Source: Desulfurococcus mucosus DSM 2162
Lineage (GTDB): Archaea; Thermoproteota; Thermoprotei_A; Sulfolobales; Desulfurococcaceae
DNA: 64,000 bases
Assembly (NCBI RefSeq): GCF_000186365.1
Contig: NC_014961.1
Span: 310,001-374,000, forward strand
Direction of reading: 5' to 3'
Shown here: piece after piece, positions 1-64,000 of the stretch
Layout of the letters: each line of letters opens with the position of its first letter
How positions within the stretch are numbered: position 1 is the first letter of the stretch
Program-made: the position numbers and the translations under genes
Notes under the pieces: generated by a model
Seen by the model: the letters and a program-made list of their open reading frames with translations, nothing else
Told to the model about the DNA's origin: nothing
The model's database searches: none

Positions 1-757
1 CCATTCCAAGGCTGAGCGTGAAGAAGATCTGTCCTGCAGCGGCCAGGGATATAACCCAGAAGTTTTGCATTAGGACCCCGAAGTCAGGCTTCCAACTATA
101 CTCTAGCCCAGCCCATGAACTCCAGTCGGGTCGCACCGGTGCCCCGGTTGTCACGGATTTCACAGCGAGTATGACGGCGAACAAGTATAGTAGCGGCATC
201 ATTATCTTGTTGAAGAGCTCGATCCCCTTGGAGACGCCTCTGTAAGCGGCTATGAATAGCAGTATCATAGGTATGGCCCATGTAGCCATCACCATCCCCG
301 TGTTCCCTATGTGGTTGTTGAAGAATTGAACCGTGTCAACACCGTAGTATGCACCGGTTGCACTGTATATGGCGTAGGCGGCGGTCCACCCTATTACATG
401 TATATAGTATGAGTTCAGCAGTGTGGTGACCGCGAACGCCAGCATCCCGCCTATGATGCCGAAGACTATGGCTGTCCTCGGCTTAACGCTCTCCCTGGCC
501 ATCAAGTAGAATGTGGGTCCCAGTGTGCCATGCCCGTATTTGCCGCCGTATCTCCCTGTAGCCCATTCAACCCACATCAACGGTATGCCGAGCAATAGTA
601 GGGCAGCGAAGTAGGGTATCATGAATGCGCCGCCACCGTTTCCAGCTAGGAGCCTTGGGAACCTCCAGAAGTTGCCTAGTCCAACGGCGTTTCCAGCCAT
701 GGAGAGTATTAAGCCTATCCTGGTGGCCCAGGTCTCCCTTTCACCGCTAATAGACAT
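1..757 (-). CDS. Neurotransmitter:sodium symporter (SNF/NSS) family transporter, C-terminus cut by window edge
   Basis: This is the N-terminal ~252 residues of an NSS/SNF-family Na+-coupled transporter, normally about 450-550 residues with 11-12 membrane helices, that imports amino acids or similar solutes across the cytoplasmic membrane. The reverse strand reads open from an ATG at 757 to the window edge with no stop. The family signature is clear: a GNAVGLGNFWRFPRLL segment in helix 1 (unwound Na+/substrate site), then NGGGAFMIPY, then several long hydrophobic stretches. The ATG is preceded by GGGGTG as SD and by a TATA box at 786-802, so the start is well supported. Substrate cannot be told from the part visible. 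The next gene (869-2113) is another Na+-dependent carboxylate/amino-acid carrier. Confidence 0.88.
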   Translation of the reverse strand, partial: MSISGERETWATRIGLILSMAGNAVGLGNFWRFPRLLAGNGGGAFMIPYFAALLLLGIPLMWVEWATGRYGGKYGHGTLGPTFYLMARESVKPRTAIVFGIIGGMLAFAVTTLLNSYYIHVIGWTAAYAIYSATGAYYGVDTVQFFNNHIGNTGMVMATWAIPMILLFIAAYRGVSKGIELFNKIMMPLLYLFAVILAVKSVTTGAPVRPDWSSWAGLEYSWKPDFGVLMQNFWVISLAAAGQIFFTLSLGM

Positions 758-785
758 CACCCCGGATTCATACGTATACCGGGGG

Positions 786-802
786 GCCTAGTATATAAAC
801 TT
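786..802 (-). promoter_or_regulatory. TATA box/promoter of the NSS transporter gene
   Basis: On the reverse strand AAGTTTATATACTAGG lies about 39 nt upstream of the ATG at 757, which places the transcription start roughly 13 nt before the ATG with a GGGGTG SD in the short leader. This is the usual crenarchaeal arrangement. Confidence 0.6.
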
Positions 803-868
803 TATGTTCAAGTATGGATCAGGCGCCCACGCAAGGAAGGCCGAGGGCGCCCCGGGGAAAACAGGGCT

Positions 869-2113
869 CTATACCTGCGGTGGGTTAAGCCTATACCCTG
901 TTAGCCTTGAAATGAGCACTGTGCACGCATTGTCTCCAGAAGCATTCACAGCGGTTCTCACTGCATCGGCCAAGGGGTCTACGACAAGCATTATTCCAAC
1001 GCCTTCAAGCGGCAGGCCCAGCACGGAGAGCACGTACGCCAGCATTATTGTGCCTCCACCAGGTATGGCTGCCGTGGCAACGGAGCCTATGACGGCGGCC
1101 ATGATAGCCATGCCTAGTTGACCCGGTGTGAGACTTATGCCGAATAGTTGCGCTATGAAGAGCGCGCTTAACGCCTGGTATAGCGCTGTGCCATCCATGT
1201 TGACTGTTGCCCCCACTGGGAGGGTTATCTCGAATACCTCGTCGGGAATACCCATCTTCCTCGCTGCCTCCATGTTGAACGGCAAGGTTACGGCTGATGA
1301 ACGGGTTGTAAATGCTACTAGGAATGGTGTTAGCTGCGCCTTAAAGTACTTTAATGGATTCAACCCGCCCACGTACACTATGATAGAGTATACTATGAAG
1401 AAGTGCATCAATGTGAACCCGTACTGCACGCCCAGGAACCTGGCGTACGCGCCCAGCATGGCTGGCCCATAGGATATCATCAGCCAGGCTGAGTAGCTGA
1501 AAACGGCGACCGGTGCATAGTACATTACCACGGAGACGAATTTAACCATGAGGCTTGAGAGGAGTGAAAGCCCTGAGGCAACCCTTCTACCTGGCTCCCC
1601 CATTAGGACGGCTGCCACGCCGAGCAGTATCGCGAAAATAATCATCGTCATGGAGCCTGAGACCGTGAGCAGGTTACTGAAGTCGGGCTGGAAGAATGAG
1701 AGAAGCAGGTCCACCCCGCTCGGCGGGGTCGGAGGCTTATAGTCTTTGGGCACCTGGAGTCCTATTCCCTCGCCGGGCTTGAAGAAGACTCCGCCGAGGA
1801 CGCCCCATGTAGCGGCCAGGATCGATGTACCAATATAGAGGATCAGCATCCATGCAAGTATTCTTCCAAGCTTCCTCGCACTGGCTATGGAGGAGGTTGC
1901 AGCAGCTATGGTGAACAATATGAGTAGCGGGATAACTATCCTGATCAACCTGACGAACACGTCCCCAAGGGCTTTAAGCCATGAAGCAGTGGCTGAAGCA
2001 GTCTCCTTAGGTGCGAAACTGCTCACAAGGTAGCCGGCGAGCAATCCTAGGAGGAATGCGGCAAGGATCACGGCTAGGAACCTGTAGGCACCGCTTCGCG
2101 GAGGCTTAGTCAT
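869..2113 (-). CDS. Sodium/proton-dicarboxylate (DAACS, GltPh-like) symporter
   Basis: A 414-residue secondary transporter of the dicarboxylate/amino acid:cation symporter family (GltPh/GltTk type), which moves aspartate, glutamate or C4-dicarboxylates with Na+ or H+ by an elevator mechanism in the cytoplasmic membrane. Visible hallmarks in order are the TRSSAVTLPFN serine-rich re-entrant loop HP1, the NMDGT motif of TM7 (Na+ site), the IPGGGTIML HP2 tip, and VVDPLADAVRTAVNASGD in TM8, whose Asp, Arg-Thr and Asn match the substrate-binding D/R/T/N of GltPh. Length is normal for the family. The ATG start at 2113 has GGGTGG eight bases upstream. It lies behind another Na+-coupled symporter but has its own TATA (GCTTTTAAAC near 2155). 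The choice of Asp, Glu or another dicarboxylate is not decidable here. Confidence 0.92.
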   Translation of the reverse strand: MTKPPRSGAYRFLAVILAAFLLGLLAGYLVSSFAPKETASATASWLKALGDVFVRLIRIVIPLLILFTIAAATSSIASARKLGRILAWMLILYIGTSILAATWGVLGGVFFKPGEGIGLQVPKDYKPPTPPSGVDLLLSFFQPDFSNLLTVSGSMTMIIFAILLGVAAVLMGEPGRRVASGLSLLSSLMVKFVSVVMYYAPVAVFSYSAWLMISYGPAMLGAYARFLGVQYGFTLMHFFIVYSIIVYVGGLNPLKYFKAQLTPFLVAFTTRSSAVTLPFNMEAARKMGIPDEVFEITLPVGATVNMDGTALYQALSALFIAQLFGISLTPGQLGMAIMAAVIGSVATAAIPGGGTIMLAYVLSVLGLPLEGVGIMLVVDPLADAVRTAVNASGDNACTVLISRLTGYRLNPPQV

Positions 2114-2120
2114 AGGGTTC

Positions 2121-2138
2121 CACCCACATTAATGGGTG
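2121..2138. repeat. Inverted repeat over the leader/SD of the DAACS gene
   Basis: CACCCA-CATTAA-TGGGTG is a perfect six-base inverted repeat starting 8 bp from the ATG at 2113. Read on the coding (reverse) strand, the arm nearest the gene supplies the GGGTGG SD. It could be an operator near the transcription start or a leader hairpin masking the ribosome-binding site. Function is inferred only from position. Confidence 0.4.
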
Positions 2139-2223
2139 TTACTCCTAGTCCTGTTTAAAAGCATTGTGTATCGGCATGCTACGGCTACATGTATATGGCC
2201 GTCGGGTCTCCTTGAAATTATTG

Positions 2224-2724
2224 TTAACCAAGGAGCCTCAGGTATACTCCTAGATCATATATGTTCCTGTAGACTTTCCTCACTGGATCCCATTTCGCGA
2301 AACCCACTATTCCGTGATCGCTTGAATCCACCACTGTGACCAACCCTTCAACTGGTTCACGCTTCTCCACGATGCTCTCGGGTAGCACGTCGTTACCGTA
2401 TAGGAATGCTTTAACGCCTTTCTCCCGTACAATTATCGCTGCCCTTACTCCTTTATCCTTGTATATCTTCTCCACGAGCGGTATCGATGGCGCGAGCTCC
2501 CCTGAGACGAGGACGGCTACCCATGACCCCATATAGATGACAGGGGTATTCCCCAGGGGTGCGGCTGCATCGGCCACGTATATCAGGCATACATTGTCTA
2601 TACAGGTGTAGCCTAGGCGCCCCTCCACATACTCTACTGGATCCACGCCGTAGACATCCCTGAGAACCCGGTGAAGCCTCATCCTGATGCTTCCACCGGC
2701 TACACCCTTCTTAAGCCTCACCAT
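2224..2724 (-). CDS. NIP7-like (UPF0113/PUA-domain) RNA-binding protein
   Basis: About 166 residues. The C-terminal half carries the NIP7-type PUA pattern: a KAFLYGNDVL segment corresponding to the FLYGNHVL of eukaryotic NIP7, followed by a GLVTVVDSSDHGIVGFAKW stretch that matches its PUA core. NIP7 family proteins bind RNA and act in ribosome assembly; in archaea the role is presumed similar. It follows the m5C RNA methyltransferase gene directly, and archaea often pair such genes, which fits rRNA/tRNA maturation. I place the start at the ATG at 2724, which begins two bases past the upstream TGA. An earlier in-frame ATG at 2754 would overlap the upstream gene by 28 bp and has no better SD. 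Family call is by motif reading; exact orthology is uncertain. Confidence 0.72.
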   Translation of the reverse strand: MVRLKKGVAGGSIRMRLHRVLRDVYGVDPVEYVEGRLGYTCIDNVCLIYVADAAAPLGNTPVIYMGSWVAVLVSGELAPSIPLVEKIYKDKGVRAAIIVREKGVKAFLYGNDVLPESIVEKREPVEGLVTVVDSSDHGIVGFAKWDPVRKVYRNIYDLGVYLRLLG

Positions 2725-2726
2725 CT

Positions 2727-3761
2727 TCAAGCTCCAACCCTCTTGAGGAGGCATGTAGTGAACCCGAATAATCCATGCCTATGGGGCCATATCCTGATGC
2801 ACTTCTCGAGTTCCCGCGGGTACTCCATTGACCTGTAGCTAGTCAACCACCTGCTGTGGTTGAAGGGCAGGGGGCCGGGGTCAGCGACCTCCACGTCTCT
2901 CCTCGACTCAAGGATCTTGGCGACAACGTACTCGTTTTCCTCAGGGGCAATGCTACACGTGGAGTACGCTATCACGCCTTCCTCGTCGAGCATGTCTATC
3001 AGGCTTCCAAGCAGCTCCACCTCTCTTTTAACCATGATGGCGAGGTCAAGTATGCTTGTCCTCGTCTTACGCCCGGGGTCCACGGAGATCCTCCCCTCGC
3101 CGCTGCAGGGGGCGTCTAGGAGTATTCTTTTAAACCTCCTTCCAACCCTGCCGGGGAGCTCTGCTGCGTTCCCCCAGGTCACCACTATGTTGTCGAGCTT
3201 CATCCTCAGGACGTGCCCTATGAGGGACTTCAACCTGTAGAGCACGTAGTCGTTGGCGTACACTGTGCCTCCCCCGCGCTCCTTGAGGATTTGCGCTGTA
3301 AAGGTTGCTTTACCACCCGGGGCTGCACAGGCATCTAGTACATCCCCCTTGTAGCCGTCGCCTAGGAGGAGTAGTACGGGTATCAGGCTTGTTGCATCCC
3401 TGTGAACATAGTAGAACCCCTTCAGGTACTCGTGGGTTGAACCTATGCTCGGGCTCCTGGGTGCCTCAGCCACCCAGAAGGAGCCCGGGGCCCACGGTAT
3501 CTCCTCGAGGCGGAAGCCGAGGGATTCAAGCCTTGTCTTCAGCTCTCCTGGTTCAACCAGCAGCGTGTTGGCCCTGACAACCTGTCTAACCGGTTTCTCA
3601 AATGCTTCAAGGAGCTCCACGGCCTCCCGGGGTCCCAGCATGTCGATGTATCTCTGCACCATGTAGGGGAGGTACCCGTACTCCAATGCTAGCTCTACTG
3701 CCTGCCTCGATGGCTCCACGTATATCTCCCTATATATGTCGTAAACCCTTAGACGCTGCAA
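2727..3761 (-). CDS. RsmB/NOL1/NOP2/NSUN-family RNA cytosine-5 methyltransferase
   Basis: A 344-residue SAM-dependent RNA:m5C methyltransferase of the Nol1/Nop2/Sun family, modifying tRNA or rRNA in the cytoplasm. Motifs in order are the SAM-binding DACAAPGGKATFTAQIL (about residues 142-158), LLDAPCSGEGRI carrying the general-base/release Cys of motif IV, and YSTCSIAPEENEYVV carrying the catalytic nucleophile Cys of motif VI. The N-terminal ~110 residues form the family's RRM-like region rather than a PUA domain; a PUA-type protein is instead encoded separately by the next gene. The start at 3761 lies 5 bp after the stop of the DUF72 gene, so DUF72, methyltransferase and NIP7-like genes form one reverse-strand operon. 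The RNA target cannot be deduced. Confidence 0.93.
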   Translation of the reverse strand: MQRLRVYDIYREIYVEPSRQAVELALEYGYLPYMVQRYIDMLGPREAVELLEAFEKPVRQVVRANTLLVEPGELKTRLESLGFRLEEIPWAPGSFWVAEAPRSPSIGSTHEYLKGFYYVHRDATSLIPVLLLLGDGYKGDVLDACAAPGGKATFTAQILKERGGGTVYANDYVLYRLKSLIGHVLRMKLDNIVVTWGNAAELPGRVGRRFKRILLDAPCSGEGRISVDPGRKTRTSILDLAIMVKREVELLGSLIDMLDEEGVIAYSTCSIAPEENEYVVAKILESRRDVEVADPGPLPFNHSRWLTSYRSMEYPRELEKCIRIWPHRHGLFGFTTCLLKRVGA

Positions 3762-3766
3762 TACTG

Positions 3767-4459
3767 CTACGCCCCGAGTATTCTTAGCAGTGAACGCGCG
3801 TTCTCAAGCATCCAGTGGTTGTTGTTGAAGAAGACGTATGCTTTCACCGGGTTCAACGAGAGTATTTTCTCAGCGATCCCGCGGAGCTCCTCCTCAGTGT
3901 ACTCGTGGCCGTACCACGTGGTTCTCCCATGCATCCTCAAGTAGACTACTCCACCGCTCTCAACGATCCATGAGGCTATGGGTGCGTCAATGGATACAAC
4001 CACTATACCCTTCCTCCTACCCCATTCAGCCACCTCCTCGTTGAAGCAGGATTCATGCCTGAATTCCACGGCCATCCGGGGGCCTAGGCCTGATGCCTCA
4101 TGGAATCTATCAACCCTCTCCAGGTTACTGCTGTGACATGTGAACCCGGGGGGCATTTGGAACAGGTAGAAGTCGATTAAGCCCTCCATGGGGTTGAAGA
4201 CCCCGTGGAACCTGCCCCATGTCTCAAGCGCCTTCTCATCGAGCCTCCTGAGGTGCGTTATAGATCTATGCACCTTGATGCTCCACCTGAGCCTCCTGCC
4301 TTTCCTGCTCCACGAGGCCACCTGGTTCCTGAAGGGGAATCTGTAGAAGCTTGCATTCAACTCAACCGCGTTCAACCCGCTTTCCTCAGCATACCATTCA
4401 AGGGAGGCTCCCTCATTCCACTCGTAGAGCCAGCCACTGGTGCCAACATATACCTCCAA
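3767..4459 (-). CDS. DUF72 (YecE-like) family protein
   Basis: A 230-residue DUF72 protein with a TIM-barrel-like fold and no established reaction. The family N-terminal signature is visible as YVGTSGWLYEWN, then NAVELNASFYRFP, and later conserved AVEFRHESCF and YLRMHGRTTWYGHEYT segments typical of the family, with the C-terminal AYVFFNNNH motif. Length matches the usual ~230-270 residues. Start is a TTG at 4459 with GGGGAGGG a few bases upstream and a TATA-like TTTAAAG near 4497-4503. It heads a three-gene operon with an RNA m5C methyltransferase and a NIP7-like protein, which hints at an RNA-related role, but that is context only. Confidence 0.88.
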   Translation of the reverse strand: MEVYVGTSGWLYEWNEGASLEWYAEESGLNAVELNASFYRFPFRNQVASWSRKGRRLRWSIKVHRSITHLRRLDEKALETWGRFHGVFNPMEGLIDFYLFQMPPGFTCHSSNLERVDRFHEASGLGPRMAVEFRHESCFNEEVAEWGRRKGIVVVSIDAPIASWIVESGGVVYLRMHGRTTWYGHEYTEEELRGIAEKILSLNPVKAYVFFNNNHWMLENARSLLRILGA

Positions 4460-4512
4460 TATCCCTCCCCACTATAAGCACTGCACTAAGGCTGACTTTA
4501 AACCCTTCATCT

Positions 4513-4536
4513 CGCCTTAAAAGACGGGGCTTTCAG
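4513..4536 (-). repeat. IS200/IS605-like end sequence, copy 1
   Basis: On the reverse strand a 24-nt sequence starting CTGAAAGCCCCGTC and ending TTTTAAGGCG lies 23-46 bp after the PiT stop codon. An exact copy occurs at 49635-49658, in each case on the strand of the preceding gene. CCCCGTC...GGCGGGG hairpins of this type are typical of the 3' end of archaeal tnpB genes and their guide RNAs; here the distal arm is degenerate (GGCGAGA), so the hairpin is weaker than in copy 2. Confidence 0.5.
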
Positions 4537-4558
4537 CTGTAGCATGGTTTCAATGAAC

Positions 4559-5752
4559 CTAGACGGGGGCCAGGATCCTTGTGGCGGTGTAGGTGGCGAG
4601 TGCGGCAACGGTGAAGCCGGCGTACCAGTATGATAGCATCCTCGCGAAGAGCCTGGTGTTTATCCCGGAGACGCCTCTCGCTAGCCCGACGCCTATTATC
4701 GAGCCCACCACTATGCCGACCATGCTGCTCGGGAGCCCGAGCCTTGTTACAACGAGCGTTGTCTGGGCTCCAGCGATGTTGGCCACTAGGGCTGACTCCG
4801 GGTTTAACACCGTGATCTCTTCACCTATGGTTCTAGCCACGCTGGCCCCCCATGAGAGAACCCCTGTGCTTATGCCGAGTGATGAATACGCTAGTATGAG
4901 TAGCTGGCTACCGGTGTGGTTCACTCCAGTCGACTCAAGGATCACCATTAGCGGTGCAGCCGCGTTGGCTACGTCGTGGCCGCCGTGTGTGAACGCGAGT
5001 ATTGCTGAGGAAGCTATGAGCATCCTCCTGTTGAACCTGCCTACCACAGCGTCAACCTCTGACTCTTCCAGGACTTCTCTGTGGAGCACTCTGTAAAGGT
5101 AGAGGAGCAGGGAGGCGAGGGGTGCTGCGAGGAGCAGTGTTATAGTGCCCAGTATAAGGGGGTCGCTGAGGAGGTGCCCGGGGATCGCCATGTAGACTGC
5201 TGAGACCGTGAATGAGGCGTAGAGTAATAGGAGGGGGAGGAATGTCTTAGCATAGAGGCTTCTCCTGGAGCGGAGGTAGCTGTAAAGCCTGTAGTAGGTG
5301 TATCCTGCTAGGATGCTTATAAGGGGTATCAGGATCCATAGGGCGAACAACTCGGAGATCAACACGGTGTTAACGTGTTCAACGCCGGCTGCTAAGCCGA
5401 CGCCTGCAACCGCACCCACCATCACTATGCTTATACTGAACGGTATACGCCTCCTGGTTGCAGCAAACACTATGATGAATGAAACAATCAGCGCGGAGGC
5501 GAACCCTACTGCTGCAACCCTTGGAGGCAGGTTTGACGTGTCCACGACCCTGGAGGCAAGCGTTGATGATATATACTCCCCGTAGACTACTCCACCCGCC
5601 AGCTCGAAGAAGGATGCTATTAAGAGAGCCCTCCTCACGGGGAGCGCCCGTGCACCTATAACCGTGCCTATACTGTTGGCTGCGTTGTTCGCTCCATCAA
5701 TCCATGCAAGCATAAACGCCCCTATGAAACCAGCTAAAACCACTGGATCCAT
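4559..5752 (-). CDS. PiT-family inorganic phosphate permease
   Basis: A ~397-residue membrane transporter of the PiT (inorganic phosphate transporter, PF01384) family, importing phosphate (often as a metal-phosphate) driven by H+ or Na+. Both diagnostic duplicated signatures are present: DGANNAANSIGTVIGA near residue 20 and FTHGGHDVANAAAP in the second half, matching the family's GANDVANA repeats. About ten hydrophobic helices and a central cytosolic loop (around residues 220-240) fit the family layout. Start is ATG at 5752; a GTG immediately before it at 5755 is possible. A PhoU-like DUF47 protein, the usual Pit accessory, is encoded far away at 54238. The gene is divergent from the por operon across a palindrome-rich intergenic region. 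Confidence 0.92.
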   Translation of the reverse strand: MDPVVLAGFIGAFMLAWIDGANNAANSIGTVIGARALPVRRALLIASFFELAGGVVYGEYISSTLASRVVDTSNLPPRVAAVGFASALIVSFIIVFAATRRRIPFSISIVMVGAVAGVGLAAGVEHVNTVLISELFALWILIPLISILAGYTYYRLYSYLRSRRSLYAKTFLPLLLLYASFTVSAVYMAIPGHLLSDPLILGTITLLLAAPLASLLLYLYRVLHREVLEESEVDAVVGRFNRRMLIASSAILAFTHGGHDVANAAAPLMVILESTGVNHTGSQLLILAYSSLGISTGVLSWGASVARTIGEEITVLNPESALVANIAGAQTTLVVTRLGLPSSMVGIVVGSIIGVGLARGVSGINTRLFARMLSYWYAGFTVAALATYTATRILAPV

Positions 5753-5822
5753 CACGGCTCCCCGCCGGCATCCCTAAATAGATTATGATAATGTTGATTC
5801 TAAGTAGCAGAGTCTTAAATAC

Positions 5823-5851
5823 CTGAGCACTCAGCGGGGAGCCGGCTCCCC
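5823..5851. repeat. Two adjacent palindromes in the PiT/por divergent promoter region
   Basis: CTGAGCACTCAG (5823-5834; arms CTGAG/CTCAG) is followed one base later by the perfect 16-bp palindrome GGGGAGCCGGCTCCCC (5836-5851). They sit between divergent genes, just downstream of a TTAAATAC box and 90-120 bp before porG. Operators or an RNA hairpin are both possible. There is no T-tract, so a terminator is unlikely. Confidence 0.5.
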
Positions 5852-5940
5852 AGGTGGCTTAGCCGGGTGCATGGTGTGAAGCCTTTATTAGAGCAAACCC
5901 TTATACTGCTCAGTGAACTGGAAGTGGTGACCCAGGCTTG

Positions 5941-6498
5941 ATGATTGAGATAAGGTGGCATGGTAGAGGCGGGCAGGGGGCTTGGACGGCCAGTAACATC
6001 GTGGCTATGGCGGCTGCACTGGAGGGGAAGCATGTCCAGAGCTTCCCGGCGTTCGGCCCGGAGAGGTCGGGTGCACCGATGCTCTCCTTCACTAGGATTA
6101 GTGATGAACCAATAGAAGTACACAGCATGATATACGAGCCCGATGTAGCCGTTGTACTCGACTACACGCTTCTCTCGCCCTCAATAGTGAGCGGCTTGAA
6201 GAAGGGAGGTACCATTGTAACAAACTACGCTGGTACAGTCGACCAGGTACTGGGGAAGCTGGGTGTGAGGAGAGGCGGCGACTACAAGGTGATACTGGTG
6301 CCCGCGTCGAAGCTGGCGCTCGAGATACTGAGGGCGAACATAACTAACACTGCGATGATAGGCGGGCTGCTCAGGCATGGAGGCATCGTTAAATGGGAGA
6401 GCGTTGAGAAAGCAGTGAAAGCCAGGTTTAAAGGTCCAGTCGCCGAGAAGAACATCTCGTTGATAAAGAGGGCGTACGAGGAGTCGCTGGAGGTGTAG
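5941..6498 (+). CDS. porG: 2-oxoacid (pyruvate):ferredoxin oxidoreductase, gamma subunit
   Basis: The ~185-residue gamma subunit of an archaeal four-subunit 2-oxoacid:ferredoxin oxidoreductase, which oxidatively decarboxylates pyruvate (or another 2-oxoacid) to acyl-CoA and reduces ferredoxin in the cytoplasm. The start IEIRWHGRGGQGAWTAS is the family signature (RGGQG loop), followed by FPAFGPERSGAPM and the AVVLDYTLL strand. I choose ATG 5941 over the adjacent TTG 5938 because it gives the canonical N-terminus. GGTGA lies about 10 nt upstream, and two TATA-like boxes (TTTATTA near 5885, TTATACT near 5911) precede it. First gene of the operon porG-D-A-B with spacings of 2-4 nt. Confidence 0.95.
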   Translation: MIEIRWHGRGGQGAWTASNIVAMAAALEGKHVQSFPAFGPERSGAPMLSFTRISDEPIEVHSMIYEPDVAVVLDYTLLSPSIVSGLKKGGTIVTNYAGTVDQVLGKLGVRRGGDYKVILVPASKLALEILRANITNTAMIGGLLRHGGIVKWESVEKAVKARFKGPVAEKNISLIKRAYEESLEV

Positions 6499-6502
6499 AT
6501 GC

Positions 6503-6784
6503 ATGAGTGAGCCTAGAGGGTGGAGAAGCCTACCAATGGGCGGAGTAGCCTACAGGCTGTCAACGGATGTGAAGACGGGTGACTGGCGTGCTTTGAAACC
6601 AGTGGTAGACCACGGCAAGTGCACTAAGTGCATGATCTGCTGGCTCTTCTGCCCGGATATGGCGATCGTATGGGACGGGGAGAAGATACAGGTGAACCTG
6701 GACTACTGTAAGGGCTGCGGTATCTGTGCACACGAATGCCCCGTGAAGGCTATATCAATGGTTCCAGAGTTCGAGGAGGTGTAG
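6503..6784 (+). CDS. porD: 2-oxoacid:ferredoxin oxidoreductase, delta (2x[4Fe-4S]) subunit
   Basis: A 93-residue polyferredoxin subunit that carries electrons from the catalytic beta subunit to external ferredoxin. Two complete [4Fe-4S] motifs are visible: CTKCMICWLFCP at about residues 33-44 and CKGCGICAHECP around 63-74, in the arrangement of PorD proteins. The ATG at 6503 begins 4 nt after the porG stop, and porA begins 3 nt after its own stop, so it is translated as part of porGDAB. Length is typical of the ~90-105 residue family. Confidence 0.95.
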   Translation: MSEPRGWRSLPMGGVAYRLSTDVKTGDWRALKPVVDHGKCTKCMICWLFCPDMAIVWDGEKIQVNLDYCKGCGICAHECPVKAISMVPEFEEV

Positions 6785-6787
6785 CCC

Positions 6788-8047
6788 ATGGAGAAAACCG
6801 CGTTGAAACCCAAGATCCCGCTTGAGAAACAGGTTTTAATGACCGTTAACGGGGATGAGGCAGTAGCCTACGCAGTGAAGCAGAGCTATGTCGACGTGGT
6901 TGCAGCCTACCCGATAACGCCTCAGACCATAATAGTTGAAAAGTACTCTGAGTTCGTGAACGATGGCTTAGTGCACACGGAGTTCGTCCCAGTTGAATCA
7001 GAGCACTCAGCGATGAGCGCGTGCGTGGGTGCAGCCGCAGCGGGAGCCAGGGCTTTCACAGCCACATCCTCGCAGGGGCTTGCATTAATGGTTGAAATAG
7101 TCTACATAGCATCGGCGATGAGGCTCCCAATAGTCATGGCCGTGGTTAACAGGGCTCTCTCAGCCCCCATAAACATACATAATGATCACAGCGACGCATA
7201 CCTGATGAGGGACTCTGGGTGGATACAGCTGTTCGTCGAGAACGTGCAGGAGGCCTACGATACAACAATACAGGCCTTCAAGATAGCTGAGGATCCAAGG
7301 GTGCAGCTACCGGTTGCAGTGAACCTCGACGGGTTCTTCCTGAGCCACACGCTTGAGGAGGTATACATGTTGCCCGACGACGAGGTCTACGGCTTCCTCG
7401 GCGGACCAAGAAAGACAGTCAACGTGAAAGTGGATTACTTCGAGGAAGAAGTACCATTCACCCTGAACCCAGCGAGGCCGATATCACTTGGATCACTAGA
7501 CCTCTACGACTACTACTTCGAGCACAAGGTTCAACAGGTGGAGGCGATGAAAGCCGTCCCACAGGTTGTAAGAGAAGTTAACGAGGAATGGTACAGGCTG
7601 ACAGGTAGGAGATATGGTGATGGAGTGCTGCGGGCACACTGGGTTGACGACGCAGACATAGTGGTGGTGGCAATGGGCAGCGGGGCCGGCACTGTTAGAA
7701 GCGTTGTGAGGAAGCTGAGGGAGAAAGGGGAGAGAATAGGCCTCCTCCAGCTAAGGATGTTCAGGCCCTTCCCCTACAGTGAGGTAGCGGAGAAGCTCTC
7801 AGGCGCAAAGCTTGTAGTGGTGATGGATAAGGCGATAGGTCCCGGCGCCTTCGGCGCCCTCTACGAGGACGTGGCGGTGAGCCTCTATGATTCAGGTGAG
7901 AGACCCATGCTCGTCGACTACATCTATGGTCTAGGCGGCAGGGATCTACAGCCCTCACTGGTCTACAAGATGATAGAGGAGGCTAAGAGGGATCTCGAGG
8001 CTAAGCGCGTCGAGAGGAAGATAAGGTACTTAGGGGTGAGGGAGTAG
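6788..8047 (+). CDS. porA: 2-oxoacid (pyruvate):ferredoxin oxidoreductase, alpha subunit
   Basis: A 419-residue alpha subunit providing domains I and II of the thiamine-pyrophosphate enzyme. Visible motifs are the YPITPQTIIVEKYS segment near the N-terminus, VESEHSAMSACVGAAAAGAR (substrate/TPP contact region), TATSSQGLALM, and NIHNDHSDAYLMRDSGW, all characteristic of PorA. The C-terminal region (GSGAGTVR, LRMFRPFP) is the transketolase C-terminal-like domain. Domain content and length match archaeal pyruvate:ferredoxin oxidoreductases; 2-oxoisovalerate oxidoreductase is a close alternative that cannot be excluded by eye. ATG start, 3 nt after porD; the porB ATG follows 2 nt after its stop. Confidence 0.93.
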   Translation: MEKTALKPKIPLEKQVLMTVNGDEAVAYAVKQSYVDVVAAYPITPQTIIVEKYSEFVNDGLVHTEFVPVESEHSAMSACVGAAAAGARAFTATSSQGLALMVEIVYIASAMRLPIVMAVVNRALSAPINIHNDHSDAYLMRDSGWIQLFVENVQEAYDTTIQAFKIAEDPRVQLPVAVNLDGFFLSHTLEEVYMLPDDEVYGFLGGPRKTVNVKVDYFEEEVPFTLNPARPISLGSLDLYDYYFEHKVQQVEAMKAVPQVVREVNEEWYRLTGRRYGDGVLRAHWVDDADIVVVAMGSGAGTVRSVVRKLREKGERIGLLQLRMFRPFPYSEVAEKLSGAKLVVVMDKAIGPGAFGALYEDVAVSLYDSGERPMLVDYIYGLGGRDLQPSLVYKMIEEAKRDLEAKRVERKIRYLGVRE

Positions 8048-8049
8048 CC

Positions 8050-9108
8050 ATGACCGTTAAGACTCTCCCCGAGTTCCCGGTTAAGAAGGGTGAGCCAGCC
8101 TACAAGCTATGGATATTCGACCCGGGCTGGAAGGGCGAGATACCGTTAACCTTCAACCTTAGACAGCTGGCTGAGCAGAAGAGGTCGGTTTTGCTGCCGG
8201 GCCACAGGCTGTGTGCTGGTTGTGCAGCCCCAATAGTTGTCAAGCTAGCGAGCTTCGCGTTCAGGGGTCCCACAATAGTGGTCAATGCAACTGGCTGCCT
8301 AGAAGTGGCTTCAACAATATTCCCATACACTAGCTGGGCGGTCCCATGGATCCACGTTGCCTTCGAAAACGCTGCAGCGGTTGCAGGAGGCGTTGAGTCA
8401 GCGATAAAAGCCTTGAAGAAGACCGGTAGACTACCCTACGACCACGTTGACGTAGTGGTGTTCGCCGGCGACGGAGGGACATTCGACATAGGTTTCCAGG
8501 CCCTCAGCGGTATGGCTGAGAGAGGCCACGATGTACTCTACATACTGTACGATAACGAAGCATACATGAACACCGGTATACAGAGATCCGGTGGCACACC
8601 CCAGTTCGCTGCGACAACTACTTCACCAGCCGGCGAAGTAGTGCCCGGGAAGACCCAGCCCAAGAAACCCATAGCAGACATAATGGTCGCCCACAGGATA
8701 CCCTATGTCGCAACAGGTACACCGGCACACTGGATGGACTTCATGAAGAAGGTGAGGAGAGGCATAGAGGTCAACGGGCCAGCGTTCATACACGCCTTAA
8801 GCGACTGCAACCGTGGATGGAGGCATGAGACAGATATCTCAGTGGAGATCATGAGGAGGGCTGTTGACACATGCTACTTCCCGCTATGGGAGTGGACGCC
8901 CGAGCAGGGATACGTGTTGACTGATAGAAGCCTCACTATAGCTAGGAACCCCTCCCTGAAGCAGCCCATAGAGAAGTACATAGAGGTGCAGGGGAGGTTC
9001 AGGCATCTATTGAAGCCTGAGAACAGGGAGCTATTGAAGCAGTTCCAAGAGTACGTTGACAAAGTATGGGAAGACCTGTTGAGAAGGGCCAGCAATGCCC
9101 CCAGGTAG
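8050..9108 (+). CDS. porB: 2-oxoacid (pyruvate):ferredoxin oxidoreductase, beta subunit
   Basis: A 352-residue beta subunit that binds thiamine pyrophosphate and the proximal [4Fe-4S] cluster. GHRLCAGCAAP supplies two cluster cysteines, NATGCLEV a third and the later SDCNRGWRH region the fourth. VFAGDGGTFDIGFQALSG with the LYDNEAYMNTGIQRSGGTP stretch is the Mg-TPP binding motif. These features identify PorB rather than the fused bacterial enzyme. Last gene of porGDAB. Its final 14 bp overlap the start of a hydrogenase-maturation protease gene, so reduced ferredoxin production and hydrogenase maturation are apparently co-transcribed, which is consistent with ferredoxin-linked H2 metabolism (inference). 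Confidence 0.95.
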   Translation: MTVKTLPEFPVKKGEPAYKLWIFDPGWKGEIPLTFNLRQLAEQKRSVLLPGHRLCAGCAAPIVVKLASFAFRGPTIVVNATGCLEVASTIFPYTSWAVPWIHVAFENAAAVAGGVESAIKALKKTGRLPYDHVDVVVFAGDGGTFDIGFQALSGMAERGHDVLYILYDNEAYMNTGIQRSGGTPQFAATTTSPAGEVVPGKTQPKKPIADIMVAHRIPYVATGTPAHWMDFMKKVRRGIEVNGPAFIHALSDCNRGWRHETDISVEIMRRAVDTCYFPLWEWTPEQGYVLTDRSLTIARNPSLKQPIEKYIEVQGRFRHLLKPENRELLKQFQEYVDKVWEDLLRRASNAPR

Positions 9109-9643
9109 CGATACACGTGTTTTTTCGAAAAGGGAACTCATAGAGGTGTTAGCCAACCTTATAGGGGAGGATACAGTAATAGCGGGCGTTGGCTCCCCGC
9201 TGAGAATGGATGACAGAGCTGGATTAGTGTTCTGCGACAAGCTACTCGCCAAGGGGTTTAAATGCATTAAATGCGAATACGGATTAGAGAACTGCATCAA
9301 TGAGATAAGGGAGTCGGGAGCAGTGAGACTCGTGGTCGTCGACGCCGTCCTCTACGAGGGTGCTGAGCCAGGCGAAATAGTGGTAGCCAGCGGGGACGCC
9401 TTGGCCGAGAAGTATAGTCTTGCAACAACCCACACGCTACCCGTGAAAACCGTTCTCAGAATACTCGGTGAAACCGGGGTCAGAGAGGTATACGTGGTCG
9501 GCATCGCCCCGAAGCAACTCGGCTACGGGCTAGAGGTCTCGGATAAGGTGGCTGAAAGCGTTGAAAAGCTCGTGGAGGCATTCACATCAGTGCTCGCCGG
9601 GAAGCAGGGCCGGAGCAGTGGGGAGCGAGGGGATGACGCATGA
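9095..9643 (+). CDS. Hydrogenase-maturation endopeptidase (M52, HycI/HyaD-like)
   Basis: A 182-residue member of peptidase family M52, which trims the C-terminus of the large subunit of a [NiFe]-hydrogenase after nickel insertion. The IAGVGSPLRMDDRAG motif matches the family's G(N/S)PLxxDD(G) nickel-contact region. VVVDAVLYEGAEPGE supplies the second Asp and ATTHTLPVKT the histidine region. The ATG lies 14 bp inside the end of porB and the next gene overlaps its stop (ATGA), so translational coupling is likely. No hydrogenase structural genes occur in the window, so its target must be encoded elsewhere. The protease substrate (soluble or membrane-bound hydrogenase) is unknown. Confidence 0.88.
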   Translation: MPPGSDTRVFSKRELIEVLANLIGEDTVIAGVGSPLRMDDRAGLVFCDKLLAKGFKCIKCEYGLENCINEIRESGAVRLVVVDAVLYEGAEPGEIVVASGDALAEKYSLATTHTLPVKTVLRILGETGVREVYVVGIAPKQLGYGLEVSDKVAESVEKLVEAFTSVLAGKQGRSSGERGDDA

Positions 9644-10299
9644 AGGGCTTCATAGGCGTCGACGAGAAACTCCTAGCTGAGTGCAGGAATAGGTATCAAT
9701 GCATATGGGTTGAAACAGCACTCGTGAAACCAGTCAACTCCAATATATTCTACTGCGTCGACTGCTTCTTCCACAAGTACTCTGCAACCAGCGCACCAGA
9801 GCACAGGCTCCTCTTATCATACAGCTCGAGGACGAGTCTCCACGCAGTTAAACCCGGCGTCAGCGGGGGCCTCAGGGTTGTCGAAGCCGACGGAGAGGTC
9901 TGCAGCAGGAGCGGTATCGAGGCATACTTTTCCAGCCTCAGCAGTACCCTAACCCAGGAGATGAAGCAGTTGAGCGAGGAGCGTGAGAAAAACCCGGGGA
10001 AGCTCTCATTCCGAAGCATGCTGCTCGGCCTCATCCTTCCCAGGCAGCGTGACGCACTCCAGGAGGAGGGATGGTACTGGGGTAGACTCACACGCTACAG
10101 GATCGGGCACGAGTTAATGGGGATGCTGGGCTTCGAGAACGGGGTTTTAAACGCTGAGGTGGATACAGCATTCATCCTCTACAGGTTTGACGCGAAGGGA
10201 AGGGTGGCAGCCCTCATAGGTGGTAGAGCCATAGATCTACCCAGCTACAGTAAGATCCTTGATAAAGGGAGACTAATGGCAGACCTCGCACTTGGCTGA
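9640..10299 (+). CDS. Uncharacterised protein with four-cysteine N-terminal cluster
   Basis: I do not recognise this 219-residue protein. Its ATG overlaps the stop of the hydrogenase protease (ATGA), so it is translationally coupled to por/hydrogenase-maturation genes. The N-terminal 45 residues hold Cys15, Cys21, Cys39 and Cys42 (C-x5-C, then C-x2-C) plus His45, an arrangement that could bind zinc or an Fe-S cluster. A middle segment (about residues 90-125) is charged and helical. The C-terminal half contains a GHELMGMLGFENG stretch and ends in mixed alpha/beta sequence. No signal peptide or membrane helix is evident. By context it may assist hydrogenase or ferredoxin-oxidoreductase biogenesis, but that is only a guess. 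Confidence 0.75.
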   Translation: MKGFIGVDEKLLAECRNRYQCIWVETALVKPVNSNIFYCVDCFFHKYSATSAPEHRLLLSYSSRTSLHAVKPGVSGGLRVVEADGEVCSRSGIEAYFSSLSSTLTQEMKQLSEEREKNPGKLSFRSMLLGLILPRQRDALQEEGWYWGRLTRYRIGHELMGMLGFENGVLNAEVDTAFILYRFDAKGRVAALIGGRAIDLPSYSKILDKGRLMADLALG

Positions 10300-10361
10300 C
10301 CAGCCTTCAAGCTCGCATTTATTTACCTGAACCATTATTCCACACATCGTGGTGGAGCCGC

Positions 10362-11462
10362 TTGAGCTGGAGGAACGAATACCTTGAACTAGTGAGAAAG
10401 CTAACTAGTCTACATGGAACCAGTGGGAGAGAGGACTCGGTGAGAGACCTCGTAGTAGACCTCATGAAGCCCCATGTGGATAAGCTCTGGGTCGATGTAT
10501 GGGGCAACGTGGTCGGCTACAGGAAGGGGTCTAAGGGCGCTGGTAGAATAATGCTTGCAGCCCACATGGATGAAATAGGCTTATTCATCTCCCACATAGA
10601 GGACGACGGCTTCCTAAGGGTTATACCCGTGGGCGGGGTACTTGAGAGGACGCTCCTATACCAGAGGGTAGTGGTTAAGACTAGGGATGGAAGACTATAC
10701 AGGGGCGTAATAGGCTTGAAGCCGCCTCACGTAATCAAGCCTGAGGAAGCTCAGAAGGTGCCCGAGATAAGGGAGCTATTCATAGATGTAGGAGCATCCT
10801 CCAGGGAGGAGGTTGAGAAGATGGGTATAAGGGTCGGCGACATAGCCGTGTTCGACAGGGATGTAGCGGAGCTCAGCGGCGACAGGATTACTGGTAAAGC
10901 CTTCGATGACAGGGTGGGAGTCGCCGTGATGCTGAAGGCTTTGGAGTCGCTTGGAGAACACCAGGTAGACGTATACTTTGTTGCAACAGTCCAGGAGGAG
11001 GTGGGTTTGAAAGGCGCCAGGACCTCGTCCTACGGTATCTCACCCGATGTGGCTTTAGCGATAGATGTAACCATAGCGAGCGATGTACCAGGCGTGGCTA
11101 AAAGCGAGTGGTTTACACGCCTAGGCTACGGCCCAGCGATAAAAGTAGTCGACGGCAGGAACGCCAGCGGGCTCATAGCTCATCCAAAGGTAGTGGACTT
11201 CCTGGTAAGCGTCGCTGAGAAGAGGAAGATACCCTACCAGCTGGACGTGATCTCAGGCGGTACCACTGATGCCTCGATAATAGCGTTGAATAAGGAGGGG
11301 GTTGCAGCTGGAACAATATCGATACCTTCGAGATACATACACAGCCCGGTTGAAGTAGTCGACCTCAAAGACCTCTACAATGCATCGCTCCTAGCCAAGG
11401 CCTTCCTCGAGGAGGCAACACCTGAATGGGTGCAGAGCGTTAAAGGGTTGATCGTAAAGTAG
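10362..11462 (+). CDS. M42-family metallo-aminopeptidase (TET/FrvX-like)
   Basis: A 366-residue M42 family co-catalytic metallopeptidase. Such enzymes form large tetrahedral complexes in archaea and remove N-terminal residues from peptides in the cytosol. Metal ligands and catalytic residues are visible: LAAHMDEIG (His68, Asp70), KAFDDRVGV (bridging Asp), TVQEEVGLKGA (Glu-Glu catalytic/metal pair), IDVTIASD (Asp) and SRYIHSPVE (His). SGGTTDAS is the family's conserved loop. Start is a TTG at 10362 with GGTGG about 7 nt upstream; no in-frame ATG exists before the conserved core. Stand-alone gene between the por/hydrogenase region and a convergent GH13 gene; substrate preference within the family (aspartyl, glutamyl, leucyl, lysyl) is not readable. 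Confidence 0.92.
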   Translation: MSWRNEYLELVRKLTSLHGTSGREDSVRDLVVDLMKPHVDKLWVDVWGNVVGYRKGSKGAGRIMLAAHMDEIGLFISHIEDDGFLRVIPVGGVLERTLLYQRVVVKTRDGRLYRGVIGLKPPHVIKPEEAQKVPEIRELFIDVGASSREEVEKMGIRVGDIAVFDRDVAELSGDRITGKAFDDRVGVAVMLKALESLGEHQVDVYFVATVQEEVGLKGARTSSYGISPDVALAIDVTIASDVPGVAKSEWFTRLGYGPAIKVVDGRNASGLIAHPKVVDFLVSVAEKRKIPYQLDVISGGTTDASIIALNKEGVAAGTISIPSRYIHSPVEVVDLKDLYNASLLAKAFLEEATPEWVQSVKGLIVK

Positions 11463-11503
11463 CCGGTCAAGATTTTTAAACCCGGCTACGGTGCCCAGCA
11501 TCC

Positions 11504-13624
11504 CTAGCCCTTGCAGCGTCTCCCAAGCAGTCTGAAACCGTATCCCCCTAGTGTAAGCTTTACTCCTCCACCTACATAGACCTCCTCCCCGGAGACCAGG
11601 TCCACGTATACTCCCTCAGGTATCCCGGGTTCAACAGTCTTCTCCCCCCTAGACAAGTTGGCTAGCACGTAGACTTCCTCACCCTTAATCCACCTCTTGA
11701 TGAGAACCACGTCATCATCAATCCCTGTTGCACTGTAGAATCCCAGCCTAAGGCTCGCCCACGCCTTGTAAAGGGAGATCATCTTTTTCACATGCATGTA
11801 GACCTCCATGTTCCATGCGGCTTCATCCCATGTCATCGGCCTCCTGTTATCCGGGTCCCCGCCGCCCTCCATGCCTACTTCATCACCATAGTAGATCGCC
11901 GGGGAGCCGGGCAGCGTGAAGAGTAGTGTGAACAGTAACTTGACTTTACCGGTGTCTCCCCCAGCATAGGTCATGACCCGGGGAGTGTCATGTGTGCCGA
12001 GCGAGTGGTATAGTGAAATAGCCTTGTAGTGCGGTATCTCACTGTACTCCCTGTTCAACTCTCCGATGAAGTCCTCCATGGATAAGCCTTCGTCTATGAT
12101 CTTGGAGAACACTATTTTCCTCCAGTAGTAGTCCATGACGGAGTCAAAGTACCCGGTGTAGTAGGCCGGGTAGTCGTTGAGCTCGCCGAGCAGTAGGAAG
12201 TCGCTGCGCATATCCTTAACCAGCTTATAGTAGAGCATGAGCCATGTGTAAGGGATGCCTAGCGCTACATCTATCCTGAAGCCGTCTACCCCTTTCTCAG
12301 CCCAGTAGCGTGTAACCTCCATGAAGTAGTCGAGCACCTCCGGGTTCTCATGGTTGAGCTTCGGCATACTCCACAGGTTGAAGAAGGACTCGTAGAATGG
12401 TTCAAGCCCCCTGCTCCTCATAGCCTTCTCAAGCTCCCTTGAACGGCACTCCCCCTCCAGGTAGCCTAGTACCTCGTGCAGTAGCCCTCTGGGAGGCTCC
12501 TCCTTGAAGAGATACCAGTCCCAGTAAGGGGACCCCGGGCCCTCCCTTAACGCCTTAACGAACGCGTGGAAGCAGGGGCTTGTATGGTGTAGCGTTACAT
12601 CGAGCACCAGCTTAACCCCCCTCTTATGCAGCTCATCGACAAGCCTCTTGAAGTCGTCCATGGAGCCGAGATACCTGTCTACACTGGTGAAATCATATAT
12701 GTCATACCTGTGATACGTGGCGGCCTGGAATATCGGGGTCAAGTAGAGTGCGTCCACGCCTAAGCCCACGATGTGGTTCAACCTTCTAATTATCCCCTGT
12801 ATGTCGCCGCCATAGTAGCCCGGCTCCCTTGGCGCTACACGCGTTACCTTAACAGGGGGGTCGTTCCCTGGATCACCGTTATCAAAGCTATCCGGGAACA
12901 CCTGGTAGTACACGGCGCCCATATACCACTCGGCCTCACTGATCCCCGGTATCCTCTCAGACTCAACTACTATGGGGCTGGGATCCATGGCTATGCCTTC
13001 ATCACCATAGTAGAGGTCTACGCCTTGATGCCTGATGAGAAACCTGTACTTGTACACATGGCTCCCAATGTACTGTAAGTGATACTCGTAGACGGCTGCA
13101 TCCCTGAACACGTATTCAACGGCGGGCTTATACTCTCCTTCACCCTCAACGATGAGCCTAGGTTTATCTAGGCCCCTGGGCACCCTAATCCTCACGACAA
13201 GGGTGTCGAGGAACCTGTGGAGGAATGCCTCCTCGTCCTCAGCGTGGACAACATCGTCAACCGGGTTCTCGGATGCTTTAACAATGGATCTTGAGAGCCT
13301 GAAGGGCACGCGCCAATCATAGAAGGGCCTTGACTCAACGATATCCGGGTTCTCGGGGTCCGGGACGGGTGCACCACTGTTCACTGAGAAGCCATAGTGG
13401 TATTCACCCGGCCACAGCTTCAACACGATTCTACCACGGTCGCCCACCCTCCTGAGTCTCAGATGCCCTGGAAACCAGCCTGAGAACACGCCTATCAAGT
13501 AAACCCTTCTAGCTCCACTAGGCCAGGGAACACTGTATTCGACGAGGTACCTGCCGAAGCGGCCTCTCCCAATGGTTTCACGCCCTAGAACCCTGTACAC
13601 GGCTCCACACCGTTCACCATGCAT
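11504..13624 (-). CDS. GH13 neopullulanase / maltogenic amylase-type alpha-glucan hydrolase
   Basis: A ~706-residue intracellular glycoside hydrolase family 13 enzyme. Two N-terminal beta domains are visible: a CBM48-like module (about residues 30-95, VYLIGVFSGWFPGH... LWPGEYHYGF) and a GH13_20-type N-domain (about 130-215), followed by the catalytic barrel beginning YYQVFPDSF. The four conserved regions are DVTLHH (I), GFRIDVA (II, nucleophile Asp), LLGELND (III, acid Glu) and GTHDTPR (IV, Asp). No signal peptide. Enzymes of this shape degrade cyclodextrins, pullulan and maltodextrins and sometimes debranch. Region I has His where many family members have Asn. Starts possible at TTG 13627 or ATG 13624; neither has a clear SD, so a leaderless mRNA is possible. 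Confidence 0.9.
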   Translation of the reverse strand: MHGERCGAVYRVLGRETIGRGRFGRYLVEYSVPWPSGARRVYLIGVFSGWFPGHLRLRRVGDRGRIVLKLWPGEYHYGFSVNSGAPVPDPENPDIVESRPFYDWRVPFRLSRSIVKASENPVDDVVHAEDEEAFLHRFLDTLVVRIRVPRGLDKPRLIVEGEGEYKPAVEYVFRDAAVYEYHLQYIGSHVYKYRFLIRHQGVDLYYGDEGIAMDPSPIVVESERIPGISEAEWYMGAVYYQVFPDSFDNGDPGNDPPVKVTRVAPREPGYYGGDIQGIIRRLNHIVGLGVDALYLTPIFQAATYHRYDIYDFTSVDRYLGSMDDFKRLVDELHKRGVKLVLDVTLHHTSPCFHAFVKALREGPGSPYWDWYLFKEEPPRGLLHEVLGYLEGECRSRELEKAMRSRGLEPFYESFFNLWSMPKLNHENPEVLDYFMEVTRYWAEKGVDGFRIDVALGIPYTWLMLYYKLVKDMRSDFLLLGELNDYPAYYTGYFDSVMDYYWRKIVFSKIIDEGLSMEDFIGELNREYSEIPHYKAISLYHSLGTHDTPRVMTYAGGDTGKVKLLFTLLFTLPGSPAIYYGDEVGMEGGGDPDNRRPMTWDEAAWNMEVYMHVKKMISLYKAWASLRLGFYSATGIDDDVVLIKRWIKGEEVYVLANLSRGEKTVEPGIPEGVYVDLVSGEEVYVGGGVKLTLGGYGFRLLGRRCKG

Positions 13625-13647
13625 CAATGCTCGTCATAAAACTGCAC

Positions 13648-13668
13648 CGGGCACGCTTTCCATGCCCG
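13648..13668. repeat. Inverted repeat upstream of the GH13 gene
   Basis: CGGGCA (13648-13653) and TGCCCG (13663-13668) are perfect six-base arms separated by nine bases, lying 24 bp before the GH13 start and between divergent promoters. An operator for the amylase gene is plausible, but no regulator is identified. Confidence 0.35.
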
Positions 13669-13743
13669 TGTAATCGTGTAGGATATGTAGTGGATAGGCT
13701 AATAAGGGTGTTCCCACATATACCACCATGTTAATGCTTAGGG

Positions 13744-14688
13744 TTGGCCCATATGGGTTTCTACAGTGCTGTAAGGAAGATCCTTGTTGATGGAGAGCTC
13801 CTCATAGAGAGGGAGAGAGAACTCAGGGTAATTGTTGCAGCGATGCTGGCTAAGGGACATGTGATAATGGAGGGGGTTCCAGGAGTCGCGAAGACCTACA
13901 CGGCTAAAGCTGTGGCAAGGCTCCTTGACTTGGAGTTCAAGAGGGTTCAGATGACGCCGGACCTCCTTCCCTCAGACATAGTTGGCTACAGTATCTTCGA
14001 CCCGAAGACAGGGGGCTTCACGGTGAGGAGAGGCCCTATATTCACGAACATACTCTTAGCCGACGAGATCAACAGGGCTTCCCCTAGGACTCAGTCAGCC
14101 CTCCTGGAGGCCATGCAGGAGAGACAGGTGACGATAGAGGGTGAAACACACAGGCTCCCAGAGCCCTTCATGGTGATAGCCACCATGAACCCTGTTGAAA
14201 TGGAAGGGGTTTTCCCTCTCCCCGAGGCACAGCTCGACAGGTTCCTAGTGAGGGTTGAAGCAGGGTACACGTCGCATGAGGGCTTAGTGAAGATACTTAA
14301 ACGGGCGGAGGAGATAGAGAGGGCGATCGAGGGATTGAAGCCTGTTGCATCCCGAAGCGAGCTACTGGAGGAGATAAGTAGGGCGGCTGAGGTAAGGGTG
14401 GATGACTCAATCTACGACTACGCTGCGTCAATAATCGAGGAGACACGTAGGCACCCGGCTGTCAGGCTAGGGGGATCGCCCAGGGCCGGCATAGCACTGG
14501 TGAGGGTTGCGAAATCCCTCGCCTACATGGAGGGCAGGGGCTACGTTATACCTGACGACGTCAAAGAGGCGTGTAAGCCAGTCCTCTCCCACAGGCTCAT
14601 CCTCAAGCCCGAGTACGAGGTGCAGGGGTTGAGTGTTAGCAGGGTTATAGAGGACGTCTTATCAAGGGTCAAGGTGCCTGCTCCTTGA
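13744..14688 (+). CDS. MoxR-family AAA+ ATPase
   Basis: A 314-residue MoxR AAA+ ATPase, a chaperone-like enzyme usually working with VWA or DUF58 proteins to mature or assemble other complexes. Walker A GVPGVAKT is at residues 44-51, followed by the characteristic pre-Walker [20 protein letters not shown], then QERQVTIEG, sensor-1 [10 protein letters not shown] and PEAQLDRF with the arginine finger region. The C-terminal lid domain extends to residue 310. Start is TTG 13744 or the in-frame ATG 13753; a TATA-like CTAATAAGG lies near 13697. It heads a six-gene operon with short overlaps ending in a DUF58 gene, the standard MoxR partner. A second MoxR-type protein (RavA-like) lies at 57461-58612. 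Confidence 0.93.
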
Positions 14689-15758
14689 GGGCAACCATGG
14701 CACTGCTCCTCGCAGTGCTTCTTGCAGCAGCACTCCCAGTGGCGTCAGCTCAGGACAGGCACACAGCCGGGTTCCCCAGTCAACTAGACGCCCCGCTCAC
14801 CATGGACGAGTTGCTCCGTGAACTATACAACATGTCCCTGGTAGAATTGGATCCACGCTCCCTTAACGAGTCAACGCTCCTAGGCCTCCTGGACAAGCTG
14901 GCTGGGAGCGGAGCGCTGAATGAGACATATAAGGGTAGGCTGCAACAGTTGTTGACGGCTCCATCAGAGTCACTGGTAGCCAATGTAAGCGACCCGGAGC
15001 TGCGTGCACTGCTACAGGGCCTCCTTGACAAAGGAAGCCTCTCCCCTGACGAGGTCTCATCAATCCTCAAGTACATAGATGCATTGAAGGCTGCCGGCAG
15101 GCTCAGCCCGGAGGACGAGTTAATAGCTTACAGGGTTCTCTCAAAGCTGGCTTCAACCAGCACGGGGGCTGGCTCCGAGCTATCTTCAAGGGTTCTCTCA
15201 ACGCTTCTCAACATTGCCGGCTTACAGAGGCCGTTGCCGGAGGCCCCGGTCAACGCCTCCATCGGGGTCCCATTGACTGGTTCAAGCGGCTTAGCCCTAC
15301 CGGGGCCGCCGAGTATACAGGGGATCCCTGGACTACCCTCCTCCCCGGTGATCCCTCAGCTACCCCTCCTCATAGGCGTGGTGGCAGCGGTCTTCCTCAC
15401 GGCTCTAACCGTTACTCTTAAAGGCAGCCTGGTTAAGGATGCCTTATCCGGGGCTTTCTCGACTATGGCGTCAACGCTCCGGGGCCACCGCTTCACCGGG
15501 GCCGAGCCAGGTGACTGTGTCTCAGCGTACTGGGCGAGCGTGGCCCTAGTGGGTTGGAGGTATAGGGCTGCGAAGATGCTTCACGAGACCCCGAGAGAAT
15601 ACTTGTCCAGGGTGAAGGGGGCCCTGCCACCGGATGTCGCCGGCTTACTCAGGGAGGTTACAGTGCTCTACGAGGAGTGCAGGTTCGGGCATGCCAGCGT
15701 GGACAAGGAGTCTATTGGCAAGTACAGGGAGCTGGTGAGGAGGCTTGGAGAAGGGTAG
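14685..15758 (+). CDS. Secreted/membrane protein with C-terminal DUF4129 domain
   Basis: A ~357-residue membrane-anchored protein. The N-terminus ([20 protein letters not shown] from the internal ATG at 14697) is a clear signal peptide, and the TTG at 14685 overlaps the moxR stop by 4 nt. The extracellular half (about residues 40-200) is helical and charged with no recognised domain, then a proline-rich linker, one transmembrane helix around residues 225-243, and a cytoplasmic DUF4129 domain with the typical [13 protein letters not shown] motif near the C-terminus. DUF4129 proteins are widespread partners of MoxR/DUF58 operons, sometimes fused to transglutaminase domains; none is fused here. 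Its exact task is unknown; the topology suggests it couples the outside to MoxR-dependent events inside. Confidence 0.82.
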
Positions 15759-16884
15759 GGTGCTCCTCGCTGTAGGCGTGAGGCTGACCGCCCTCCTCCT
15801 ACTGTACGATGCAGGAGTCTTCACCGGCAGCATGGTTTCAGCCGTCTACGCCGGCGGGCTACCCGTTAAAGGGCTCGGCGCAGCCGCCTCCCTGCTCACA
15901 CTACTGCTCGCCGGCCTCGTCCTCGCAACGGGGAGCCTCAAGGCGTATGTGGCGGCTCTCTCAGCGATAACGCTTCTATCCATAGCTGTCCACAGTGTCC
16001 CAGTAGCCTCGATCACGGGCCTCCCATTGATCCTCGTGCTCGACACGCTTTCAAACATCTATAGGGGAGGCGAGGTCTCACAGCTGGGTCTGAGCCGTCG
16101 CGACATCGCCCGTACACTCGTAGCATTCACCGCGGTGCAAGCCGTGATGCTCACAATAGCTTTAACGCTTGCATTCTTCTCCGGGGCATTCGTCAACGGC
16201 TTCGAGAAAGCCCTTTCAAGTGCAGCGGCTTCGAAGCCGTTGCTCACGCCGATACTTTCATCGAGAATCCTCGCCGTCGCGTTGACGAGTATTCTCGCAG
16301 TCTACTTCTACGGGGTTTTCAGGGCCGGGGCGGAGGCAACAGTGGTTTTCCTAGCTCCCTCAAGAAGCTATGCTTTAAGCAGGCTTGCACGGGACCCCGG
16401 TTTAGACGTGGTTTTCAAAGTACCCCTCACATGGCTCCTAGGGTTACCCATGGCTTTCCTCGTATACCCAGCCTTCTACACGATACTCCACGATGTCTAC
16501 TTACCCTACGTGGCACCATGGCTGTCTAAGGCAACTGCGTCAAGCTGGTACATGGGGCTGCTCGTAGACTTCCTCACAGGGTCACTGGCCTTCGCCATCT
16601 CAGCGGCAGCAGTAGGAGACTTCCTGAACTGGAGCCTCCTAGGCGGCGTGGATGACCCTGGTAAAGGAAGCTCCCTCATCATCAAGCCACTCCTGGTTCT
16701 AGCATTCATCTACGCAACCTCGGTAGTGCTCTCCACGGGTAAAGGCATCCCTCTCCAGGACTCATTGTTGAACCCGGCTTTCCCCGAGCTGGCGGGTTTA
16801 ATTAGCTCCCACTACATTGATTACAGTGCAACAGTGGTGTCCCTCATGAGCGACGTGTCAAGGCTCCTAGGGGTGGTTCCATGA
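15745..16884 (+). CDS. Polytopic membrane protein of the MoxR/DUF58 operon
   Basis: A 379-residue hydrophobic protein with roughly eight to nine predicted membrane segments (for example about residues 5-25, 45-65, 70-95, 125-150, 170-190, 220-245, 270-295, 310-330). I recognise no catalytic motif. The TTG start overlaps the previous gene by 14 bp and is directly preceded by GGTGAGGAGG, and the following small membrane gene overlaps its stop by 4 bp, so it is firmly within the operon. Equivalent MoxR-DUF58 loci commonly include polytopic membrane proteins of unknown role. A channel, scaffold or stage for assembly of an envelope complex are all possible; nothing in the sequence decides. Confidence 0.8.
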   Translation: MEKGRVLLAVGVRLTALLLLYDAGVFTGSMVSAVYAGGLPVKGLGAAASLLTLLLAGLVLATGSLKAYVAALSAITLLSIAVHSVPVASITGLPLILVLDTLSNIYRGGEVSQLGLSRRDIARTLVAFTAVQAVMLTIALTLAFFSGAFVNGFEKALSSAAASKPLLTPILSSRILAVALTSILAVYFYGVFRAGAEATVVFLAPSRSYALSRLARDPGLDVVFKVPLTWLLGLPMAFLVYPAFYTILHDVYLPYVAPWLSKATASSWYMGLLVDFLTGSLAFAISAAAVGDFLNWSLLGGVDDPGKGSSLIIKPLLVLAFIYATSVVLSTGKGIPLQDSLLNPAFPELAGLISSHYIDYSATVVSLMSDVSRLLGVVP

Positions 16885-17150
16885 GTCAACGCCTCCACGG
16901 CTTCAAAGCAAGGGGGATAGCGTTCCCATTGCTCCTGGCACTCGGGGTGGCAGTGCTCTCAGCATCCATAGTGATCCTCATCTTATCCCTGGGCTACATG
17001 GGGAGCGCCATGGTGGGGCTCTCCCTGCTAGCGGCCTTAATAGGGTTCTCCCTGTTATCGGCATCACTATACATATTGAGGCTGGCGGCTTATGTCTACG
17101 CAGCAGAAAGGAAAGGAGAAGGCGAGGAGAAAGGGTTGGAGAAGAAGTAG
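16881..17150 (+). CDS. Small two-helix membrane protein
   Basis: An 89-residue protein with two long hydrophobic helices (about residues 13-36 and 40-68) and a charged lysine/glutamate-rich C-terminal tail. ATG at 16881 overlaps the previous stop (ATGA). Its last 59 bp overlap the start of the next gene in another frame, an unusually long overlap for this genome. No family is recognised. Position in the MoxR/DUF4129/DUF4350/DUF58 operon suggests a structural subunit of the same membrane complex. Confidence 0.72.
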   Translation: MSQRLHGFKARGIAFPLLLALGVAVLSASIVILILSLGYMGSAMVGLSLLAALIGFSLLSASLYILRLAAYVYAAERKGEGEEKGLEKK

Positions 17151-18630
17151 CCTGGTCGCCGCTTTCACAGCGGCGGCCCTAGTCTTCATAGGGCTTGTCG
17201 CACTAGTGGAGAAGGGGCCGGTGGCACCAGGCCTCCCCCAGGGGGCGTCACCACTCAACCCGTTGTCACTGGGCACCATGAGGCTGCTAAAGGAGCTCGA
17301 AGCCCGCTACCCGGTCAGGGTTGCCAGCTCACTCCAGGATCTCGACGGGATAAGCGGGGCTAAATGCATCTATATCGTCGTGTCACCTGAGAAGCCTTTC
17401 ACAAGCAGTGAAGCCGGGTACATTATTAAAGCATTGAAGGAGAGGTGTGGCAGTGCATCAGTACTGGTCGCCGATGAATCAACGTATTCAAACCCGCTTC
17501 TCGAAGCCTTGAACACGAGTATCAGGATTACAGGCGGCAGGATATACGTGGAGAGACATGTAAACGGCTCCACAGCCTACACACCCTACCCGTCTGCAAG
17601 GCTCTCAACCGGTGGCGACACATATGAGCTCATCCTCGACAAGGCATCCAACATAGTGGGCAGGGGGGTTTTAAGAGGATACGTGGCGGAGCCGTGTTTA
17701 ATCGCTTTGCCCGGTGCAGGCGGTTTCACATGCAACGGCTCCACCGGCTTACAGCTCGGGGAGATGGTTGAAGCCGGCCAGGTGAGCCCGGTGGTGGCGT
17801 TGGAGGATTCAGGCTCCCCCATACCGGTCTACGTGATCGGCGACGGCTCGATCTTCCTCAACCAGGTGGTCGCATCCGGTAACGGCACCGAGTACAAGGC
17901 TTACGCGCTCAACCTGGTAAGCCACCTCTGCGGTGGAAGCGGGTGCACAGTGGTATTCGACAACATGCATTACGGGGCAGTAGACCCGTTGAGCCTGCTC
18001 GAGAACCCTGGCAGGCTGGCTTCAAGCGGTGCCGGGTTAGCGGACCTCGCATACATGGTCACACTCATACTAGCCGTCGTACTGCACCCCTCCTTCTGGA
18101 TGCCAATGGGCTTCAAGTACGTGGATGAGGCACTAGCCCCCCTACTGTTGAACCCGGCTGCAGCGACAGCAGCCTCGCTGATAGCGGCCCTCGCAGTCTA
18201 CAAGCATCTCTCTGGGAGGGAGGTCTTCGCCCCGGATGAAGCGTTGAGAGAGCAGGTTGAGAGAGACATATCGGTCTTCGAGTCGACGAGGGGGAAGATT
18301 ATTAGGGGGAAGGAGAGGCTGGGTAAAAGGGACTTCTTAAACGTCTACTGGCTCGCCGACCAGGTTTCCTCAATAGTGCTCGGAGTCAAGCTGTCGGATC
18401 CAGGCTTCGTCGAGAGGGCTGCAGGCTTCATGGGGAGGGATGAGGCAGCCTCGTACTGGGACTACATGAATAAACTATACCGTAAGGCGGCGGGGGTGTC
18501 CCGGAGACCCCTCATAGTGAGGTGGCATAGGGAGACTAGTAGGGCGTACGGTATGACTGAGAAGATGATCACGGCTTTATCGAAGAGTCTCCAGATAGAG
18601 GACTACCAGAGGCTCCTAGCGGGGTCCTAG
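17092..18630 (+). CDS. DUF4350-like membrane-anchored protein
   Basis: A 512-residue protein with a strongly basic N-terminus, a transmembrane anchor at about residues 21-40, a long extracytoplasmic alpha/beta domain (about 50-310) resembling the DUF4350/GldG-like fold, a second membrane helix pair around residues 320-370, and a cytoplasmic helical C-terminal ~130 residues. Such proteins occur with MoxR, DUF58 and DUF4129 partners in many prokaryotes; biochemical function is unknown. Start is ATG at 17092, giving a 59-bp overlap with the small membrane gene; no later ATG, GTG or TTG exists before the membrane anchor, so the overlap seems real. The DUF58 gene begins 2 nt after its stop. Confidence 0.75.
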   Translation: MSTQQKGKEKARRKGWRRSSLVAAFTAAALVFIGLVALVEKGPVAPGLPQGASPLNPLSLGTMRLLKELEARYPVRVASSLQDLDGISGAKCIYIVVSPEKPFTSSEAGYIIKALKERCGSASVLVADESTYSNPLLEALNTSIRITGGRIYVERHVNGSTAYTPYPSARLSTGGDTYELILDKASNIVGRGVLRGYVAEPCLIALPGAGGFTCNGSTGLQLGEMVEAGQVSPVVALEDSGSPIPVYVIGDGSIFLNQVVASGNGTEYKAYALNLVSHLCGGSGCTVVFDNMHYGAVDPLSLLENPGRLASSGAGLADLAYMVTLILAVVLHPSFWMPMGFKYVDEALAPLLLNPAAATAASLIAALAVYKHLSGREVFAPDEALREQVERDISVFESTRGKIIRGKERLGKRDFLNVYWLADQVSSIVLGVKLSDPGFVERAAGFMGRDEAASYWDYMNKLYRKAAGVSRRPLIVRWHRETSRAYGMTEKMITALSKSLQIEDYQRLLAGS

Positions 18631-18632
18631 AG

Positions 18633-19949
18633 ATGCCTGTCTCAGCAACACCCAGGCTGAAGCTATACGTCTTATTCACCTCTCTCCTGCTGGCTGTAGC
18701 AATACTGGTCGACCCGGCTGCGTTAACCCTGGCTCTCATCCTGCTCGCACTACCCATCCTCTCACACACGCTTATAGAGGTAGGCTACAGCGTCCTCGAG
18801 AAGCTGAGGGTCAGTGAGTCCGTTAGAGTTGAGAAGGATGGTAGAGTAGTAGTGGAGTACATGATAGAGAATCCGTCACGTATACCGCTCCTCCCCGTCG
18901 AGTATAGTGTAGCATACAGCGAGCTGCTTAGACTAGCCGAGGGCGTTAAGGCAGGCCTACTCCTGGTTCCACCTAGAGGAGTAGTCAAACTACGCCTTGT
19001 ATTCCACGGGAGGCTCGGCGAGCACACTGTTGGCCCGGTGAGAGCCGTCCTCAGGGATCCATTCGGCTTCTACAGGTCGAGCGAGGAGACCCTAGGTAAG
19101 GCTGTAACACTGAACATACCGCCAGTACCCGAGGAGGTCGTGGTTAGGAGGCTATTCAGGTATGCGAGGAGCACGGGGCTGGTTAAATCCAAGGCCCCCG
19201 GCGACGGCGTCGAGTTCTACGATGTACGCGACTACTTCCCCGGCGACGAGATGAAGAGGATAGTGTGGCGTGTCTACGCGTCGAGAAGGACTCTCGCAGT
19301 GTGGGAGCCTGAGAGAGAGGTTTACCAGCCCGTAGTATTCATACTTGATGCAACGAGGGAGATGTGGAGCGGGCCCTTCGGCCAGTCCATGGTGGAGCAC
19401 TCGGCTAGGATAACGGCCTCCCTAATACACTACTTGACGAGGAGGGGATACCCTGTTTCAACAGTTGTTTTCAACGAGTCTGTGACGCATGCAAGCGGGA
19501 GGCCAATCCATGGTTACAGGGGGTACATGGAGTCGCTGAGGACTATCTCGAGGGCTAGGCTCAGCTGGGAGGGCACGCTTCAGAGGCGTTCAGCCGTCTC
19601 ATCAGTCCTCTCCTACACGTATGAGAGGATCCTTCCCAGGGATAGAAGCATAGTCTTCCTGTTCACGCATCTAGATGAAGACGTGTTAGGGGATGTCGCG
19701 TCATGGAACAGCATCTACAGTGCTAGAGGACACGTCCTCTACATTGTACACCCCCTTATAACGAGCTATGACACAGGGAACATCCCGGAGTGGGCTGCCA
19801 ACGTGTACAGGGTGAAGCTCATGGAGGCTCTGAGAAGAGACATAGATGTTTTATCAAGGGCTAGGAGCATGGGGCTCCGGGTGGTTGCTGTCACACCGAG
19901 CCTCATCCCGCAGAGGGTTGTCGACATAGTTGAAAGATATAGTGCTTAG
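18633..19949 (+). CDS. DUF58 family protein (MoxR partner)
   Basis: A 438-residue DUF58 protein. Two N-terminal membrane helices (residues ~10-45) are followed by a beta-rich region (about 55-160) and the DUF58 core, whose signature is visible as YDVRDYFPGDEMKRIVWR around residue 200, then a VWA-like fold (VVFILDATREMW, VFLFTHLDED). DUF58 proteins team with MoxR ATPases; the degenerate VWA fold suggests a metal-dependent adhesion or scaffold role. ATG start at 18633, two nt after the previous stop. It closes the operon; the next gene at 20015 has its own TATA box (19969-19976). Confidence 0.9.
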   Translation: MPVSATPRLKLYVLFTSLLLAVAILVDPAALTLALILLALPILSHTLIEVGYSVLEKLRVSESVRVEKDGRVVVEYMIENPSRIPLLPVEYSVAYSELLRLAEGVKAGLLLVPPRGVVKLRLVFHGRLGEHTVGPVRAVLRDPFGFYRSSEETLGKAVTLNIPPVPEEVVVRRLFRYARSTGLVKSKAPGDGVEFYDVRDYFPGDEMKRIVWRVYASRRTLAVWEPEREVYQPVVFILDATREMWSGPFGQSMVEHSARITASLIHYLTRRGYPVSTVVFNESVTHASGRPIHGYRGYMESLRTISRARLSWEGTLQRRSAVSSVLSYTYERILPRDRSIVFLFTHLDEDVLGDVASWNSIYSARGHVLYIVHPLITSYDTGNIPEWAANVYRVKLMEALRRDIDVLSRARSMGLRVVAVTPSLIPQRVVDIVERYSA

Positions 19950-19968
19950 TTAGAGGCTTAAACACAAC

Positions 19969-19976
19969 GTATAAAA
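19969..19976 (+). promoter_or_regulatory. TATA box of the ferritin-like gene pair
   Basis: GTATAAAAACAC about 40-46 nt upstream of the ATG at 20015 places the transcription start near 20000, separating this transcript from the DUF58 operon. Confidence 0.55.
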
Positions 19977-20014
19977 ACACTGATACGCATAAAATGGATT
20001 AGAGTTGATGAATA

Positions 20015-20332
20015 ATGATGTCGAAGAACCCCCTCATCCTTCAACCCGGTAGAAAGCTCACAAGAGAGGAGATCGCTGAGGCCCTCAGGCTCTCAATAAT
20101 TGCAGAGCTCGATGCAGTCAACCTGTACCTACAGCTCGCTAGATCCATAGATGACGAGAACGTGAGAAAAGTCTTCGAGGACGTGGCCAACGAGGAGAAG
20201 ACACATATAGGGGAATTCCTCGCACTACTCGAGGCACTGGACCCTGAGCAGTCCAAGCGCCTCGGTGAAGGAGCCTCAGAGGTCAAGGAGCTCACGGGTC
20301 AGAGGCACAGCTACAAAGGGCTCAAGGAGTGA
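20015..20332 (+). CDS. EncFtn-like (encapsulated-ferritin family) protein
   Basis: A 105-residue two-helix ferritin-like protein resembling encapsulated ferritins (EncFtn), which assemble as decameric rings with an inter-subunit di-iron ferroxidase site, oxidise Fe2+ and load it into an encapsulin nanocompartment. Visible ligands fit the pattern: Glu31 in AELDAVNLYLQLA with Tyr38, and the EExxH of NEEKTHIGEF (Glu60/61 and His64), followed by LEALDPEQ. No encapsulin-targeting peptide of the LTIGSL type is seen at the C-terminus (it ends HSYKGLKE), and no encapsulin shell gene lies in the window. ATG codons at 20015 or 20018. Its stop overlaps the GTG start of a second ferritin-like gene. Family call rests on motifs; another rubrerythrin-like subgroup is possible. 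Confidence 0.75.
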   Translation: MMSKNPLILQPGRKLTREEIAEALRLSIIAELDAVNLYLQLARSIDDENVRKVFEDVANEEKTHIGEFLALLEALDPEQSKRLGEGASEVKELTGQRHSYKGLKE

Positions 20333-20823
20333 GGGAGGCGAGCGGTTTGAGCAGGGAGATAGATGCTGGGAGACTACTCGAGTACTCTAGGATCGAGGAG
20401 GACTACGCTAGGAGGCTGAGCAACCTGGGCGAGTCCCTTAAACACCCTGTTCTCAGAGCACTGTTTAAATCAATAGCCAGGGACTCCGAGAAGCATGCAA
20501 TGATATACAGGGCGCTCGCAGACCTGTTAACCAGCCCCCAGCCCTTCATAACGGAGGACGAGCTTGAAAGAGTCAAAGCAGAGGTCTCACACCACATAGA
20601 GACCGAGAAGGAGATGCTGAGAACCGTTGAAGAAATGCTCAAGACAGTGGAGGATCCACGGGTTAAGCTCCTGCTGGCAGCGATAAGGGATGATGAAGCA
20701 GAGCACCACGCGCTACTAGTATCGATAAGGGAGAAGATAGCGTCGGCGGAAACCCTCACCGAGCAAAAACTCTGGGACATGATCTGGAAGGACTCACCCT
20801 GGCATGGGACGCCTGGGGGATAA
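20329..20823 (+). CDS. Ferritin-like/rubrerythrin-type four-helix protein
   Basis: A 164-residue, almost wholly helical protein with the di-iron carboxylate pattern of the ferritin/rubrerythrin superfamily: EEDYARRL (helix 1 Glu), SEKHAMIY (ExxH, helix 2), HIETEKEML (helix 3) and DDEAEHHALL (ExxH, helix 4). It lacks the rubredoxin domain of rubrerythrins. It starts at a GTG overlapping the EncFtn-like stop (GTGA), so both are made from one transcript, implying a joint role in iron oxidation or peroxide handling. It is convergent with the flavodiiron gene, with only 12 bp between stops. Whether it stores iron or only reduces peroxide cannot be told. Confidence 0.78.
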   Translation: MREASGLSREIDAGRLLEYSRIEEDYARRLSNLGESLKHPVLRALFKSIARDSEKHAMIYRALADLLTSPQPFITEDELERVKAEVSHHIETEKEMLRTVEEMLKTVEDPRVKLLLAAIRDDEAEHHALLVSIREKIASAETLTEQKLWDMIWKDSPWHGTPGG

Positions 20824-20835
20824 GCCGAGTAACCG

Positions 20836-22053
20836 TTAAAGGGATTCAAGTAGACCTATGATTTTATCCCTGTTCCTCCCTTCCTCACCGGCCTTGAACT
20901 CGACTACGCCTACAACGTTGAAGCCAGCGTTCCTCAACAACTCCTCCATCACTCTCCCAGCCCTGCCTCCCCATCCATAGATAGCTATCACAGCGGTCTT
21001 CCTACCTCCAGGGGTCTTCCTGGCGATCACGCTGGCTACATGCCTCATCAACGGGTGGACGTCCGCCTCATACGTGGCGGTTGCAAACACTATGCTTTCA
21101 GCATCATAGGCCTCGCTGATTACATCGCTGAGGTCAACCCTTCCACCATCAGTGAAGCCAGCGACCACCAGTCGCCTCCCCTTCGAGGCGAAGTAGTCTC
21201 TAACTACTTCAACAATCCTCTCGACGAACCCGTACATCGAGGTGTAGACGAGCAGGGTCTTCCCCTGCTCCGGTAAGCCTCTACCCCATGCCAAGTACTT
21301 TTCGATGGCGTGCTGTAAACGACTACCCCTGAGGAGGAGGCCGTGGGAGGGTAGGATGAGGCTCGGGGCAACGCCCCTTGATGACAGTTTCTCAATGTTC
21401 TTAACAACCCACTCATGATAGGTGCCGATAACATTTGCGAAGTACTTCTTCATATACCACATGTATCTCTCCCAGCCGGCTTCCCCGAGCTCATCCGCCC
21501 AGACCTCGTTGAAGACCCCGAAGGCTCCGAACGCGTCGCAGGATAGCAGAGCCCCCTCACCAGCTACATATGTCATAATGGTTTCAGGCCAGTGCAGCCA
21601 AGGCGTGTGGTGGAATACGAGGTCTACATCGCCCAGTGTTACTCTCTCACCGTCACCAACAGGCTTAAACCTAGGTGTTAAACCATAGAATGACTCAATC
21701 ATCCCCTTGGTCAATGGGTGTCCCAGTACAATGGGGTCTGCCTCACCCACTAGCTGTCTGAGCGCACCCGAGTGATCGGGCTCCATATGGTGTACCACAA
21801 GATACTTGACATCCCTTGGATCCACGATGCCTCTAAGCGCCTCCAGGAAGACCCCGGACCACTTCCCCTTCCACGTGTCGAATACCACTGCCCCCTCGCT
21901 CCCCGTGAGCACGTAGGAGTTATAGGTAACTCCCTCAGGGATCTCCCAGAGGCCCTCGAAGAACCTGGTTTCCCTGTCCTTTAAGCGGAGTAGGTGGAGG
22001 CTACGGGTTAACCTGTATACATCTACCTCGGGCATTGCTGTATCCCCGCTCAT
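20836..22053 (-). CDS. Flavodiiron protein (A-type flavoprotein)
   Basis: A 405-residue flavodiiron protein that reduces O2 to water (and/or NO to N2O) in the cytosol of anaerobes. The N-terminal metallo-beta-lactamase-like domain has the di-iron ligands HHMEPDHSG (His89, Glu91, Asp93, His94), HHTPWLHWPET (His), SCDAFGAFG (Asp) and PSHGLL (His). The C-terminal ~140 residues are a flavodoxin domain starting VYTSMYGF with later ATATYEADVHP and YGWGG loops for FMN. Start ATG 22053; ATG 22035 is a possible alternative. It lies between the ferritin-like pair (convergent) and a thiol peroxidase gene transcribed in the same direction, forming an oxygen-defence island. Confidence 0.93.
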   Translation of the reverse strand: MSGDTAMPEVDVYRLTRSLHLLRLKDRETRFFEGLWEIPEGVTYNSYVLTGSEGAVVFDTWKGKWSGVFLEALRGIVDPRDVKYLVVHHMEPDHSGALRQLVGEADPIVLGHPLTKGMIESFYGLTPRFKPVGDGERVTLGDVDLVFHHTPWLHWPETIMTYVAGEGALLSCDAFGAFGVFNEVWADELGEAGWERYMWYMKKYFANVIGTYHEWVVKNIEKLSSRGVAPSLILPSHGLLLRGSRLQHAIEKYLAWGRGLPEQGKTLLVYTSMYGFVERIVEVVRDYFASKGRRLVVAGFTDGGRVDLSDVISEAYDAESIVFATATYEADVHPLMRHVASVIARKTPGGRKTAVIAIYGWGGRAGRVMEELLRNAGFNVVGVVEFKAGEEGRNRDKIIGLLESL

Positions 22054-22103
22054 GTATCATTGAGGACGGCGTTAATTAAATGGTAGAGGGGAGGGGAAAA
22101 AAG

Positions 22104-22811
22104 TTATTTCGAGGGCTTTGAAGCCCTCTCCAGCCATGCACGTGCCTCCCTTACCTCCTCGGGAGGCACCCTGCCTTCCTCGTAGCACATCCACCAGTCG
22201 AAGCACTTGAACTGCTTCAACCTCTCCCTTGCCTCCTGTATTGTTGAAGCAGGCGGCACTATCAATGCGTCTCCAACCAGCTCGTTGTTAGGCCACCCGG
22301 CTGGCACAGCCCTCTTATACTTGTCATTCAACTGGAGTGCCTTCACCAGCCTCAGTATTTCATCAATGTTGCGTCCGGTTTCCTGCGGGTAGTAGAGTAT
22401 GGCTCTCACAATGCCGTTGCCGTCCACGATTACTACGGCTCTAACAGTGCTTGTAGCGCTCTGAGCGTGGAGGAAGCCGAGCTTCCTTGAGACCTCACCA
22501 TTGGGATCAGCTATTATGGGGAACGGTATCTCAACCCCGAGCTTCTCCTGGATCCACTCAACCCACTTTATGTGGGAGAACGTGCTGTCAACGCTTAAGC
22601 CGAGTAGCTCGGTGTTGAGCTTCTTGAAGTCCTCGTATCTCCTCGCGAAAGCCACGAACTCAGTTGTGCAGACAGGCGTGAAGTCTGCTGGATGGCTGAA
22701 TAACACCAGGTACTTCCCCTTGTAGTCATCGGGGAGCTTCTTCTTCCCATGTGTAGTCATGACCTCCATCTGCGGGAATGGTTCACCTATCAACGGTATT
22801 TGTCCAGGCAT
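22104..22811 (-). CDS. Thiol peroxidase, Prx6-type peroxiredoxin (ApTPx-like)
   Basis: A 235-residue peroxiredoxin of the archaeal Prx6/AhpC-TSA group, similar to the decameric Aeropyrum thiol peroxidase. The peroxidatic site is [12 protein letters not shown] (Cys48) and two C-terminal cysteines in CFDWWMC (Cys203, Cys209) match the resolving pair of the Aeropyrum enzyme. It reduces H2O2 and alkyl hydroperoxides with thiol donors, plausibly the protein disulfide oxidoreductase at 50201. I set the start at ATG 22811 ([10 protein letters not shown]), because GGTGA lies six bases upstream and this matches the family N-terminus; a GTG at 22820 would add three residues. A strong TATA box lies at 22846-22853. 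Confidence 0.95.
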
Positions 22812-22845
22812 GTACTTCACCGTTTCACAGATATGATGATTACGG

Positions 22846-22853
22846 TTTATAAA
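22846..22853 (-). promoter_or_regulatory. TATA/BRE promoter of the peroxiredoxin gene
   Basis: On the reverse strand GGAAAAATTTATAAACC gives an A-rich BRE plus TTTATAAA, 35-42 nt upstream of the ATG at 22811. The predicted start leaves a ~13-nt leader containing the GGTGA SD. The adjoining 22860-23007 stretch is AT-rich spacer towards the divergent zinc-ribbon gene, in which I see no other feature. Confidence 0.65.
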
Positions 22854-23007
22854 TTTTTCCGTTCCAAAACATTAGCTAACTCCTTAATTAACATTAAACA
22901 CCTTGAGAATACTTTTTCCAATCCATCACCCCCGAGAAGCCGGCAACCACCCCTACCTCCGGGTACAGGTTGGGGATAATATGTCCCTAATCAGAGTAAT
23001 TTAATCA

Positions 23008-23229
23008 GTGGTTGAGATGAAGGAGGCCCTCAAGTGCCCTAGGTGTGGCTTCACAGGGAGGCCGGAGGAATTCACATTCATGCAGGAGGCGACAATATAC
23101 TACACTGGGAGAGGGCTTGAACACGAGGAGCGGGAGAGACCCATCATGGTCATATGTCCTAGGTGCGGTGAGGGCTTCTACCTGGAGTCACCGGTTAAGC
23201 GGCTTCTAGAGAGGCTTGGAGCAGGCTGA
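23008..23229 (+). CDS. Small zinc-ribbon protein
   Basis: A 73-residue protein with two CPRCG knuckles (about residues 10-14 and 51-55), the pattern of a single zinc ribbon with a 36-residue insert. It has no further recognised domain. Starts at GTG 23008 or ATG 23017. Small zinc-ribbon proteins of this size are common in crenarchaea and may bind nucleic acid or protein partners; the function is unknown. It is divergent from the peroxiredoxin gene and separated from the following HD gene by a promoter with a palindrome. Confidence 0.75.
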   Translation: MVEMKEALKCPRCGFTGRPEEFTFMQEATIYYTGRGLEHEERERPIMVICPRCGEGFYLESPVKRLLERLGAG

Positions 23230-23239
23230 TGGAAAGATT

Positions 23240-23247
23240 TATTATAT
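23240..23247 (+). promoter_or_regulatory. TATA box of the HD phosphohydrolase gene
   Basis: GATTTATTATATAGG gives a good archaeal TATA box, with a predicted start near 23270, immediately before the palindrome at 23273-23286 and 25-30 nt before the start codon. Confidence 0.55.
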
Positions 23248-23272
23248 AGGGTTCCCACTATGGTTAAGTAAA

Positions 23273-23286
23273 TGATCACGTGATCA
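23273..23286. promoter_or_regulatory. Perfect 14-bp palindrome at the HD gene transcription start
   Basis: TGATCACGTGATCA is perfectly self-complementary and sits between the TATA box and the start codon, where a bound repressor would block transcription initiation or early elongation. It may be an operator; the cognate regulator is unknown. Confidence 0.5.
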
Positions 23287-23293
23287 GGTATCA

Positions 23294-24940
23294 GTGGAAA
23301 TGGTAGAGGTGTACACGCCTTTGGCTTCGCAGAGCGGGGAGCAGGGCGGTGAGCCAGCATTATCGCTCTTCATGCCTTTCAACGCCCAGGTAAGGGATCC
23401 GATCTACGGCTACATAGACTATGTGAAAGGCTTCGAGGACGAGGTCATAGACTCCTGGGTTCTCCAGAGGCTCAGATACGTGTACCAGCTCCAGGCCGCG
23501 CACTTCATCTATCCTGGTGCAACCCATACAAGGTTCTCTCACTCACTCGGAGTAATGTATTCATCATACAGGTACATGTCCTTCCTGATGAGGTCGGCAG
23601 TGGTCTCAGGTATTCAGGGGGAGCGTAGGAGGAGTGTACTCGAGTATCAACGGGAACTAATCTATGCATCCAGGCTCCTCGGGCTCCTACACGACATAGG
23701 CCACGGCCCGTTCAGCCATGCCTTCGACAGATACGTCTACAAGAACAAGGATTTCCTGGGTTACAGGGTCGGCAACCACGAGGTGGTCGGGTACCTGCTC
23801 TACCGTTCCACAGTGAGGGATATTATTGAGAAAACACTTCTAAGGGAGCGTGAGAGACTCCAAGTGGACCCAGAGGTATTGATCAGCCTCCTCGATGAAG
23901 GCATGAAGCCGCCTAGGGGGATGAGGGATTTCACGGATCTACAGGGTAAAGGAGTACTCGGTAACTCGGACTTCTATGATCCCTCGGTGCCACATGGGTT
24001 GGAGAACATAGTTAGGCTCGTCGTAAGGGACTACGTGTACACCAGTGACATAATGGATTACCTGAGGAGGGATAGCTACTACACAGGGGTCCCCGTCGGC
24101 CAGATAAATGATGACTGGATAATGAGGAACTCGTACATAGTTGACAAAGGCGGCATCCTCACACCGGCAATATCCTCCAAGGCCCTTGACGAGGTAGCCA
24201 GGTTGTTTGACGCCAGGAAGATAATGTATAAGCACGTCTACTTACACCCCGTTAACCAAGCCTTCATAGAGACCATAGGCATGCTGCTCCCATGTATAAG
24301 GGGTGAGATAGTTGAAGCAGTCGCCAGGGTGATCGAGGAGGGTGATGCAGTAGCATACCTCGCCCTCACAGACCACTACGTGTACTCAGCCTTCAAGAAG
24401 CTGCTTGTAAACGGCCTCGACAACGCTGACTGCGTTGATAAAGCAGTAGCCAGGAGCGCGCTGGAAAGCCTCTTCATCAAGAGGAAGCCGGTGTGGAAGA
24501 TGGTGAAGAGGATAATAGCGGATCTAAGGACAGCCGGCCACCTCTACGGCAGGTTCGGTGAAACCCTGCAGAAGAAGATCGAGGAAGGAGTGTCCAGCGA
24601 GGTTTCAACAGCTCTCCCAGGCAGGGATATAGGTCACGGAGACCTGAAGATAATGTTCGATAAAATAGACATCTACCCTTCAGCCGGTGCAGAGGTGTTG
24701 AACACGCTTGAAGTAGTCGAGTTGAAGGATGGGAGAGTCATAGAGTCGTCTTCAAAGTCCCTTGAGGAATTCGCCAAGGAGTCAGGGCTCATACCGGAGG
24801 CGTTGATCACAGTATACATTAACAGGCTGAAGTACCAGGTGCTCACCAGTGAGGAGTTGAGGAAGATCAGTGAGATAGCCACGAGGATTGTGGAGGACGC
24901 AATTAAAGGCACCCGCAGGGAGTCACCTGAAACCAGCTAG
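23294..24940 (+). CDS. HD-domain phosphohydrolase (dGTPase/SAMHD1-like superfamily)
   Basis: A 548-residue HD-superfamily metal-dependent phosphohydrolase of the dNTPase/SAMHD1-like type. The metal site is visible as His83 in HTRFSHSLG and His133-Asp134 in LLHDIGHGPFSHAF, with a later Asp in the YTSDIMDYLRRDSYY segment. The N-terminal DPIYGYIDY is also typical of this group. Such enzymes hydrolyse (d)NTPs or other nucleotides and can also act on nucleic acid ends; which applies here cannot be read. The C-terminal ~180 residues (from about 370) are helical and unassigned. Start GTG 23294 or ATG 23300. It is longer than simple dNTPases (~400-450), so the C-terminal extension may be regulatory. 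Confidence 0.85.
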   Translation: MEMVEVYTPLASQSGEQGGEPALSLFMPFNAQVRDPIYGYIDYVKGFEDEVIDSWVLQRLRYVYQLQAAHFIYPGATHTRFSHSLGVMYSSYRYMSFLMRSAVVSGIQGERRRSVLEYQRELIYASRLLGLLHDIGHGPFSHAFDRYVYKNKDFLGYRVGNHEVVGYLLYRSTVRDIIEKTLLRERERLQVDPEVLISLLDEGMKPPRGMRDFTDLQGKGVLGNSDFYDPSVPHGLENIVRLVVRDYVYTSDIMDYLRRDSYYTGVPVGQINDDWIMRNSYIVDKGGILTPAISSKALDEVARLFDARKIMYKHVYLHPVNQAFIETIGMLLPCIRGEIVEAVARVIEEGDAVAYLALTDHYVYSAFKKLLVNGLDNADCVDKAVARSALESLFIKRKPVWKMVKRIIADLRTAGHLYGRFGETLQKKIEEGVSSEVSTALPGRDIGHGDLKIMFDKIDIYPSAGAEVLNTLEVVELKDGRVIESSSKSLEEFAKESGLIPEALITVYINRLKYQVLTSEELRKISEIATRIVEDAIKGTRRESPETS

Positions 24941-24979
24941 GGTGGCAGCGTAGCCAGGCTGCGTCGCGGTGGCTAAGGG

Positions 24980-25735
24980 ATGCCTGTGAAGGCCTCCATA
25001 GTGGTGCCAACCTATAATGAACGGGAGAACATCCGGATACTGATCCCCATGATACATAGGGCTCTGAGAGACACCGGGGTAGACTACGAGATCATAGTGG
25101 TCGACGACAACAGCCCGGATGGCACAGCCGAGGAGGCAGTCCACCTGTCATCAGCATACCCTGTCAAGGTTGTTAAGAGAAGCGGGAAGCTAGGCCTCTC
25201 CTCAGCGATATATGAGGGAGTAAGGCATGCAACCGGCGACATCGTGGTCGTCATGGATGCCGATCTACAGCATCCCCCTGAGTACATTCCTGCATTACTC
25301 AGAAGGATCGATGGCTGCGACCTAGTGGTTGCATCCAGGTATGCTCCCGGGGGCAGGGTGGAGGGCTTCCCCCTGGTGAGGAGGATAGTGTCCAAGGGCT
25401 CCATCCTCCTGGCACACCTAGTTGTACCGGGCACGAGGAGGGCGAGGGATGCTGTGAGCGGGTTCTTCGCGGCTAAGAGGGAGGTGGTGGCACGGTGGAG
25501 GATGGTTGAGCCCCGTGGATACAAGGTTCTCGTTGAGATCCTTGGCGAGCTGCATGATATACGTGTATGCGAGGAGCCAATAGTGTTCAGGAGCCGTGAG
25601 AAAGGCTCCTCGAAGCTCACGGTTAGAGTAATGCTCTCCTATATTAGAACGCTCTTCAAGCTCAACCCCGTGTCATTCACGCTCTACGTGCTCCTCATCC
25701 TCCTACTCATCGCAGCCCTAGTACTGCTCGCTTAA
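24980..25735 (+). CDS. GT2 glycosyltransferase, dolichol-phosphate mannose synthase-like, membrane-anchored
   Basis: A 251-residue family 2 glycosyltransferase of the DPM1 type, transferring a hexose (mannose or glucose) from a nucleotide sugar to a polyprenyl phosphate on the cytoplasmic face of the membrane. Visible are the VVPTYNERENI start, IVVDDNSPDGTAE (nucleotide binding), VVMDADLQHPPE (DxD metal site) and a C-terminal hydrophobic anchor from about residue 230. The product would feed lipid-linked glycan assembly for S-layer or archaellin N-glycosylation. ATG start at 24980, 39 bp after the HD gene. A T6 tract follows its stop at 25741-25746. Confidence 0.88.
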   Translation: MPVKASIVVPTYNERENIRILIPMIHRALRDTGVDYEIIVVDDNSPDGTAEEAVHLSSAYPVKVVKRSGKLGLSSAIYEGVRHATGDIVVVMDADLQHPPEYIPALLRRIDGCDLVVASRYAPGGRVEGFPLVRRIVSKGSILLAHLVVPGTRRARDAVSGFFAAKREVVARWRMVEPRGYKVLVEILGELHDIRVCEEPIVFRSREKGSSKLTVRVMLSYIRTLFKLNPVSFTLYVLLILLLIAALVLLA

Positions 25736-25740
25736 CCATG

Positions 25741-25746
25741 TTTTTT
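25741..25746 (+). terminator. T-tract terminator after the glycosyltransferase gene
   Basis: Six consecutive T residues five bases after the stop, as used for intrinsic termination by archaeal RNA polymerase. No stem is required or seen. Confidence 0.4.
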
Positions 25747-25807
25747 ATTGCCTGCGACTATTAGGGTAACCCGGTGAAGGCTTACACCGCTTTAAGAGGC
25801 GTGGCGG

Positions 25808-28800
25808 ATGAGCAGGGTCACGGAGAAGGAGTGGGCTCTCCAAGGGGTTTACAGACCCCATGATGTTGAGAAGAAGGTTCTAGACTACTGGGATGCAGTT
25901 GGCGTCTACAGCCTGGTTAAGAAGGCTGATGAATCGAAGCAGTTGCGCTTCAACTTCATAGATGGCCCGCCGTATCCCTCAGGCGACATACCGCATATTG
26001 GTACAGCATGGAATAAGGCGTTGAAGGACGCTGTGCTCAGGTATAAGAGGATGAAGGGGTACAGGGTCTACGATAGACCGGGCTATGACTGCCACGGTCT
26101 CCCCATAGAGGTGAAGGTTGAGCAGAAGCTCGGCGTCAGCGTCAAGAAGGAGATAGAGGAGCGGATCGGGGTCGAACGCTTCATAGAGGAGTGCAGGAGG
26201 CTCGCCCTCACCAATGCAAACGCTATAACCAGGTGGTTTAAGGAGCTAGGAGTATTCATGGACTGGGATAACCCGTATCTAACACTGAGAGACGAGTACA
26301 TTGAGGCAGAGTGGTGGTTGATAAAGAAGGCGCATGAGGCAGGGCTACTCGAGGAGGAGTACAGGGTTGTACACTGGTGTCCCCGATGCTCCACCACGCT
26401 GGCGGAGTACGAGCTCGAGTACCGTGAACTAGAGGATCCAAGCATATACGTGAAGCTCCAGGTTGAGGGTAAGCCCGGGGAATACCTGGTTATCTGGACC
26501 ACTACACCGTGGACTCTTCCAGCCAACACGTTCGTAATGGTTCACCCGGATGAAGACTATGTGAAGGTAGAGGTAGGTGGAGAGAAATGGATTCTAGCTA
26601 AGCAGAGGCTTGAAGCAGTGATGAAAGAGCTCGGTGTGGAAGACTACAAGGTGGTTGAGGAGTTCAAGGGGCGCAGCCTCATCGGTGTAAGATACATTCA
26701 TCCACTGGCCGACGTCATCCCTCTTCAAAGAGAGCTATCCAAGTACCACGCGGTGTACCCAGCCCCCGAGTTCGTAACAATGTACGAGGGCACGGGGCTG
26801 GTTCACTCAGCCCCAGGCCACGGCTTCGAAGACTTCATCGTTGCTAAGAGAAACGGGATAGATGCAGCCGCCAGCCCCGTGGACGATGAGGGGAGATTCA
26901 CTAGTGAAGCAGGCAAGTACACTGGTCTCCGTGTGAGGGAGGCAAACCAGCTGATAATAGAGGATCTAAGGGCTAGGAACGCCCTCCTCAAGGCCTCAAC
27001 GATAATGCACAAGTACCCTGTATGCTGGAGGTGTAAGACCCCTGTAGTCATGAGGGCTACCCGGCAATGGGTTATCAAGGTGTCGAGGCTGAGGGAGAGG
27101 CTCAGGGAGGAGGCGGATCGCGTTAAATGGATACCTGAATGGGCACGGGAGAGAATAGGCTTCATGATAGACAATATACAGGACTGGCTTATCTCGAGGC
27201 AGAGGTACTGGGGTACGCCTCTACCGATATGGGAGTGCCCTAATGGACATAGACTCGTAGTCGGGAGCATCAGGGAGCTCGAGAGCTACGGCGGCGTCAG
27301 ACCCAGGGAGCTCCACAGGCCATGGATAGACAGCGTAGTGTTGAAGTGCCCCCACTGCGGGCTCGAGATGCGCCGCGTACCCGATGTAGCTGACGTATGG
27401 TTGGATAGCGGTGTAGCATTCTACGCTGCTAAAGGACACCCGGATGAGTTAAGCCCTGAGGACGTGATCCTAGACTTCATCGTGGAGGGCCATGACCAGA
27501 CCAGGGGCTGGTTCTTCTCGCTTCTACGCGCCGGGGTCCTGGGATTCAATAGGTCGCCGTATAGAACCGTGCTCGTCCACGGCTTCATGCTGGATGAGAA
27601 GGGCAGGGAGATGCATAAGAGCCTGGGGAACTACGTGGGCACGGATGAAGCAATATCCAGGGTTGGCAGGGATCCTCTGAGGCTATGGCTGCTTGGGAAC
27701 ACGACGTGGGAGGACGCCAGGTTCTCTTGGAAGAGCCTTGAGGAGGCTGTGAGAGACCTCTCAGTACTGTGGAGCATAGCTGTCTTCGCCTACACATATA
27801 TGAGGCTCGACAAGTATGATCCAGCAGGCCACACCATAAGGGATGTCTCAGGACACCTGAGGGTAGAGGATAAGTGGATACTGAGCAGGGTTAACACGCT
27901 TATCAAGCAGGTTTCAGAGCTCATGGAGTCGTATCAGGTCTACGAGGCTGTGAGACTTCTCAGAGAGTTCTTCGTCGAGGACCTCAGCCACTGGTACATA
28001 AGGCTCATCAGGCCACGTGTATGGGTTGAAGAGAACACCGGTGATAAGCTGGCTGCGTACACTGTACTCTACTATGTTATCGACAGGGTTGCAAGGCTCA
28101 TAGCACCCTTCACACCCTTCATAGCTGAATACATGTATCAAGCCCTCATGAAGCCGGTGTACGGGGAGCCCTCGATACACCTACTCCCCTACCCGGAGCC
28201 GGATGAAGGATTCATCAATGGGAAACTGGAGGAGGAGATGAGGTTGATCAGGCAGGTCTACGAGGCATCGGCCTCGGCGAGGATGAAGCAGGGGATAAAG
28301 CTCCGCCAGCCCGTTAGAAGACTCATAGTCTACACGAATAGGGAGGATGTTGCGGCAGCCGTCTCAAGAAACCTGGAGCTCGTGAAGGCTATCACGAACT
28401 CCAGGGAGGTATCCGTAGAGCCCCTGAGGCTCCTTGGGGAAATAGTCAGGTACAGGGTTGAACCAGTCTACAGGAGTATAGGGCCCAGGTACAAGTCGCT
28501 TGCTAAACGGGTGATCAGCTACATCGAGGAGAACCAGGAGAAGGTGGCAGCCGACATCCTTGGGAAGGGGGTGCACGAGGCGATCCTAGATGGATCAAAG
28601 ATAGTTCTAGAGAGGGGCGACGTCTCGATAACACCCTACTATATAGAGGGATTCAGCGTGGAGGACAGGGAATGGGGGAGCGTTGCAATAGACACCAGGC
28701 TCAGCGAGGAGGAGGTTGCAGAAGGGCTTGCAAGAGATGTTGTGAGAAGGATACAGGTCATGAGGAAGATGCTTAACCTCGAGCTCGACGCGAAGATAAG

Positions 28801-28996
28801 GACAATCGTGATGGCTCCTCCGGACAAGGCGAGGCTGCTTGAATCAAAGAAGAGCTATATAATGAATGAAACGAGAAGCGTGGAGTTAAGGATTACACCG
28901 GGCTATGGGGACAAGGGGTTCCTGAAAGGCTTCACGCAGACATGGGAGATAAACGATGAGGAATACATCATAGGGGTTGAGAAGGTTGAGGATTGA
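25808..28996 (+). CDS. ileS: Isoleucyl-tRNA synthetase
   Basis: A 1062-residue class Ia isoleucyl-tRNA synthetase of the archaeal/eukaryotic-like size class; it charges tRNA-Ile and edits mischarged valine. The HIGH motif appears as PPYPSGDIPHIG (PHIG, residues 62-65), the CP1 editing domain contains WTTTPWTLPANT, and the KMSKS equivalent is EMHKSLGN (residues 601-605 plus). The anticodon-binding domain and long C-terminal extension are complete. The zinc-type knuckles WCPRCS and CWRCKTP are present. ATG at 25808. The cytidine deaminase gene begins one base after its stop (or overlaps it, depending on the start chosen), so both are co-transcribed. Confidence 0.96.
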   Translation: MSRVTEKEWALQGVYRPHDVEKKVLDYWDAVGVYSLVKKADESKQLRFNFIDGPPYPSGDIPHIGTAWNKALKDAVLRYKRMKGYRVYDRPGYDCHGLPIEVKVEQKLGVSVKKEIEERIGVERFIEECRRLALTNANAITRWFKELGVFMDWDNPYLTLRDEYIEAEWWLIKKAHEAGLLEEEYRVVHWCPRCSTTLAEYELEYRELEDPSIYVKLQVEGKPGEYLVIWTTTPWTLPANTFVMVHPDEDYVKVEVGGEKWILAKQRLEAVMKELGVEDYKVVEEFKGRSLIGVRYIHPLADVIPLQRELSKYHAVYPAPEFVTMYEGTGLVHSAPGHGFEDFIVAKRNGIDAAASPVDDEGRFTSEAGKYTGLRVREANQLIIEDLRARNALLKASTIMHKYPVCWRCKTPVVMRATRQWVIKVSRLRERLREEADRVKWIPEWARERIGFMIDNIQDWLISRQRYWGTPLPIWECPNGHRLVVGSIRELESYGGVRPRELHRPWIDSVVLKCPHCGLEMRRVPDVADVWLDSGVAFYAAKGHPDELSPEDVILDFIVEGHDQTRGWFFSLLRAGVLGFNRSPYRTVLVHGFMLDEKGREMHKSLGNYVGTDEAISRVGRDPLRLWLLGNTTWEDARFSWKSLEEAVRDLSVLWSIAVFAYTYMRLDKYDPAGHTIRDVSGHLRVEDKWILSRVNTLIKQVSELMESYQVYEAVRLLREFFVEDLSHWYIRLIRPRVWVEENTGDKLAAYTVLYYVIDRVARLIAPFTPFIAEYMYQALMKPVYGEPSIHLLPYPEPDEGFINGKLEEEMRLIRQVYEASASARMKQGIKLRQPVRRLIVYTNREDVAAAVSRNLELVKAITNSREVSVEPLRLLGEIVRYRVEPVYRSIGPRYKSLAKRVISYIEENQEKVAADILGKGVHEAILDGSKIVLERGDVSITPYYIEGFSVEDREWGSVAIDTRLSEEEVAEGLARDVVRRIQVMRKMLNLELDAKIRTIVMAPPDKARLLESKKSYIMNETRSVELRITPGYGDKGFLKGFTQTWEINDEEYIIGVEKVED

Positions 28997-28997
28997 C

Positions 28998-29405
28998 GTG
29001 GACGCACTCATCAAGGAGGCCTCGAGGGTTCTCGGGAACAGCTACGCCCCCTACAGCAACATACATGTCGCGGCAGCCGTGTTGACGAGCAGTGGAAGAG
29101 TATACTTAGGGGTCAACGTCGAGAACGCCAGCTACGGTTTAACCATATGTGCTGAGCGCTCAGCGATCTCCGCAATGGTTGCGGCTGGTGAAAGGGATCC
29201 GGTGGCCGTAGCCATAGTAACGGATCTCGAGGACCCGATACCGCCTTGCGGTGCATGCAGGCAGGTGATAGCAGAGTTCAATCCCAGGGCACTCATAGTA
29301 ATGCACAGCACTAGGTCTGGGAGAACAGTGGTGAGGAACCTGGAGGAGCTTTTCCCGCAGCCTTTCACAATCAGTGATGAAGCAGGCCGCCGGGACCCAT
29401 CCTAG
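28998..29405 (+). CDS. cdd: Cytidine deaminase
   Basis: A ~135-residue homotetrameric-type cytidine deaminase converting cytidine/deoxycytidine to uridine/deoxyuridine in pyrimidine salvage. Zinc and catalytic motifs are complete: NVENASYGLTICAERSAI (Cys and catalytic Glu) and PPCGACRQVIAEF (two Cys ligands). I favour the GTG at 28998, one base after the ileS stop, because it yields the family-typical N-terminus MDALIKEA...YAPYSN. In-frame TTG codons at 28977 and 28986 would add a few residues and overlap ileS by up to 20 bp. It is convergent with rad50, the two stops overlapping by 4 bp. Confidence 0.93.
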   Translation: MDALIKEASRVLGNSYAPYSNIHVAAAVLTSSGRVYLGVNVENASYGLTICAERSAISAMVAAGERDPVAVAIVTDLEDPIPPCGACRQVIAEFNPRALIVMHSTRSGRTVVRNLEELFPQPFTISDEAGRRDPS

Positions 29406-31882
29406 CCTACACCGCTCTGCTTCCCTCCCTGCCCCCTACTGAACTCCAGGATGCTCTTCTTCCTCGCAGAGCCCCCTGCCTCCAGGCTCACCACGGGTTT
29501 GAAGCCGCCGCCTTCAACGGGTCCCGTAGTCCTCCTGGAGAAGCGTCCACTCAGGATCTCCTCTACGAGCTTCTTGTAGTCGTCGAAGTTCTTGAAGTCC
29601 ACGCATTCATAGCCCTTCACCCTGGAGACATGGTTTAATGCGTCACGCTCCAGCATGATCCTGCAGTCCCCGATGTCCTTCAATAGTTCATCATGGGTGA
29701 CGACTATTATCTGCCCGCCCTCCTGCCCCTGACCCCTAGCGGAGCTCATGAGGCGGAGTGCTTCACCAAGCCTTCTAACCAGCTCCTGGCTGAACCCGGT
29801 TGTCGGCTCATCCAGTATCAGCACGGTGTTCCTTAGAAACGGGGAGTAAGCCCTCACGGTGGCGTTTAAGGCGAGCCTGTAGGCTAGGCTTATAGCTATG
29901 CTCTGCCCACCGCTCAGCGATGAAATAGCGTATGCCTTACCCCCTATCTTAACCTTGGATTCCAGGGTGAAGTCGTCTCTTACAACCACCTCTACGGGTT
30001 GCTCCCTCATCAACGTGCCGAGTATCGCGTAGAATCTCCTCCTGAACTCCTGCACCACCTCAAGCGACACTCTTTTCTCAACCTCATCCACTACCTCGTT
30101 GAGGGATGCGAGCAGGGCGAGCATCCATTCATGGAACATCTTCTCCTCTTCCAGCCTCCTCAACTCCTCTTCATCCCTCTCTATCTCGTGGATCATCTTC
30201 TCAACGTATTCGATTGAGGCCTTGGATCTAGCTATCCTTGAGTCCAGTTCCCTTATCTCGGCCTGCAGTCCTTTCTCAGCCTCCCTGAGCTCCCTTAAGG
30301 CTGCCTCAATACTGCTCCTCTTCGACAAGGCCTCCTTCAACTTGTCCTCTAGGCCGGCTGCCCCGGAGAGCTCTGCTCTAACTCTCTCAGCCTCTCTGAG
30401 CATGCTTCTTATTTTCTCAGCTGTTAACTGCAGCCTCCTCACTTCCTCCTCAAGCTTCTTGTACTCGCCTCTCACGCGATCCCTCTCCGCTTTCCTCCCA
30501 CGAACCTCCCCTTCTAGTCGCCGTATCTCCTCCTCCACCCTGGATATCTCTGCCGCGATCCCCGTCCTCTTCTCCTCGGTTTCCCTTGCCTTCTCCTCTA
30601 GATCCCTTATCCCCTTGGACACCTCGTCGATGAGTTTAACCCCGTGTTCATGCGGTATCGGCTGGAGGCACAGGGGGCATATCCCTCTCTCCAGGAGCTC
30701 CTTGTAGCGTTTAAGCTGATCCTCTAGCTCTCTTCTACGGGCAAGGATGTTCCGTTTATCCGACTCGAGGCCCCCTATCTTAGCCTTGAGCTCGCTGTAC
30801 GCTCTCCTAGCCTCCTCTAACCTCTGCTCGAACCCCTCTATCTCCTCCTCGATCAACGCCTCCTTCTCATGTAACTCCCTGAGTCTTCCACTAGCCTCAT
30901 CAATGCGCCGGGTCAGCTCACCGAGGATGGAGGCCGGGTCGGCTTCAACGCCTCCAATGCCCGCGGCCACCCCAGCGATCTCGCCCTCTATCTCCCTGAG
31001 TCTTGCTTCAAGCCTCCTCGCCTGCTCGATCCTGCTCTTCAGCTCGGCTACCTCCCGCTCGGCCTCCATGAGTAACCGTTGCTCTCTCTCGATGGATGCT
31101 TCAACCTCCTCCAGCCTCCTCAGCTTCTCCGTTCTCGCCTTCTCATAGCCCTCTACCTCTGCTGTGAGCCTCTTCTTCTCCTCCAGTAGGCTCTCCTTGC
31201 TCCTCTCCCTTAACCTTGTCTTCAACCTCTCCATGTTCCTGGCGAGCTCGTCCACTCTACTCCTTATAATGTTCTCGACTTCCTCGCTGTTCTTCTTATA
31301 CTCCTTGTACTTCGATAACCCTAGGGATCTCTCAATGATCTCCGTCCTATCCTCATCGCTCAAGCTTAGCACTTCATGTATGTTGAACTGCGGCGCGTAG
31401 AGGACGCTTGTGAAGAGGAGTGGTTGCTCCCGGGCTTTCTCCTTGATCCCCAGTATCTCCTTGACCCTCTTGTTCAGCTCTGTGGGCGATAGTATCCACT
31501 GGTTTGTGTTGACGACACGGCCCGAGGAGTCGACCACGTATTCTTCGAGCCTATTGTACTCTGCGTTAACCACTCTCTCCCCGTCTCTCCTGAACTCGCG
31601 TTCCACCAGGTATAGCTTCCCATTGTGCTCGAAGAGCAGCCTGATCCTCGCGCTCGACGCGTCGGCTCTCACCAGGTCTCTCCCAGTAGGGTATGCGAAA
31701 GCCCTGAAGGGATCCCTGCTCTCCCTTTGGAGTCCAAATAAAGCGGCGCTCACGGACATGAGTATGCTTGTCTTACCGCTCCCGGTAGCCCCGTGTATCA
31801 CGGTGACGCCCTTGTTTGGGAAGACCACGTACTCCTTCCTGAAGCTCCTTATGTTCTCAAGCATTAACCCGTATATCCTCAT
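29402..31882 (-). CDS. rad50: Rad50 DNA double-strand break repair ATPase
   Basis: An 826-residue SMC-like ABC ATPase that with Mre11 tethers and processes DNA double-strand breaks, feeding ends to HerA-NurA for 5' resection. Walker A GATGSGKTS is near residue 32, a long heptad coiled coil runs from about 180 to 660 with the zinc-hook CPLC at residues 402-405 in the middle, and the C-terminal lobe has SLSGGQSIAISLAYRLALN (signature) and TVLILDEPTTGFSQEL (Walker B). Last gene of the reverse-strand operon mre11-nurA-herA-rad50; its ATG at 31882 lies 4 bp past the herA stop. A short basic C-terminal tail follows the ATPase lobe. Confidence 0.96.
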   Translation of the reverse strand: MRIYGLMLENIRSFRKEYVVFPNKGVTVIHGATGSGKTSILMSVSAALFGLQRESRDPFRAFAYPTGRDLVRADASSARIRLLFEHNGKLYLVEREFRRDGERVVNAEYNRLEEYVVDSSGRVVNTNQWILSPTELNKRVKEILGIKEKAREQPLLFTSVLYAPQFNIHEVLSLSDEDRTEIIERSLGLSKYKEYKKNSEEVENIIRSRVDELARNMERLKTRLRERSKESLLEEKKRLTAEVEGYEKARTEKLRRLEEVEASIEREQRLLMEAEREVAELKSRIEQARRLEARLREIEGEIAGVAAGIGGVEADPASILGELTRRIDEASGRLRELHEKEALIEEEIEGFEQRLEEARRAYSELKAKIGGLESDKRNILARRRELEDQLKRYKELLERGICPLCLQPIPHEHGVKLIDEVSKGIRDLEEKARETEEKRTGIAAEISRVEEEIRRLEGEVRGRKAERDRVRGEYKKLEEEVRRLQLTAEKIRSMLREAERVRAELSGAAGLEDKLKEALSKRSSIEAALRELREAEKGLQAEIRELDSRIARSKASIEYVEKMIHEIERDEEELRRLEEEKMFHEWMLALLASLNEVVDEVEKRVSLEVVQEFRRRFYAILGTLMREQPVEVVVRDDFTLESKVKIGGKAYAISSLSGGQSIAISLAYRLALNATVRAYSPFLRNTVLILDEPTTGFSQELVRRLGEALRLMSSARGQGQEGGQIIVVTHDELLKDIGDCRIMLERDALNHVSRVKGYECVDFKNFDDYKKLVEEILSGRFSRRTTGPVEGGGFKPVVSLEAGGSARKKSILEFSRGQGGKQSGVG

Positions 31883-31886
31883 TAAG

Positions 31887-33860
31887 TTAAACCCCCTGGT
31901 CTAACAGGACACGGGCATCCGGGATCCTGTCGCCCTCCCCTCGTGTATCCTCCTCATACCAGCCTGGTATGTAGACCGGCAGTGGTTCTTTAACAGGTAG
32001 GTCTGGTGAGTAAATATATCCCTCCCTGTCCCCTAGGAACGGCAGGGTCTCCGACGGCACACCTATATCCTTCAGCAACTCTATGTCACTCCTGCTCTTA
32101 GTCCTCAACGCTATCACAGTGTTGAAGTTTCCGAGTATCTGCTTCTCTATCATGCTTGCAAGCTGCGTCACCGCTATGAGGCCGACGCGGAATTTACGCC
32201 CCTCCCTAGCTATCCTGGCGAACGGGTTGAATGGACTGTTCACTTTGTCAGGGCTCAGGTAGAGCGGTGCCTCCTCGGAGACTATTGTGACCGCTGGCCT
32301 ACCCTTCGCCTCCTCAACCCCCATGGTCATCCTTTGCTCGAACAAGCGTCTCACCACGGTTAAGACCACTAGGTCGGCTTGCTCATTGCTCAGCCTGGAG
32401 ACATCTAGGATGACCACGTTCCCGGCGTCTACATCCCCCACTATCTCATCAATGCTGCCGGCCTCAATGCTTCTAAACTCTATTTGCTGCGACCCTGTTT
32501 CCACTTTTCTCCACGGGTATTCACCCAGCCCTGCTTTCTCCATTTTGTTTAGTTGCTTCGCCAGCTCGTTGAGCAGCCAGCTCAATGTATTGGGATCCTT
32601 GAGTAGTGGGCTGACCTTTACAACGCTCTTCGAGTCATCTATGACGCTCACGTATACCGAAGCCGAGTTCTGGAGCCTCCTACGCGGCGTCCTCCACCCC
32701 ATGATCGCCCTTATGTACCTCCTCATGGTTCTCACATGGGTGGTGTAAATCCCCCTGTCGACGAGGACCTTGAGGAATCCCGTCCTGTCCTTCCTCTCTG
32801 CACCGATGCCCTCGTATACTATCATGTTGCTGTAGATCAAGGGGATCAACGCTATGACATTGCCGTTTGCTTCCGCCTCATCCCCGCTGTCGCCTGTGAG
32901 GAACTCGCCTACAATGCTTCTATGTTTCTCGTCTTCCTCACGGATGTTTAAGAGGGCTTGTAATATTATCTCCGCGAACTCCTCGATCTCGCTGACGAGC
33001 TCCGGTTTCACCCTGTTTTCAAGGAGCGCTAGGAAATCCCTTAACCCTATGCTGCTGGCGCTCAGCGACGCCTCATAGATCCGGAGGTTCCCCTGTATAC
33101 ATATATCGTTTACACCGCTTCCCCCAGTCAGCCTCACCGCCTTGATCAAGGTGTCACTGAGATACTTATTGCCTGAGAAGGCTTCGTAAAGACGCCACGT
33201 GAACCTCTCCTGGCTGCAGTCCTCAGCGTACTCACCATGCCTATCTATCACGAGCCACCCGGTTTTCTCACTGGACTCCCTCGCATACCTAACCATGATG
33301 CCCTTTAAGCCGCTTGTCTTACCCGACCCCGTCTGCCCCACTATAAGCACGTGTTTACTGAGAATGCTTCCCGGCTCCACTCTGAGGCCGGCTTCCCTCA
33401 CGTACTTAACCCCGCTCCCGGTGTAGGATCCCGTCCTCAGGTACGCTAACGGCACGGTGCCCGTGCCACGGCCGCTCGTCAACCCGCTGATCTCCACTAG
33501 TATCCCCCTTGCCTCCGGGTCACCTGGATCCATGAGGTACACTGGCTGCATTAATGCAGGCGGCCTCACAGGCTTCTCAAGCCTTTTCTCTCCCCCTGTA
33601 CTCGATACCTCGAGGAATAGGGATGCGATCGCCACGATCTCCTTTGAGACATCGCTGAGGACATCGGGCTTCGAGACCCTTATGCTTGCAGGCGGTGCTG
33701 GTATGCCTCCCTCGAAGCCCACTACTTGGAGTATGAGTGTTCTATCCTGTTCCCTCACATAGAGGAGGTCTCCCAGACCTGGGAGGTAGCCAGGGGACGA
33801 GACGGCTATCCTTACCCCGTCCCCGCTCCACCCGTGTGTTACCCCGACCTGTTTAGCCAT
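31887..33860 (-). CDS. herA: HerA DNA translocase/helicase
   Basis: A ~657-residue hexameric HerA/FtsK-type bipolar DNA translocase that works with the NurA nuclease in end resection. An N-terminal HAS-type beta-barrel (to about residue 125) precedes the ATPase core with Walker A IVGQTGSGKTSG (about residues 174-184), VIDRHGEYAED, the Walker B-like VTIVSEEAPLYL and the arginine-finger region LAVTQ-like LIAVTQLASM. An insertion of ~150 residues in the ATPase core is typical of HerA. I set the start at ATG 33860, which has GGTGA five bases upstream; a GTG at 33869 overlapping the nurA stop would add three residues. Confidence 0.93.
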   Translation of the reverse strand: MAKQVGVTHGWSGDGVRIAVSSPGYLPGLGDLLYVREQDRTLILQVVGFEGGIPAPPASIRVSKPDVLSDVSKEIVAIASLFLEVSSTGGEKRLEKPVRPPALMQPVYLMDPGDPEARGILVEISGLTSGRGTGTVPLAYLRTGSYTGSGVKYVREAGLRVEPGSILSKHVLIVGQTGSGKTSGLKGIMVRYARESSEKTGWLVIDRHGEYAEDCSQERFTWRLYEAFSGNKYLSDTLIKAVRLTGGSGVNDICIQGNLRIYEASLSASSIGLRDFLALLENRVKPELVSEIEEFAEIILQALLNIREEDEKHRSIVGEFLTGDSGDEAEANGNVIALIPLIYSNMIVYEGIGAERKDRTGFLKVLVDRGIYTTHVRTMRRYIRAIMGWRTPRRRLQNSASVYVSVIDDSKSVVKVSPLLKDPNTLSWLLNELAKQLNKMEKAGLGEYPWRKVETGSQQIEFRSIEAGSIDEIVGDVDAGNVVILDVSRLSNEQADLVVLTVVRRLFEQRMTMGVEEAKGRPAVTIVSEEAPLYLSPDKVNSPFNPFARIAREGRKFRVGLIAVTQLASMIEKQILGNFNTVIALRTKSRSDIELLKDIGVPSETLPFLGDREGYIYSPDLPVKEPLPVYIPGWYEEDTRGEGDRIPDARVLLDQGV

Positions 33861-33865
33861 ATGGA

Positions 33866-35170
33866 TCACCCGTAACCATACCTCATTCTAAGAGTGGTCT
33901 CCAACGCCTGGATCAAGGGGTGGTTGCCCCTGCCAGTCGCCTCCTTGAGCCCTGCTAGGAGTAGTTGACGCAGGTTCTCGGATTTAGCCTTATCGATCCT
34001 CACGTTTACATCTACCTCCATTAAACCATATGGTGGATGCCCCTGTAGACTGCTACGCTTAGCGAAGACCTCTCTGATAGTGCGATGTATTCTCTCCGAG
34101 AGCCTCCCAGCTAGATCCTCGTTTACATAGACCTTGCCGTCTCCCTCAACCGTTGCAACAGGCCCCTCAACATAGTAGTCGGCGTGGAGCACCCACTCCA
34201 TGTCCCCTGTGACAGGTATGCGGAAAACCCATATATTCCCCTCTCTGAAGACCTTCCTGTTGAAGACCCCGGCGGCCTCCCTCGCTAGGTCCACGCCGAG
34301 CCTCGCTATCTCGTCAAGGATTCCTCTCGCCCTCTCAGCGGACTCGGAGTCCACGTAACCGTATAGGCCGCGTGGTGAATCCACGCTCCCCGCGTACCCT
34401 GTGAAGAGATTGTAGGCTCTCGCCACATTCGTGAACTTCGAGGTCTTAGACACCCCTATGATACTTGTTAAAGTCTCCCTGAGCCCTGGATCATTCAGCC
34501 CGGAGACAGCTGAGAGGATCCTGTAGCCTCCTCTCGCGAGTTCTCCACGGGTAAACCACCTTAGCAGTGAGCCGTCTACAACGCCTATGCCCTCCGGCAT
34601 GTGGCTGAGGATCCTTGCCAGGTACGCGACCTCGGCTAACTCAACTATGTAGCTGTGCACCCGTTTCAACACTCTTGGAGCCTTCCTCACCTGGATATGT
34701 GAGGCTTTAACCTCATTGTTCACGGCATCACTGATATCCCTTGAGACGCTCACCGGATCCCTGTTTTCGAAGAGGAGGCTGCCTGCTGCCACCGGCTCTA
34801 TAAGCACCCTGTAGACGTGGCTTAAGCCGTCCCACTGGATCGTGGAGTAGACTACAAGCGTCTCAATCGCCTCCACCCCGGGGTCCCCGAGGTACTCGTT
34901 GAGGGTTACAAGCTCTCCATCCACGCGGCGTACCAGTGCACCGAGGTTCACCACGGTGAGCGCTGAGACATCTGTTTCAAGGTCTAGGCGCCCGCCGTCA
35001 ACGAATACAACCGGCTTCTCCTGCTTAACACTAGGTATAGGGGCCACCTTGAAGAGCCTGCTGTAGAGTTCGCTTCTCTTCTTAACCACTATGCTTTCAT
35101 GCGACTTCAAGTAGTCCTCGTGCATTAGCCTAGCGTACTTCTCGATGAACCTGATGACTTCATCCACCAC
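33866..35170 (-). CDS. nurA: NurA 5'-3' nuclease
   Basis: A 434-residue NurA-family nuclease, a dimeric 5'-3' exonuclease/ssDNA endonuclease with an RNase H/PIWI-like fold that docks onto the HerA hexamer. The first catalytic aspartate lies in VVFVDGGRLD (about residue 58), and the second conserved acidic strand is GIGVVDGSLLRW (about residue 195). The C-terminal region with VLHADYYVEG and the family's closing helices is intact. Start is one of two tandem GTG codons (35170 or 35167) with GGGGGAGG upstream, overlapping the end of mre11 by 11 bp. Length fits crenarchaeal NurA if a modest insertion is allowed. Confidence 0.9.
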   Translation of the reverse strand: MVDEVIRFIEKYARLMHEDYLKSHESIVVKKRSELYSRLFKVAPIPSVKQEKPVVFVDGGRLDLETDVSALTVVNLGALVRRVDGELVTLNEYLGDPGVEAIETLVVYSTIQWDGLSHVYRVLIEPVAAGSLLFENRDPVSVSRDISDAVNNEVKASHIQVRKAPRVLKRVHSYIVELAEVAYLARILSHMPEGIGVVDGSLLRWFTRGELARGGYRILSAVSGLNDPGLRETLTSIIGVSKTSKFTNVARAYNLFTGYAGSVDSPRGLYGYVDSESAERARGILDEIARLGVDLAREAAGVFNRKVFREGNIWVFRIPVTGDMEWVLHADYYVEGPVATVEGDGKVYVNEDLAGRLSERIHRTIREVFAKRSSLQGHPPYGLMEVDVNVRIDKAKSENLRQLLLAGLKEATGRGNHPLIQALETTLRMRYGYG

Positions 35171-36449
35171 TGTTCCTCCCCCTGCTATAGGACTCTCTCA
35201 GAGCCCTCTTAAGCTCCTCGTAGAGATCCTGGTAATACCTCCTACCCTTCTCCCCTCTCTCCTCGTAGAGGAGCCTGAGGATCTCCCGTATTTTCTCAAC
35301 GGGGAGCCCTAGTCTCCCGGCTTGCTCCCTTAGAACCATGTCCTCGATGTCCTCTAGGGTGAGCCCCGTGGCCTGGGGAGGCGGCTGTACACCTGTGAAG
35401 AAGTCTTCGAAGCCGGTTTCACCTGGGAGTCTAATGTAGACTAGTTTACCATGCTTCTGCTGTAGCTCCTGGATGAAGGGGGTGAGGCCGCCTGCCTCCC
35501 CGGTCTTCAACTCCTCGACGTCGATTATGAAGGCGTGGTGGTCTCCATGGGTTTTCACAGCCTGCTCCAAGTATTTCTTCAACTCTTCAATACTGTTGAA
35601 GCCGGTTTTCTCATAGAACACCCTGGGAGCGGACTCGAGCTCCAGGGCTTCCACTGAGGGGATGTCGCCCTCCACGTCGACTAACAGTATTCTTCTCCCA
35701 ACCCCTTTCCCCGATAGCCTTGCAGTATCCCTGAGGTCGTTGATCCCCATGCCTATGGGTGCCCCAGGGTACGCTGTATTCGACTTGAATTTCCTCTCGA
35801 ATGGTATCGGGATGTGCACGTGGCCTAATGCAACATACCTGGTTCCACCTGGAAGAATACTCCAGAGCTCGTTTTCGAGTACATCCATGTCCCCGTATAT
35901 CTCGCTGTAGGCACTTGGCTTGAAGCCAGCGAACTCCACGCTTACATGGGCGAGGACTATGATGGGGGCGCCCCCGGCTTCACCTACACCGGTGAACCTG
36001 ACTCTCCTCTCCTTGATATACCTTGACTCAGCCTGGTTCCTGAAGCCTGGGACACCGTAGAACACGTAGCCGCCTGCCTTAAGCGGGTGGAGCACGAGGT
36101 AGCCCTCCCTCTCCTCATACCTGGTCAGCTTGATTAAGCCTGTTTCACTGTAGAGGTCTAGTACGCCGCGGCCGCCGCGGGCGTTATCGTGGTTTCCTTG
36201 GACGGCCACTACTTCAACCCCGGCTTCACGGAGGCGGCGCAGCCTCCTGGCAACCTCTATCATTAACGTGTAGCTGACAGCATAGTGGTCGAAGAAGTCT
36301 CCTGAGATGAGTAGGGGCGCCCTGTGTTCAAGCGCGTTCTCGAGTATCTCGTCAAGGACATCCATGTATAGCTTGGAGAGAGCGCTCTCCTCGGAGAGAT
36401 TGCAGCCGAGGTGGAGGTCCCCTGTATGGATGAACACCATGCGTGACAC
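35160..36449 (-). CDS. mre11: Mre11 nuclease
   Basis: A 429-residue Mre11/SbcD-type Mn-dependent nuclease, partner of Rad50 in break recognition. All phosphoesterase motifs are present: TGDLHLG (I), SGDFFDHY (II), VQGNHDN (III), LAHVSVE (IV) and ALGHVHIP (V). The C-terminal third (about 280-429) contains the capping domain and a helical Rad50-binding region. Starts at GTG 36449 or ATG 36440; a TATA-like TTATAGAA about 34 nt before the ATG implies a very short leader, so a leaderless message is possible. First gene of mre11-nurA-herA-rad50. Confidence 0.95.
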   Translation of the reverse strand: MSRMVFIHTGDLHLGCNLSEESALSKLYMDVLDEILENALEHRAPLLISGDFFDHYAVSYTLMIEVARRLRRLREAGVEVVAVQGNHDNARGGRGVLDLYSETGLIKLTRYEEREGYLVLHPLKAGGYVFYGVPGFRNQAESRYIKERRVRFTGVGEAGGAPIIVLAHVSVEFAGFKPSAYSEIYGDMDVLENELWSILPGGTRYVALGHVHIPIPFERKFKSNTAYPGAPIGMGINDLRDTARLSGKGVGRRILLVDVEGDIPSVEALELESAPRVFYEKTGFNSIEELKKYLEQAVKTHGDHHAFIIDVEELKTGEAGGLTPFIQELQQKHGKLVYIRLPGETGFEDFFTGVQPPPQATGLTLEDIEDMVLREQAGRLGLPVEKIREILRLLYEERGEKGRRYYQDLYEELKRALRESYSRGRNSGG

Positions 36450-36504
36450 TTCCAGGCACAGTATTCTATAAGGAGAGATGGGTGTGAAAAACCTTGTGTT
36501 GAAG

Positions 36505-37773
36505 CTAGAGGGAGACGCCGTATGCTTCCCGCGCAGCCTTCTTGAACTCCTCTACATCAGGGTTTATCAACGGGGGCTCCGGAGCAGTCTTCCTCACGAT
36601 ATCCGGGTCCTTTAACCCATGCCCTGTGACGAGGACGACGACAACCTCATCCCTGTCTACCTCCCCGTTCTCAACGGCTTTAACCAGCCCGGCTAACCCG
36701 GCTGCACCGCTCGGCTCCGCGAAAACCCCCTCGAGGCCTGCCAGCATCCTCATTGCTTCAACAATATCCCTGTCGCTCACGACTACACCGTACCCGTCTG
36801 TCTTATAGAGGGCTCTTAGACCAGCGTCACCGTCCCACGGGTACGTGTCCTCGAGGCCTGTTGCAATGGTTTCAGGCGGCTTCTCCCACGGCTTTATCCT
36901 TAAGGGATCCGCCCTCTCCATCCACGCTCTTACAAACGGGTGGTTGCCTTCGGGTTGGACTGCTACGAGCCTCGGGTACCCGTCCACCCATCCAACCATG
37001 TTTAAATCCCTGAACCCGTTGAACACCCCTGTCAGCAGGCTTGCCGCACCAGTGGGCACGAACACCTGGCTCGGCACAGTCCAGCCGAGTTGCTCGCTCA
37101 CCTCCATGGAGATGGTTTTCGGCCCCTCAACCTGGTAGGGGTTGAAGACGCCGAAGCTGGGGCTCGGGTAGAACCCGTGTTTCTCGTAGAGGATCCTCAT
37201 CATTTTAACCGTTGGATCCTCTGATTCAACCCATCTAACCTTGAATACCTTTGCACCATAGTAGAGTAGCTGCGCTATCTTACCGTAGCCGGCGAAGTCT
37301 GGGACGAAGGCGTACACCTCTATGCCTGCCCTGGCACCGTAGGCTGCAAGGGATGCAGCAGCATTACCGCTGCTCGCTATCACAGCTCGCTTGAATCCAA
37401 AGTAAACGGCCATCGATACCGAGACGCTCATCGCCCTATCCTTGAAGCTCCCGGTGGGGTTCCTCGTCTCATCCTTGAGGTAGAGGTTCCTTAACCCGAG
37501 TCTCTCCCCGAGCCTCTTAGCCTTGAGGAGAGGCGTACCCCCCTCCCCTAGGGACACCACGTAGTCGCTGCTTGGCACAGGCAGGAACTCCATGTACCTC
37601 CACATGTTGAAGGGCCTGCTTGACAACGCGTCTCTACTGATGGATCTCGATATGGCATCGTAGTCGTACACGATGTCAAGCCTGCCTAGGTCACCGCTTG
37701 GACAGGTCAACGGCTTCTCATCGAGGAGGAATCTTCTACCACACCTACTGCATCGGAGCTCCTTCACATGCAA
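36505..37773 (-). CDS. thrC: Threonine synthase
   Basis: A PLP enzyme converting O-phosphohomoserine to threonine. The PLP lysine is in RNPTGSFKDRAM (Lys111 counting from 37773), the phosphate loop is ASSGNAAASLAAYGA, and TFEE-like C-terminal loops follow. An N-terminal zinc-ribbon CSRCG ... CPSG precedes the catalytic domain as in archaeal ThrC. I place the start at the TTG at 37773, with GGTG seven bases upstream. The longer frame from 37830 would begin inside the TATA box (37818-37825), which cannot be part of the message. Length ~422 residues is normal. Substrate specificity (ThrC versus cysteate synthase) is inferred from the overall pattern. Confidence 0.88.
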   Translation of the reverse strand: MHVKELRCSRCGRRFLLDEKPLTCPSGDLGRLDIVYDYDAISRSISRDALSSRPFNMWRYMEFLPVPSSDYVVSLGEGGTPLLKAKRLGERLGLRNLYLKDETRNPTGSFKDRAMSVSVSMAVYFGFKRAVIASSGNAAASLAAYGARAGIEVYAFVPDFAGYGKIAQLLYYGAKVFKVRWVESEDPTVKMMRILYEKHGFYPSPSFGVFNPYQVEGPKTISMEVSEQLGWTVPSQVFVPTGAASLLTGVFNGFRDLNMVGWVDGYPRLVAVQPEGNHPFVRAWMERADPLRIKPWEKPPETIATGLEDTYPWDGDAGLRALYKTDGYGVVVSDRDIVEAMRMLAGLEGVFAEPSGAAGLAGLVKAVENGEVDRDEVVVVLVTGHGLKDPDIVRKTAPEPPLINPDVEEFKKAAREAYGVSL

Positions 37774-37817
37774 CTTGATGCACCAGGCCTGGCTTAGTGG
37801 AGCGATATGTGGATCCA

Positions 37818-37825
37818 TATATAAA
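37818..37825 (-). promoter_or_regulatory. TATA box of thrC
   Basis: On the reverse strand TTTTTATATATGG forms a strong TATA element. The predicted transcription start, near 37795, is downstream of the two ATG codons that would give the longest open frame, so those cannot be used. Confidence 0.6.
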
Positions 37826-37855
37826 AACATTGAGCGTTAACGCAGGGCTGGAGGC

Positions 37856-38779
37856 CTAGCCCTGCTCCCTATCCCATATGAACTCCACTACTTCATCGTG
37901 CGAGGGCACCTGGTGTGAGCCGAGCTTCCCGATTTTCAAGGCGGCCACGGCGTTACCGTACTGCACAGCCTTCCTAAGGCTGTACCCGCGGAGTATACCG
38001 GTTATGAAGCCTGAGGCGAAGGCGTCGCCGGCCCCCGTTGTGTCTATAACGTTTTCAACACTGTACGCCGGGATATCACCCGTGTACTCCTTGGAGAGCA
38101 CGTAGACTCCTTTACTCCCCCTCTTCAGGAGAATGGATGCACTGGTGTCTCCCGCTATGGTTTTAGCTGCCTCCCTGTAGTCCTCGACGCCCGTCATGAG
38201 CTTTGCCTCCTTCTCGTTGAGCATGACGTAGTCGACGGCTGACACCACGTCCCTCAGCTTCTCCAATCCCTGCGACGCGAGCACTCTACCGGGATCCCAT
38301 GAAATAGTTAACCCATGCTTCCTCGCCACCTCTATAGCCTTCATCGTGGTGTCGAGCCTGAGGCTGGCTATATGCATCCATTTAGCACGTGATATAGCGT
38401 ACTCGCTGATGTCCTCCGGCTGCAGCTCTTCAGCAGCCCCCTTGTACCCGTACATCATTATCTCCCCCTTGTTGTTGATCGCAACTATCGTGAACCCTGT
38501 CTGCGTGAACCCTATTCTAAGCCCGCTTATGTCGACTCCCTCCCTGAGCAGGTCGTCGACTATTATCCTGCCGAAGCTGTCGAAGCCGACTCTCGCTATT
38601 ATGGAGGACTTCATGCCCAGCCTGCTCACGCCTATGGCGACGTTCACGGCTGAGCCGCCGGCCCCCCAGGACTGGTTCAACACCTTGCTCTCTAAGTCCA
38701 CTGAGGGGAACTCGTTGACAACTATCCTTATGTCTACCAGTGCATGCCCTACTGTGACTACGTCGATGTCCCTGCCCAC
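37856..38779 (-). CDS. PfkB-family sugar kinase (possible ATP-dependent phosphofructokinase)
   Basis: A ~307-residue ribokinase/PfkB-family kinase. Signature 1 (WGAGGSAVNVAIGVSRLG) and signature 2 (DTTGAGDAFASGFITGIL, catalytic Asp) are both clear. The adjacent upstream gene, ending 13 bp before, encodes an archaeal FBP aldolase, which suggests this kinase makes fructose-1,6-bisphosphate, as PfkB-type phosphofructokinases do in other Desulfurococcales; ribokinase, adenosine kinase-like or KDG kinase activity are alternatives. GTG at 38779 has GGTGA five bases upstream; GTG 38788 is an alternative start. Confidence 0.85.
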   Translation of the reverse strand: MGRDIDVVTVGHALVDIRIVVNEFPSVDLESKVLNQSWGAGGSAVNVAIGVSRLGMKSSIIARVGFDSFGRIIVDDLLREGVDISGLRIGFTQTGFTIVAINNKGEIMMYGYKGAAEELQPEDISEYAISRAKWMHIASLRLDTTMKAIEVARKHGLTISWDPGRVLASQGLEKLRDVVSAVDYVMLNEKEAKLMTGVEDYREAAKTIAGDTSASILLKRGSKGVYVLSKEYTGDIPAYSVENVIDTTGAGDAFASGFITGILRGYSLRKAVQYGNAVAALKIGKLGSHQVPSHDEVVEFIWDREQG

Positions 38780-38792
38780 CTGGATCACCGGG

Positions 38793-39611
38793 CTACTGCT
38801 CCGCGTACTTCACGGCTTCCTCTGGTGAGGCATCCTCGTGGACAACCTTCATCACAGCCTTCATGGCTCCAGCAGGGTTCCTGTGTCTAAACACGTTTCT
38901 ACCGACGACTACGCCGCGTCCCCCGGCTTTGACAACGTTTTCAACATCCCTCAGGAAGTCTATGAACCTCTCCCTCACCGCGCCGCCGCTCATCAACACT
39001 GGTATTCCAGCGGCTGCCTCAACAACCTCCCTGAAGGATTCGAGGCTACCCGTGTAGTATGTTTTAATGAGGTCGGCCCCGCTCTCGATAGCGGCTCTCA
39101 CACCGTACTTGACTACTTCCACATCATACATGTTCTTTATCGCGGGCCCCCTCGGGTAGGATAGCTGTAGGCATGGATACCCGTATCTCTCAGCCTGCCT
39201 CTTGACCTCGAACCACTGGCGTAGCATTGCATCCTCGTACTGGCTGCCCCAGTAGACGGTTGCTGCAACGGCTTCAGCCCCGAGTGCAACGGCGTCCTCA
39301 ACGTGCCCGAAGACGCTTTGGAGAAGCCTCCCATCCTCCGGCCTCAGGTTGGTTTTACTCGTCACCTTGACTATCAGGCTGGCTCTCCCAGCCCATAGAT
39401 CCCTCGTTATGAAGGCTGCTCCTGGAAGCATCATGACTGCATCTACGCCTGCCTCAACAACCTTACCTATGATCACCCTTGGATCAAGGTATTCACGGGG
39501 GAAGTCCCCTGGCCCGTGTTCAACCCCGTGGTCGAATGCGAAGACAACGCCTCTACCAGTGGGCAGGATCCTCTTGAGCCTGAGGTGTTTCCCAGCTATG
39601 CTGTAGCTCAT
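38793..39611 (-). CDS. Archaeal class I (DhnA-type) fructose-bisphosphate aldolase
   Basis: A 272-residue TIM-barrel aldolase of the DeoC/FbaB (DhnA) family. VVFAFDHGVEHGP is the N-terminal signature, ADLIKTYYTG carries the Schiff-base lysine, and VLMSGGAV plus GGRGVVVGRNVFRH form the phosphate-binding loops. It would interconvert FBP and triose phosphates; the related ADH synthase of aromatic biosynthesis is an alternative, but the neighbouring PfkB kinase favours glycolysis. ATG at 39611 with AGGGGGTTAG upstream and TATA-like TTTAAACAA farther up. First gene of a two-gene operon with the kinase. Confidence 0.88.
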   Translation of the reverse strand: MSYSIAGKHLRLKRILPTGRGVVFAFDHGVEHGPGDFPREYLDPRVIIGKVVEAGVDAVMMLPGAAFITRDLWAGRASLIVKVTSKTNLRPEDGRLLQSVFGHVEDAVALGAEAVAATVYWGSQYEDAMLRQWFEVKRQAERYGYPCLQLSYPRGPAIKNMYDVEVVKYGVRAAIESGADLIKTYYTGSLESFREVVEAAAGIPVLMSGGAVRERFIDFLRDVENVVKAGGRGVVVGRNVFRHRNPAGAMKAVMKVVHEDASPEEAVKYAEQ

Positions 39612-39694
39612 GTCTAACCCCCTGCTAAATGTAATTGTTTAAACGATTAAAATACTGGGGTCCCTTGGAATGCGCCTTCTATTTCAATGAATGA

Positions 39695-40189
39695 TTAAAG
39701 CATGAACAAGGTTTTCAAGAGGCCGATACCCAGGTAGGCTGCGGCGAAGACTATCAGGGAGGCGGCTGCGACACCGGCGTCTATTGCGAGAATAGACTTC
39801 CTCCTGTCGAGGCCTAGGACATATGCGACAAGGCTCCCTGTCCACGCACCTGTAGCGGGGAGGGGTACAGCCACGAACACCATTAAAGCAATGTAGGAGC
39901 CCCTCCTAACCCCCAGCGCCTTCCTCTCACCGAGCCCCCTCAGGAACCCGTAGAGCCTCTTAACCACGGAGGGCATCCATGGCTTCGCAGCCAGCGCGTC
40001 GAGGACGTCGAGGATCGGGAAGGCTGCAAAGGGGACAGCCATGTTTGCTGCTACGGAGAGCAGGAGGCCGTATACCGCTCCCACAGCGTCACCGCTGGTT
40101 GCGATGAGCAGGTAGGGGATGGCTCCTCTCACCTCGCTGATCGGTGCGAACGCGAGTATCATAGCCCAGAGCAGTGTCCACGAATCCAT
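39695..40189 (-). CDS. COG2426-type small membrane (putative small-multidrug export) protein
   Basis: A ~164-residue integral membrane protein of the COG2426/putative small multidrug export family. Hallmarks are APISEVRGAIPYLL in the first helix and VPLPATGAWTGSLVAYVLG later, with about four to five hydrophobic helices. Start set at ATG 40189 with GGTG nine bases upstream; the longer open frame from 40270 would run through the probable promoter. Function in export is annotated by family name only and is not experimentally firm. Confidence 0.8.
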   Translation of the reverse strand: MDSWTLLWAMILAFAPISEVRGAIPYLLIATSGDAVGAVYGLLLSVAANMAVPFAAFPILDVLDALAAKPWMPSVVKRLYGFLRGLGERKALGVRRGSYIALMVFVAVPLPATGAWTGSLVAYVLGLDRRKSILAIDAGVAAASLIVFAAAYLGIGLLKTLFML

Positions 40190-40295
40190 GGTGATGCACC
40201 GTTGAAAGCACACCCGTTGATTGAGGCCTCCAGTATGGCTATGGTTCAAGGGTTTTAATAGATTAATCATAAGAGTGCACGCCCGGTGGGATGAG

Positions 40296-40325
40296 AGTTT
40301 TCATTGATTCAATATAATGAAAACT
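40296..40325. promoter_or_regulatory. Perfect 10-10-10 inverted repeat abutting the ABC-transporter TATA box
   Basis: AGTTTTCATT (40296-40305), ten-base spacer, AATGAAAACT (40316-40325): perfectly complementary ten-base arms centred about 67 bp upstream of the solute-binding protein start. The right arm overlaps the TATA box TTTTATATA (40325-40333) and occupies the BRE position, where a bound factor would block or recruit TFB/TBP. Confidence 0.65.
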
Positions 40326-40376
40326 TTTATATATCAGTACCTACAAGAAATACACATAAGGATAAGGGGTAGTAGT

Positions 40377-41762
40377 ATGAAGACGGGAATCCTCGTCGCA
40401 ATACTCGTAGTCCTAGTAATAGTGTCGGGTGCAGTGGGATTCCTCGCAGGCCAGTCAATGGCGCCGGCAGCCGTTCAGAAAGCATACACGCCGCCGGAGA
40501 CAGTGAAGGCAGCATGGATCTACGTGGGCCCCATAGGTGACGCAGGCTGGACATACATGCATGATATAGGCAGGAAGTACGTTGAGAAGCTGTACGGGGA
40601 GTGGCTTCAAACCACCTACGTGGAGTCTGTCAGCGAGGATCAATTGCTCGGCACCATAGATAGACTGGTGTCCCAGGGCTACAACGTGATCTTCACCACC
40701 TCCTTCGAGTTCATGGATAAGACGATTGAGGCGGGCAAAAAGTACCCGAACGTCATGTTCTTCCACTGCTCCGGCTATAAGAGGGCGCCAAACGTCGGCA
40801 CATACTTCGCCGACCTCTACCAGGTGTACTACTTGAACGGGCTGATGGCCGGAGCCCTCACTAAGACAGGGCAGATAGGCTATGTGGCAGCATACCTGAT
40901 ACCCGAGGTAGTGAGGCACATAAACGCGTTCGCCATAGGCGCCAAGGAGGTCGGCGACGCGCTCGGCAAGAACATAACGGTCCACGTGATAGAGATAGGT
41001 GCATGGTATGATCCGACGAAGGCTGGGCAGGCAGCCGACACATTGAAGACGCAGTACAAGGTGGATGTCTTAGCGTTCACAGAGGACTCGACGAAGATCG
41101 TGGAGTACGGTGAGGCCAACGGGGTCTACGTCTTCAGCCACTACGGTCCAATGCTAAGGTACGGGCCCAACTACGTTGTAAGCGGGCAGATAGTTAGATG
41201 GGAGATAATATACGCTGACATACTCGCCAAGATAAAGGCCGGGATCTATAGGCCGGACAACCTTGACAAAGTCGACTACTGGTACCTCTTGAGCTCCGGT
41301 GCCGTCGACCTAGGCGCCGACATAGCTGACGACGGTAGCATAGTGATGATCAACCCGAAGTACATTGACACCTTGAAGAGCATACAGGTAACAGATAAGC
41401 TGACCGGTGAAAAACTCAGCGTGTACGACCTAGTCATGAGGAGATACTGGCAGATGAAGGCAGCCTTCACAGTGGTACCCCTCGAGGAGACAGCGGCAAC
41501 CCACAAGTATGAGAACATCTCCAGTATAAGCATGGAGTGGGGCGGTAAGATAGGGACCAAGCCCTACCCGATAGCACCAGTGTTCGACCCGTTCAGGGGG
41601 CCGTTCACAGCCTACTGCCTCAACCCGCCGGATAAAGCTGTCTCAACATACTGCGCCGGCAAACCACAGGGTACACAGGTATCGTTCCCAGCTGGATACA
41701 TGGCGGGACACGACGACCTATGGAACATGGACTACTTCGTGACATGGGTGGTTAAACACTAG
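40377..41762 (+). CDS. BMP-family (basic membrane protein) ABC transporter solute-binding protein
   Basis: A ~461-residue extracytoplasmic binding protein of the BMP/PnrA family, whose members bind purine nucleosides. An N-terminal hydrophobic segment from MKTGILVAILVVL acts as signal/anchor; there is no lipobox cysteine, so it is probably held by the uncleaved helix. The two-lobed BMP domain begins at VKAAWIYVGPIGDAGW and continues through GYVAAYLIPEVVRHINAF and DPTKAGQAADTL. Start set at ATG 40377 with GGGGTAG upstream; an earlier ATG at 40317 lies before the TATA box and cannot be used. Heads an operon with a duplicated ATPase and two permeases, the typical nucleoside importer set. Confidence 0.88.
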   Translation: MKTGILVAILVVLVIVSGAVGFLAGQSMAPAAVQKAYTPPETVKAAWIYVGPIGDAGWTYMHDIGRKYVEKLYGEWLQTTYVESVSEDQLLGTIDRLVSQGYNVIFTTSFEFMDKTIEAGKKYPNVMFFHCSGYKRAPNVGTYFADLYQVYYLNGLMAGALTKTGQIGYVAAYLIPEVVRHINAFAIGAKEVGDALGKNITVHVIEIGAWYDPTKAGQAADTLKTQYKVDVLAFTEDSTKIVEYGEANGVYVFSHYGPMLRYGPNYVVSGQIVRWEIIYADILAKIKAGIYRPDNLDKVDYWYLLSSGAVDLGADIADDGSIVMINPKYIDTLKSIQVTDKLTGEKLSVYDLVMRRYWQMKAAFTVVPLEETAATHKYENISSISMEWGGKIGTKPYPIAPVFDPFRGPFTAYCLNPPDKAVSTYCAGKPQGTQVSFPAGYMAGHDDLWNMDYFVTWVVKH

Positions 41763-41862
41763 ACGCCAGCCGGGCTCCCCTGTAGGTGAAACGGTTTTTA
41801 ATCCTCTCCCTCCTTATCATACATATCAATAAGGATGAGTAATAACCAGGGTGTCCTAGGAA

Positions 41863-42792
41863 GTGGGATCCGAGAAGCCACTGGTATCCGTGAGAAACAT
41901 ATCGAAGTCCTTCCCGGGTGGGATAGTAGCATTGGATAAAGTGAGCTTCGACGTCTACAGGGGCGAGATAGTGGCGTTGCTGGGCGAGAACGGTGCAGGT
42001 AAGTCGACTATCGTGAAGATACTGTACGGCATCTACTTCCCGGACGAGGGCGAGGTCTACGTTGACTCGAGGAAAGCAGTGTTCTACAATCCACTTGACG
42101 CTATAAGAAGCGGCATCGTAATGGTGTCTCAGATACCGCAGCTCATAGACAGGTTGACTGTGAGGGAGAACCTTGCAATAGGCTTAAGGCTCCTCGGCCT
42201 CAGCGGGCTGTCTAGTACTTCAAGGATAGATGAGAAAGCCAGAAAGGTCAGCGAGGAGATCGGTATGAGAATAGACCTCAACGCTAAGACATGGAGGCTC
42301 ACGTACACGCAGAAGCAGATGGTTGAGATACTCAGAGCGTTCCTGCTTAACGCTAAGCTGGTGATGCTCGATGAGGCTTTAACATACCTTCCGCTCGAGG
42401 AGAGACGCAGGTTCTACGTGATCCTCGAGGCCTTCAAGAAGAACGGGGGCTCCAGCCTAGTGATAACGCATAAGATCACTGAGGCACTGGAGATAGCTGA
42501 CAGGATAATAGTGTTGAGGAGGGGGAGGCTTTCAGGCGTGTTGAGCCGTGAGGAGGCAAGCATTGAGAAGGTGAGGGAGCTAATGTTCGGTGAGGAAGCC
42601 GGCAAGATAACGTATGAGAGGCTGCCGTCCAGCCCCCCTCTCGACCAGCAGTGTATCACGGTGGAGGACCTGGTAGTGGTCGACGAGTACGGTAGAAGGG
42701 TTGTCGACGGTGCAAGGATATCCGTGAGGAAAGGCGAGGTAGTCGGCATAGCGGGTGTAGCGGGCAGAAGGAGCTCCTCCAAGCCGTTGTAG
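41863..42792 (+). CDS. Nucleoside/sugar-type ABC transporter ATPase, N-terminal part (gene disrupted by frameshift)
   Basis: Encodes the first nucleotide-binding domain and the start of the second of a YufO/RbsA-like double ATPase (~500 residues). Walker A LLGENGAGKSTIVKILYG (about residues 36-53), a degenerate signature (LTYTQKQMVEIL) and Walker B AKLVMLDEALTYLP are intact in domain 1. Domain 2 begins at ITVEDLVVVDEYG and reads RKGEVVGIAGVAG, then shifts frame at about 42765 and stops at 42792. The -1 frame continues in perfect register (QKELLQAVVGL) into the following fragment. Start GTG 41863. A genuine mutation, a sequencing error or programmed frameshifting could explain it. Confidence 0.82.
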   Translation: MGSEKPLVSVRNISKSFPGGIVALDKVSFDVYRGEIVALLGENGAGKSTIVKILYGIYFPDEGEVYVDSRKAVFYNPLDAIRSGIVMVSQIPQLIDRLTVRENLAIGLRLLGLSGLSSTSRIDEKARKVSEEIGMRIDLNAKTWRLTYTQKQMVEILRAFLLNAKLVMLDEALTYLPLEERRRFYVILEAFKKNGGSSLVITHKITEALEIADRIIVLRRGRLSGVLSREEASIEKVRELMFGEEAGKITYERLPSSPPLDQQCITVEDLVVVDEYGRRVVDGARISVRKGEVVGIAGVAGRRSSSKPL

Positions 42793-42863
42793 GGCTCGTC
42801 AAGGCGAGCAGCGGCAGGATAACGGTTCTCGGGAGAGACGTCACCAATAAAGGGGTTGACCAC

Positions 42864-43367
42864 GTGAGGAGGCTGGGCGTAGGCTACATCCCTGACATAC
42901 CGCTTAGACACGGGGTTTCATCAGACAACACGATACTGGAGAACATGGCGGCGCTCTTCCAGAGGGATAAGATGCTGATAGAGTGGGAGAAGGCCCGTGA
43001 GCTAACGGTTGAGATAATGAAGAGGTATCAGGTCCTTGCAAGGAACGAGGAGACACCGGTTAAAGTCCTCTCAGGAGGCAACATCATGAAGGTGATTGTC
43101 GGCAGGGAGCTGGAGTACAGTAGGAGCGCGCTGGTGGCGTATAACCCGACGAGGGCGCTCGACGAGGTGACCGCTGTAACGGTTCGAAGGGTGATCAAGG
43201 CTAAGGCCATTAATGAGAAGATAGGCGTGTTATTCGCCAGCGAGGACCTCGACGAGGTCTTCCAGCTAAGCGACACAATATACGTGATGAACTCTGGGAG
43301 AGTCTACGGGCCCTTCAACGCCGAGACAGCTAGAAGGGAGGAGATAGAGCACCTCATGGTGATGTAG
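42864..43367 (+). CDS. Same ABC ATPase, C-terminal part (second nucleotide-binding domain fragment)
   Basis: The remainder of the double ATPase in the -1 frame. The open frame actually resumes homologous sequence at about 42765 (GQKELLQAVVGLVK), and GTG 42864 is merely the first start codon in it, preceded by GGGGTTGA. It contains the second-domain signature VLSGGNIMKVIVGREL, NPTRALDEVTAVTV (Walker B region) and LFASEDLDEVFQLSDTIYVM, the usual H-loop substitute of sugar/nucleoside-type ATPases. Translated alone it would lack the P-loop region. The permease gene begins 2 nt after its stop, so the operon is otherwise intact, which argues for a recent lesion or recoding. Confidence 0.75.
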   Translation: MRRLGVGYIPDIPLRHGVSSDNTILENMAALFQRDKMLIEWEKARELTVEIMKRYQVLARNEETPVKVLSGGNIMKVIVGRELEYSRSALVAYNPTRALDEVTAVTVRRVIKAKAINEKIGVLFASEDLDEVFQLSDTIYVMNSGRVYGPFNAETARREEIEHLMVM

Positions 43368-43369
43368 TC

Positions 43370-44491
43370 ATGCGGCTGCTCGTGATGAGGAGGAAGGAGC
43401 CGTTAAGGTACGGTACAATCCTCATAATCCTGCTGTCACTGGCCGTCGGCGTACTGCTCTACACCCTCATCCTCTCCCTGCAGGGGAGGAGCCCGGTTGA
43501 AGTACTGTACACTATCACGGCTTCCTTCGCATCTCCCTCAGTGGTAAAGGACTTCATAATATTGACGATGCTCGGCTACGCGCTACTAGTATCCTTCAAG
43601 GGCTCCCTCTGGAACATAGGGGCCGAGGGACAGCTCTTCATATCAACCATACCTGTCATAGTGTTAACCCTCTATGTTGCACCCAACCCTTCCACACCGC
43701 TTGAAACGATAGCAGTGATACTGGCATCCATCGTAATCGCAACGGCCACGGGGGCCCTCTGGGCCTCGGCGGCGGGCTTCATAAGGGCATACCTTGAGGT
43801 CGACGAGGTCCCCGTCACCCTGATACTCAACTATGTTGCCTACTACACTGTGAACATCCTGGTGATAGGGCCGTTGAAGGGTACGCGTGTCTACGGCTAT
43901 AATAGGACTGATGAAATACCGGCTGCCTACAGGCTCTACATCACCGGGCTCCAGAGGACTCCGGCAGGGAACCCTGTCGCTGACACGGTGATGGGGTTCG
44001 TCTACGAGGCACTCTACTATCTCCCATGGTTGATCGCCATGGTGTTGATAATGGTGTTCACATGGTTCCTCCTGAATAAGACGCAGATAGGGCTCAGGGT
44101 AAGAATACTTGGCTCGAACCCGGACTACTTGAAGAGCATCGGCGTCAACACGCGTTTAACGCTTGTCACCGCGCTAGCATTATCGGGCGCCATAGTAGGG
44201 TTCACCTCAGCCTTCTACACTCTCAGCGACTTACTGAGGCTCTCGTACCCTGTGGAGGGGCAGACAGCTGGCTACGGCTATCTCGCCATACTCGTGGCAT
44301 GGCTATCCATGCTTGACTACAAGCTTATACCGGTTTCAGCATACATTATAGCGTCGCTTAGAACAGCCGGCATAAACCTCCAGGTCGGCGGCTTAGGCGG
44401 CCTCGAGCAGATGCTGCTCCTAATAGGCTTGATACTCGCAGTGTACACTATACTGAGGTTCCTGAAAGACTACGAGGTGAGGGTGGGCTGA
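43370..44491 (+). CDS. Nucleoside-type ABC transporter permease 1 (BPD_transp_2 family)
   Basis: A 373-residue inner-membrane permease of the RbsC/LivH-like BPD_transp_2 family (YufP/NupB type), with about nine to ten membrane helices. GFTSAFYTLSD and the WNIGAEGQLFIS segment (the latter near residue 85) are characteristic; the longer soluble insert around residues 165-205 is typical of the YufP-type partner. ATG at 43370, 2 nt after the ATPase fragment; the second permease ATG follows immediately after its stop. Confidence 0.9.
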   Translation: MRLLVMRRKEPLRYGTILIILLSLAVGVLLYTLILSLQGRSPVEVLYTITASFASPSVVKDFIILTMLGYALLVSFKGSLWNIGAEGQLFISTIPVIVLTLYVAPNPSTPLETIAVILASIVIATATGALWASAAGFIRAYLEVDEVPVTLILNYVAYYTVNILVIGPLKGTRVYGYNRTDEIPAAYRLYITGLQRTPAGNPVADTVMGFVYEALYYLPWLIAMVLIMVFTWFLLNKTQIGLRVRILGSNPDYLKSIGVNTRLTLVTALALSGAIVGFTSAFYTLSDLLRLSYPVEGQTAGYGYLAILVAWLSMLDYKLIPVSAYIIASLRTAGINLQVGGLGGLEQMLLLIGLILAVYTILRFLKDYEVRVG

Positions 44492-45427
44492 ATGCTTGAC
44501 GCACTTGTCGACGCTGCACCCCTGATAGCGGCGTTCTCAACAATGTACCTGGCGGCCCTAGGCCACAGCGTAATGGAGAAATCAGGGATCCTGAACCTAG
44601 CGATAGACGGCGCATTCTTCTTCTCCACCGGTGTAAGCATATACCTTGCGGTAGCACTCTACGGGCTGCTGACCCCCCTCGGCTTAACATACCCGGCTAC
44701 AACAGTGCTCGCCGTGTTGTTGACAGGCTTGTTCACAGCTGTGATCGGGGTCTTCATGGCCTGGGTCCTCACATCGCTGCCAATAAGCCATGGTGCACTA
44801 GGCCTATCCCTCCAGTTCCTCGGCTACGGGCTCGGCATAATGGCGGGCTACCCTGTAAGGCAGAGTGTTGGAAGCATAGAGCCCTACTCCCTGCCACGTG
44901 ACCCAGTAGTGTACGGAGCCCTCCTGGCTTCATCAATAATCACTGGTGTAGCCGTGCACTTCCTCATGGAGAAGACGCCTCTCGGAGCATCCATAAAGGC
45001 CTGCGGCGAAAACCCGCATGCCGCCTCAGCCCTAGGGGTCAACGTGTTGAAGACCAGGCTCATAGCAGGCGCACTGGGGTTCTACATACTGGGCGTCGGT
45101 GCATCCCTCTATCCTCTCGCATGGCAGAGGTACTGGGATATAAAGTCGTATACGCTGGGATACGGGTGGTTCGCGTTCACCATAGCGTTGGCAGGCGGGA
45201 GGAACCCGATATACCTGATACCGCTGTCCCTCGTCTTCGGAGGCCTCCTAGAGTTCAACATAAGGATAATGACGATGCTCAAGATCTCGGCTGACGTAGC
45301 CAAGCTCATACCGTTCCTCGCAACCCTGGGAGTCATGGCTGTATACGGTGCGACAGAGCTGCGCAGGATATTCGCGCCGCCCACGAGCCTTGGGAAACCC
45401 TACTATAAGGAGGAGAAGACAGTGTAG
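44492..45427 (+). CDS. Nucleoside-type ABC transporter permease 2 (BPD_transp_2 family)
   Basis: A 311-residue permease of the same family (YufQ/NupC type), heterodimer partner of the preceding one. The family signature EKSGILNLAIDGAFFFS appears near residue 28, and ACGENPHAASALGVNV, a cytoplasmic coupling-helix segment, near residue 170. About eight to nine membrane helices. ATG directly follows the previous TGA. Last gene of the operon; a T-rich stretch follows. Confidence 0.9.
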   Translation: MLDALVDAAPLIAAFSTMYLAALGHSVMEKSGILNLAIDGAFFFSTGVSIYLAVALYGLLTPLGLTYPATTVLAVLLTGLFTAVIGVFMAWVLTSLPISHGALGLSLQFLGYGLGIMAGYPVRQSVGSIEPYSLPRDPVVYGALLASSIITGVAVHFLMEKTPLGASIKACGENPHAASALGVNVLKTRLIAGALGFYILGVGASLYPLAWQRYWDIKSYTLGYGWFAFTIALAGGRNPIYLIPLSLVFGGLLEFNIRIMTMLKISADVAKLIPFLATLGVMAVYGATELRRIFAPPTSLGKPYYKEEKTV

Positions 45428-45454
45428 TTTTCCACCCGGGTTTAAAACACCCTT

Positions 45455-45459
45455 GTTTT
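45455..45459 (+). terminator. T-tract terminator of the ABC transporter operon
   Basis: CCCTTGTTTTTCCCC about 28 bp after the last permease stop, between convergent genes; T-runs like this end archaeal transcripts. Confidence 0.4.
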
Positions 45460-45480
45460 TCCCCTTCTTCTCCTCTCCCA

Positions 45481-47118
45481 TCACGCATTCCTGAAGAACT
45501 CAAGATACCTGAGAGCCTGCTCCCTCCCCATGAGGGCTAGCAGTGGGGCAGCCCTGGGGCCGCTTGGCTTCCCAACGTACACCATGTAGAAGTACCTGTA
45601 GAACTCGCCAATCATATCCCTCCTCATGCCGCCTGTGACGCTGGTCATAGCGTTCTTCACCGAGTCCTCGCTCCACTCGCCTATAGCCGTGAGGTTCTCG
45701 TAGAGCTTCCCGAGTAAAGCCCTGTACTCCACTGGCACCTCCCTCGCCCTCTTCTCAGCCTCCTCGAGAGTGTTAAGGGTGAAGACACCGGCTTCACCAC
45801 CATACTTCACCGCCCACGTGTATGCTCTCGGAATAGTCTCCAAAACCCTCTGCACCCCGTACTCCGTGGGCTCCTCTGGGAGAAGCCCCACGCTCCTCAA
45901 CCTCTTCAAGCCCTCGGTCCCCCACTTATCCCTCGGTATGATCTGTGCTAGGACGGCTAGGTGGGAGTATGGCACCTGCTCCGGCGGCTCCCTCGGCGGC
46001 TTCCCCTTCGGGTAGCTGAGCTCGTAGCTCCTCTTCAACAATACTTCCTCCTCCTCGTCCTTAGGCTTCTCGAGCCCATAGTATATTCTCTCGGCGCGAT
46101 AGTATTGACTATAGTACTGTGGCACCTCATGCAGCCCCACACTATACTTCTTCATCGGCGGCGTCTTCAACACTATGAACCTGTAGATGTGTGGGTGAGC
46201 CACCTCGAGCCAGTCGCGCGGCGTGAACCCTATGAAGTCACTGCTCCCCATGTCTGCAACCTGGCCGTCCGGCCGCCTCCACTCAACCCACTCGTATGGC
46301 AGCCCCTCAGGCGGCTTTAAACCGTAGACGTTGACGGCTAGATCCACGCAGCTATCCCTGCTCCCACCCGGCATCGCGTGATCCTTCCCGTACGGCTCGA
46401 AGTCTACTCCAAGAGTCCACCATACGCCAACCCACTCTATCCTCCACATGAGCTTCCCATCACTGATGTCTGCGACACCCCTGTAGCCGCAGTGCTCGCA
46501 CACGTATTCCACGTGATCCTCGTCCACGAGCCTCAATGCTTCAGTCGTATCTATCCTGCCACACCTCTCGCACACGGGTTCAACCGGGATCCAGTCCTCC
46601 GGATAAGGCTTCCTCCCCCTGTACTTGTTTACGACTCTCCTAACCTCCTCCCGCTTCCCCAGGGTGAGCTTCACGAAATCCCTCATCCTCCCCTTATACA
46701 TGTCCGTCGTGGTTACAACCTCTATGGCTCCATCCGTGAATTCACCTATGAAGGGGCCGAAGTCACTCCAGTAGTGCTCCACCCAGTTCCCATGACACCC
46801 CTTTGGATCCGGGACCCGTATCAACGGGTTCCCCTTGTACCTTGATGCCTCAGCAGGGTTCTGGAACTGCTTCAACTGGGAGTCCTTGCCCTTCCACGCG
46901 TCCTGAGTGTAGAGAGTAAGGTACTGCTTCACCCTGAGCCCCCGTTCACTCAGCAGCCTGCGCAACGTCTCAGCTATGATGATCTCCCCTCTCAGCCTCC
47001 CAACATGCTGCAGCCCGGAGACCGATAGCCCGCCGTTGAACACATATACCTCCTTACCCCTCTTCGTCAAGGCATCATAGAGGCTGTCAGCCAGCTCATC
47101 GATCCAGTGTTTCACCAT
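45481..47118 (-). CDS. lysS: Lysyl-tRNA synthetase, class I
   Basis: A ~545-residue archaeal class I LysRS charging tRNA-Lys. The HIGH-like motif is LSVSGLQHVGRLRGE near residue 40; a zinc knuckle pair CERCG ... CEHCG lies around 180-215; and the region that usually holds KMSKS reads PDGQVADMGSSDFIGF, a divergent form that I believe is common among crenarchaeal enzymes. The C-terminal helical anticodon-binding domain (from about 360) is complete. Start ATG 47118 has GGTG about eight bases upstream; GTG 47130 is an alternative. Convergent with the ABC operon. Confidence 0.92.
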   Translation of the reverse strand: MVKHWIDELADSLYDALTKRGKEVYVFNGGLSVSGLQHVGRLRGEIIIAETLRRLLSERGLRVKQYLTLYTQDAWKGKDSQLKQFQNPAEASRYKGNPLIRVPDPKGCHGNWVEHYWSDFGPFIGEFTDGAIEVVTTTDMYKGRMRDFVKLTLGKREEVRRVVNKYRGRKPYPEDWIPVEPVCERCGRIDTTEALRLVDEDHVEYVCEHCGYRGVADISDGKLMWRIEWVGVWWTLGVDFEPYGKDHAMPGGSRDSCVDLAVNVYGLKPPEGLPYEWVEWRRPDGQVADMGSSDFIGFTPRDWLEVAHPHIYRFIVLKTPPMKKYSVGLHEVPQYYSQYYRAERIYYGLEKPKDEEEEVLLKRSYELSYPKGKPPREPPEQVPYSHLAVLAQIIPRDKWGTEGLKRLRSVGLLPEEPTEYGVQRVLETIPRAYTWAVKYGGEAGVFTLNTLEEAEKRAREVPVEYRALLGKLYENLTAIGEWSEDSVKNAMTSVTGGMRRDMIGEFYRYFYMVYVGKPSGPRAAPLLALMGREQALRYLEFFRNA

Positions 47119-47174
47119 GCGGGACACCACAAAGGATACTATAGGTTGCCACTATCTAGATGGATGGTGAAAGC

Positions 47175-47182
47175 ATTTATAA
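47175..47182 (+). promoter_or_regulatory. TATA box before the structured RNA candidate
   Basis: GCATTTATAAGTC gives a TATA box 10-17 bp before the outer stem of the RNA candidate. The predicted start by usual spacing would be near 47203, slightly inside the stem, so either the start is atypically close or a weaker upstream box (ACTATAGG near 47150) is used. Confidence 0.45.
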
Positions 47183-47191
47183 GTCTTGGTG

Positions 47192-47357
47192 TTGCCCCTG
47201 GGATGATGATTGTGGGTTGGGGGAGGCAGTGCCCCCGGCTGTGAGGGGTGAGCCGGGGCGGGCCCCATGCCCCGTGAACCCGTACCGGAGGCGGCTTGGC
47301 TGCCCGGTGAAGGCATGGGCGAGGAGAAAGCCCCCAGATATGAATATCCAGGGGCAA
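47192..47357 (+). ncRNA. Candidate structured non-coding RNA (~166 nt, unassigned)
   Basis: A GC-rich segment between lysS and the NAD(P)HX repair gene with nested complementary arms: outer stem TTGCCCCTGG (47192-47201) with CCAGGGGCAA (47348-47357); second stem TGGGGG (47218-47223) with CCCCCA (47331-47336); hairpin A CCCCGGCT (47233-47240) with AGCCGGGG (47251-47258); hairpin B CCCATGCC (47264-47271) with GGCATGGG (47312-47319), topped by ACCGG/CCGGT and GCGGC/GCTGC around a TTG loop. The branching order is consistent and all stems are compatible. Preceded by a TATA box and followed by the nnr promoter. It lacks recognisable SRP RNA, RNase P RNA, tRNA or C/D box features; a 93-residue open frame across it has no protein-like character. 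Confidence 0.55.
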
Positions 47358-47367
47358 ACGGTGAAGG

Positions 47368-47375
47368 CTTATATA
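47368..47375 (+). promoter_or_regulatory. Probable TATA box of the NAD(P)HX repair gene
   Basis: GGCTTATATACTAGG follows the RNA candidate by ten bases; the predicted start is near 47398, giving a ~90-nt leader. A second box-like GCATTTAAGC near 47410 would give a shorter leader. Confidence 0.45.
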
Positions 47376-47490
47376 CTAGGTGAATCACCGGAGTCCTCAA
47401 TCCAGGCACAGGCATTTAAGCCTCGAAGCCGAGAAAAGTAGCTTGGTGGAGGTTTTCACACACACCTCCCCGTCGAGGAGGCTGATACCT

Positions 47491-49068
47491 GTGAAAGTGT
47501 GCAGTGTCAGCGAGATTAGACGCTTAGACGAGGCGGCTTCGAAAACCGGGGTGGGAAGCATCCCACTGATGGAGGAGGCTGCCTCAGCAGTATACACGGT
47601 TATCCTAAGGGAGTACGGTGTTGAAGGCAGGAGGTTCACCGTGGTTGCTGGAACAGGGAACAACGGCGGGGACGCCTTAGCTGTTGCAAGACGGCTTCAC
47701 TCAGCCGGCGGCATAGTCGAAGCCTTCGTCATCGGGGACCCGGGCAGGATGAGTGATGCAGCAGGCTTCAACCACCGCGTGCTCTCCGCGATGGGTGTAC
47801 CCGTGGCGACAGTCTCCTCAGAGGAGGGGCTTACAGCACTGGAGAAGTCTCTCAGATGGGCAGACATAGTGGTTTCAGGGTTGATCGGGGTTGGATTGAG
47901 GGGAGAGGTCTCAGGTCTCCATAGAAGGGTGATCGAGCTTGTAAACTCCTCTGGGAAACCGGTTGTAAGCATAGATATCCCCTCAGGCGTCGACGGGGAC
48001 ACCGGTCTCGTGAAAGGAGTAGCAGTTAAGTCAAGTGTCACAGTGGCGCTCGGCCTCCTGAAGTACGGGAACCTCCTTTACCCAGGCTACGACTACGCTG
48101 GGAAACTCTATGTCTCAACCCTCTCCTACCCGAGGAGCCTCATAGACTCTGTGACAGGAGAGGTGAACACCCCGATACCCATCCCTGAGAGGCCTAGATG
48201 GGGGCATAAAGGCGTCTTCGGGAAACTCCTCGCTGTAGCCGGGTCCAGATACTACTATGGCGCCCCCTACTATGTTGCATCATCATTCCTTAAGACGGGG
48301 GGAGGATACGCGAGGCTCGCCGCCCCGAAGGGAGTGATACCCTTCATTGCTTCGAGAGCACCCCAAGTAGTCTACGTGCCACTCGAGGAGACAGCCGAGG
48401 GCTCCATCGCATACGGCAACCTCGAGAAAATACTCAGCCTCATCGAGGAGCACGGGATAGACATAGTTGTCCTCGGCCCTGGTACATCACTCAACAGGGA
48501 GACACAGGAGCTGCTTAGAAGCCTTGTTGAAGCCCTGGATAAACCAGTCATTATAGATGGCGACGGCTTAACAGCCGTCTCAGAGAACCCTGGGTTGCTC
48601 AGGAAGAGGAAGGCCCCCACTATCCTGACACCCCATCCAGCCGAGTTCGCTAGGCTAACCGGGAAACCCCTCGCAGAGGTACAGGGGAACCCTGTGGAGC
48701 ACGTTAGGAAGGCATGCGTAGAGCTGGGATCATACATCGTCTATAAAACAGCGCACAGCCTCATATGCTACCCCAACGGCTACATATATGTGAACATGAC
48801 GGGCAACCCCGGTATGGCTAAGGCTGGAAGCGGCGATGTCCTGGCAGGCGTGATAGCCGGGCTCTACGGCGTCGGCTTAAGGGACCCGGGTGCAGCGCTC
48901 AGGATGGGGGTGCTAGTACACGGGCTTGCAGGCGATCTCGCAGCAGAGGAAATCGGCGAGGACGGGGTTACACCAGACACCTTAATGGAGCACCTGCCCA
49001 AGGCTGTCAGGATACTCAGGGAGAACCCTGGCTACGTGAGGGAGAAATACCTGCCCAAGGAGGTCTAG
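47491..49068 (+). CDS. nnr: Bifunctional NAD(P)H-hydrate epimerase / ADP-dependent dehydratase
   Basis: A ~525-residue two-domain repair enzyme that epimerises (N-terminal YjeF_N domain) and dehydrates (C-terminal ribokinase-like domain) heat- or enzyme-damaged NAD(P)HX, valuable in hyperthermophiles. Domain 1 shows VVAGTGNNGGDALAVARRLH and SIDIPSGVDGDTG. Domain 2 starts HKGVFGKLLAVAGS and contains GPGTSLNRET, IDGDGLTAV, TPHPAEFARLTG and the catalytic AKAGSGDVLAGVIAG. I set the start at GTG 47491 (MKVCSVSEI), with GAGGAGG nine bases upstream; the open frame continues back to 47380 but that part overlaps the promoter. Single gene between two structured elements. Confidence 0.92.
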   Translation: MKVCSVSEIRRLDEAASKTGVGSIPLMEEAASAVYTVILREYGVEGRRFTVVAGTGNNGGDALAVARRLHSAGGIVEAFVIGDPGRMSDAAGFNHRVLSAMGVPVATVSSEEGLTALEKSLRWADIVVSGLIGVGLRGEVSGLHRRVIELVNSSGKPVVSIDIPSGVDGDTGLVKGVAVKSSVTVALGLLKYGNLLYPGYDYAGKLYVSTLSYPRSLIDSVTGEVNTPIPIPERPRWGHKGVFGKLLAVAGSRYYYGAPYYVASSFLKTGGGYARLAAPKGVIPFIASRAPQVVYVPLEETAEGSIAYGNLEKILSLIEEHGIDIVVLGPGTSLNRETQELLRSLVEALDKPVIIDGDGLTAVSENPGLLRKRKAPTILTPHPAEFARLTGKPLAEVQGNPVEHVRKACVELGSYIVYKTAHSLICYPNGYIYVNMTGNPGMAKAGSGDVLAGVIAGLYGVGLRDPGAALRMGVLVHGLAGDLAAEEIGEDGVTPDTLMEHLPKAVRILRENPGYVREKYLPKEV

Positions 49069-49072
49069 CGGC

Positions 49073-49169
49073 TTAAACACGTTGCGAGCGGGATGACCGG
49101 AGCCCTCCTAGGTGAGCCCGTGGCCGTGAACGCTTCACGGACCGGGGGACCGCTCAGATACGTGTTTAA
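49073..49169 (+). other. Closed-stem element (candidate RNA or long inverted repeat) between nnr and nikR
   Basis: TTAAACACGT (49073-49082) pairs perfectly with ACGTGTTTAA (49160-49169); inside it GAGCGG (49086-49091) pairs with CCGCTC (49150-49155), and an inner hairpin CCGTGAA-CGC-TTCACGG spans 49124-49140. The geometry resembles a ~97-nt structured RNA starting 4 bp after the nnr stop, possibly its 3' UTR. The distal arm also contains the probable TATA box of nikR, so the same sequence may have two roles. No known RNA family is recognised. Confidence 0.45.
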
Positions 49170-49171
49170 AC
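49164..49171 (+). promoter_or_regulatory. Probable TATA box of nikR
   Basis: ACGTGTTTAAACCCC lies 46-53 nt before the chosen start; predicted transcription start near 49194. It coincides with the distal arm of the inverted-repeat element. Confidence 0.4.
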
Positions 49172-49216
49172 CCCTCTAGTGATCTCAAAGCATTATGCAC
49201 GCACCCGGTGACCTGC

Positions 49217-49612
49217 TTGAAGGGTAGGAAGATAGGGGTTTACATTCCAGGCGACATCGAAGACCTGCTCGAAGACTACCTTGCAAGGCACGGTGGGAGG
49301 AGCGTTAGCTCCGTTATCCAGGAGGCGTTGCGCAGCTACCTCCTAGGCGAGAAGATACCTGAATGCGAGCTAGTGGGATACATCATGGTCCTCTACCAGC
49401 ACGGGGTGGGAGACGTTGACAGGGAGCTGACTGAGGTACAGCACAAGTACATAGGGGTAGCGCTCTTCGAGAACCATATACATGTGGATGAGGAGAGATG
49501 CCTGCTCACAATAGCTGTGAGAGGCAGGTACAGTGAAATCCAGAAGCTGATAGATGAAGTAAGGGGTTTGAAAGGAGTACTGCTCGTGAAACACCTATGT
49601 GTATGCGTATAG
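49217..49612 (+). CDS. nikR: NikR-type nickel-responsive ribbon-helix-helix regulator
   Basis: A 131-residue tetrameric-type regulator: N-terminal ribbon-helix-helix DNA-binding domain (RKIGVYIPGDIEDLLEDYL ... SVSSVIQEALRSYLL) and a C-terminal ACT-like metal domain. The high-affinity nickel site is complete: His76, His87, His89 (ENHIHVDEERC) and Cys95, the same residue numbers as in E. coli NikR when the TTG at 49217 is used as start. GGTGACC lies five bases before that TTG; GTG 49208 is an alternative. It should repress nickel uptake or hydrogenase-linked genes elsewhere; the window has a hydrogenase-maturation protease but no nickel transporter. Confidence 0.92.
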   Translation: MKGRKIGVYIPGDIEDLLEDYLARHGGRSVSSVIQEALRSYLLGEKIPECELVGYIMVLYQHGVGDVDRELTEVQHKYIGVALFENHIHVDEERCLLTIAVRGRYSEIQKLIDEVRGLKGVLLVKHLCVCV

Positions 49613-49634
49613 GGAAACAAGCCCTGGTTCACAA

Positions 49635-49658
49635 CTGAAAGCCCCGTCTTTTAAGGCG
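49635..49658 (+). repeat. IS200/IS605-like end sequence, copy 2
   Basis: Exact 24-nt match to 4513-4536 (reverse strand). Here the hairpin is intact: CCCCGTC, loop TTTTAA, GGCGGGG (one G-T pair). It lies 22 bp behind the nikR stop on the same strand. Together with the palindromes that follow to 49773 it may be a solo transposon end or a MITE-like remnant. Confidence 0.55.
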
Positions 49659-49752
49659 GGGGTGTCTCCGTGGCCTGTGAGGGATTCCCAACTCTGACTG
49701 CTCCACAGATGACGTGTGTAAACCCGGGGAGATGCAGGGAATCATAGAGCCC

Positions 49753-49773
49753 CTAAAGGAAAAACTCCTTTAG
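49753..49773. repeat. Perfect hairpin CTAAAGGA-AAAAC-TCCTTTAG
   Basis: Eight-base arms with a five-base loop in the nikR-dtxR intergenic region; upstream, GATTCCC (49684-49690) and GGGAATC (49738-49744) form a further seven-base inverted pair. They may be subterminal hairpins of the same mobile-element remnant as 49635-49658, or a terminator for convergent genes. Confidence 0.4.
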
Positions 49774-49796
49774 AGCTGAGAGGAGGTCAGGGGGCG

Positions 49797-50177
49797 TCAA
49801 CCCTGGTGTCTGGCTGCATGAATGCTTTCAAGGAACTCACGTATCTTGGCAACGGTCTCAGGGTGTAGGACATGCTCCATTCTACACGCATCCTCCTCAG
49901 CTATCTCCCTTGGGACCCCTATGCTTTCAAGGAACTCTGCAAGCAGCCTGTGCCGCTGGTGGACATCCCTGGCTACTGCAAGCCCTTTCTCAGTCAACTC
50001 TATCCTGCCGCCTTTCTCATAGATAATGTAGCCTTCACTACTCAGCTTCCTGAGGAACTCGACGACGCTGCTGGGTTTAACGCAGAGCCTCCTAGCTATC
50101 TCCCTGACCCTCGGCCTCCCCTGGCTTGACAACACGTATATTACTTCAAGGTACTCCTCAACGCGTTGTGAATCCAT
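49797..50177 (-). CDS. DtxR/MntR-family metal-dependent transcriptional regulator
   Basis: A 126-residue regulator with an N-terminal winged helix (VEEYLEVIYVLSSQG ... KPSSVVEFLRKLSSEGYI) and a helical metal-binding/dimerisation domain, without the SH3-like third domain, so of MntR size. Metal ligands line up as Glu8, Glu11, His76, Cys98, Glu101 and His102. The Cys at 98 matches iron-type DtxR whereas Glu8 is closer to the Asp of MntR, so metal preference is ambiguous. ATG at 50177 with GGTGA nine bases upstream, 23 bp after the PDO gene. A DtxR-box-like operator at that operon's promoter suggests autoregulation. Confidence 0.9.
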   Translation of the reverse strand: MDSQRVEEYLEVIYVLSSQGRPRVREIARRLCVKPSSVVEFLRKLSSEGYIIYEKGGRIELTEKGLAVARDVHQRHRLLAEFLESIGVPREIAEEDACRMEHVLHPETVAKIREFLESIHAARHQG

Positions 50178-50200
50178 CAGGCGTCACCATCCGGGTACGC

Positions 50201-50941
50201 CTACATCCTCTTAAGCTTCCCCGCAGCCTTCCTCAGGATCTTCACGTTCTCCTCGGGGGGCAGGTAACCCGGGATCACTTCAATGGGCTTAGCCCCGTAC
50301 TTATCGTAGTCGCTGAGCCTTGTGATAGCGACATAGGGCACGTATTGGACACCGTAGGCGTCTGCCTCGACAGGGTGCTCGAAGGCCTCTATGGTCTCGA
50401 CAACAATGCCCTGGTTCACTAAGCCGGCCTGGTTGAAGAAGTCGACTACGAGCGGGCAGTACGGGCATTCAGGCGTCACAAATATCTTAACGTGGAGGGG
50501 GGCGTCAATGCTTTCAAGCTCTTCGACAACGCTCTTGGAGAGCTTGACCCCGTTCGAGATGTAGTCGTGTATAAAGATGAAGGGCGCGAACTCCTGCCCG
50601 CTGGGGAGCCCGTAGTAGCGTACATTCCTCTTAGGTGTATCATAGATGAATGCCGGGAGATACCTTGGCTTCAACGCCTCAGCATCCTTAGCGTCGAGCA
50701 CGGTGAACCTGACTCTCCCACCGCTTATCCTGACTATTTCCTCGGCAAGCATCTTCGCCTCGCCGCAAGTGGGGCATCCACCGTGGTGGTGGTGATGATG
50801 GTGGTGTTCATCCTCATCCTCTCCGTGGACATGGCTCTCCTCATCCCTGGATACCACTAGCACGTCGTTGAGCTCCCTTGTAATAGACTGGAATATCTTC
50901 CTGAGTTCCTCCTCGGTTTCAGGGTCGAATAACCCTGTCAT
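50201..50941 (-). CDS. Protein disulfide oxidoreductase (two thioredoxin folds) with octa-histidine insertion
   Basis: A 246-residue archaeal protein disulfide oxidoreductase, the glutaredoxin/thioredoxin-like enzyme that forms and isomerises disulfides in the cytosol of hyperthermophiles and can reduce peroxiredoxins. The N-terminal unit has CPTC (Cys56, Cys59) and the C-terminal unit CPYC (Cys159, Cys162). Both cis-Pro regions (RYLPAFI, VQYVPYV) are visible. Unusually, residues ~36-53 directly before the first active site are Asp/Glu/His-rich and end in eight consecutive histidines, a probable metal-binding patch not seen in standard PDOs. ATG at 50941; co-transcribed with a DtxR-family regulator. 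Confidence 0.92.
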   Translation of the reverse strand: MTGLFDPETEEELRKIFQSITRELNDVLVVSRDEESHVHGEDEDEHHHHHHHHGGCPTCGEAKMLAEEIVRISGGRVRFTVLDAKDAEALKPRYLPAFIYDTPKRNVRYYGLPSGQEFAPFIFIHDYISNGVKLSKSVVEELESIDAPLHVKIFVTPECPYCPLVVDFFNQAGLVNQGIVVETIEAFEHPVEADAYGVQYVPYVAITRLSDYDKYGAKPIEVIPGYLPPEENVKILRKAAGKLKRM

Positions 50942-50952
50942 GTGTAACCACC

Positions 50953-50968
50953 GTTAGGTTCATCTAAC
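50953..50968. promoter_or_regulatory. DtxR-box-like operator of the PDO/regulator operon
   Basis: GTTAGGTTCATCTAAC has perfect GTTAG/CTAAC arms, and its inner 14 bases match the DtxR/IdeR consensus TTAGGTTAGCCTAA at 11 positions. It lies at the predicted transcription start, about 25 bp downstream of the TATA box, 12-27 bp before the PDO ATG. Confidence 0.65.
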
Positions 50969-50984
50969 ATTATTGGTTAAACGC

Positions 50985-50993
50985 TTTTTAAAC
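50985..50993 (-). promoter_or_regulatory. TATA box of the PDO/DtxR operon
   Basis: On the reverse strand GAGTTTAAAAAGCG; the predicted start near 50962 falls inside the DtxR-box-like palindrome. Confidence 0.55.
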
Positions 50994-51056
50994 TCATGGA
51001 GCCCACCGCTTCAACCTTAATAAGGATCCCGTGGCGGAGATCATACATGGGTATAG

Positions 51057-51824
51057 TTGTTGCAGGCCAGGTCATACACGCTTAAAGCTCTAGAGCTCTT
51101 GAACAGCGCGCCCAGCCTCTCAGTGAGAGACGTAGCTGAGGCACTGGGAGTGGATGTCGCAAGGGCGAAGGAGATACTGGAGAGGTTGAGGTATGGCGGC
51201 TACGTGGAGAAGGCTGGACACGGCTACGCTATAACTGAGAAGGGAAGGGCGTTGCTAGCGGATCATGCGGAGCAGGGGTCGCCGACGCTCACCAGCTTCA
51301 TCCAGGGGAAGCAGGGCAGCACTGAGGCAGGGGGCGGCAAGACGGGTACTGATACACCTAGGCAGACGCCTCCACAACCCGTGGGTGAGGCACCCGACGC
51401 CCTGGCGAAACGGGTGGAGGAGCTCTCAAACCGGTTGAGGGAACTGGAGTCCAGGCTGAGAGACATAGAGTCAAGGCTCGCCAGCCTCGAGGGCTTCGTG
51501 AGGGATGCAGCGAGGCGTAGCGGGGCGGAGGCCCGGGGCGGGGAGGGATTAGGCATGGAGACACCGGTGATGAGTATTGCGGAGGCGCAGAGCAGGCTTG
51601 GAACACTACTGGAGAAATACCTTGTCGAGGGGAGGCTGATAAGGGTTGGATCACTCGTGGTCGACTCAGCCTTCTACGGGGAGTTCAAGAAGAGGTTCCC
51701 GATAAAAGCCGGGGACGTCGGCAGGCTCAGCCCGGCTGAGAGAATGCTCCTAGAGGAGATGAGGAGGGAGATGATGGTGATACTCTACGCTGGCCGCGAG
51801 TACAGGCTCGTTGACACGGGTTGA
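51057..51824 (+). CDS. Winged-helix protein with central coiled coil (uncharacterised)
   Basis: A 255-residue protein. Residues ~5-70 form a winged helix (LSVRDVAEALGVDVARAKEILERLRYGGYVEK ... YAITEKGRALL), followed by a low-complexity Gly/Thr/Pro linker (~75-115), a heptad coiled coil (KRVEELSNRLRELESRLRDI, about 117-150), and a C-terminal ~85-residue domain (MSIAEAQSRLGTLLEKYL ...). It could be a transcription factor or a DNA-organising protein; I recognise no named family. Start is one of tandem TTG codons at 51057/51060; TATA-like CTTAATAAGG lies near 51014. Confidence 0.75.
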   Translation: MLQARSYTLKALELLNSAPSLSVRDVAEALGVDVARAKEILERLRYGGYVEKAGHGYAITEKGRALLADHAEQGSPTLTSFIQGKQGSTEAGGGKTGTDTPRQTPPQPVGEAPDALAKRVEELSNRLRELESRLRDIESRLASLEGFVRDAARRSGAEARGGEGLGMETPVMSIAEAQSRLGTLLEKYLVEGRLIRVGSLVVDSAFYGEFKKRFPIKAGDVGRLSPAERMLLEEMRREMMVILYAGREYRLVDTG

Positions 51825-51886
51825 CAGCCCTCCGCAAGACTGGAGCACGCCGCGTACCAGTTGAGGCAAGGGTGTTCCAGCGGTGT

Positions 51887-52393
51887 TCAAGGATTCGTTG
51901 CAAGTATCAGGAGGACTGTGGCCAGCGTAGCCATGAGGGATGGGTCACTGGTCCAGCAGCCTCTGCAGCCAAGCAGCCCGTTGAATCCCCCTAGCTCTCT
52001 AAGCGGGACGCCTACCTTAGCCATGAAGTATGAGACGAGCCCGGCCAGCTCCCTCACCCCGGCCTCCAGGGATCCAGTGTTACCCCTGTCCTTGACCTCG
52101 TAGACGAGGCTCATCAACCTCCTCAATGCTTCATAGTCGAAGTCGACGTCCCAGAGCCTTAGCTCAACCCTCTCTCCGAGCCTCTCCACGAGCCCCGGCA
52201 CGTACTTCAAGGGGCTCACTGCCTCAAGGTACTTGTTGAATAACTTGATGAACCCTGCCAGCGCGTGGTCTTCACCGGTCTCCTTGTAGAGCTTCAACAT
52301 GTACACGGCGTCGTCGACGAGGGTTTTCACATACTCCCCTGGATCATAGAGGAGTGCATCGTAGCGTGCCTCGAACCCTGCCTCCAACTCCAT
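51887..52393 (-). CDS. Uncharacterised helical protein with possible C-terminal membrane anchor
   Basis: A 168-residue, mostly helical protein of no recognised family. The last ~17 residues (SLMATLATVLLILATNP) are hydrophobic and preceded by a CRGC motif, suggesting a C-terminal tail anchor and a possible thiol/metal site. ATG at 52393 with GGGGATG a few bases upstream. Convergent with the winged-helix gene; upstream neighbour on the same strand is an XdhC-like gene. Confidence 0.65.
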   Translation of the reverse strand: MELEAGFEARYDALLYDPGEYVKTLVDDAVYMLKLYKETGEDHALAGFIKLFNKYLEAVSPLKYVPGLVERLGERVELRLWDVDFDYEALRRLMSLVYEVKDRGNTGSLEAGVRELAGLVSYFMAKVGVPLRELGGFNGLLGCRGCWTSDPSLMATLATVLLILATNP

Positions 52394-52465
52394 GAATACA
52401 TCCCCTTTACTCTAATCCCTCTTAGGGAAGGGTTTTAAGACGTGTGGCCTCGTTGAAAAGGGTTT

Positions 52466-53320
52466 TTAAGCTTTAGCGTCCCGGGGCCCTGTCTCCAGGA
52501 TGCCCATGGATTCAACGGGCTTCCTACAGGATCTGGACACGCATATTATCTCGGACCATATGCTTACAGCTATTTCTCCAGGTGTCTCAGCCTCTATGTC
52601 GAGGCCTGCCGGCATGTGGATTCTTCCAGTAAGCCCCTCGGTGTCGAAGCCCTCGCTTCTCAGCCTCTCAAGCATCCATCTAGCCCTGTTCCTGCTGCAG
52701 AGGATCCATGCATGCCCCTTGAAACCCCTCTCCACGAGGTGTCTGAGAACCTGGTAGTCTGCCTCCACCTCGCCGAAGGCTACTACAACGATGTCTGTGT
52801 CCGAGAGCTCTAGGGAGGCTAGCTCCCTGGTGATGTCGCCGGACCTCACGGCTTCAGCGTAGGGATACCTCTCCCTGCTGGCGAGCGAGGGGTCTTTATC
52901 GAGGACCACGATCCTGTAGCCAAGTATGCTTCCTATGTCGGCGATAGGCTTCCCCACGTGTCCAGCCCCGATCAACACTAAGCGGGGCTTGGGCTTCAAC
53001 ACGTTTATGAACACTTCCACAACACCGCCGCACAGCATGTTTGTCGGTATGGCGTCGGGAGGTATATTATCCCTTCTAAGCGCAACCTTGAGTAGCCTCG
53101 GCTTCCCCTCTCTCAGCGCTGTAAGCGCCTCCTTGATCACGAAGGCCTCGAACTCCCCGCCCCCTATGGTTCCATACTTGGAGCCGTCGGCCGTTACAGC
53201 CAGCATCGAGCCGAGTCCACGTGGACCACTACCCTCCTTACCCACGATGACGGCTAACGCTACAGGCCTCCCCTTATCCAGCTCCTCGACGACCCTTGAG
53301 AGGATGTCCCTACTGCTCAA
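52466..53320 (-). CDS. XdhC/CoxI-family protein
   Basis: A 284-residue member of the XdhC/CoxF/CoxI family, chaperones that bind and sulfurate the molybdenum cofactor for xanthine dehydrogenase or CO dehydrogenase-type enzymes. The N-terminal domain has the GSGPRGLGSMLAV and YGTIGGGEFEAFV motifs; the C-terminal Rossmann domain begins LVLIGAGHVGKPIADIG. No molybdenum hydroxylase subunits lie in the window. TTG start at 53320 overlapping the stop of the small upstream gene (TTGA). MoxR and VWA genes 3-5 kb away recall CoxD and CoxE, but they are not in the same operon. Confidence 0.85.
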   Translation of the reverse strand: MSSRDILSRVVEELDKGRPVALAVIVGKEGSGPRGLGSMLAVTADGSKYGTIGGGEFEAFVIKEALTALREGKPRLLKVALRRDNIPPDAIPTNMLCGGVVEVFINVLKPKPRLVLIGAGHVGKPIADIGSILGYRIVVLDKDPSLASRERYPYAEAVRSGDITRELASLELSDTDIVVVAFGEVEADYQVLRHLVERGFKGHAWILCSRNRARWMLERLRSEGFDTEGLTGRIHMPAGLDIEAETPGEIAVSIWSEIICVSRSCRKPVESMGILETGPRDAKA

Positions 53321-53586
53321 CGCTGATCCTCCTCAACCACCTTGAATCCATTGGCCTCAAGGATCCTCTTCACGAGCCTTCTATCGCTTGGCGCCAGTTC
53401 TTTTGAAAGCTTTATTATGACTGAGAAACCCCCCTGCCCTAGCACCGGTGTCCCCTCGAAGAAGAATACTGGCTCATACCCGTGTTCAACCAGCAGGGGG
53501 TTTAATACCTCGAGGACACTCCTCAGATCCCAGTAGTTCATGGCCTCCTGCAACGTGATCGTTGACCCCGTGATCCTCCCGATCAT
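53317..53586 (-). CDS. Small conserved-looking hypothetical protein
   Basis: An ~89-residue protein starting at ATG 53586 (MIGRITGSTITL). It has a charged alpha/beta pattern (MNYWDLRSVLEVLNPLLVEHGYEPVFF, then FSVIIKLSKELAPSDRRLVKRILEANGFKVVEE) suggesting a small two-strand, two-helix domain. The longer open frame back to 53679 would collide with the divergent THUMP gene; a TATA-like GGATTATAATG about 30 bp before ATG 53586 suggests a leaderless message. Overlaps the XdhC start by 4 bp, so likely co-functional with it. No family recognised. Confidence 0.6.
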   Translation of the reverse strand: MIGRITGSTITLQEAMNYWDLRSVLEVLNPLLVEHGYEPVFFFEGTPVLGQGGFSVIIKLSKELAPSDRRLVKRILEANGFKVVEEDQR

Positions 53587-53656
53587 GATGCCGCAGCCCC
53601 CTTTAGCATTATAATCCTGGAGCCCTATATATGCCTGGAGACAAGTGGTGGAGTAC

Positions 53657-54181
53657 ATGGGCTTCAACCTCATGATCACGCATGAGCCAGGGCTAGAGAA
53701 CTACAGGTTCATACTGGCTAAGCTGAGGAGTGCAGGGTTAAACCACGTCCTCGTGGACAAGGGGCCCTCGGTGATACTGTTAAGGGTGGAGGATCCCTAC
53801 GGGTTCACCTCGAGGCTCAGGGAGATCGCCGGCGAGATCCAGGTGGTCTACAGGGTTATACCAGTTGACTCCGTGGTAGACCCCTATGTTGAAGTAGTCG
53901 CGGAGAAAGCCAGGGAGCTAGCGGAGGAGAGGATACCCAGGGATAGAACATACAGGGTGACTCTCCACGGCAGGCTCTACTGGCTTGAAACAAGGCTCCC
54001 CGCGCACACGATGGATGCTGTGAGGATCATTGCCGAGAAAATAGATAGGCCTGTATCCCTCACGAACCCCGATTACCTGGTGTACGTGAGGAGCGTGAAG
54101 CTCTACCATAGGAGGAGGTATGCTGCTGTAACGGTTACAGCCCCCTCCAATATCCTCACATTGAAGTCTGAGAAGCCGTGA
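53657..54181 (+). CDS. THUMP-domain RNA-binding protein
   Basis: A ~174-residue protein whose C-terminal ~90 residues form a THUMP domain (TMDAVRIIAEKIDRPVSLTNPDYLVYVRSV), an RNA-binding module found in tRNA thiolation, methylation and acetylation (Tan1-like) factors. The N-terminal half (GFNLMITHEPGLENYRFILAKL ... VILLRVEDPYGFTSRL) is a ferredoxin-like domain as in Tan1/THUMPD1 proteins. No catalytic domain is attached, so it probably acts as an adaptor for a tRNA modification enzyme such as an N-acetyltransferase. ATG 53657 has GGTGG seven bases upstream; GTG 53645 is an alternative. Confidence 0.82.
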   Translation: MGFNLMITHEPGLENYRFILAKLRSAGLNHVLVDKGPSVILLRVEDPYGFTSRLREIAGEIQVVYRVIPVDSVVDPYVEVVAEKARELAEERIPRDRTYRVTLHGRLYWLETRLPAHTMDAVRIIAEKIDRPVSLTNPDYLVYVRSVKLYHRRRYAAVTVTAPSNILTLKSEKP

Positions 54182-54237
54182 GCCTGCTCAATGGTTTTAA
54201 GCCCTGTGTCACATAGCCTTTAGATGAGGGAGAATAC

Positions 54238-54903
54238 TTGCCGGTAAGCCTAGCCGATATACTCCCAGGCGACGTCATCGAGAAGCTCAGAGAGTATGTC
54301 TCAATATCCTCGGAGGTCGTGAGGAAGTTCAAGAAGGCCGTGGAACTCCTCAACAAGTACCAGGTAGGGGATGCCAGAGCGGTTTTCGCCGAGCTAGTGA
54401 AGCTCGAGGATAAGGGGGAGAAGCTGAGAGGCGAACTCGAGTACTCTATCTCCTCGCTGAGGCTTGAAGCATCATTCATGTCCGAGCTGCTTTCATTCGT
54501 CTCAAGCGTTGACAGGATAAGCGACCACGTGAAGGAGGTCTCAAAGGAGCTGAGGATACTCCCCTTCCTCGAGATACCGCAGGAGCTGCGGAACGGGCTC
54601 CTGGAGCTCTGTGAAACCGTGGCTGAAGCCGTTGAAACATATAATGAGGCGTTCGAAGCCGTTGTCAGCGGCGACTACAATAAGGCGTTGGAGCTGGTGG
54701 GGAAGACTCTGGAGCTCGAGGAGAAAGCCGATGACCTAGAGGTGAGGAACCGCGGCCTCATACTGGAGGCCGGTGACAGGTTTAAACCTTTAACCATGGC
54801 TATAATCGTGCACAACCTTAACAGGGCGCTTGAGGATACAGCGGACATATGTGCTGTCAGCGCTAACAACCTGAGGATACTCATAATGACACGGCTCCTC
54901 TAG
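54238..54903 (+). CDS. PhoU-like DUF47 family protein
   Basis: A 221-residue all-helical protein of the DUF47/PhoU-like family, which acts as accessory/regulator of Pit-type phosphate (or metal-phosphate) transporters. The conserved metal-binding pattern of PhoU-like bundles is visible in KLEDKGEKLRGEL, SVDRISDHVKEVSKEL and LNRALEDTADICAVSA. TTG start at 54238 with GAGGGAG upstream. The only Pit-type permease in the window is at 4559-5752, far away, unlike the adjacent pit-DUF47 pairs of many genomes; a functional link is inference. Confidence 0.85.
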   Translation: MPVSLADILPGDVIEKLREYVSISSEVVRKFKKAVELLNKYQVGDARAVFAELVKLEDKGEKLRGELEYSISSLRLEASFMSELLSFVSSVDRISDHVKEVSKELRILPFLEIPQELRNGLLELCETVAEAVETYNEAFEAVVSGDYNKALELVGKTLELEEKADDLEVRNRGLILEAGDRFKPLTMAIIVHNLNRALEDTADICAVSANNLRILIMTRLL

Positions 54904-54970
54904 CTAGGTATAAACGGTATATACATGTTTAAATACCGGGCCCAATATCACTCTGTGATCGGTGGCCTCC

Positions 54971-56206
54971 ATGAGCCCGGTTTACGAGAAGTTCCTCAGC
55001 AGCAGGGTCAACTACATTGAGACCAGCCCTATAAGGGAGGCTGTTTCCAAGATCGCCGCCAGGTCAAGGGTTGCAAAGGTCATAAGCTTCGCTGCAGGCG
55101 AACCAGACCCCGATGTAATACCCCGAGAGCTCTACGGTGAGCTGGCTAGGGAGGTGTTTGCAAGGGAGAAGAAGAGCGTCGCATACTCCCCGGCCGACGG
55201 GCTCCCCGACCTCAAGGCCGAGATAGCGGGCTTCATGAAGGAGTACGAGGGCGTGGCAACCACGCCTGAGAACATAGTTGTAACCCTCGGGGGTAGTCAA
55301 GCCATAGACATAGTTGGGAGGCTGATGCTGGATCCAGGCGACATAGTGTTCGTTGAAAACCCATCCTACGTTAACACGATCCTCGTCTGGAGGCACTATG
55401 GTGTGAGAACCATAGGTATCCCGGTTGACGATGAAGGCATGGTTACAGAGAGGCTTGAGGAAGCGGTTAAAGCGATGCGCGGCGAGGGAAGGAAGCTCAA
55501 GCTAGTGTACACTATACCCACTGGGCAGAACCCTTCAGGCGTCACGATGAGCATGGAGAGAAGGAAGCACTTGCTCGAGATAGCCAGCAGGCACGACCTC
55601 CTCATCGTGGAGGACGCTGCTTACAACCACCTCGTCTACGAGCCCGCCGGCATCAAGCCCTTGAGGGCGATGGATGGTGAGGGCCGCGTACTCTACATCG
55701 GCTCCTTCAGCAAGATATTCGGGACAGGGCTACGGATAGGGTGGCTTGAGGCGCCGGGCGAAATAGTTGAGAAGGCGCGTGCAGCCAAGGGCCCCATGGA
55801 CATGTGTGCCCCGGTTCCATCACAGTACATAGTCCTAAACATATTGAGGAACAAGCTCTACAGGACTATAAGGGAGAAGGCTGTCTCAGAGTACAGGGTT
55901 AAAAGAGACCTCATGATCTCAGCCATCGAGAAACACCTCCCAGGGCTACGCCACACGAGGCCTGTAGCAGGCATGTTCATACTCCTCTGGCTGCCCGGGA
56001 TGCTGGATGGAAGGGTCTTCGCGGATCAACTCCTGGAGAAGCACAACGTGGCGGTCATACCGGCTGCAGCATTCTACACTGATGACTCTGGGAGGAACGT
56101 GGTGAGGTTGAACTTCTCGATGAGTGAGAAAGACCTCATAGAGGAAGGGGTTAAAAGAATGAGCATGCTGCTCAAGGAGATGACTGGCAGTAGTCAGGCT
56201 ACTTAA
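54971..56206 (+). CDS. Class I/II PLP-dependent aminotransferase (MocR/LysN-like)
   Basis: A ~411-residue fold-type I aminotransferase resembling archaeal aromatic/2-aminoadipate aminotransferases. Visible motifs: FAAGEPDPDVIP, VTLGGSQAIDIVGRL, YTIPTGQNPSGVTMS, VEDAAYNHLVYEP (PLP Asp) and GSFSKIFGTGLRIGW (PLP lysine), with a late NVVRLNFSM containing the substrate-carboxylate Arg. Role could be aromatic, branched-chain or 2-aminoadipate transamination. ATG 54971 has GGTGG seven bases upstream; GTG 54962 is possible. TATA GTTTAAATAC near 54930. Convergent with the ViaA-like gene, overlapping it by 8 bp at the 3' end. Confidence 0.9.
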   Translation: MSPVYEKFLSSRVNYIETSPIREAVSKIAARSRVAKVISFAAGEPDPDVIPRELYGELAREVFAREKKSVAYSPADGLPDLKAEIAGFMKEYEGVATTPENIVVTLGGSQAIDIVGRLMLDPGDIVFVENPSYVNTILVWRHYGVRTIGIPVDDEGMVTERLEEAVKAMRGEGRKLKLVYTIPTGQNPSGVTMSMERRKHLLEIASRHDLLIVEDAAYNHLVYEPAGIKPLRAMDGEGRVLYIGSFSKIFGTGLRIGWLEAPGEIVEKARAAKGPMDMCAPVPSQYIVLNILRNKLYRTIREKAVSEYRVKRDLMISAIEKHLPGLRHTRPVAGMFILLWLPGMLDGRVFADQLLEKHNVAVIPAAAFYTDDSGRNVVRLNFSMSEKDLIEEGVKRMSMLLKEMTGSSQAT

Positions 56207-57464
56207 GCTCGATCACCCTGAGCATGCTTTCCCTATCGAGTTTTTCAACACTCATGTATTTCTGTGATACACGTTTCAATCCATCGTTGTCGCCCATGAC
56301 CATCACGGTTATGAGTCTTGCATCAGCCTTCTTCAGGTTGAGCCTCACCATGCTCTCCGCTATCCTGTCCACTCCATCAGTGATCAACACTATGTCGGAC
56401 TCCCTGCCGGCGCTACCCGTCCTGATATCGGTGCACGCCGTTATAATGGCCCTCGATATATCAGTGCCTCCAGCCCCTTTCACTCTCACAACGTGGTCTA
56501 TGAGCCTGAGGGCTTCACCGGGCCTCGGCCTCCTCCTAACCCTGAGCAACGGGTATGGCTGGCTATCGAAGAACCTGATGTAGAACTCCCTACCGGTTCT
56601 AACCGCTTTAAGGTAGAGGCTTACGGCAACAGCCTTACCCCACGTTATCTTCGTTCCATCCATGCTGCCGCTTTTGTCTAGGAGGACGTATACGGGTCCC
56701 ATGGATTCCTCAACGGCTTTCTCGTAGAGGAGTAGTCTTCTCTGCAGGTACTTAATGTAGAAGACGTCCTCGGGTAGCGCGAGGTTGGAGGGTGCCACCC
56801 TCTCTATGTCCCTGCCGTACTCGTACCCTGTTATCTCGCCGTGTTTAAACCGCCTCCTCCTCTTCTCAATACCCAGCTCCCATGGCTTCAAACCCCTTAG
56901 AACTTCAAGTATCCTCCTTGCGTCGACATCCCTGGCCAGCCTGAGCACCTCTACAGCGTCCTCTTCGAAGGAGAGCTGGCTCAGTGAGCCGGGTTCAAGC
57001 CCCTCCGCTATGGATTTAAGCATCTTCACGTTCTCGACATCCATGCTCACAGTGGTGAGGGCTCTCTCCACTATCCTCCTGGCCTCAGAGTAGTCGACGC
57101 CCCTCCCTGCTCCCTGGGTGTGCCCGAGGGCTGCCTCAAGCATCTTGACCTCGGAGAGGAATACGGCTGCAGCTATGCTGCTGGTGAAGGAGTCCATGAG
57201 CGTCTTACCGCGGATCACCGGTAGATTGGGTGAGTCGAGCAGGGCCTCAATGATCTCGCGGCCCGGCTCCCCGGCGCCCTCCCTTGGAACCGGGGCCGGC
57301 AGGTAGAGTATGTAGAAGACGTCTACGGCTAGGGCTCCCTGCAGGTTAAGCCTCCTCCCGGCTAGCTTCTCGGCAAGCCTCCTAACCCTCCAGCCCCTGT
57401 ACTTGACGACGGGGTCCCCGTAGTCGATCCCCTTTAGGAAGCCTGTGCCGCCCTCACCGCTCAT
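56199..57464 (-). CDS. VWA-domain protein (ViaA/CoxE-like)
   Basis: A 421-residue protein: helical N-terminal ~230 residues followed by a von Willebrand factor A domain with an intact MIDAS (VYVLLDKSGSMDG, a Thr in GAGGTDIS, and VLITDGVD). It is the partner of the adjacent RavA-like MoxR ATPase, forming a RavA-ViaA-type module thought to act as chaperone for metalloprotein or respiratory-complex assembly. ATG overlaps the ATPase stop (ATGA), so the two are translationally coupled. Targets here are unknown. Confidence 0.9.
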   Translation of the reverse strand: MSGEGGTGFLKGIDYGDPVVKYRGWRVRRLAEKLAGRRLNLQGALAVDVFYILYLPAPVPREGAGEPGREIIEALLDSPNLPVIRGKTLMDSFTSSIAAAVFLSEVKMLEAALGHTQGAGRGVDYSEARRIVERALTTVSMDVENVKMLKSIAEGLEPGSLSQLSFEEDAVEVLRLARDVDARRILEVLRGLKPWELGIEKRRRRFKHGEITGYEYGRDIERVAPSNLALPEDVFYIKYLQRRLLLYEKAVEESMGPVYVLLDKSGSMDGTKITWGKAVAVSLYLKAVRTGREFYIRFFDSQPYPLLRVRRRPRPGEALRLIDHVVRVKGAGGTDISRAIITACTDIRTGSAGRESDIVLITDGVDRIAESMVRLNLKKADARLITVMVMGDNDGLKRVSQKYMSVEKLDRESMLRVIELK

Positions 57465-58612
57465 AGCACGAGCTTCCTCTTCACAGTGTCTATGGCGTCG
57501 TTCAGCTCGCCGAGCACGTCTACGGCACGCCTCCTCACGACTTCATCGCTTGCCTCGCGTGCCAGCTTCTCCAGCTTATCCCTCAGGGTTTCAAAGCTCC
57601 TCAGGTAGTCGAGTAGCCTCGGGTCTAGCTCAGGGCTCCTCGCGATGTATGCTTTAGCCTCCCTTATATTAGCCTCTATCTCGCTGAGCTCCCTGAGGTG
57701 TTTCTCCCTTGCCTCAACCTCGTCGAGCAGTATGGAGAAGGCTTTCTCGGCTTCATCCCTGTCCCGTGGAGCCGTGTACTTTAACACGAATAAGTCGTCT
57801 TCAACAGCCTTCAGCCTCCCGTTGAGCAACGCGTTGGCTGCTACGGCTTTAAGGGTCTTCCCCTTCCTCCTATCCGTTAAATGTATCCCTTGATCCTCGA
57901 AGACAGCGTAGAGCTTCAACAGCTTCTCCTTCACACCGCTGACATCTACTTTGAAGACCAGTGAGCCAGCTGCCTTCACCTCATCGATCGACACCACGGG
58001 CTTAGCCTCCATGTAAGCACCGCTCTCAATGAGCCATGAGGCCTCGAGGAGCCTCCCCCACAGGTTCTCGCTGACCGGCTTGAGGAAGTGGCGTAGCAGG
58101 AACCTATCGTAGACGGCTTGGAGCTCGGGTTCATCCGGGACATTATTGCTCGCCGATATAAGTGTGAGCAAGGGTATCTTGATCTCGGAGTAGCCGTCGT
58201 AAACCACTCTTTCATTCATCAATGTGAGAAGCATGTTGAGCACGGCTGAGTTAGCGTTGAAGATCTCGTCGATGAACGCTATGTCGGCCTCAGGCAGCTT
58301 CCCCCTTGTAACCCTCACATACCTGCCCTCCCTTAGAGCCCCTATGTCAAGGGGTCCGAAGAGTTCGTCGGGCTCAGTGAACCTTGTGAGAAGGTACTTG
58401 AAGAACCTGGCTTTAACCAGGTCGGCCAGCCTCCTCGCCAGAGCCGACTTAGCTGTCCCCGGCTCCCCGATCAATATGGCGTGTTCACCCGAGATCAATG
58501 AGAGGACGAGGAGCCTGGCCTCCTCACTCCTCCCCACAAACGGCTTCTCCAGCTCCGAGACGAGGACGCCGAGCTTCGAGATCAACTGGCCGGCTTCAAG
58601 CGGCGCACTCAT
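57461..58612 (-). CDS. RavA-like MoxR-family AAA+ ATPase
   Basis: A ~383-residue AAA+ ATPase of the RavA branch of MoxR proteins. Walker A is LIGEPGTAKSALARRL, followed by FTEPDELFGPLDIGAL, Walker B ADIAFIDEIFNANSAVLN, sensor-1 LISASNNVPDEPEL and AVYDRFLLRHF. A C-terminal helical region (about 290-383) is the LARA-like/coiled extension. I set the start at ATG 58612 with GAGGGGG eight bases upstream; an earlier ATG at 58681 would place 23 extra residues across a palindrome in the promoter region. Operon with the VWA gene. Confidence 0.9.
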   Translation of the reverse strand: MSAPLEAGQLISKLGVLVSELEKPFVGRSEEARLLVLSLISGEHAILIGEPGTAKSALARRLADLVKARFFKYLLTRFTEPDELFGPLDIGALREGRYVRVTRGKLPEADIAFIDEIFNANSAVLNMLLTLMNERVVYDGYSEIKIPLLTLISASNNVPDEPELQAVYDRFLLRHFLKPVSENLWGRLLEASWLIESGAYMEAKPVVSIDEVKAAGSLVFKVDVSGVKEKLLKLYAVFEDQGIHLTDRRKGKTLKAVAANALLNGRLKAVEDDLFVLKYTAPRDRDEAEKAFSILLDEVEAREKHLRELSEIEANIREAKAYIARSPELDPRLLDYLRSFETLRDKLEKLAREASDEVVRRRAVDVLGELNDAIDTVKRKLVL

Positions 58613-58660
58613 GGAGACCCCCTCTCTAAAATCAGCTGAGTAACTCTTCTTCACCGATCC

Positions 58661-58679
58661 GATGAAACCGGGTTTCATC
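58661..58679. promoter_or_regulatory. Perfect inverted repeat in the RavA / PPC-domain divergent promoter region
   Basis: GATGAAAC-CGG-GTTTCATC, eight-base perfect arms with a three-base spacer, between divergent starts at 58612 and 58733. Likely an operator for one or both genes; regulator unknown. Confidence 0.55.
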
Positions 58680-58732
58680 ACTTTGAAGAGTTATTACTTC
58701 ACCGCCTAATATATTGAGGAGTGGTGTAGGCT

Positions 58733-59134
58733 GTGAAGGCGGTCCCGTTAAGGATAGGTGAAGGCGGGGTAGTACACGCCGAGATAGAGAGAGCCGTTGC
58801 ATCCAACGGGTTGAAGGGAGGCTTCATCACGGGGATAGGCGGGTTAAGCGAAGCCGACATAGGCTTCTACAACCCTGCCACCAGGGAGTATGCTAGGGAG
58901 CACCTTGAAGCAGGCGGGGAGGTCATAGAGGTTGCATCACTCCAGGGGAACTACCTTATCACGGCGGATGGCTCTGTGAGCGTGCACCTCCACATAGTGG
59001 CTGGGTTGAAGGGGAGGGTTGTCGCAGGACACCTCTTACACGGCGTGGTGAAGCCGTTCCTAGAGGTCTTCCTCGTTGAGACCGGTGGAGAGGTCTCAGA
59101 GGTGTTCACTCATAGGGCTGGGAGAATACGTTAA
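58733..59134 (+). CDS. PPC-domain (DUF296) protein
   Basis: A 133-residue trimeric PPC/PCC-domain protein (PF03479), a family that includes plant AT-hook-linked DNA-binding factors and stand-alone prokaryotic proteins of unknown task. The core is visible: GFITGIGGLSEADIGFYNP, then VASLQGNYLITADGSVSVHLHI with the conserved HxH metal-binding-like motif, then VVAGHLLHGVVKPFLEVFL. GTG start at 58733; the predicted transcription start from TATA-like CTAATATAT (58705-58713) lies almost on it, so the mRNA may be leaderless. Confidence 0.88.
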   Translation: MKAVPLRIGEGGVVHAEIERAVASNGLKGGFITGIGGLSEADIGFYNPATREYAREHLEAGGEVIEVASLQGNYLITADGSVSVHLHIVAGLKGRVVAGHLLHGVVKPFLEVFLVETGGEVSEVFTHRAGRIR

Positions 59135-59591
59135 GTCATGCTACGTGCTAGCCCTCGAGATCCCTGAGGGCATGGTGGTTGAAGCCGTTGCCGGAGGCAG
59201 GAGGCTGAGGCTCGGCCCCGCCGTCTACTTCTACATCGGGTCAGCTAGGGGTCCCTGCGGCGTCCCCTGCAGGGTGGCACGGCACCTCGCCGCAGTCAAG
59301 GCTGTGAGATGGCATGTGGACGCGTTGACCACGAACCCTGTTGTCGTGAAACACGGGTTCTTCATGGTGAGGGATACGGGCGGCGACTGCGAGGCAGCTG
59401 TCTCAAGGCTGCTTAGAGGAGTCCTGGAGCCTGTGAAGGGCTTCGGCTGCAGCGATAAGCCTGGCGATGTATCCCATCTATACGCCTGCAGTGGAGGGGT
59501 TTCAGAGTGCCTTCCACTAGTCTACAGCCTCCTTGAAGACGGCGGCTTCAACCCTATATGGGTTCAAGCATGGATGCCCTGGGATGCATAA
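59076..59591 (+). CDS. DUF123 (GIY-YIG-like) family protein
   Basis: A protein of up to 171 residues with the DUF123 pattern: LGPAVYFYIGSARG (GIY-YIG-like start), VPCRVARHLAAVKAVRWHVDALT, and FGCSDKPGDVSHLYAC with conserved Cys and His. Archaeal DUF123 proteins are sometimes fused to endonuclease III; here it stands alone, and activity is unproven. The TTG at 59076 gives a 59-bp overlap with the PPC gene; GTG 59085 or GTG 59145 (just after the PPC stop) are alternatives, and the true start is uncertain because the conserved domain begins near residue 18. Confidence 0.8.
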   Translation: MRPVERSQRCSLIGLGEYVKSCYVLALEIPEGMVVEAVAGGRRLRLGPAVYFYIGSARGPCGVPCRVARHLAAVKAVRWHVDALTTNPVVVKHGFFMVRDTGGDCEAAVSRLLRGVLEPVKGFGCSDKPGDVSHLYACSGGVSECLPLVYSLLEDGGFNPIWVQAWMPWDA

Positions 59592-59655
59592 CATTTAAAA
59601 AGCCCTATGACCGTAGGGTTAGACATCGTAACGAAATATAGGAGTCGAAACCGTA

Positions 59656-60123
59656 ATGAGCTCGAACCCGAGTCAGGAGGCGAGTCCTCCTACAAATATA
59701 ATGGATCTAAAACCCGGAATGGAGAAGGTAAGCGTGAAGGCGCGAGTAATAAAGGCTGAGGCGCCGAGGGTTATAAGAACCAGGAACGGCCCTAGAACCA
59801 TAAGCAACGCCGTCCTAGGGGATGAAACCGGGAGGGTTGAGGCAACCCTCTGGGGGGAGAAAGCCGGCACCCTGAAGGAGGGCGACGCCGTGGAGGTCCA
59901 CGGCGCGTGGACAACCGAGTTCAGGGGCAAGGTGCAGTTGAACATAGGGAGATCCAGCGAGGTAGTGAGGATAGACAGCGGCTCCGTGCCCGAGGCAAGC
60001 GAGATCCCGGAGAACTCGCCTACAGCACCGCCTGGGTCAGGCGGCCCAAGTAGACCACCCCGAAGGCCATTCGGGGGTAGGAGAGGCTTCAGGAGAAGCG
60101 ACACCGGTGAATCAGATGAGTGA
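59656..60123 (+). CDS. ssb: Crenarchaeal single-OB-fold single-stranded DNA-binding protein
   Basis: A 155-residue SSB of the Sulfolobus type: one OB fold (about residues 17-110; DLKPGMEKVSVKARVIKAE, NGPRTISNAVLGDETGRVEATLWG, WTTEFRGKVQLNIG) and a flexible Gly/Arg/Pro-rich C-terminal tail ending in acidic residues for protein contacts. It coats ssDNA in replication and repair, such as that produced by the HerA-NurA-Mre11-Rad50 operon elsewhere in the window. ATG at 59656 with AGGAG about 12 nt upstream. The next gene overlaps its stop by 8 bp. Confidence 0.94.
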   Translation: MSSNPSQEASPPTNIMDLKPGMEKVSVKARVIKAEAPRVIRTRNGPRTISNAVLGDETGRVEATLWGEKAGTLKEGDAVEVHGAWTTEFRGKVQLNIGRSSEVVRIDSGSVPEASEIPENSPTAPPGSGGPSRPPRRPFGGRRGFRRSDTGESDE

Positions 60124-60475
60124 GGAAGAGGGGCACGCTCAGGGAGAGGAGCACGGCCACGAGCATGAACACGAGCACCCGGGGCACGGGGAGCTCCTAG
60201 CCAGGTTCAACGAGCTGAAGGGTGTGAAGCCTGTTAGGCAGGGCGAGTTCCTCGGCGAGGAGAAGGAGAAGTTCTACGTAGCGTTAAGCGAGGAGGAGGT
60301 CTACGAGCTCTCAGCCCTCGCATACTACGTGTGGGTTATGTGCGACGGCGAGCACACTGTGGGAGAGCTTGCCGAAGCCATAAGCAAGGAGGCGCAGGTA
60401 GACTTCAACGACGTGGTCGAACCCCTCGTAGTGGCGCTCGACCAGCTTCATGAAGCCGGGCTAGTCAACTATTAG
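60116..60475 (+). CDS. PqqD-like domain protein with His-rich N-terminus
   Basis: A ~119-residue protein. The N-terminal ~25 residues alternate His and Glu/Gly (GHEHEHEHPGHG is part), a likely Ni/Zn/Cu-binding tail. The rest resembles the PqqD winged-helix fold (YELSALAYYVWVMCDGEHTVGELAEAIS ... VVALDQLHEAGLVNY), a peptide-recognition module. No radical-SAM or other RiPP-type partner is adjacent. ATG 60116 has GGTGA six bases upstream and overlaps the SSB stop by 8 bp, so the two are coupled. Its function with SSB is obscure. Confidence 0.75.
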   Translation: MSEEEGHAQGEEHGHEHEHEHPGHGELLARFNELKGVKPVRQGEFLGEEKEKFYVALSEEEVYELSALAYYVWVMCDGEHTVGELAEAISKEAQVDFNDVVEPLVVALDQLHEAGLVNY

Positions 60476-60568
60476 CCTGTAGCCGTATTCCTTTTTAAAG
60501 AGCTTTCAACCCATCCTCGGTGAAGGTGTTTTAAACCCTCTCTTATATTGGATCAGTAATGGATGACC

Positions 60569-60608
60569 GGAGACTCCAGTACTGAAGCACAGCGATGAGG
60601 AGACTCCA
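60569..60608. repeat. Two identical GGAGACTCCA decamers, 30 bp apart, upstream of thiolase gene
   Basis: GGAGACTCCA occurs at 60569-60578 and 60599-60608; each contains the palindrome GGAG-A-CTCC, and the 30-bp period equals about three helical turns. The region 60476-60698 otherwise has TATA-like TCTTATATT (60541) and GATTATACTATC (60652, probable thiolase promoter). Read as protein, the stretch resembles a tnpB-like tail, but only weakly. Confidence 0.35.
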
Positions 60609-60701
60609 CCCCCTCGGGACCCACTCGGGTAGCGTTTAAATAATTCACGGCTGATTATACTATCCCTAAGACGCGTCTTTACATGGAGAGCGTGGTATGT
60701 G

Positions 60702-61877
60702 ATGGAGAAAGTCTTCATCGTGGGCGTGGGCATGACTAAGATCGGGAGGTTTTACGAGCAATCCGGTAGAGAACTCTTCTCCCAGGCACTGTGGAAGGCG
60801 ATCGAGGACGCCGGCGGGGTGAAGCCGAGGGCGCTCGTCGTCGGGAACATGATGTCGAGCACCCTTATGAACCAGGATAGCCTGGGAGCCCTCTTAGCGG
60901 ACTACGCTGGGCTCAGGGGTATACCGGCCTTCAAGGTTGAGGCTGCATGTGGCAGCGGCGGGGCAGCCCTCTACGCCGGGTACGCCCTGGTTAAATCAGG
61001 GGTGGCGGACGTCGTCGCGGTCGGCGGCCTCGAGAAGCAGACCGAGGCGACGACACCCTACGTGACCCGTGCACTCGCCCAGGCCGCTGACGCCGACTTC
61101 GAGGTCTTCTACGGTGTAACCTTCACGGGTTTAAACGCTATGATTGCGAGGCTGTACATGCAGCTATTCGGCTACAGTGATGAAGACCTCTCGTACTGGC
61201 CGCTTAAGATGCATGAGTACGCTAGCTACAACCCGTATGCGCAGCTACCCAGGAAGACGAGTATGAAGGAGATCCTTGATAGCCCGGTTATCGCAGACCC
61301 TATAAGGCTCTTCCACGCAGCCCCCATCGGGGACGGGGCGGCTGCAGTAATCCTTGTGAGAGGCGAGGAGAAGGCCAGGGAGATCGCGAAGGCGGCTGGG
61401 AGAGACACGCTTATAGAGGTAGCCGGCGTCGGCATGGCGACTGACAGCGTTGACATAGCTTCCAGGAACAACCTCGTGGTGATGGAGGCCACGGCTAAGG
61501 CAGCCCAGGAGGCTTTAAGAATGGCTGGAATAGGCGTCAAGGACGTTGACTACGCTGAGGTACACGACGCATTCCATGTAACAGGGTACGCGGCGCTCGA
61601 GGACATAGGGTTCGCCCCGAAGGGCGAGGCCCCGCGGCTCTTCAAGGAGGGCAGGTTCCAGAAAGGGGATAAGCCGGAGGTGAACTTCAGCGGTGGCTTG
61701 AAGGCAAGGGGCCACCCGGTTGGCGCTACAGGCGTCTACCAGGTTGCCGAGGCAGTGATGCAGCTGAGAGGGGATTTCCCAGGGTTCAAGGCCAGTAGCC
61801 CTGAGACCGCTCTAACACATAACATGGGCGGGGTCAGCACGATCACGGTTGTATCAGTGTTGAGAAGGTGGAAGTAG
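60702..61877 (+). CDS. Thiolase family acetyl-CoA acetyltransferase (archaeal type)
   Basis: A 391-residue archaeal thiolase that condenses or cleaves acyl-CoA (acetoacetyl-CoA from two acetyl-CoA). The nucleophile is in KVEAACGSGGAAL, the catalytic His in YAEVHDAFHVTGY, and the second Gly-rich site is SGGLKARGHPVGATG with its His. In many archaea this gene sits beside HMG-CoA synthase and a DUF35 OB-fold partner for mevalonate synthesis; neither is here, and the next gene is instead an acyl-CoA carboxylase subunit. ATG 60702 or the adjacent GTG 60699. Confidence 0.92.
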   Translation: MEKVFIVGVGMTKIGRFYEQSGRELFSQALWKAIEDAGGVKPRALVVGNMMSSTLMNQDSLGALLADYAGLRGIPAFKVEAACGSGGAALYAGYALVKSGVADVVAVGGLEKQTEATTPYVTRALAQAADADFEVFYGVTFTGLNAMIARLYMQLFGYSDEDLSYWPLKMHEYASYNPYAQLPRKTSMKEILDSPVIADPIRLFHAAPIGDGAAAVILVRGEEKAREIAKAAGRDTLIEVAGVGMATDSVDIASRNNLVVMEATAKAAQEALRMAGIGVKDVDYAEVHDAFHVTGYAALEDIGFAPKGEAPRLFKEGRFQKGDKPEVNFSGGLKARGHPVGATGVYQVAEAVMQLRGDFPGFKASSPETALTHNMGGVSTITVVSVLRRWK

Positions 61878-63433
61878 TGGGGCACGAGGACCTGCTTAGA
61901 AAGGTGAACGAGTACAGGGAGAAGTCGATTGAGGGCGGCGGCAGGGATAAGATAGAGCAGCAGAGGCAGAAGGGGAAGCTCTGGGTCAGGGACAGGATCA
62001 ACAGGCTACTCGACCCAGACTCCTTCGTCGAGCTACAGTGGGTGAGGACGCATAGGTCAACCTACTTCGGGCTCGACAAGGTGAAGTACTACGGGGACGG
62101 CGTGGTAGCCGGCTACGGTACAATAGATAGACGCCTCGTCTACATTTACGCCCAGGACTTCACGGTTCTCGGCGGGAGCATCGGGGAGGCACACGGGGAG
62201 AAGATTGCCAGGCTCATAGAGCTGGCTGTTGAAACCGGTGCACCCGTCATAGGGCTATATGACTCAGGCGGTGCACGCATACAGGAGGGCGTTGCATCCC
62301 TCCACGGGTGCGGGAGGATATTCTACTCGAATGTGAAGGCCAGCGGGGTTGTGCCGCAGATAGCCGTGGTAATGGGTCCCTGCGCCGGGGCAGCTGCCTA
62401 TAGCCCGGCCCTCATGGACTTCGTCATAATGGTTAAGTCATCCTACATGTTCATAACGGGTCCAGAAGTAGTTAAGGCGGCGCTAGGCGTCGACGTAACC
62501 TTCGAGCAGCTCGGCGGGGCCAACATACATGCGTCGACAAGCGGTGTCGCACACTTCATCACTGAGGACGAGGAGTCAGCCCTCTCTCTTGTAAGGAAGC
62601 TCCTCTCATACCTGCCAAGCAACAACATGGAGGAGCCTCCACGGGTTCCAAGCGAGGACCCGGTTGACAGGAGGATGGACGAGATATACGAGGTTGTTCC
62701 AACGGACCCTGTGAAACCATTCGACGTTAAGAAGGTTATATCGATGATCGTTGATGAAGGAGACTTCCTAGAGGTCCACGAGCACTACGGTAGGTCTGCG
62801 GTAGTAGGGTTCGGCAGGATAGGAGGCTACACGGTTGGCATAGTTGCAAACCAGCCGGCTGTAAACGCAGGCGTCATAGATATAGATGCAAGCAACAAGA
62901 TAGCCAGGTTCGTCAGGTTCTGCGACTCCTTCAACATACCGATCGTAACCCTCGTGGATACACCGGGCTTCATGCCTGGAGTCGACCAGGAGCACGGCGG
63001 GATAATAAGGCATGGGGCTAAAGTCCTCTACGCATACGCTGAGGCAACAGTCCCAAAGATAACCCTGGTAATGAGGAAGGCCTACGGCGGAGCATACATA
63101 GCGATGGGCAGCCTCTCACTCGGCAGCGACGTGAACCTAGCGTGGCCTACAGCAGAGATAGCTGTAATGGGACCCGAGGGAGCCATAAGGATACTCTACA
63201 GGAAGGAGCTGGCGCAGGCACCCGACCCCGAGGAGCTCGCCAGAAGAAAGCTCGCAGAGTACAGGGAGGTCTTCGCCAACCCCTTCAGGGCAGCCGAACT
63301 AGGCTACATCGACGACGTAATAGACCCGGCGTTAACGAGGCTCAGGATATACCAGGTTCTAGAAGCCTTGAAATCCAAGAGGGAGGAGTTCCTGGGGACA
63401 GTGCCAAAGAAGCACGGTAACACACCGCTTTAG
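61877..63433 (+). CDS. Acyl-CoA carboxylase carboxyltransferase (propionyl-CoA carboxylase beta / methylmalonyl-CoA decarboxylase alpha) subunit
   Basis: A ~518-residue biotin-dependent carboxyltransferase of the PccB/MmdA/AccB family. N- and C-terminal crotonase-like domains are complete, with VIGLYDSGGARIQEGVASLHG (acyl-CoA oxyanion loop) and VDTPGFMPGVDQEHGGIIRHGAK (carboxybiotin loop). It could be part of an acetyl/propionyl-CoA carboxylase or a Na+-pumping methylmalonyl-CoA decarboxylase; the biotin carboxylase, BCCP or membrane beta subunit is not in the window, so this stays open. GTG 61877 has AGGTG about seven bases upstream and overlaps the thiolase stop by one base; GTG 61868 is an alternative. 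Confidence 0.9.
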   Translation: MGHEDLLRKVNEYREKSIEGGGRDKIEQQRQKGKLWVRDRINRLLDPDSFVELQWVRTHRSTYFGLDKVKYYGDGVVAGYGTIDRRLVYIYAQDFTVLGGSIGEAHGEKIARLIELAVETGAPVIGLYDSGGARIQEGVASLHGCGRIFYSNVKASGVVPQIAVVMGPCAGAAAYSPALMDFVIMVKSSYMFITGPEVVKAALGVDVTFEQLGGANIHASTSGVAHFITEDEESALSLVRKLLSYLPSNNMEEPPRVPSEDPVDRRMDEIYEVVPTDPVKPFDVKKVISMIVDEGDFLEVHEHYGRSAVVGFGRIGGYTVGIVANQPAVNAGVIDIDASNKIARFVRFCDSFNIPIVTLVDTPGFMPGVDQEHGGIIRHGAKVLYAYAEATVPKITLVMRKAYGGAYIAMGSLSLGSDVNLAWPTAEIAVMGPEGAIRILYRKELAQAPDPEELARRKLAEYREVFANPFRAAELGYIDDVIDPALTRLRIYQVLEALKSKREEFLGTVPKKHGNTPL

Positions 63434-63449
63434 CCACGGAGACCCTCAA

Positions 63450-63690
63450 ACAATCCCCACCCTGTTTTGAGCACGAACACAGTACTAGTGCAGGAACCCA
63501 TGTGAAGGCAGCTTAGAGTGTTGAATATTTTCCAGATATTTCCGTGGTGGTTATGTTTGAATGAGCTCTGCGAGCCGAGCAAGAGGGACGCTGAATGAAC
63601 CCTTTTCACCGAGGGGAGTCGCGATGACCCACCATGTAACTGGGAAGGATGCTACTAGGCCTTAAGAGGCAGGAAGCCTAGTTGGAAAAC
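63450..63690 (+). pseudogene. Possible decayed 3' end of an IS200/IS605 tnpB gene
   Basis: Broken reading frames resemble a TnpB C-terminus: near 63463 a CFEHEHSTSAG-like zinc-finger-end segment, then a frameshift and LNEPFSPRGVAMTHHVTGKD (63591 on), then TAA and an EAGSL-like read-through (63666-63680) ending in the hairpin CTAGGC ... GCCTAG (63655-63681) typical of the transposon right end/guide-RNA region. No start, RuvC core or left end is seen; only the tail seems to survive. Identification is by memory of family tails, so it is tentative. Confidence 0.42.
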
Positions 63691-63725
63691 AGTCTAGACA
63701 AGAGCACTCGATGCATGAACAGTGT

Positions 63726-63904
63726 TTACGGTGGTTTTCTTCCTCGGCTCCGTTTCCGTCTTCTGTGTTCTCTCTCAGCCTCCTCCCCGTCCACTGAGTC
63801 TTCAACCTCTTCTCCGCCCGCCTCTTCGGACAGTACGACGTAGAGGGCTTTGACTTCGACGAGCTCCTCCCGCTTAATCCTAGGGGCTTGCCCTTCGTCC
63901 CCAT
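63726..63904 (-). other. Possible frameshifted small acidic/basic protein gene
   Basis: On the reverse strand a TATA box (GGTATAAATAC at 63933-63943) leads to ATG 63904. That ATG frame gives a Ser/Arg/Cys-rich, non-protein-like product, but a neighbouring frame ending at TAA 63726 reads a convincing small protein: RIKREELVEVKALYVVLSEE, an acidic stretch, then a basic RRRKRSRGRKPP tail. That frame has no start codon, so either a frameshift lies within the first codons or the promoter belongs to something else. Nothing recognisable follows to 64000. Confidence 0.35.
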
Positions 63905-64000
63905 CAGTTAGCGTTGTTGAAGGGTGAATGTATTTATACCTTCACCGGATCAGCCGCGATGCGTATCGCCCGCAAGCCCGTGGAAAGATAGAAAAAGCTG

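Follow-up and report, generated by a model that had tools for sequence, protein, structure and literature searches.

A damaged copy of an archaeal mini-transposon, free of protein genes and made of a promoter and a TnpB guide-RNA part alone, in Desulfurococcus mucosus

The segment at positions 47192-47357 of the 64,000-nucleotide stretch of Desulfurococcus mucosus DNA analysed here (the window), between lysS and the NAD(P)HX repair gene, is very probably part of a 218-bp decayed, non-autonomous IS607-family transposon that carries a truncated guide RNA of TnpB, the CRISPR-ancestor nuclease. The element is a damaged copy of a mini-transposon in which a promoter and the guide-RNA part of a TnpB element occur alone. 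A first-pass annotation had read the segment as a multi-stem RNA candidate, possibly a novel structural RNA of Crenarchaeota or a leader acting in cis. It was right that the segment is non-protein, has a promoter and is related to a structured RNA, but its boundaries were drawn too narrowly, the unit being 47144-47361 with the upstream TATA box included. The GC-richness it described (0.67 vs 0.49-0.58 around the segment) holds, as do the TATA-like TTTATAAG before the segment and TTATATA after it; the former lies inside the repeat unit and the latter, promoter-like sequence outside. The segment was also said to lack the conserved sequences of SRP RNA, RNase P RNA, 5S rRNA, tRNA and C/D box RNA, and an Rfam search at gathering and permissive thresholds indeed gave only chance hits.

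The host genome (D. mucosus O7/1T) is a single contig of 1,314,639 bp, in which a DNA search found seven further partial copies of the segment; about seven copies in the genome bear the promoter, the window element counted among them. Side-by-side reading of the copies revealed a common unit that opens with the left end GG(C)TGTTNCCATTTANATGGNTGGTGAAAACNTTTATAAG and, beyond an internal part, closes with the right end ...CCAGGGGCAAACGG, after which the sequences diverge. Copies that have the left end, the TATA box and the right end ...GGGGCAAACGG in common lie in unrelated flanks, and their ends are shared with the autonomous IS607 element described below. The window unit is bounded by GG on both sides (47144-47145 and 47360-47361), and no target duplication was found, flanks being unrelated in all copies. 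In IS607 elements, GG is the overlap dinucleotide at which recombination takes place (PMC4058570). Neither a TnpA nor a TnpB gene occurs within the 218 bp; a coding explanation was rejected, as the 93-aa frame that spans it retains no domain and just a faint trace of the TnpB tail. An empty site was sought by synteny in two genomes of the genus (G001 and G002), but gene order is not preserved there and no syntenic lysS/NAD(P)HX intergenic region exists, the genes not being adjacent and the DNA not alignable. Under the terms searched, the D. mucosus O7/1T genome paper mentions no insertion sequences or MITEs (PMC3111991). Two decayed omegaRNA copies in this genome (L121 and L125, at G000:C1:292173 and 155527) have a different upstream sequence of ~90 bp in common (CTAAGGCTAGCTAGGCTAG...CATCGGTTTAA), perhaps a second, older type of short element.

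Table 1. Parts of the window element and its flank (positions within the window)
Feature	Position	Strand	Remarks
Non-autonomous IS607-family element, internally deleted, 218 bp	47144..47361	+	Five sisters (L031, L032, L034, L035, L036; 300-339 bp) with 82-88% identity and ends in common
Left crossover GG	47144..47145	+	GG begins every copy
Left end with TATA box TTTATAAG at 47176-47183	47144..47183	+	Homologous to the left end/promoter of the autonomous element (L038:996 on), where tnpA follows
Predicted transcription start (about +/-2)	47206	+	Placed ~26 nt from TATA box centre
Left arm of 10-bp closing inverted repeat	47192..47201	+	Partner 47348-47357; upstream of predicted start
Hairpin CCCCGGCT/AGCCGGGG	47233..47258	+	5' extension of D. 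mucosus short copies
GGCCCCA deletion scar	47261..47267	+	In sister L031 the repeat is present twice in direct orientation, 79 bp apart
Truncated omegaRNA (reRNA) core	47243..47361	+	Scores 83.4 bits (E 1e-20) with covariance model R1, against 124-158 bits for type-1 D. mucosus sisters that are intact
Helix CCCGT/ATGGG (47279-47283/47315-47319) around GGCGGC/GCTGCC (47290-47295 with 47299-47304)	47279..47319	+	Covaries in A1
Right-end hairpin	47330..47355	+	Two adjacent mismatches in window copy
AACGG, 3' strand of a proposed pseudoknot and element right end	47357..47361	+	CCGUU partner deleted in window copy
Putative guide position, flanking DNA TGAAGGCTTATATACTAGGT	47362..47381	+	Contains TATA box of downstream gene

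The only parent found is a complete element elsewhere in the D. mucosus chromosome (L038), which encodes a serine transposase and TnpB, is closed by the same right end as the short copies and is an IS607-family element. Its transposase, a serine recombinase of 215 aa, has a MerR-type HTH domain and a resolvase domain and overlaps the TnpB of 415 aa, which lies downstream and has a Cas12f1-like TNB domain. The closest PDB sequence to the transposase is ISC1926 TnpA (6dgc, E 8e-63), aligned through ARVSS, with further matches to ISC1904 and IS1535, and TnpB has a more distant PDB match in ISDra2 TnpB (8bf8, E 2e-6), as well as matches to Cas12f/Cas12m. The omegaRNA copy of this parent (L033/L038) forms the 3' end of tnpB and extends up to the right end. 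Over their last 148-160 bp, L031, L032, and L034 show 84-89% identity to the parent 3' end. The shared 3' part of the short copies is the tnpB 3' end, where TnpB guide RNAs (omegaRNA/reRNA) are encoded. An IS200/IS605 origin was rejected, since no Y1 transposase gene was found in the D. mucosus genome and the parent carries a serine transposase; an intact TnpA is present in the genome. One sister, L032 (G000:C1:1110865-1111203), is a mosaic: its first 45 bp come from the autonomous element (97.8% identical to the left end of L038, including the tnpA promoter region) and the remainder is nearly identical to L031, a pattern which suggests that elements recombined close to the TATA box. The genome has further TnpB genes, at least five (L046-L050), with different 3' ends.

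The omegaRNA core is conserved across Desulfurococcales with strong covariation, also in copies without tnpB. For the RNA alignments, 38 tnpB-3'-end regions were gathered from this order; alignment A1 holds 14 sequences of type 1 and A2 holds 23 of type 2. In A1, 96.5% of the cells of 35 pairs are paired, 12 pairs changed on both sides, and the covariation score is 0.234, compared with 0.125 in shuffles (reached by 0 of 500) and 0.023-0.066 in slid versions. In A2, 94.2% of cells are paired, 18 of 32 pairs changed on both sides, and there are 107 double-change cells vs 30 (0/500 shuffles). The helices are HB, with the loop GTGCCGTT; HC, closed by CCCRY/RYGGG; and the right-end hairpin, which covaries strongly in A1, A2, and the standalone-only alignment A3 (see below). 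Covariation in relatives, by which the first-pass annotation had wished its RNA to be judged, thus exists for the intact omegaRNA family (A1-A3, 0/500 shuffles). A pseudoknot is proposed between CCGUU in the HB loop and AACGG at the right end; the two strands are complementary in 37 of 37 rows of A1 and A2 and, being invariant, gain no support from covariation. Every copy runs from the shared end CAAACGG directly into unique sequence, and by analogy with IS607 reRNA (PMC11061315) this flank would act as the guide. The intact sister L031 folds with a z of -3.82 against shuffles, and its centroid reproduces the covarying helices. Searches of the intact relatives against Rfam and RAGATH at gathering and permissive thresholds returned only chance hits.

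The window copy keeps part of this structure. Compared with L031, 79 bp are missing between the GGCCCCA repeats, along with 24 nt of the right-end loop and smaller gaps. The 79-bp loss took away the 5' hairpin together with the GTGCCGTT loop, the partner of the right end, and with them the CCGUU strand of the proposed pseudoknot that intact copies possess, whereas the helix at 47279-47319 has been retained via compensatory changes. When folded from the predicted start, the window RNA has a z of -0.13, 85 of 200 shuffles being as stable. The window copy is most likely inactive, an ordinary remnant. The perfect arms noticed earlier do exist (10 bp at 47192-47201/47348-47357, 8 bp at 47233-47240/47251-47258 and 47264-47271/47312-47319, and several of 6 bp), but the stems are not all mutually compatible as had been held, since the right-end hairpin needs 3' bases that the 10-bp arm also occupies. 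Of the stems put forward, the conserved RNA includes the right-hand ones alone (47290-47304 inside 47279-47283/47315-47319, and the hairpin of the right end): the 8-bp stem 47264-47271/47312-47319 competes with the covarying helix and is regarded as a chance pairing, and the 10-bp closing stem is probably a DNA-level repeat of left and right end, given that its left arm lies upstream of the predicted start. The 166-nt RNA is somewhat more stable than shuffles (-83.5 kcal/mol, z -2.15, 4/200), but the opposite strand folds equally well (z -2.20).

As for the neighbouring genes, the insertion adjoins an apparent lysS promoter (47118-47147; CTATAGTA, minus strand, ~26 nt before the ATG at 47120), so that lysS expression may have changed. 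The NAD(P)HX gene is probably annotated too long at its start (47380-47493); homology in G001/G002 begins near V-K-V-C-S-V-S-E, which suggests a start at GTG 47491 rather than at 47380.

Across the 18 genomes that have both, model R1 found 218 omegaRNA loci vs 59 TnpB matches, the ratio being 15 vs 1 in D. mucosus and 18 vs 3, 16 vs 5, 34 vs 5, and 45 vs 6 in other genomes; all these counts are approximate because thresholds and filters differ (TnpB at E 1e-20 including fragments, the RNA at E 0.01 with stricter filters). Lists made for the D. mucosus genome itself hold 17-21 omegaRNA loci, decayed ones included. The copies read in two of the other genomes (L145-L156, L165-L174) are largely decayed in the one with 45 loci and 6 TnpB matches (G070) and largely intact in Desulfurococcaceae archaeon AG1, with 34 and 5 (G053). 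Among 40 loci away from TnpB matches in seven genomes, most retain no more than the last 40-80 tnpB codons and two or three are longer tnpB remnants; many have the left end, the TATA box, an additional hairpin on the 5' side (GATGGGAGCNNNGCTCC or GATGAGGGGCNATGCCCC) and, past the right end, unique flanking DNA. A TnpB-independent pattern scan of 84,980 species genomes returned 57 standalone loci, 28 linked loci, 3 fragments, and 11 that were uncallable, mostly from Desulfurococcales, with a few from other Thermoproteota and archaeal MAGs; the MAG KUA_Bin18 contributes many.

In the standalone-only alignment A3 (21 sequences, 5' hairpin included), 93.7% of cells are paired and double-change cells number 69 vs 23.5 (0/500 shuffles); the signal is weaker in A4 (11 sequences; 17 vs 7.9, 0/500). 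This covariation indicates that RNA structure is kept where no protein is encoded, but the changes may partly have been inherited from tnpB-linked parents rather than have arisen in standalone loci, so that A3 and A4 are strong, not independent, proof of standalone RNA function. Among the standalone loci, some may be no more than 3' ends left over from dead elements. In the left flanks, G is found at -1 in 31 of 32 well-formed left ends (A in the window copy) and C at -2 in only one, a pattern that may represent a DGGG TAM. An exact TATA box occurs in 12 of 32 standalone loci outside D. mucosus, where 1.6 are expected; the antisense count of 11 is useless as a control, since the motif is near-palindromic. 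Since the box and the left end overlap, it may have been conserved for transposase binding, not for transcription.

A complete element of this type consists of a promoter-bearing left end, the omegaRNA scaffold from the tnpB 3' end and the right end, beyond which the host flank would act as guide. By analogy with studied relatives, three steps may be envisaged, namely, I) the IS607 serine transposase (TnpA) would move the element in trans, with excision and insertion at the GG crossover; II) the RNA would be transcribed with 15-20 nt of flank as guide and then bound by TnpB in trans; and III) TnpB would cut the uninserted allele, and repair would copy the element back, favouring its retention. 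In the window copy, the guide position would span the TATA box of the NAD(P)HX gene. It is an evenly balanced proposition that Desulfurococcales harbour dispersed, multi-copy, promoter-bearing guide-only IS607 elements, with one or a few TnpB proteins serving many guides in trans and each guide guarding its own site, the window copy being a decayed member.

Such elements might instead be passive MITEs or deletion derivatives, whose structure is kept solely for DNA recognition by the transposase and which would play no part as RNA even where intact. Archaea commonly carry small derivatives that lack a transposase (PMC2678158, PMC3119063), but the G-U pairs, the internal helices at a distance from the ends and the location linked to tnpB suit an RNA, as do the z of -3.8 of the intact sister and its centroid with the covarying helices, and this explanation is considered unlikely. 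Somewhat less probable still is that the window copy itself works as a trans-acting guide RNA, its truncated scaffold being transcribed, loaded into TnpB and protecting the insertion. It has retained the promoter, one covarying helix with compensatory changes and the exact right end; against this stand the lost 5' hairpin and pseudoknot loop, the two mismatches in the right-end hairpin, the non-consensus base before the left GG, a fold from the predicted start no better than shuffles and the impaired complex formation seen when the equivalent loop was mutated in ISFba1 (PMC11061315). It is very improbable that the element acts in cis as a leader, one of the roles first suggested, or as a promoter for lysS or the NAD(P)HX gene: it lies 14 bp upstream of the lysS GTG start, its near-symmetric TATA box might drive transcription towards lysS as well, and a TATA box belonging to the NAD(P)HX gene itself is located inside the guide position, but that promoter lies outside the element and no such sequence is present upstream of the gene in G001 or G002. 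Finally, a new host-encoded crenarchaeal structural RNA is scarcely credible, since the stable 166-nt fold (z -2.15) and the lack of an Rfam match are outweighed by multiple copies with transposon ends and unrelated flanks, homology to tnpB 3' ends and a position that is not conserved in relatives.

With the segment read as a decayed IS607-family element, a false 'new RNA' is removed, and an archaeal IS607 TnpB guide RNA lacking in Rfam receives a structure-supported covariance definition. What is retained most often in one archaeal order is the guide RNA rather than the nuclease. Should the standalone copies prove to be expressed and used, gene-free short repeats of the kind reported in Staphylothermus would become guide-RNA genes, and the idea of a parasite that takes both transposase and nuclease from a selfish element could be put to the test in cultured hyperthermophiles. 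An incomplete literature search turned up no archaeal order in which promoter-bearing, guide-only IS607 elements are described as the commonest form, and this abundant group is apparently undescribed.

Trans-acting omegaRNAs are known in families other than IS607. Altae-Tran in 2021 and Meers in 2023 reportedly described those of IscB/TnpB, with guides encoded away from the nuclease, and the present loci resemble them in having the guide apart from the nuclease, although those belong to other families. Staphylothermus marinus has 14 short, gene-free, IS607-related MITEs of ~260 nt (PMC2678158); compared by description only, these are alike in organism family, IS607 relationship and absence of genes, and they were described via upstream-region similarity and inverted repeats, their RNA content not being recognised there. 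The PATEs of Haloquadratum are likewise gene-free derivatives of TnpB elements without target duplication and with core deletions at direct repeats, but they are of IS605 type, have terminal palindromes and go down to 52 bp, and omegaRNA is not reported for them (PMC3119063). Archaeal IS200/IS605 omegaRNA systems, including SisTnpB1, also combine TnpB with a guide RNA from the tnpB 3' end and are active at 75 C (PMC10640517, PMC12558985); they belong to a Y1-transposase family, whereas D. mucosus has no Y1 transposase. A close likeness in kind is to the IS607 TnpB reRNA of ISFba1 and relatives (RAGATH-18-derived; PMC11061315), which shares the family, the location at the tnpB 3' end, the termination at the right end, the guide directly downstream and a pseudoknot, here a proposed one, that joins the 5' apical loop to the bases immediately preceding the guide and was seen by cryo-EM in ISFba1. 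A G-rich left-flank motif is common to both, the ISFba1-type TAM being AGGAG/GAGGG (PMC11061315) and the motif here G at -1 followed by GG. Unlike the ISFba1 reRNA, the window copy has no pseudoknot partner, and the family as a whole differs from the ISFba1 type in its archaeal sequence and helices, in matching neither Rfam nor RAGATH, and in its standalone copies with a promoter-like box.
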